DNA from: Acidimicrobiia bacterium
Lineage (GTDB): Bacteria > Actinomycetota > Acidimicrobiia > Acidimicrobiales > SZUA-35
Direction: 5' to 3'
DNA length: 10,616 nt
NCBI GenBank assembly: GCA_029857855.1
Contig: JAOUGG010000043.1
Coordinates: 1-10,616, forward strand
Part shown: one piece after another, positions 1 to 10,616 of the stretch
Numbering within the stretch: position 1 is the stretch's first letter
How the letters are laid out: each line of letters opens with the position of its first letter
Notes under the pieces: model-generated
The model's input: the letters and a program-made list of their open reading frames with translations, nothing else
What the model was told of the DNA's origin: nothing
Databases searched by the model: none
Made by a program: the position numbers and the translations under genes

Positions 1-122
1 GTGCACCGCTAGGGTGGAGTCAACTCTTGGAAGAGTGCGCCATGCTTGGGCTGGACGGCCGTAGAGGTTTGTCGCCCGACGCAGGCCCGACGCCTTGACC
101 GAGCCGACGTTGGAGCTCTGTC
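1..122 (+). promoter_or_regulatory. Leader of the glycosyltransferase gene, with possible -10 and inverted repeat
   Basis: No coding region is supported here. A TAGGGT hexamer at 10-15 could be a -10 element; its -35 would lie outside the window. Just downstream, ACTCTT (23-28) and AAGAGT (31-36) form a 6-bp inverted repeat separated by GG, placed where an operator would overlap the start of transcription. A GGAG ribosome binding site at 112-115 sits 7 nt before the ATG at 123. The promoter and operator reading is inference from pattern alone; the ribosome binding site is clear. Confidence 0.3.
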
Positions 123-1319
123 ATGTACACTCTTGCCCCGGTCAGCAACGCTGCCATCCCTCGTGATGGTGACGCCCGCAGCTTCGGGATCCTCTCGACC
201 TTTCCCCCGACCGAGTGCGGGATCGCCACCTTTTCCGCCGCGCTGGCGGCCGGGCTGATCGCCAACGGAGCCACCGTCGACGTCGTTCGCTGCGGCGCCC
301 CGTATCCGGTTGAGTATCCGGTTGAGGATGTATCGGTGCTCGGCGCCCTCGCCGCACCGGAGTCCAGCGATTTCCAGGCACCGCTCGACGTGCTGAACGG
401 CACCGACGTGGCCATCGTTCAACACGAGTACGGTCTCTACGGCGGGCTCGACGGCGACGAGATCCTCAACACGATCATCGGCATCGAGGTCCCGGTGATC
501 GTCGTCGCCCACACGGTGCTCAGCGCGCCCACGACCAATCAGCGGTGGATACTCGAAGAACTCTGCAAACGAGCAGACGCCGTCGTGGTGATGACCGAGA
601 CGGCCAGGATCAGACTCACCGCGTACTTCGACGTCGACGCCTCGAAGGTGATCGTCATTCCCCACGGAGCGGCAACACCCCCGGGAGCAGCGCCAACTCC
701 TGAAGCGGATTTGAAGGACCGCGTCCCACGACTGTTGACGTGGGGCCTTCTCGGCCCGGGCAAGGGCATCGAGTGGGCCATCGACGCCATGGCCGATCTC
801 TCCGACCTTCGACCGCGGCCCCAGTACACGGTCGCCGGAGCGACCCATCCCAAGGTCCTCGCACGCTCTGGTCAGGCCTACCGCAACATGTTGGTCCAAC
901 GGGCTGCATCATCGGCTGCGGCGGCGCAGGTGTCGTTTGACGACACCTACCGAGACCTCGCATCGCTCACCGAACTGATTCGTGCCGCCGATCTGGTCGT
1001 GCTCCCTTACGACTCGACCGACCAGGTCACCTCCGGCGTCCTGGTTGATGCGGTGGCCGCTGGTCGACCTGTCGTCTCCACCGCGTTCCCACACGCCGTC
1101 GAGCTCCTGGGGAGCGGAGCCGGTTTGGTGGTCCCGCAGCGCGACACCGCCGCGCTGGCCGCAGCGATCCGTTCGGTCCTCAGCGACCATGGTCTGGCCC
1201 AGTCGATGGCGGCCGAGGCTCGACGGCTGGCGCCCGACCTGGCCTGGACGGCGGTTGCGGCTCGATACGGCGATCTGGCACGGCGCCTTCTCGCCCGACG
1301 TCAGCCGGTCCAGCGATGA
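123..1319 (+). CDS. GT4-type glycosyltransferase
   Basis: This 398-residue protein looks like a cytosolic, GT-B fold retaining glycosyltransferase that moves a sugar from a nucleotide-sugar donor to a glycan or lipid acceptor. The N-terminal Rossmann domain opens with FGILSTFPPTECGIATF (residues 21-37), the usual GT4 'PP..GG/CGIA' start, followed by VQHEYGLYGG (99-108) and the IPHGA hinge (179-183). The C-terminal donor domain has TWGLLGPGKGIEWAI (206-220) and the LPYDSTDQVTSGVLVDAVAAGRPVVS region (294-319), a variant of the GT4 EX7E donor site in which the first acidic position is not a clear Glu. The ATG at 123 has GGAG at 112-115. The gene overlaps the next by ATGA, implying translational coupling. 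An exact in-frame 12-bp duplication encodes YPVEYPVE (61-68). Donor and acceptor cannot be read from sequence; mannose is guessed from the GH130 neighbour. Family assignment is firm. Confidence 0.9.
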   Translation: MYTLAPVSNAAIPRDGDARSFGILSTFPPTECGIATFSAALAAGLIANGATVDVVRCGAPYPVEYPVEDVSVLGALAAPESSDFQAPLDVLNGTDVAIVQHEYGLYGGLDGDEILNTIIGIEVPVIVVAHTVLSAPTTNQRWILEELCKRADAVVVMTETARIRLTAYFDVDASKVIVIPHGAATPPGAAPTPEADLKDRVPRLLTWGLLGPGKGIEWAIDAMADLSDLRPRPQYTVAGATHPKVLARSGQAYRNMLVQRAASSAAAAQVSFDDTYRDLASLTELIRAADLVVLPYDSTDQVTSGVLVDAVAAGRPVVSTAFPHAVELLGSGAGLVVPQRDTAALAAAIRSVLSDHGLAQSMAAEARRLAPDLAWTAVAARYGDLARRLLARRQPVQR

Positions 1320-2326
1320 GCGGGCCGTCGTTCGACCACCTCGTCGCCCTGAGCAGCAACGTCGGGCTCTTCGAACATGCCGAGTTCGTCGCCCCGCGTC
1401 GTGAGCACGGGTACTGCACCGACGACGTGGCGCGGCTCCTCGTCGTGGTCGCCCGCGAACCGACACCGACCCGGGCGGTCCGTGACCTGGGCCGAATGGC
1501 CTTGGCCTTCCTCGCCGATGCCCAGGGGGTCGACGGCAAGATCCGGAACCGTCGCACCGCCGACGGTCGCTGGCACGGACCCCGCACGGTCGAAGACTGC
1601 TGGGGACGCAGTATCTGGGCCTTCGGTACCGCAGCCTCGCACGCACCCGAAGCGTGGATGCGCCAGAGCGCAGCGGCCCACTTCGACCACGGCGCCCAAC
1701 AGCGATCCCCCTGGCCTCGATCGATGGCCTTCGCAGCGCTCGGCGCCGCTGAGATGCTGGCCGCCGACCCCTCCCATCACCGCGCCCGATTGATGTTGCT
1801 GGACGCGGCGGCCACCATCGGATCACCGTCACAGGAGCCTGACTGGCTCTGGCCGGAACCACGGCTCACCTATGCCAACGCCGCGCTCGCCGACGCCCTC
1901 ATCGTTGCGGGAAACGTGCTGGGGCGCTCCGATACCGTCGGCGACGGTCTCGCGATGCTGCGGTGGCTTCTTCGTCGAGAGACGATTGATGCCCACTACT
2001 CACCGACGCCCGTCGGTGGGTCCGATCGGGGTGACTCGGCGCCCGCATTCGATCAGCAGCCGATCGAGGCGGCGGCAATGGCCGATGCCTGCCACCACGC
2101 CTACGCCGTGACGGGCGATGGCGAATGGATGAACGGCCTCGACGTGGCGATCCGATGGTTCGCAGGCGACAACGACGCGGGGGCACAGATGTGGGACCCG
2201 GCAACCGGCGGCGGCTACGACGGCTTGCATGCGTCAGGCCCCAATCTCAACCAGGGGGCCGAATCAACACTTGCGCTCGTCTCCACGCTTCAGCACGCCC
2301 ACAAGCTCACCATGGCCGGCTTGTGA
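1316..2326 (+). CDS. Alpha/alpha-toroid (six-hairpin) glycosidase-like protein
   Basis: This 336-residue, largely helical protein resembles the toroidal glycosidase-like proteins encoded beside GT4 and GH130 genes in actinobacteria and other phyla. Visible conserved blocks are HGYCTDDVAR (31-40), VEDCWGRSIWAFG (92-104), LTYANAALADALI (184-196), FDQQPIEAAAMADACHHAY (245-263) and MWDPATGGGYDGLH with NQGAESTLA (292-305, 312-320). The paired acidic residues (D36/D37, E93/D94), aromatic residues and His are typical of an (alpha/alpha)6 barrel active site. There is no signal peptide or membrane segment, so it should be cytosolic. The start overlaps the stop of the glycosyltransferase gene by 4 bp, so the two are probably made in equimolar amounts and may act together. 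Whether it hydrolyses, phosphorolyses or only binds a glycan is unknown. Confidence is high that it is a gene, moderate for the fold. Confidence 0.8.
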   Translation: MSGPSFDHLVALSSNVGLFEHAEFVAPRREHGYCTDDVARLLVVVAREPTPTRAVRDLGRMALAFLADAQGVDGKIRNRRTADGRWHGPRTVEDCWGRSIWAFGTAASHAPEAWMRQSAAAHFDHGAQQRSPWPRSMAFAALGAAEMLAADPSHHRARLMLLDAAATIGSPSQEPDWLWPEPRLTYANAALADALIVAGNVLGRSDTVGDGLAMLRWLLRRETIDAHYSPTPVGGSDRGDSAPAFDQQPIEAAAMADACHHAYAVTGDGEWMNGLDVAIRWFAGDNDAGAQMWDPATGGGYDGLHASGPNLNQGAESTLALVSTLQHAHKLTMAGL

Positions 2327-2382
2327 ACGCCCGCAGTATGGCGCAGCGCGCAGCGGCGGGGGCCGAGGCAAAGGCGTTGTTG

Positions 2383-3858
2383 CTAGGTGCCAGTCAGGCG
2401 ACTGAGGAGCTGATCGAGCGGCACGGTGGCAATGGCGGCGCCGACGTCGGCAAAACCGTAGGGTAGAACGAGGTGGTCGCCGACCACCATGCTGCCGCAG
2501 GAATAGACGACGTTCGGTACATAGCCCTCTCGTTCATCGGCCTGCGGCGACAGGAGCGGTTCTTTCAGGTGTCCAATCACCCGACACGGATCGTCCAGAT
2601 CCAACAGCATCGCGCCGAGGCTGTATCGACGCAGCGGACCGACCCCGTGGGTGATGACCAGCCAACCTTCATCGGTCTCGATCGGTGATCCGCAGTTTCC
2701 CAGTTGAACGAACTCCCATGGCCGTTTCGGCTCCTGGATCATCTGTGCTTCAGGCCAGACACGGACGTCGGCCGATCGCATCACGAAGTTATTGACGTTG
2801 TCGTGACGTCCCAAGGCCACGAACTGGCCGTCCAGCATCCTCGGGAACAGGGCGATGCCCTTGTTCCTGGCACGCGGCCCGCTCAGCGTGGCGATCCTGA
2901 ATCGCAGGAAGTCGGTCGTCTCGAGGAGCTGAGGCAGAATCTGGTGCCCGTCGAACGCGGTGTAGGTCCCGTAGTAGACGACACTTCCATTGTCATGAAC
3001 GAACCTGACCAGCCTCACGTCCTCCATGCCGTGGCTCTCGGTTGGCCCAGCCGGAAAGATCACCCGTTCCGAGATGTCGCTGCCTTGACGAAAGTCGATG
3101 TAATAGTTCGACGAGGCAAGCCAATGCAGAATGTGACTGGTTTCCGTTGACACGATGCAGTCGGCACCCCCTGCATCGAGCCCGCCAAGAGCCGTCTCGA
3201 GCTCGCTCATCGTGAATCGGGAGCCAAGCGACGCAAGCACGCAGTGCGCAATGTCGTTCAACGCTCCCAGCTCGCTCATTTTCGTGACGAAGAAGCCCTT
3301 GTCGTAGTCGGCTCCCTCCCTCCGACCTGTTTCGGCGTAACGGGTTGTGGCGTCGAGGCTGATGCCGAGATCTTGATCGATCACACCGCATCGGAACTCG
3401 ATCGAGGAGATATGACCCTCTCCGACGGCGCGCAGACTCATGATGAACCGGGTCTCACCGGCTCCCAGGTTCGATTGATCAGGAGCCACGACCATCGATG
3501 GATTGCCGAGCGCCGCCGCCTCGATCGAATATTCATGCGTGCAGTAGGCCCCGATCAGGAGCTGCCGCTCCGGAGAGAGGTGATCCGGGAGCGTCACGCG
3601 ATCAGCCACAATCTCGAGGTGCCGGCGGAGCACCGCATCGAAGTCTCGATGGCGGCCAACGAACTCCTCCGAGACCTCTCGAAGCGTTTCACCGACCAAC
3701 GCTTCGTCCATTCCCAGGATTCGACCGACGATGGCCTCGAGGCGTGTTCGTCCGTCGGACGGCACCTGCTCGCCGGGCAGGAAGGCTTTCGTGATCACTC
3801 GACCGGGGTCGGGCATCAACCGCACGTCGAGGGAGCGACTGACCGGGAGAACACTCAT
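2383..3858 (-). CDS. GH130-family mannoside phosphorylase/glycosidase-like protein
   Basis: This 491-residue protein has the five-bladed propeller signatures of GH130, whose members phosphorolyse, hydrolyse or (reverse reaction) build beta-mannosides. Key blocks are ESHGMEDVRLVRF (274-286), in which D280 matches the family's EDPR catalytic aspartate; NKGIALFPRML and FVALGRHD (332-342, 346-353); GNCGSPIETDEGWLVITHGVG (387-407); YSLGAMLLDLDDP (412-424); and GYVPNVVYSCG (445-455). About 250 residues precede the EDVR block, longer than simple GH130 enzymes; the first 100 residues are helical and acidic and may mediate oligomerisation or partner contacts. The frame stays open upstream to 4173, but I choose the ATG at 3858 because GAGGAGA (3866-3872) lies 7 nt before it and the extra 105 residues are low-complexity and arginine-rich. 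The gene is convergent with the glycosyltransferase pair, 56 bp apart. It is predicted to be cytosolic. Confidence 0.9.
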   Translation of the reverse strand: MSVLPVSRSLDVRLMPDPGRVITKAFLPGEQVPSDGRTRLEAIVGRILGMDEALVGETLREVSEEFVGRHRDFDAVLRRHLEIVADRVTLPDHLSPERQLLIGAYCTHEYSIEAAALGNPSMVVAPDQSNLGAGETRFIMSLRAVGEGHISSIEFRCGVIDQDLGISLDATTRYAETGRREGADYDKGFFVTKMSELGALNDIAHCVLASLGSRFTMSELETALGGLDAGGADCIVSTETSHILHWLASSNYYIDFRQGSDISERVIFPAGPTESHGMEDVRLVRFVHDNGSVVYYGTYTAFDGHQILPQLLETTDFLRFRIATLSGPRARNKGIALFPRMLDGQFVALGRHDNVNNFVMRSADVRVWPEAQMIQEPKRPWEFVQLGNCGSPIETDEGWLVITHGVGPLRRYSLGAMLLDLDDPCRVIGHLKEPLLSPQADEREGYVPNVVYSCGSMVVGDHLVLPYGFADVGAAIATVPLDQLLSRLTGT

Positions 3859-3865
3859 GAGCGGA

Positions 3866-3872
3866 TCTCCTC
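3866..3872 (-). promoter_or_regulatory. Ribosome binding site fixing the GH130 start
   Basis: GAGGAGA on the minus strand is a near-perfect Shine-Dalgarno sequence placed 7 nt upstream of the ATG at 3858. It favours a 491-residue product over the 105-residue longer open frame beginning at 4173. Confidence 0.8.
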
Positions 3873-4036
3873 GGTTCAGTAGATGTCGGTGATCAACCGG
3901 TGTTGCTGTTCTAGCCGAACTGTACCGTGCCGCAGCCACGCCCGTGCCATGCACATTGTCAGAGCCGACGTTCCGGCTGTGACCAATCGAAGGGCCAAAG
4001 TCCCTGGTCCGCGAGATCCGACGGGTCGCATACTTG

Positions 4037-4056
4037 ATCGAGCTGAATCGAGCTGA
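4037..4056 (+). repeat. Perfect tandem 10-bp repeat upstream of the avidin-like gene
   Basis: Two adjacent identical copies of ATCGAGCTGA end 11 nt before the start codon. The second copy overlaps the beginning of the purine-rich ribosome binding region. It could be an operator for a dimeric regulator or a recent slippage duplication; sequence alone cannot decide. Confidence 0.7.
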
Positions 4057-4067
4057 GAGGAAGCCAT

Positions 4068-4481
4068 ATGTTCCCAACCCCCAAACTGCAAGCCGCCGCA
4101 CAGACCAACGAGCGACAACGCGTGCCGGCTTCGGCGCTGGCCGGCCGGTGGCGGAATCGACTCGGCTCGACAATGGTGTTGGAAGTCGACGATCACCATC
4201 GGATCCACGGCACGTTTCACACCGGCGCCGAGATCGGGGATCCTCGGGCCGGCTACGAGATCGTCGGATTCGCGGAAGGCGATGACTTCGCGTTCTGCGT
4301 CGACTTCGGCCGCTGGGGTTCGGTGGCCTCCTGGACAGGTCATCACGTCACCGGCGAGGACCACGGCGAACGACTGGTCACGGTCTGGCATCTGGCCCAA
4401 CCGGTCGAGGACCCGCACAGTGAGATCGACACCTGGCGCGCGATCCTGACCGGTGGCGACGAGTTCCAGCGCATCGACTAG
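4068..4481 (+). CDS. Avidin/streptavidin-family biotin-binding-like protein
   Basis: This 137-residue protein matches the avidin family through its whole beta-barrel. Against streptavidin I align GRWRNRLGST (26-35) with GTWYNQLGST, GTFHTG (48-53) with GTYESA, FAFCVDF (74-80) with the GWTVAW strand, SVASWTGHHV (85-94) with SATTWSGQYV, LVTVWHLA (103-110) with INTQWLLT, and DTWRAILTGGDEF (121-133) with NAWKSTLVGHDTF. Biotin ligands retained are N30 (N23), S34 (S27), S85 (S88), W89 (W92), W107 (W108), W123 (W120, given by the neighbouring subunit) and D131 (D128). Changes are Y43 to F50, S45 to T52 (as in avidin), W79 to F80 and T90 to A87, and the loop between strands 5 and 6 is about four residues shorter. 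Unlike secreted avidin and streptavidin there is no signal peptide: residues 1-22 are polar. The ATG is preceded by AGAGGAAG. Biotin binding is likely but perhaps weaker; function in the cell is unknown. Confidence 0.88.
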   Translation: MFPTPKLQAAAQTNERQRVPASALAGRWRNRLGSTMVLEVDDHHRIHGTFHTGAEIGDPRAGYEIVGFAEGDDFAFCVDFGRWGSVASWTGHHVTGEDHGERLVTVWHLAQPVEDPHSEIDTWRAILTGGDEFQRID

Positions 4482-4494
4482 TCGAGGACCGCGT

Positions 4495-4507
4495 CGACCC
4501 CGGGTCG
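4495..4507 (+). terminator. Weak hairpin after the avidin-like gene
   Basis: CGACC (4495-4499) and GGTCG (4503-4507) can pair around a three-base loop, 14 nt after the stop codon. There is no following T tract, so it is at most a weak or factor-assisted terminator. Confidence 0.2.
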
Positions 4508-4609
4508 GTGGCATCGTGATCCGGCTGTAGGGCCGATGCCCACTACGATGGAGGACGAGTCGCCGCACCGGCCGGCGGCCCGCAAGGCGAACAGAAACAG
4601 GTGTGGCCA

Positions 4610-5143
4610 ATGGAGCAGCCCTTCAACGAACAGCCGACCGGTGGAGCCAATCCCCCGCCGGGCTGGTATCCGGTCGACGGCGGTCAGACCCGGTACTGGG
4701 ACGGCGAGGCGTGGACCGATCAGATCACCCCCGCCCCGCCAGGCGACGGATCCGCCGGCACGGGCACGCTCGACTCGATCGGCGGGCAGGTGACGGCGGC
4801 GGTCTCGTCGACCAACGAGAATCAGATGGCCATGTTCGCCCATCTCGGGCAGCTTGCCGGGCTGATCTCGGGCGTCGGCGGGTTCGTCGTGCCGCTGATC
4901 ATCTTGGTGACCAAAGGCAACGAGTCGCCGTTCGTGCGCCGGGCCGCAGTGGAGTCGTTGAACTTCTGGATCACCGGATTCCTGGCCAGCATCGTGGCCT
5001 TCGTGCTCGTGTTCGTGCTGATCGGCTTCCTTCTTCTGCCTCTGGTGGCACTGATCTGGCTGATCCTTCCCATCTACGCGGGAATCAAGGCCAACGAGGG
5101 TGTCGACTACCGCTACCCGTTCAACCTCCGGCTGATCAAGTAA
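4610..5143 (+). CDS. DUF2510 and DUF4870 membrane protein
   Basis: This 177-residue protein joins two common domains. Near the N-terminus, PPPGWYPVDGGQTRYWDGEAWTDQ (15-38) is a DUF2510 motif, a short Trp-rich module usually cytoplasmic in actinobacterial membrane proteins. After a Gly/Ser/Thr linker, residues 73-172 form a DUF4870-type domain: MAMFAHLGQLAGLISGVGGFVVPLIIL, the charged KGNESPFVRRAAVESLNF stretch, then two hydrophobic helices (about 121-140 and 142-158) and the YAGIKANEGVDYRYPF ending typical of the family. About three membrane helices are predicted. An in-frame GTG at 4601 would add three residues; I prefer the ATG at 4610 because AGGTG (4599-4603) is well spaced for it. The molecular role of DUF4870 proteins is not established. 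It appears to be a stand-alone gene. Confidence 0.85.
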   Translation: MEQPFNEQPTGGANPPPGWYPVDGGQTRYWDGEAWTDQITPAPPGDGSAGTGTLDSIGGQVTAAVSSTNENQMAMFAHLGQLAGLISGVGGFVVPLIILVTKGNESPFVRRAAVESLNFWITGFLASIVAFVLVFVLIGFLLLPLVALIWLILPIYAGIKANEGVDYRYPFNLRLIK

Positions 5144-5144
5144 C

Positions 5145-5158
5145 CGAGCCCCGGCTCG
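5145..5158 (+). terminator. Possible terminator hairpin after the DUF4870 gene
   Basis: CGAGCC (5145-5150) and GGCTCG (5153-5158) form an inverted repeat directly after the stop codon at 5141-5143. A realistic stem is 5 bp with a four-base loop. No T tract follows, so termination is plausible but unproven. Confidence 0.35.
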
Positions 5159-5278
5159 TCCAGCCGCCTCGGCCAGGCCGGTCGGAACCGTCACGGTCGA
5201 ACACCTGGGCGTCAATCGGGTTGTCAGTGGGGCCCTAAGCCTCTGGCCGACGGGTCGGCAGGTGGCCACGATTGGATT

Positions 5279-6121
5279 GTGAGACCTTGGTTCTCTGTCC
5301 TCGCGGTGATCGTGACGCTGGTGTCCGGCTGTGCCACCCAGCAGGTGGAGTCCGACACCGCTGCCGGCGACAGTGTCACCGTCACATCCGTCGAGACGGC
5401 CACAGATGGACAGCCGACGACGTCGGACGCCTCTGTGTCGGCCTGCACCCCGGCTCCGAACTCGACATCGACTTCTGCGCCAACCACGTCGACCGAAACG
5501 ACGGCCATCAGCTCGTCTTCGAGCGAACCGACCACGACCGCCGCCTCAACCACGACGGAAACGTCAGCGACGCCACCCACGGATCCGGTGTTGGCCGCCC
5601 AGCAGCAGCGGCTGGCTGAACTCGGCTACTGGCTCGGGCCGGTCGACGGTCGGTTCGGGTCGCTGACCGCTCACGCCGTCACGGCGTTCCAGAAGGCCGA
5701 GGGGCTACCCCGAACCGGTGAACTCGACGCCGCGACCAACGACCGGCTGGCCGTCGCGACCACGCCGGTAGCGCGCAGCGGCGGCGGCACGGTGCTCGAG
5801 ATCGATCTGAGCCACCAGATTCTGCTTATTGCCGTCGACGGGGTCGTCACCCGGATCTACGACATCGCAACCGGCGCAGCGGCCACGCCGACGCCAGCGG
5901 GTCGGTTCGAGATCTACAACCAGATCGACGGTTTCCGCCACGCCCCGCTCGGCACCCTCTATCGACCCAAGTACTTCAACGGAGGCATCGCCCTCCACGG
6001 CTACACATCGGTGCCGGCCGAGCCGGCCTCGCACGGCTGTGTTCGCCTGACCTACCCGGCGATGGACGACCTCTGGGCCAGCGGTGCCGCCCCGATCGGC
6101 GCTCCGGTGTGGGTTTATTGA
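5279..6121 (+). CDS. Lipoprotein L,D-transpeptidase with peptidoglycan-binding domain
   Basis: This 280-residue enzyme probably forms 3-3 cross-links in peptidoglycan, or attaches proteins to it, outside the membrane. Residues 1-18 are a lipoprotein signal peptide ending in the lipobox VSGC, with C18 as the lipidated residue. Residues 19-102 are a Ser/Thr/Glu-rich linker, about 80 residues, that would span the wall and may be glycosylated. Residues 104-157 (QQQRLAELGYWLGPVDGRFG...AVTAFQKAEGLPRTGELD) are a PG_binding_1 domain. Residues 171-280 are the YkuD catalytic domain with ALHGY (H240) and SHGCVRLT (S251-T258; catalytic C254, with H252). The predicted start is the GTG at 5279, which places the charged residue, hydrophobic core and lipobox correctly; no strong ribosome binding site is visible, so a leaderless transcript is possible. 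The catalytic domain ends exactly at the C-terminus, as usual. Domain calls are firm; the specific cross-link is inferred. Confidence 0.92.
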   Translation: MRPWFSVLAVIVTLVSGCATQQVESDTAAGDSVTVTSVETATDGQPTTSDASVSACTPAPNSTSTSAPTTSTETTAISSSSSEPTTTAASTTTETSATPPTDPVLAAQQQRLAELGYWLGPVDGRFGSLTAHAVTAFQKAEGLPRTGELDAATNDRLAVATTPVARSGGGTVLEIDLSHQILLIAVDGVVTRIYDIATGAAATPTPAGRFEIYNQIDGFRHAPLGTLYRPKYFNGGIALHGYTSVPAEPASHGCVRLTYPAMDDLWASGAAPIGAPVWVY

Positions 6122-6234
6122 AACGCCGAAGGCGCTGATGGAAGGATCCCCATGTTCCCAAGCCCGTACCTCGCCGACGGCCATCCTGGTGGACGATCCT
6201 GGGTAACATTTGCGGGAAGGGATAGGAGAGCGAC
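6122..6234 (+). promoter_or_regulatory. Upstream region of the DUF6398-like gene
   Basis: This 113-bp gap contains a small CGCC-GAA-GGCG hairpin just after the transpeptidase stop and a TAACAT hexamer at 6204-6209 that could be a -10 element about 26 nt before the start codon. No matching -35 is obvious. AGGAG at 6224-6228 is a clear ribosome binding site 6 nt before the ATG at 6235. Confidence 0.3.
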
Positions 6235-7986
6235 ATGGCCAAGCGACGGAACTCTGGTGGGGGGCGGATCACTCCCCGAGGAACGCGGCCGAGGAACTGG
6301 ACCGGAACCGCTGGTGCGTCGCCCGACGGAACGGGTCCAGCCGGCGTCGGCATGCCTCGGCGGCTGCGCCGAGCACCGGCGGTGTTCGACATCCTTCTTG
6401 CCGTCTCCAGTACGGCCGAGGCGATCACGCCGGTCGATCGCTTCACCGGCGCTCCCGACCTGACCCAACTTCCGGCGGCGGTGATCAGCGAGCTCGGCAA
6501 AGGCGACGACGACACCGAGGCGCTCACCCTCATCGCTCAACTGCTGCACAACGACGACTTGGCGGCGCAGGTGAGGCGGCGGCGCCCGCCGGGTGAAGCG
6601 ATCCAGGCCATCATCGACGCCCTGCGCGGCGCCCGGATCGACAAGGCGCTCGAGATCCGTGAGCCCTACGACGAGCAGCGCCAGTATGTGGTGGCCGCTC
6701 GACTGGCCAACGGCGAAGAGGTTTCGGCGATCATCCGCGCCGAGGTGTACGGGTCCCTCTGCCTGGCCGATGCGTTCGCCGCTCCCGTCACCGCCGACAA
6801 CGTTCTCCGACTCGCATTCGACGAGCCCGAGCTACGCGTCACGGATGCCCCGCCCGCCGACATCCGCCGCGATCTCGACGGGGCTCTCTACTCCGCCTTT
6901 CACACGGTGCCGCCTCCGGTGACCGACACCTGGCCAAACCATGCCCTGCTGGTGCAGTGGATACTGGGACTCCTGCCGCAGCCAAGCCCCGAGCCCGCCT
7001 GGGAGCCGATCAGCGACAAGGCGTCGAACCGCTTCGTCAACCAGTTTCTGGACTCGGAGGAGCGACGGCGCATCCGCGCCACCGACGACGAGGTCGCATC
7101 GATCGTGTCGTCGCTCATCTGGTACAAGGACGGCTACACCAACGGTGATCTGTATCGCTGGGGTCCCAACCAGGTCGGGATCCTGCTGTCGGACTGGGCG
7201 CTGCGCAAGCTGATCGTCCCCGAGGACGAACTGCGCCGTCTGCCCCTCATCCTCCGGGGCCTCATCCCGTGGGCCCACCGTCATCTCGACGACCTCGCTT
7301 CGTATCACACCGATGAGGTCCTGTCTGCCGTGGACTACTACGAGCCGACTTTTGTCGCCGGTCTCGTGGCCGATCGCAGCCGGGGCATCGATGCGCTTCT
7401 CGACGCCGCCGCCCCCTACTTCGGCTTCGAGTACGGCGCATCCACCGGTCTGAGTGACGAGGACTACGAACGTTGGGATGCCTCTCGGCGTGCCGCCGCG
7501 GTGGGCGGCCATGATGTCCTCGAAACGCTGACGGCCGACCCGCTTCCGGCACCCCCCGAGGACACCGATCTCTCCTCTGTCGACGAGCCGTACCGGTCGC
7601 TGGTCGACTACGTGTCCGGAAGGGCGGCGGCCGTCGCGGCCGACCTGTACGGACCCGAGTACGGCACGGCGGCCTCCCGGCTGGCGGTCGCCATCGGCGA
7701 GGCCGATGGTTCCGTTCTCGCCCGAGGCAAACCCGATTCGGCCGTGGCCAGCATCGTGTGGATGACGGCAGCCGCCAACCGGGACCCGTACTGGATCGTT
7801 CAGCGCGACATCAAGGAAGCCTGTGGCACGAAGGTCGGCCCCAAGGAGCGGGCCCGCACCTTCACCGGAGTCCTTGGCGGCGAGTTCGACGAGTTCAGCC
7901 ACATCATTCTCGGTTCACCCGAGTTCCTCGTGAGTGGCCGCCGGCAGGAGCTGATCGACGAGCATCGTTCCAACGGCGCGAGCTGA
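6235..7986 (+). CDS. Conserved actinobacterial protein with DUF6398-like C-terminus
   Basis: This 583-residue protein has no function I can name. The first 45 residues are basic and rich in Gly, Pro and Arg (RRNSGGGRITPRGTRPRN, 4-21), like a disordered nucleic-acid-binding tail. The middle is mostly helical; WGPNQVGILLSDWALRKLIVPEDELRRLPLILRGLIPWAHR (309-349) resembles the 'WSPVAVE.FLLDWLPRK' block that I associate with large uncharacterised actinobacterial proteins. Residues 450-570, containing SVLARGKPDSAVASIVWMTAAANR (493-516) and CGTKVGPKERARTFTGVL (530-547), look like DUF6398: a helical domain with a 'rGkp..wA.aivy...N' core followed by a helix-turn-helix-like segment. No membrane segment or signal peptide is seen, so it should be cytosolic. 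AGGAG at 6224-6228 supports the ATG at 6235. It is convergent with the WD40 gene, 11 bp apart. The gene is certain; the domain match is from memory of the family pattern. Confidence 0.8.
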   Translation: MAKRRNSGGGRITPRGTRPRNWTGTAGASPDGTGPAGVGMPRRLRRAPAVFDILLAVSSTAEAITPVDRFTGAPDLTQLPAAVISELGKGDDDTEALTLIAQLLHNDDLAAQVRRRRPPGEAIQAIIDALRGARIDKALEIREPYDEQRQYVVAARLANGEEVSAIIRAEVYGSLCLADAFAAPVTADNVLRLAFDEPELRVTDAPPADIRRDLDGALYSAFHTVPPPVTDTWPNHALLVQWILGLLPQPSPEPAWEPISDKASNRFVNQFLDSEERRRIRATDDEVASIVSSLIWYKDGYTNGDLYRWGPNQVGILLSDWALRKLIVPEDELRRLPLILRGLIPWAHRHLDDLASYHTDEVLSAVDYYEPTFVAGLVADRSRGIDALLDAAAPYFGFEYGASTGLSDEDYERWDASRRAAAVGGHDVLETLTADPLPAPPEDTDLSSVDEPYRSLVDYVSGRAAAVAADLYGPEYGTAASRLAVAIGEADGSVLARGKPDSAVASIVWMTAAANRDPYWIVQRDIKEACGTKVGPKERARTFTGVLGGEFDEFSHIILGSPEFLVSGRRQELIDEHRSNGAS

Positions 7987-8002
7987 GGGCTCGCATCTCA
8001 GC
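7982..8002. terminator. Possible shared hairpin between convergent genes
   Basis: GCTGAG (7982-7987) and CTCAGC (7997-8002) are a 6-bp inverted repeat with a 9-nt loop that embraces the stop codons of both convergent genes. It might serve both transcripts, but the stem is short and no T tracts flank it. Confidence 0.25.
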
Positions 8003-9800
8003 AGCCGACCATCTCCCAACTGATCGCCACGAAGCCCTGCCCGGAACTCGACGGCCGAACCACCACCAGGAACAGTGCCTCCTCCACCGGTTGGCTGCCC
8101 ACCGGCAGCACCGGATCGAGCGGCGCCGCATAGTTGATCGAACCATCCGGCGTATCGATACGGACGAGGAGCTCCTTCCATCCCATTCCGTTGTCCGGAA
8201 TCGAGGCCAGAACATGGTCGAGCGCGGCGTCGGGGGTGGGGAAGGCGGTGGGCTCGAGGTCGGACTCGCCATCGTTGGGCGGGTAGTCCGGTGGCCCGGT
8301 CTCGCAATCGACCACGATGGGGGCACGGTCAGCGGTCAGGACGGGAATGTCGACCGCGCCGGACGACTCGCCGTCGGTTCCGGAGCCGTCGACGGTATCG
8401 GCGGATTCAGCGGCCGATCCAGGGTCGGCCACGGTGCCCGAGGGCACCGATCCGGAGCCGCCGACGTTCCAGATGCGAACGGTCGTGTCGGAGCTGCCCG
8501 AGGCCAGCCGGCCGTCCGGGAGGACGGCCACGGCGTTGACGGCAGCGGTGTGTTGATCGAGCATGACGGGGTCCCGGGTCGGCCCGCCGAGGTCCCAGAT
8601 CCGGACGATGCCGTCGGCGCCGCCGGACGCCAGCCGCCGGTCTGGGAGCTCGACCAGCGTATGGACGGCGCCGGCGTGCGCATCGATGAGCTCCGGCGAC
8701 GAAACCGGTTGGACGGGATCCCAGATCCGGATACCGCCGTTCGAGTCAGCCGACGCCACGCGGCCATCGGCGAGGACGGCAAGGACCGTTATCGCACCGG
8801 CGTGGCCGACCGATATCGGAGACTGCTCATCTTCGACGCCCGTCGTGGGGTCCCAGATCCGGATGGTTCCGTCGCTCCCGCCACTCACGAACCTTCCGTC
8901 GGGCAGCCCGGCAACGGTCAGAACGGTTCCGGTGTGGGCGGTCTTGATCCGGATGCCGTCGTCGCCGACCGGCTCGATCGTGACGAGCCCGTTGGTTCCG
9001 CCGACCGCCAGGTCACCGCCGGGAAGCATCGTGACCTTCGACATCGGCGCAACATCGCGCGTGAGGTGGCTCCCCCGCAGACCCACACCGGATCCGGGGT
9101 CGATCTCCTCGATAACCATCGAGTCGACGAAGGAGCTTGCCACCACCAGACCACCGGACGGAAGCCGCCCGAGACTCGTCACCGACCACGGTTGTCCGCC
9201 GACGTCGAACGATTCCTGCAGGCGAACCTCGGACGGTCCGTCGTCGGGCGCATCGGGATCCCAGAACTGGATCGTGTTGCCTTCGCCGGCCACGGCCAGG
9301 GTTCCGTCGTCGAGCGCCAGGAGGGCAAGAACGCCGAAGTCCGCATCAAGGGTGACGACCGATGGCGCTTGCTCGGCAGGGGTCAGGACCGTGGTCGAAC
9401 CGATCGGCCCGGCGGACGTCGAGGTGCCCGCCGGCTCCCCCTCGACCCCGACGAACCCAGGTCCGCTCGAATCGATCCGATCCGCATCACCGAGATCCCG
9501 CACAAATCCGAGCACGGCGAGGAACCCGGCAACAAGGGCGACGGCCGCCGCAGCCCACGCAACCCAGGACGATCGTCGAACGCCGTGATCGCCGGATCGA
9601 ATCCGATGGCGGGCCAGCTCGATGACCTCGCCGGCGTCGAGGGGTTTTTCCTCCTCGGTGGCGGCCAATTCGACGATCACCGGCTCGAACTCGAAGTCCT
9701 GCCGTTCGACCCGGCCCATCACCTCGTCGAGCGTGATCGGTTGCATGTCCGCCGAAACCCTGCGGATCAGGACGTCGAGCTCGCGACGACGTTCAGCCAT
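7998..9800 (-). CDS. Single-pass membrane protein with seven WD40-like blades, putative anti-sigma/sensor
   Basis: This 600-residue protein is the likely partner of the sigma factor encoded just upstream. Residues 1-77 are cytoplasmic, charged and helical (MAERRRELDVLIRRVSAD..), followed by one membrane helix at 79-100 after R76/R77, giving an N-in, C-out topology. Residues 145-447 contain seven WD40-like units, the last four canonical: GTIRIWDP (311-318), GGIRIWDP (355-362), GIVRIWDL (397-404) and TTVRIWNV (439-446), each preceded by an LPDGR/ASGG-type strand; the first three are degenerate. An acidic Ser/Gly linker (448-490) leads to a C-terminal domain (494-600) with two cysteines, C499 and the final residue C600, possibly a disulfide. 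The HxxxCxxC zinc motif of classical anti-sigma factors is absent. The start overlaps the sigma gene by 8 bp, with GGAGGTGA (9807-9814) 6 nt before the ATG. The anti-sigma role is inferred from position and architecture. Confidence 0.88.
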   Translation of the reverse strand: MAERRRELDVLIRRVSADMQPITLDEVMGRVERQDFEFEPVIVELAATEEEKPLDAGEVIELARHRIRSGDHGVRRSSWVAWAAAAVALVAGFLAVLGFVRDLGDADRIDSSGPGFVGVEGEPAGTSTSAGPIGSTTVLTPAEQAPSVVTLDADFGVLALLALDDGTLAVAGEGNTIQFWDPDAPDDGPSEVRLQESFDVGGQPWSVTSLGRLPSGGLVVASSFVDSMVIEEIDPGSGVGLRGSHLTRDVAPMSKVTMLPGGDLAVGGTNGLVTIEPVGDDGIRIKTAHTGTVLTVAGLPDGRFVSGGSDGTIRIWDPTTGVEDEQSPISVGHAGAITVLAVLADGRVASADSNGGIRIWDPVQPVSSPELIDAHAGAVHTLVELPDRRLASGGADGIVRIWDLGGPTRDPVMLDQHTAAVNAVAVLPDGRLASGSSDTTVRIWNVGGSGSVPSGTVADPGSAAESADTVDGSGTDGESSGAVDIPVLTADRAPIVVDCETGPPDYPPNDGESDLEPTAFPTPDAALDHVLASIPDNGMGWKELLVRIDTPDGSINYAAPLDPVLPVGSQPVEEALFLVVVRPSSSGQGFVAISWEMVGC

Positions 9801-10275
9801 CGACGTTCACCTCCAGACCGACCCGCAGCGCCGCAAGGCCCCGACGTACGTGCGTGGCGATCGTCGAGATCGAGCAGCCCAGCAGTTCGGCGACCTCCCG
9901 ATGCCGGTAGCCCAGTCCGTGGACCAGCCACACCGACACCCGCTGCTGTTCCGGCAGGCCCGACAACAAACTCCTGAGTTGGGGTTCGAACTCGGGAACC
10001 TCGCAGCCGGCGGAGGCCCCGTTCGAGGCTCCGCCGGCTGGTCCCTCCCGGGCGATCGCCTTCAACGCTCTCGACTGGCCGACCCGGTAGAGGTAGCCGG
10101 CCGGATTGTCCATCGCCCGCAGTCGATCCCAGTTCCGCCAGCCCCAGGCGAGAGCGTCGGCTGCGGCGTCACGCCCGATGTGATACCCGAACGCGGCAAC
10201 GAGCGACAGCCGCAAACGCTGCTCGACGTCGGCGAAAAACGCCGCGAACTCGTCCTCCGTGGAAGTATCCACCAC
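9793..10275 (-). CDS. ECF-type RNA polymerase sigma factor
   Basis: This 160-residue protein has the two-domain layout of extracytoplasmic-function sigma factors, which redirect RNA polymerase to a small regulon. Region 2 covers about residues 15-70, including GRDAAADALAWGWRNWDRLRAMDNPAGYLYRVGQSRA (34-70), the usual 'A.D..Qe.f...w......nP.aWL..ia.n' pattern. A short Gly/Ala/Ser-rich linker follows (76-96). Region 4 is 97-155: LRSLLSGLPEQQRVSVWLVHGLGYRHREVAELLGCSISTIATHVRRGLAALR, with the -35-binding helix-turn-helix near 124-146. It is shorter than the typical 170-200 residues, because the linker and N-terminus are compact. The start is GTG at 10275 (or the adjacent GTG at 10272); GGGAG lies 9 nt upstream of the former. 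It is co-transcribed and probably translationally coupled with the WD40 membrane protein that overlaps its end. I see no recognisable autoregulatory promoter motif upstream. Confidence 0.92.
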   Translation of the reverse strand: MVDTSTEDEFAAFFADVEQRLRLSLVAAFGYHIGRDAAADALAWGWRNWDRLRAMDNPAGYLYRVGQSRALKAIAREGPAGGASNGASAGCEVPEFEPQLRSLLSGLPEQQRVSVWLVHGLGYRHREVAELLGCSISTIATHVRRGLAALRVGLEVNVDG

Positions 10276-10379
10276 CCGATAAATCTCCCAGGCTTCGGAA
10301 ATCGTGACAAGAAATCCGGAAACTCATCGATCCGGGCGAGTCCGCTCGCCGCAACGAACCGCTGCTAGGTTTGCCAACT
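10276..10379. promoter_or_regulatory. Divergent promoter region with inverted repeat
   Basis: This 104-bp spacer separates the minus-strand sigma gene from the plus-strand exchanger gene. It contains a perfect inverted repeat, GGCGAG (10335-10340) and CTCGCC (10345-10350), with a four-base loop, roughly central, which could be a shared operator or a cruciform-forming site. Clear -35/-10 pairs are not evident on either strand. Confidence 0.4.
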
Positions 10380-10616
10380 GTGTCGATCGCGGTCTGGCTG
10401 TTGATAGCGGTGGTGGCCAGCGTTGTCGTCTGGCGGGGATCCGATCTACTGGAGGGCAGCGCCGAGCAACTGTCGCTGTTCTACGGGCTCCCCCCGGTCG
10501 TGCACGGAGCCATGGTGGTGGCCATCGGTTCCAGCTTTCCCGAGCTCTCGAGCACCGTGCTGGCCACCCTCCTCCACGGCGAGTTCGAGCTGGGGCTGAG
10601 CGTGGTCGTCGGCTCC
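10380..10616 (+). CDS. Na+/Ca2+ exchanger (CaCA) family membrane protein, 5' part only
   Basis: Seventy-nine codons are present before the window ends, all open. The translation begins VSIAVWLLIAVVASVVVW, a membrane helix, then RGSDLLEGSAEQLSLFYGLPPVV and VAIGSSFPELSSTVLATLLHGEFELGLSVVVGS (residues 47-79). The last block matches the first alpha-repeat of cation/Ca2+ exchangers (family pattern G[TS]S.PE followed by ...A...GNIVGS), where the Glu of the SSFPEL segment coordinates the ion. Such proteins have about 10 membrane helices and two alpha-repeats; the second repeat and stop lie outside the window. GTG at 10380 is taken as the start; an in-frame TTG at 10371 is the alternative. AGG at 10367-10369 is a weak ribosome binding site for either. 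Family assignment is good; ion specificity is unknown. Confidence 0.8.
   Translation, partial: MSIAVWLLIAVVASVVVWRGSDLLEGSAEQLSLFYGLPPVVHGAMVVAIGSSFPELSSTVLATLLHGEFELGLSVVVGS

Follow-up and report, generated by a model that had tools for sequence, protein, structure and literature searches.

What bacterial avidins do in nature is not settled; most often, a secreted defence is proposed. The known eukaryotic avidins are secreted (PMC8033661). In streptavidin, the contacts to biotin include N23, S27, Y43, S45, N49, S88, T90, D128 and the tryptophans at positions 79, 92, 108 and 120 (PMC8776744, PMC12105034), and a computed energy analysis of a monomeric streptavidin attributes 9% of the pocket stability to Trp79 and 5% to Thr90 (PMC12105034).

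A role in biotin storage has been published for rhizavidin of Rhizobium etli (PMC8914248). R. etli is a biotin auxotroph; the growth of its rhizavidin mutant stopped earlier on subculture, and supplying either the gene or biotin reversed this. Vargas-Lagunas et al. (2022) also reported that, in the second subculture, PHB accumulation in this mutant was six times higher (PMC8914248). The rhizavidin result is cited in a study of leaf bacteria, which does not settle how biotin auxotrophs store the vitamin (PMC9666465). Both avidins without a signal peptide and biotin storage by an avidin have been published before. Here, we describe a conserved avidin clade that is not secretable by the standard route and occurs in seemingly biotin-dependent bacteria, which makes the storage idea testable outside rhizobia.

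The Avidin Gene and Its Predicted Fold

The window, that is, the whole stretch of DNA that was analysed, has 10,616 bases and forms contig C375 of a genome of 4.39 Mb in 978 contigs that is 81% complete. The first-pass annotation had placed an avidin homologue in this window, and its open reading frame runs as claimed (Table 1). Our profile search against PF01382 gave a significant match (E = 7.4 × 10−16, 59 bits against a cut-off of 24) that spans residues 24–133 and profile positions 2–115 of 116. The AlphaFold prediction of the monomer (pLDDT 89.9) is the eight-stranded avidin barrel, and membership of the avidin family is near certain. No other PF01382 match was found in the genome as assembled.

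The homologue search returned 68 proteins with E-values up to 2.5 × 10−27 (the window protein, P0001, is counted), mostly of 135–138 residues. All 68 aligned homologues match PF01382, and most are alike in the N-terminal segment, for which the alignment consensus is MFLETILxDA and the window protein reads MFPTPKLQAAA. Between the window avidin and the closest locus, L009, dN was 0.094 and dS 0.603. Purine runs like the GAGG of the window also precede the ATG in L009 and L014. No promoter or terminator was found by consensus within 3840–4640, no tRNA in the 10,616-base window, and no RNA family above the gathering score in an Rfam search of the window.

Table 1. Features of the avidin gene in the window; residue counts refer to the 129 listed clade rows.
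Feature	Position	Strand	Evidence
In-frame TGA stop, 7 codons before ATG	4044..4046	+	Sequence reading; rules out an upstream signal peptide
GAGG, Shine-Dalgarno-like, 7 bases 5' of ATG	4057..4060	+	Direct sequence reading
Avidin-family CDS, 137 aa, without signal peptide	4068..4481	+	ATG 4068, TAG 4479–4481; PF01382
Predicted N-terminal helix, residues 5–11	4080..4100	+	Model, low confidence: mean pLDDT 53 over residues 1–10
Eight-stranded avidin barrel, residues 24–133	4137..4466	+	PF01382 match and AlphaFold model
N30 (streptavidin N23), biotin contact, kept	4155..4157	+	N 124, S 5 of 129
S34 (streptavidin S27), biotin contact, kept	4167..4169	+	S in 129/129
F50 (streptavidin Y43), OH contact lost	4215..4217	+	F 87, Y 41, L 1 of 129
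F80 (streptavidin W79)	4305..4307	+	F in 129/129
S85 (streptavidin S88), biotin contact, kept	4320..4322	+	S 128, A 1 of 129
A87 (streptavidin T90, contact to biotin sulfur)	4326..4328	+	A 90, T 25, G 12, S 2 of 129
H108 (streptavidin L109), clade signature	4389..4391	+	H in 128/129, 1 gap
W123 (streptavidin W120)	4434..4436	+	W in 116/129
D131 (streptavidin D128), biotin contact, kept	4458..4460	+	D 101, N 27, 1 gap of 129

Start Site and Missing Signal Peptide

The lack of a secretion signal, also claimed in the first-pass annotation, was borne out. Because of the in-frame TGA at 4044–4046, at most seven residues (IELRGSH) could extend the N-terminus of the window avidin, so there is no upstream signal peptide. 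By a hydropathy heuristic, which is not SignalP and has one positive control, the highest mean over 10 residues was 0.52 in this N-terminus vs. 2.92 in that control, the neighbouring lipoprotein (5279–6121). The N-terminal signal peptide that marks a secreted defence avidin is missing, and no hydrophobic segment was found. A cytoplasmic location of the window avidin is thus very likely.

In-frame stops were also found before the conserved ATG elsewhere, at a distance of 3 codons in L007 and L013 and of 12 codons in L008 and L012. For the remaining relatives of this avidin type, the frame is open further upstream and the start was assigned by conservation. Hydropathy was above 1.6 in 4 of the 128 retrieved proteins among the matches listed (P0038, 2.24; P0050, 1.79; P0043, 1.70; P0126, 1.65). 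The 55-residue N-terminal extension of P0038 may be a start-site error, or there may be a signal in that protein.

Two other avidins of the class were compared. L021 (genome G101) has Y43, W79 and T90, and an in-frame stop just before its barrel leaves no room for a signal peptide; since an avidin with the canonical pocket is also signal-less, the missing signal is not confined to proteins with the altered pocket. L022 (genome G421) has L at site 43 together with W79 and T90; it has a candidate ATG before the barrel, with the frame open for about 48 codons further, and its start is uncertain. The contrast that had been drawn with known avidins, all taken as secreted, was overstated, because the 2021 survey predicts such a peptide for only about 50% of putative bacterial avidins (PMC8033661), and L021 is signal-less too.

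Residues of the Biotin Pocket

Residues were mapped by a MAFFT alignment to streptavidin and counted over 129 listed clade rows, which comprise 127 retrieved proteins, L002 and L024 (identical to P0093). A fragment (P0059), streptavidin, xenavidin, rhizavidin and the class avidins L021 and L022 were left out of these counts. The mapping in the first-pass annotation proved correct, both for the retained residues (N23 = N30, S27 = S34, S88 = S85, W92 = W89, W108 = W107, W120 = W123 and D128 = D131) and for the replacements (Y43 = F50, W79 = F80 and T90 = A87). S45 of streptavidin corresponds to T52. The shortening of loops is real as well, with 6 residues vs. 10 across streptavidin positions 79–88 and 10 vs. 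18 across positions 58–75. What had been called a remodelled biotin pocket stands as regards the altered residues, but the extent of the change is only mild.

In the ureido-pocket set N23/S27/Y43/S45/D128, the window residues N30, S34, T52 and D131 are kept or conservative, and Y43 is replaced by F50. The four tryptophan positions 79/92/108/120 are all aromatic (F80, W89, W107 and W123), with Trp at three of the four. Over the 129 rows, the S45 site has T in 87, S in 22, A in 14 and other residues in 6; the W92 site has W in 128 and one gap; the W108 site has W in 127, one Y and one gap; and the L110 site has L in 128 and one gap. The N that occupies the D128 site in 27 rows is also found in xenavidin, and the equivalent of N49 (D, N, H, S and others) is not reliably alignable.

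We also followed these sites on a quick tree of 133 rows, for which sites 43, 79 and 90 were removed from the alignment and P0059 and the partial rhizavidin row were dropped. At least 14 switches between Y and F were counted at site 43 and at least 8 changes at site 90; these counts are rough minimums because 54 of the 129 inner branches have support below 80. A site that alternates so often on this poorly resolved tree is no specificity switch. The idea that Y43F signals another ligand is not supported, since N23, S27, S88, W92, W108 and D/N128 are near-invariant while site 43 flips. The pattern is compatible with a retained ligand of the biotin type, the binding of which may be looser. At the level of the alignment, the core residues of the ureido pocket are conserved, whereas the clade can do without the hydroxyl of Tyr43.

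The alternative that survives best is that the pocket has left biotin and binds another small cyclic ligand, such as a biotin breakdown product, a ureido or imidazolidone compound, or a peptide. We consider it unlikely: the three contact changes, the family-specific C77, D79, H92, H93 and H108 and the shortened loops would agree with it, but N23, S27 and D/N128 are near-invariant and the S45 site is T or S in 109 of the 129 rows. Moreover, the 14 or more changes at site 43 within the clade on the quick tree are not what a new specificity is expected to allow. Biotin binding by the window avidin would be weaker but real, and that it binds some biotin is probable. According to the 2021 survey, exchange of hydrogen-bonding residues for small hydrophobic ones lowers biotin binding, and sequence alone is no reliable judge of it (PMC8033661). 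T90A is such an exchange and counts against our best explanation.

The W120 equivalent is conserved in 116 of the 129 listed rows, which is a hint of a tetramer, and the barrel is probably oligomeric. In streptavidin, this tryptophan reaches into the site of the neighbouring subunit.

Clade Signature and Distribution

Besides H108, other residues mark the clade, namely C at T76 (97 of the 129 listed rows), D or N at A78 (122), H at Q95 (94) and H at Y96 (113). The T76 and L109 sites, the latter being H108 in the window, presumably face outward at subunit contacts. The strand register of the model's secondary structure suggests that C77 and H108 lie in one row on the outer face, and a metal site formed by the two at the subunit interface is a possible lead. 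A long branch (length 1.64, support 95), to which a long-branch warning applies, connects the clade to streptavidin, xenavidin, L021 and L022.

Counting the genome of the window, avidin matches were found in 8/61 relatives, 8/39 genomes of the family, 5/395 genomes of the class and 1/396 genomes of a phylum sample, the last being the window's own genome. The distribution is therefore sporadic. Among the remoter listed members, P0127 has a gammaproteobacterial name (Candidatus Azotimanducaceae). A second homologue search gave 212 proteins, of which the best 120 were used, so the clade is larger than counted.

Genomic Context

The gene upstream of the avidin gene is divergent from it and encodes a GH130-type mannoside phosphorylase homologue (2383–3858, minus strand). 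Its mechanical reading frame runs to 4173, over the avidin start, and its own start is probably the ATG at 3858. Beside it on the plus strand lie a GT4 glycosyltransferase (123–1319) and a 336-residue protein with no Pfam match (1316–2326), and the three genes are possibly a mannoside cluster. Downstream of the avidin gene are a DUF2510/DUF4870 protein and then the YkuD lipoprotein (L,D-transpeptidase). They are followed by a 583-residue protein at 6235–7986 (plus strand), with no Pfam match above the cut-off and no NCBIfam match. On the minus strand, 7998–10275 holds a sigma-70 region 4 protein (160 residues), the 3' end of whose gene overlaps the start of a 600-residue WD40-repeat protein; the two are likely a sigma factor and beta-propeller pair.

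An all-vs-all comparison of the window with ten other loci argues against a conserved operon, as no neighbour was common to the whole set, and neighbours recurred only between close pairs. Whole neighbour proteins in common with the window occurred only in L009 (the DUF2510/DUF4870 gene and the L,D-transpeptidase, in a different order), and L011 had only a 36-residue DUF2510 stretch in common with it. Outside the window, four neighbours were common to L016 and L017 and one, with 76% identity and at a distance of several kb, to L010 and L014; some weak pairs of general families were also seen. The comparison is coarse, because the simple gene caller missed the avidin frame in L010, L012, L016 and L017 and set its start too far upstream in L009, L011, L014 and L015. 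In L009 (6910–9009), the L,D-transpeptidase lies upstream of the avidin gene, not downstream, so the locus has been rearranged around the avidin gene.

No biotin-related Pfam domain was found in the 19 neighbour proteins of the ten related loci, as far as genes were called there, or in the window's own neighbours. The Pfam matches of those 19 point to unrelated functions and include gyrase, ABC transporter, thioesterase, CobW, luciferase-like and other families. A phage origin was rejected, as there was no viral relative (27 pattern stretches, none confirmed) and no phage match. A plasmid origin was rejected as well, the only plasmid match being a distant one. This is an avidin-like stretch with 36% identity on a conjugative plasmid of Rhizobium gallicum (NZ_CP092345.1, 53760–54098), unannotated in the collection's incomplete gene table.

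Biotin Economy of the Carriers

We surveyed nine genomes with this avidin type (G000, G002, G003, G007, G012, G023, G034, G276 and G383; six MAGs are 81–93% complete and three are 96–99% complete) and three further avidin carriers (G004, G101 and G421) for bioB, bioD, bioA and biotin ligase. bioB was above the cut-off in none of the nine, which gave only weak matches (<50 bits vs. 225); it was present in G421 and found in neither G004 nor G101. bioD was above the cut-off in none of the 12 carriers, with one sub-threshold match in G421, and bioA in only one of them (G421). The best bioA matches of the nine carriers (227–313 bits vs. 405) may be other aminotransferases or a divergent BioA. These strict cut-offs were passed by only 7 (bioB), 6 (bioD) and 6 (bioA) of 14 control genomes, so absence here means that no standard enzyme was detected. 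Biotin ligase was above the cut-off in all 12 carriers. The carriers of this type appear unable to make biotin.

bioB was found in 23 of the 61 relatives (plus G060, with a partial gene below the cut-off) and in 111 of the 395 class genomes, 284 being without it above the cut-off. For carriers of any avidin vs. the others, the bioB counts were 0/8 vs. 23/53 among the relatives (p = 0.02), 0/8 vs. 10/29 in the family (p = 0.08) and 0/5 vs. 4/7 in the genus (p = 0.08), and the two groups did not differ in the class sample (1/5 vs. 110/390, p = 1.0), in all cases uncorrected for kinship. At the class frequency of 111/395, finding bioB in none of nine would be expected about 5% of the time even if the genomes were independent, which they are not. 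Because most of the class also lacks bioB, the association between avidin and biotin auxotrophy is only suggestive. The importer BioY was found in 6 of the 61 relatives; among the 8 avidin carriers there, only G004, the avidin of which has Y at site 43, has it, and none of the 7 carriers of this avidin type does. A biotin precursor, one of the ligands first proposed, has become less likely, given that the carriers of this type showed neither bioB nor bioD, and bioA only below its cut-off.

Proposed Role

We suggest, with a probability of about 0.5, that the window avidin serves as a releasable store of biotin in the cytoplasm of bacteria with no apparent ability to make this vitamin. The eight-stranded barrel, probably as an oligomer, would bind biotin or a very close form of it, such as desthiobiotin or biotinyl-lysine, and its binding would be weaker and more readily reversed than that of streptavidin. 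Scavenged biotin would be held inside the cell, and biotin ligase would draw on this reserve. A cell with no biotin synthesis, with a ligase and with an internal avidin must release biotin from the avidin or starve, and the contacts that the pocket has consistently lost favour release. Storage or weak binding, which the first-pass annotation had listed among the possible roles, is supported as a candidate, and rhizavidin is a published precedent for storage (PMC8914248).

Defence, the role usually proposed for avidins, does not strictly need secretion, as a signal-less protein could be freed by cell lysis and starve competitors or grazers of biotin; the large share of putative bacterial avidins with no predicted signal peptide (PMC8033661) is in line with this. 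However, for defence one would expect selection of the tightest binding, whereas all 129 listed rows have F at the W79 site and only 25 of them have T at the T90 site. In carriers that are apparently unable to make biotin, an internal tight binder would also starve its own maker, and we regard defence as an unlikely explanation. A biotin-responsive regulator or chaperone, the biotin-bound form of which contacts biotin ligase, a carboxylase or some other partner, would suit the cytoplasmic location and the conserved N-terminal segment and surface residues that the barrel does not need, but it is very improbable, as no neighbour gene is common across the set and Pfam shows no DNA-binding or other domain.

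The releasable reserve may also be stated more widely. Cytoplasmic avidins with F fixed at W79, H at L109, usually C and D at T76 and A78, and no signal peptide could form a class of their own that is widely spread, in Acidimicrobiia and in one or more gammaproteobacterial lineages. Such avidins would store biotin inside the cell and have its release built in, perhaps through the Cys and His residues at subunit junctions, so that redox state, pH or metal would time the hand-over to biotin ligase. We offer this extension as quite a long shot. For the window avidin itself, the storage role is a clean and testable candidate, and a natural W79F + Y43F pocket would be a useful source of reversible biotin binders.

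Comparison with Known Avidins

Among the papers searched, there was none joining avidin, Acidimicrobiia and biotin-binding, and none joining streptavidin, Y43F and biotin. The 2021 survey reports about half of the putative bacterial avidins to be without a predicted signal peptide, like the window avidin, and its main text, supplementary sequences aside, has no word beginning Acidimicrobi or Ilumatobacter (PMC8033661).

Streptavidin of Streptomyces avidinii resembles the window avidin in its fold and in the equivalents of N23, S27, S88, W92, W108, W120 and D128, with 25% identity over the structural alignment (1mk5). It differs in being secreted, in Y43, W79 and T90, and in two loops that are shorter in the window avidin. 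Against the NCBI streptavidin model NF047623 (an equivalog), the window avidin scored 38.9 bits, well below the 300-bit cut-off. The best PDB sequence match was xenavidin from frog (E = 9.4 × 10−9), which also has T at the S45 site but, unlike the window avidin, keeps Y43, W79 and T90.

Rhizavidin likewise keeps Y43, W79 and T90, as judged from a partial sequence, whereas the window avidin has F50, F80 and A87. It is dimeric, according to a paper title cited in PMC8914248. The window avidin retains the W120 equivalent, as streptavidin does, which is a further difference from rhizavidin.
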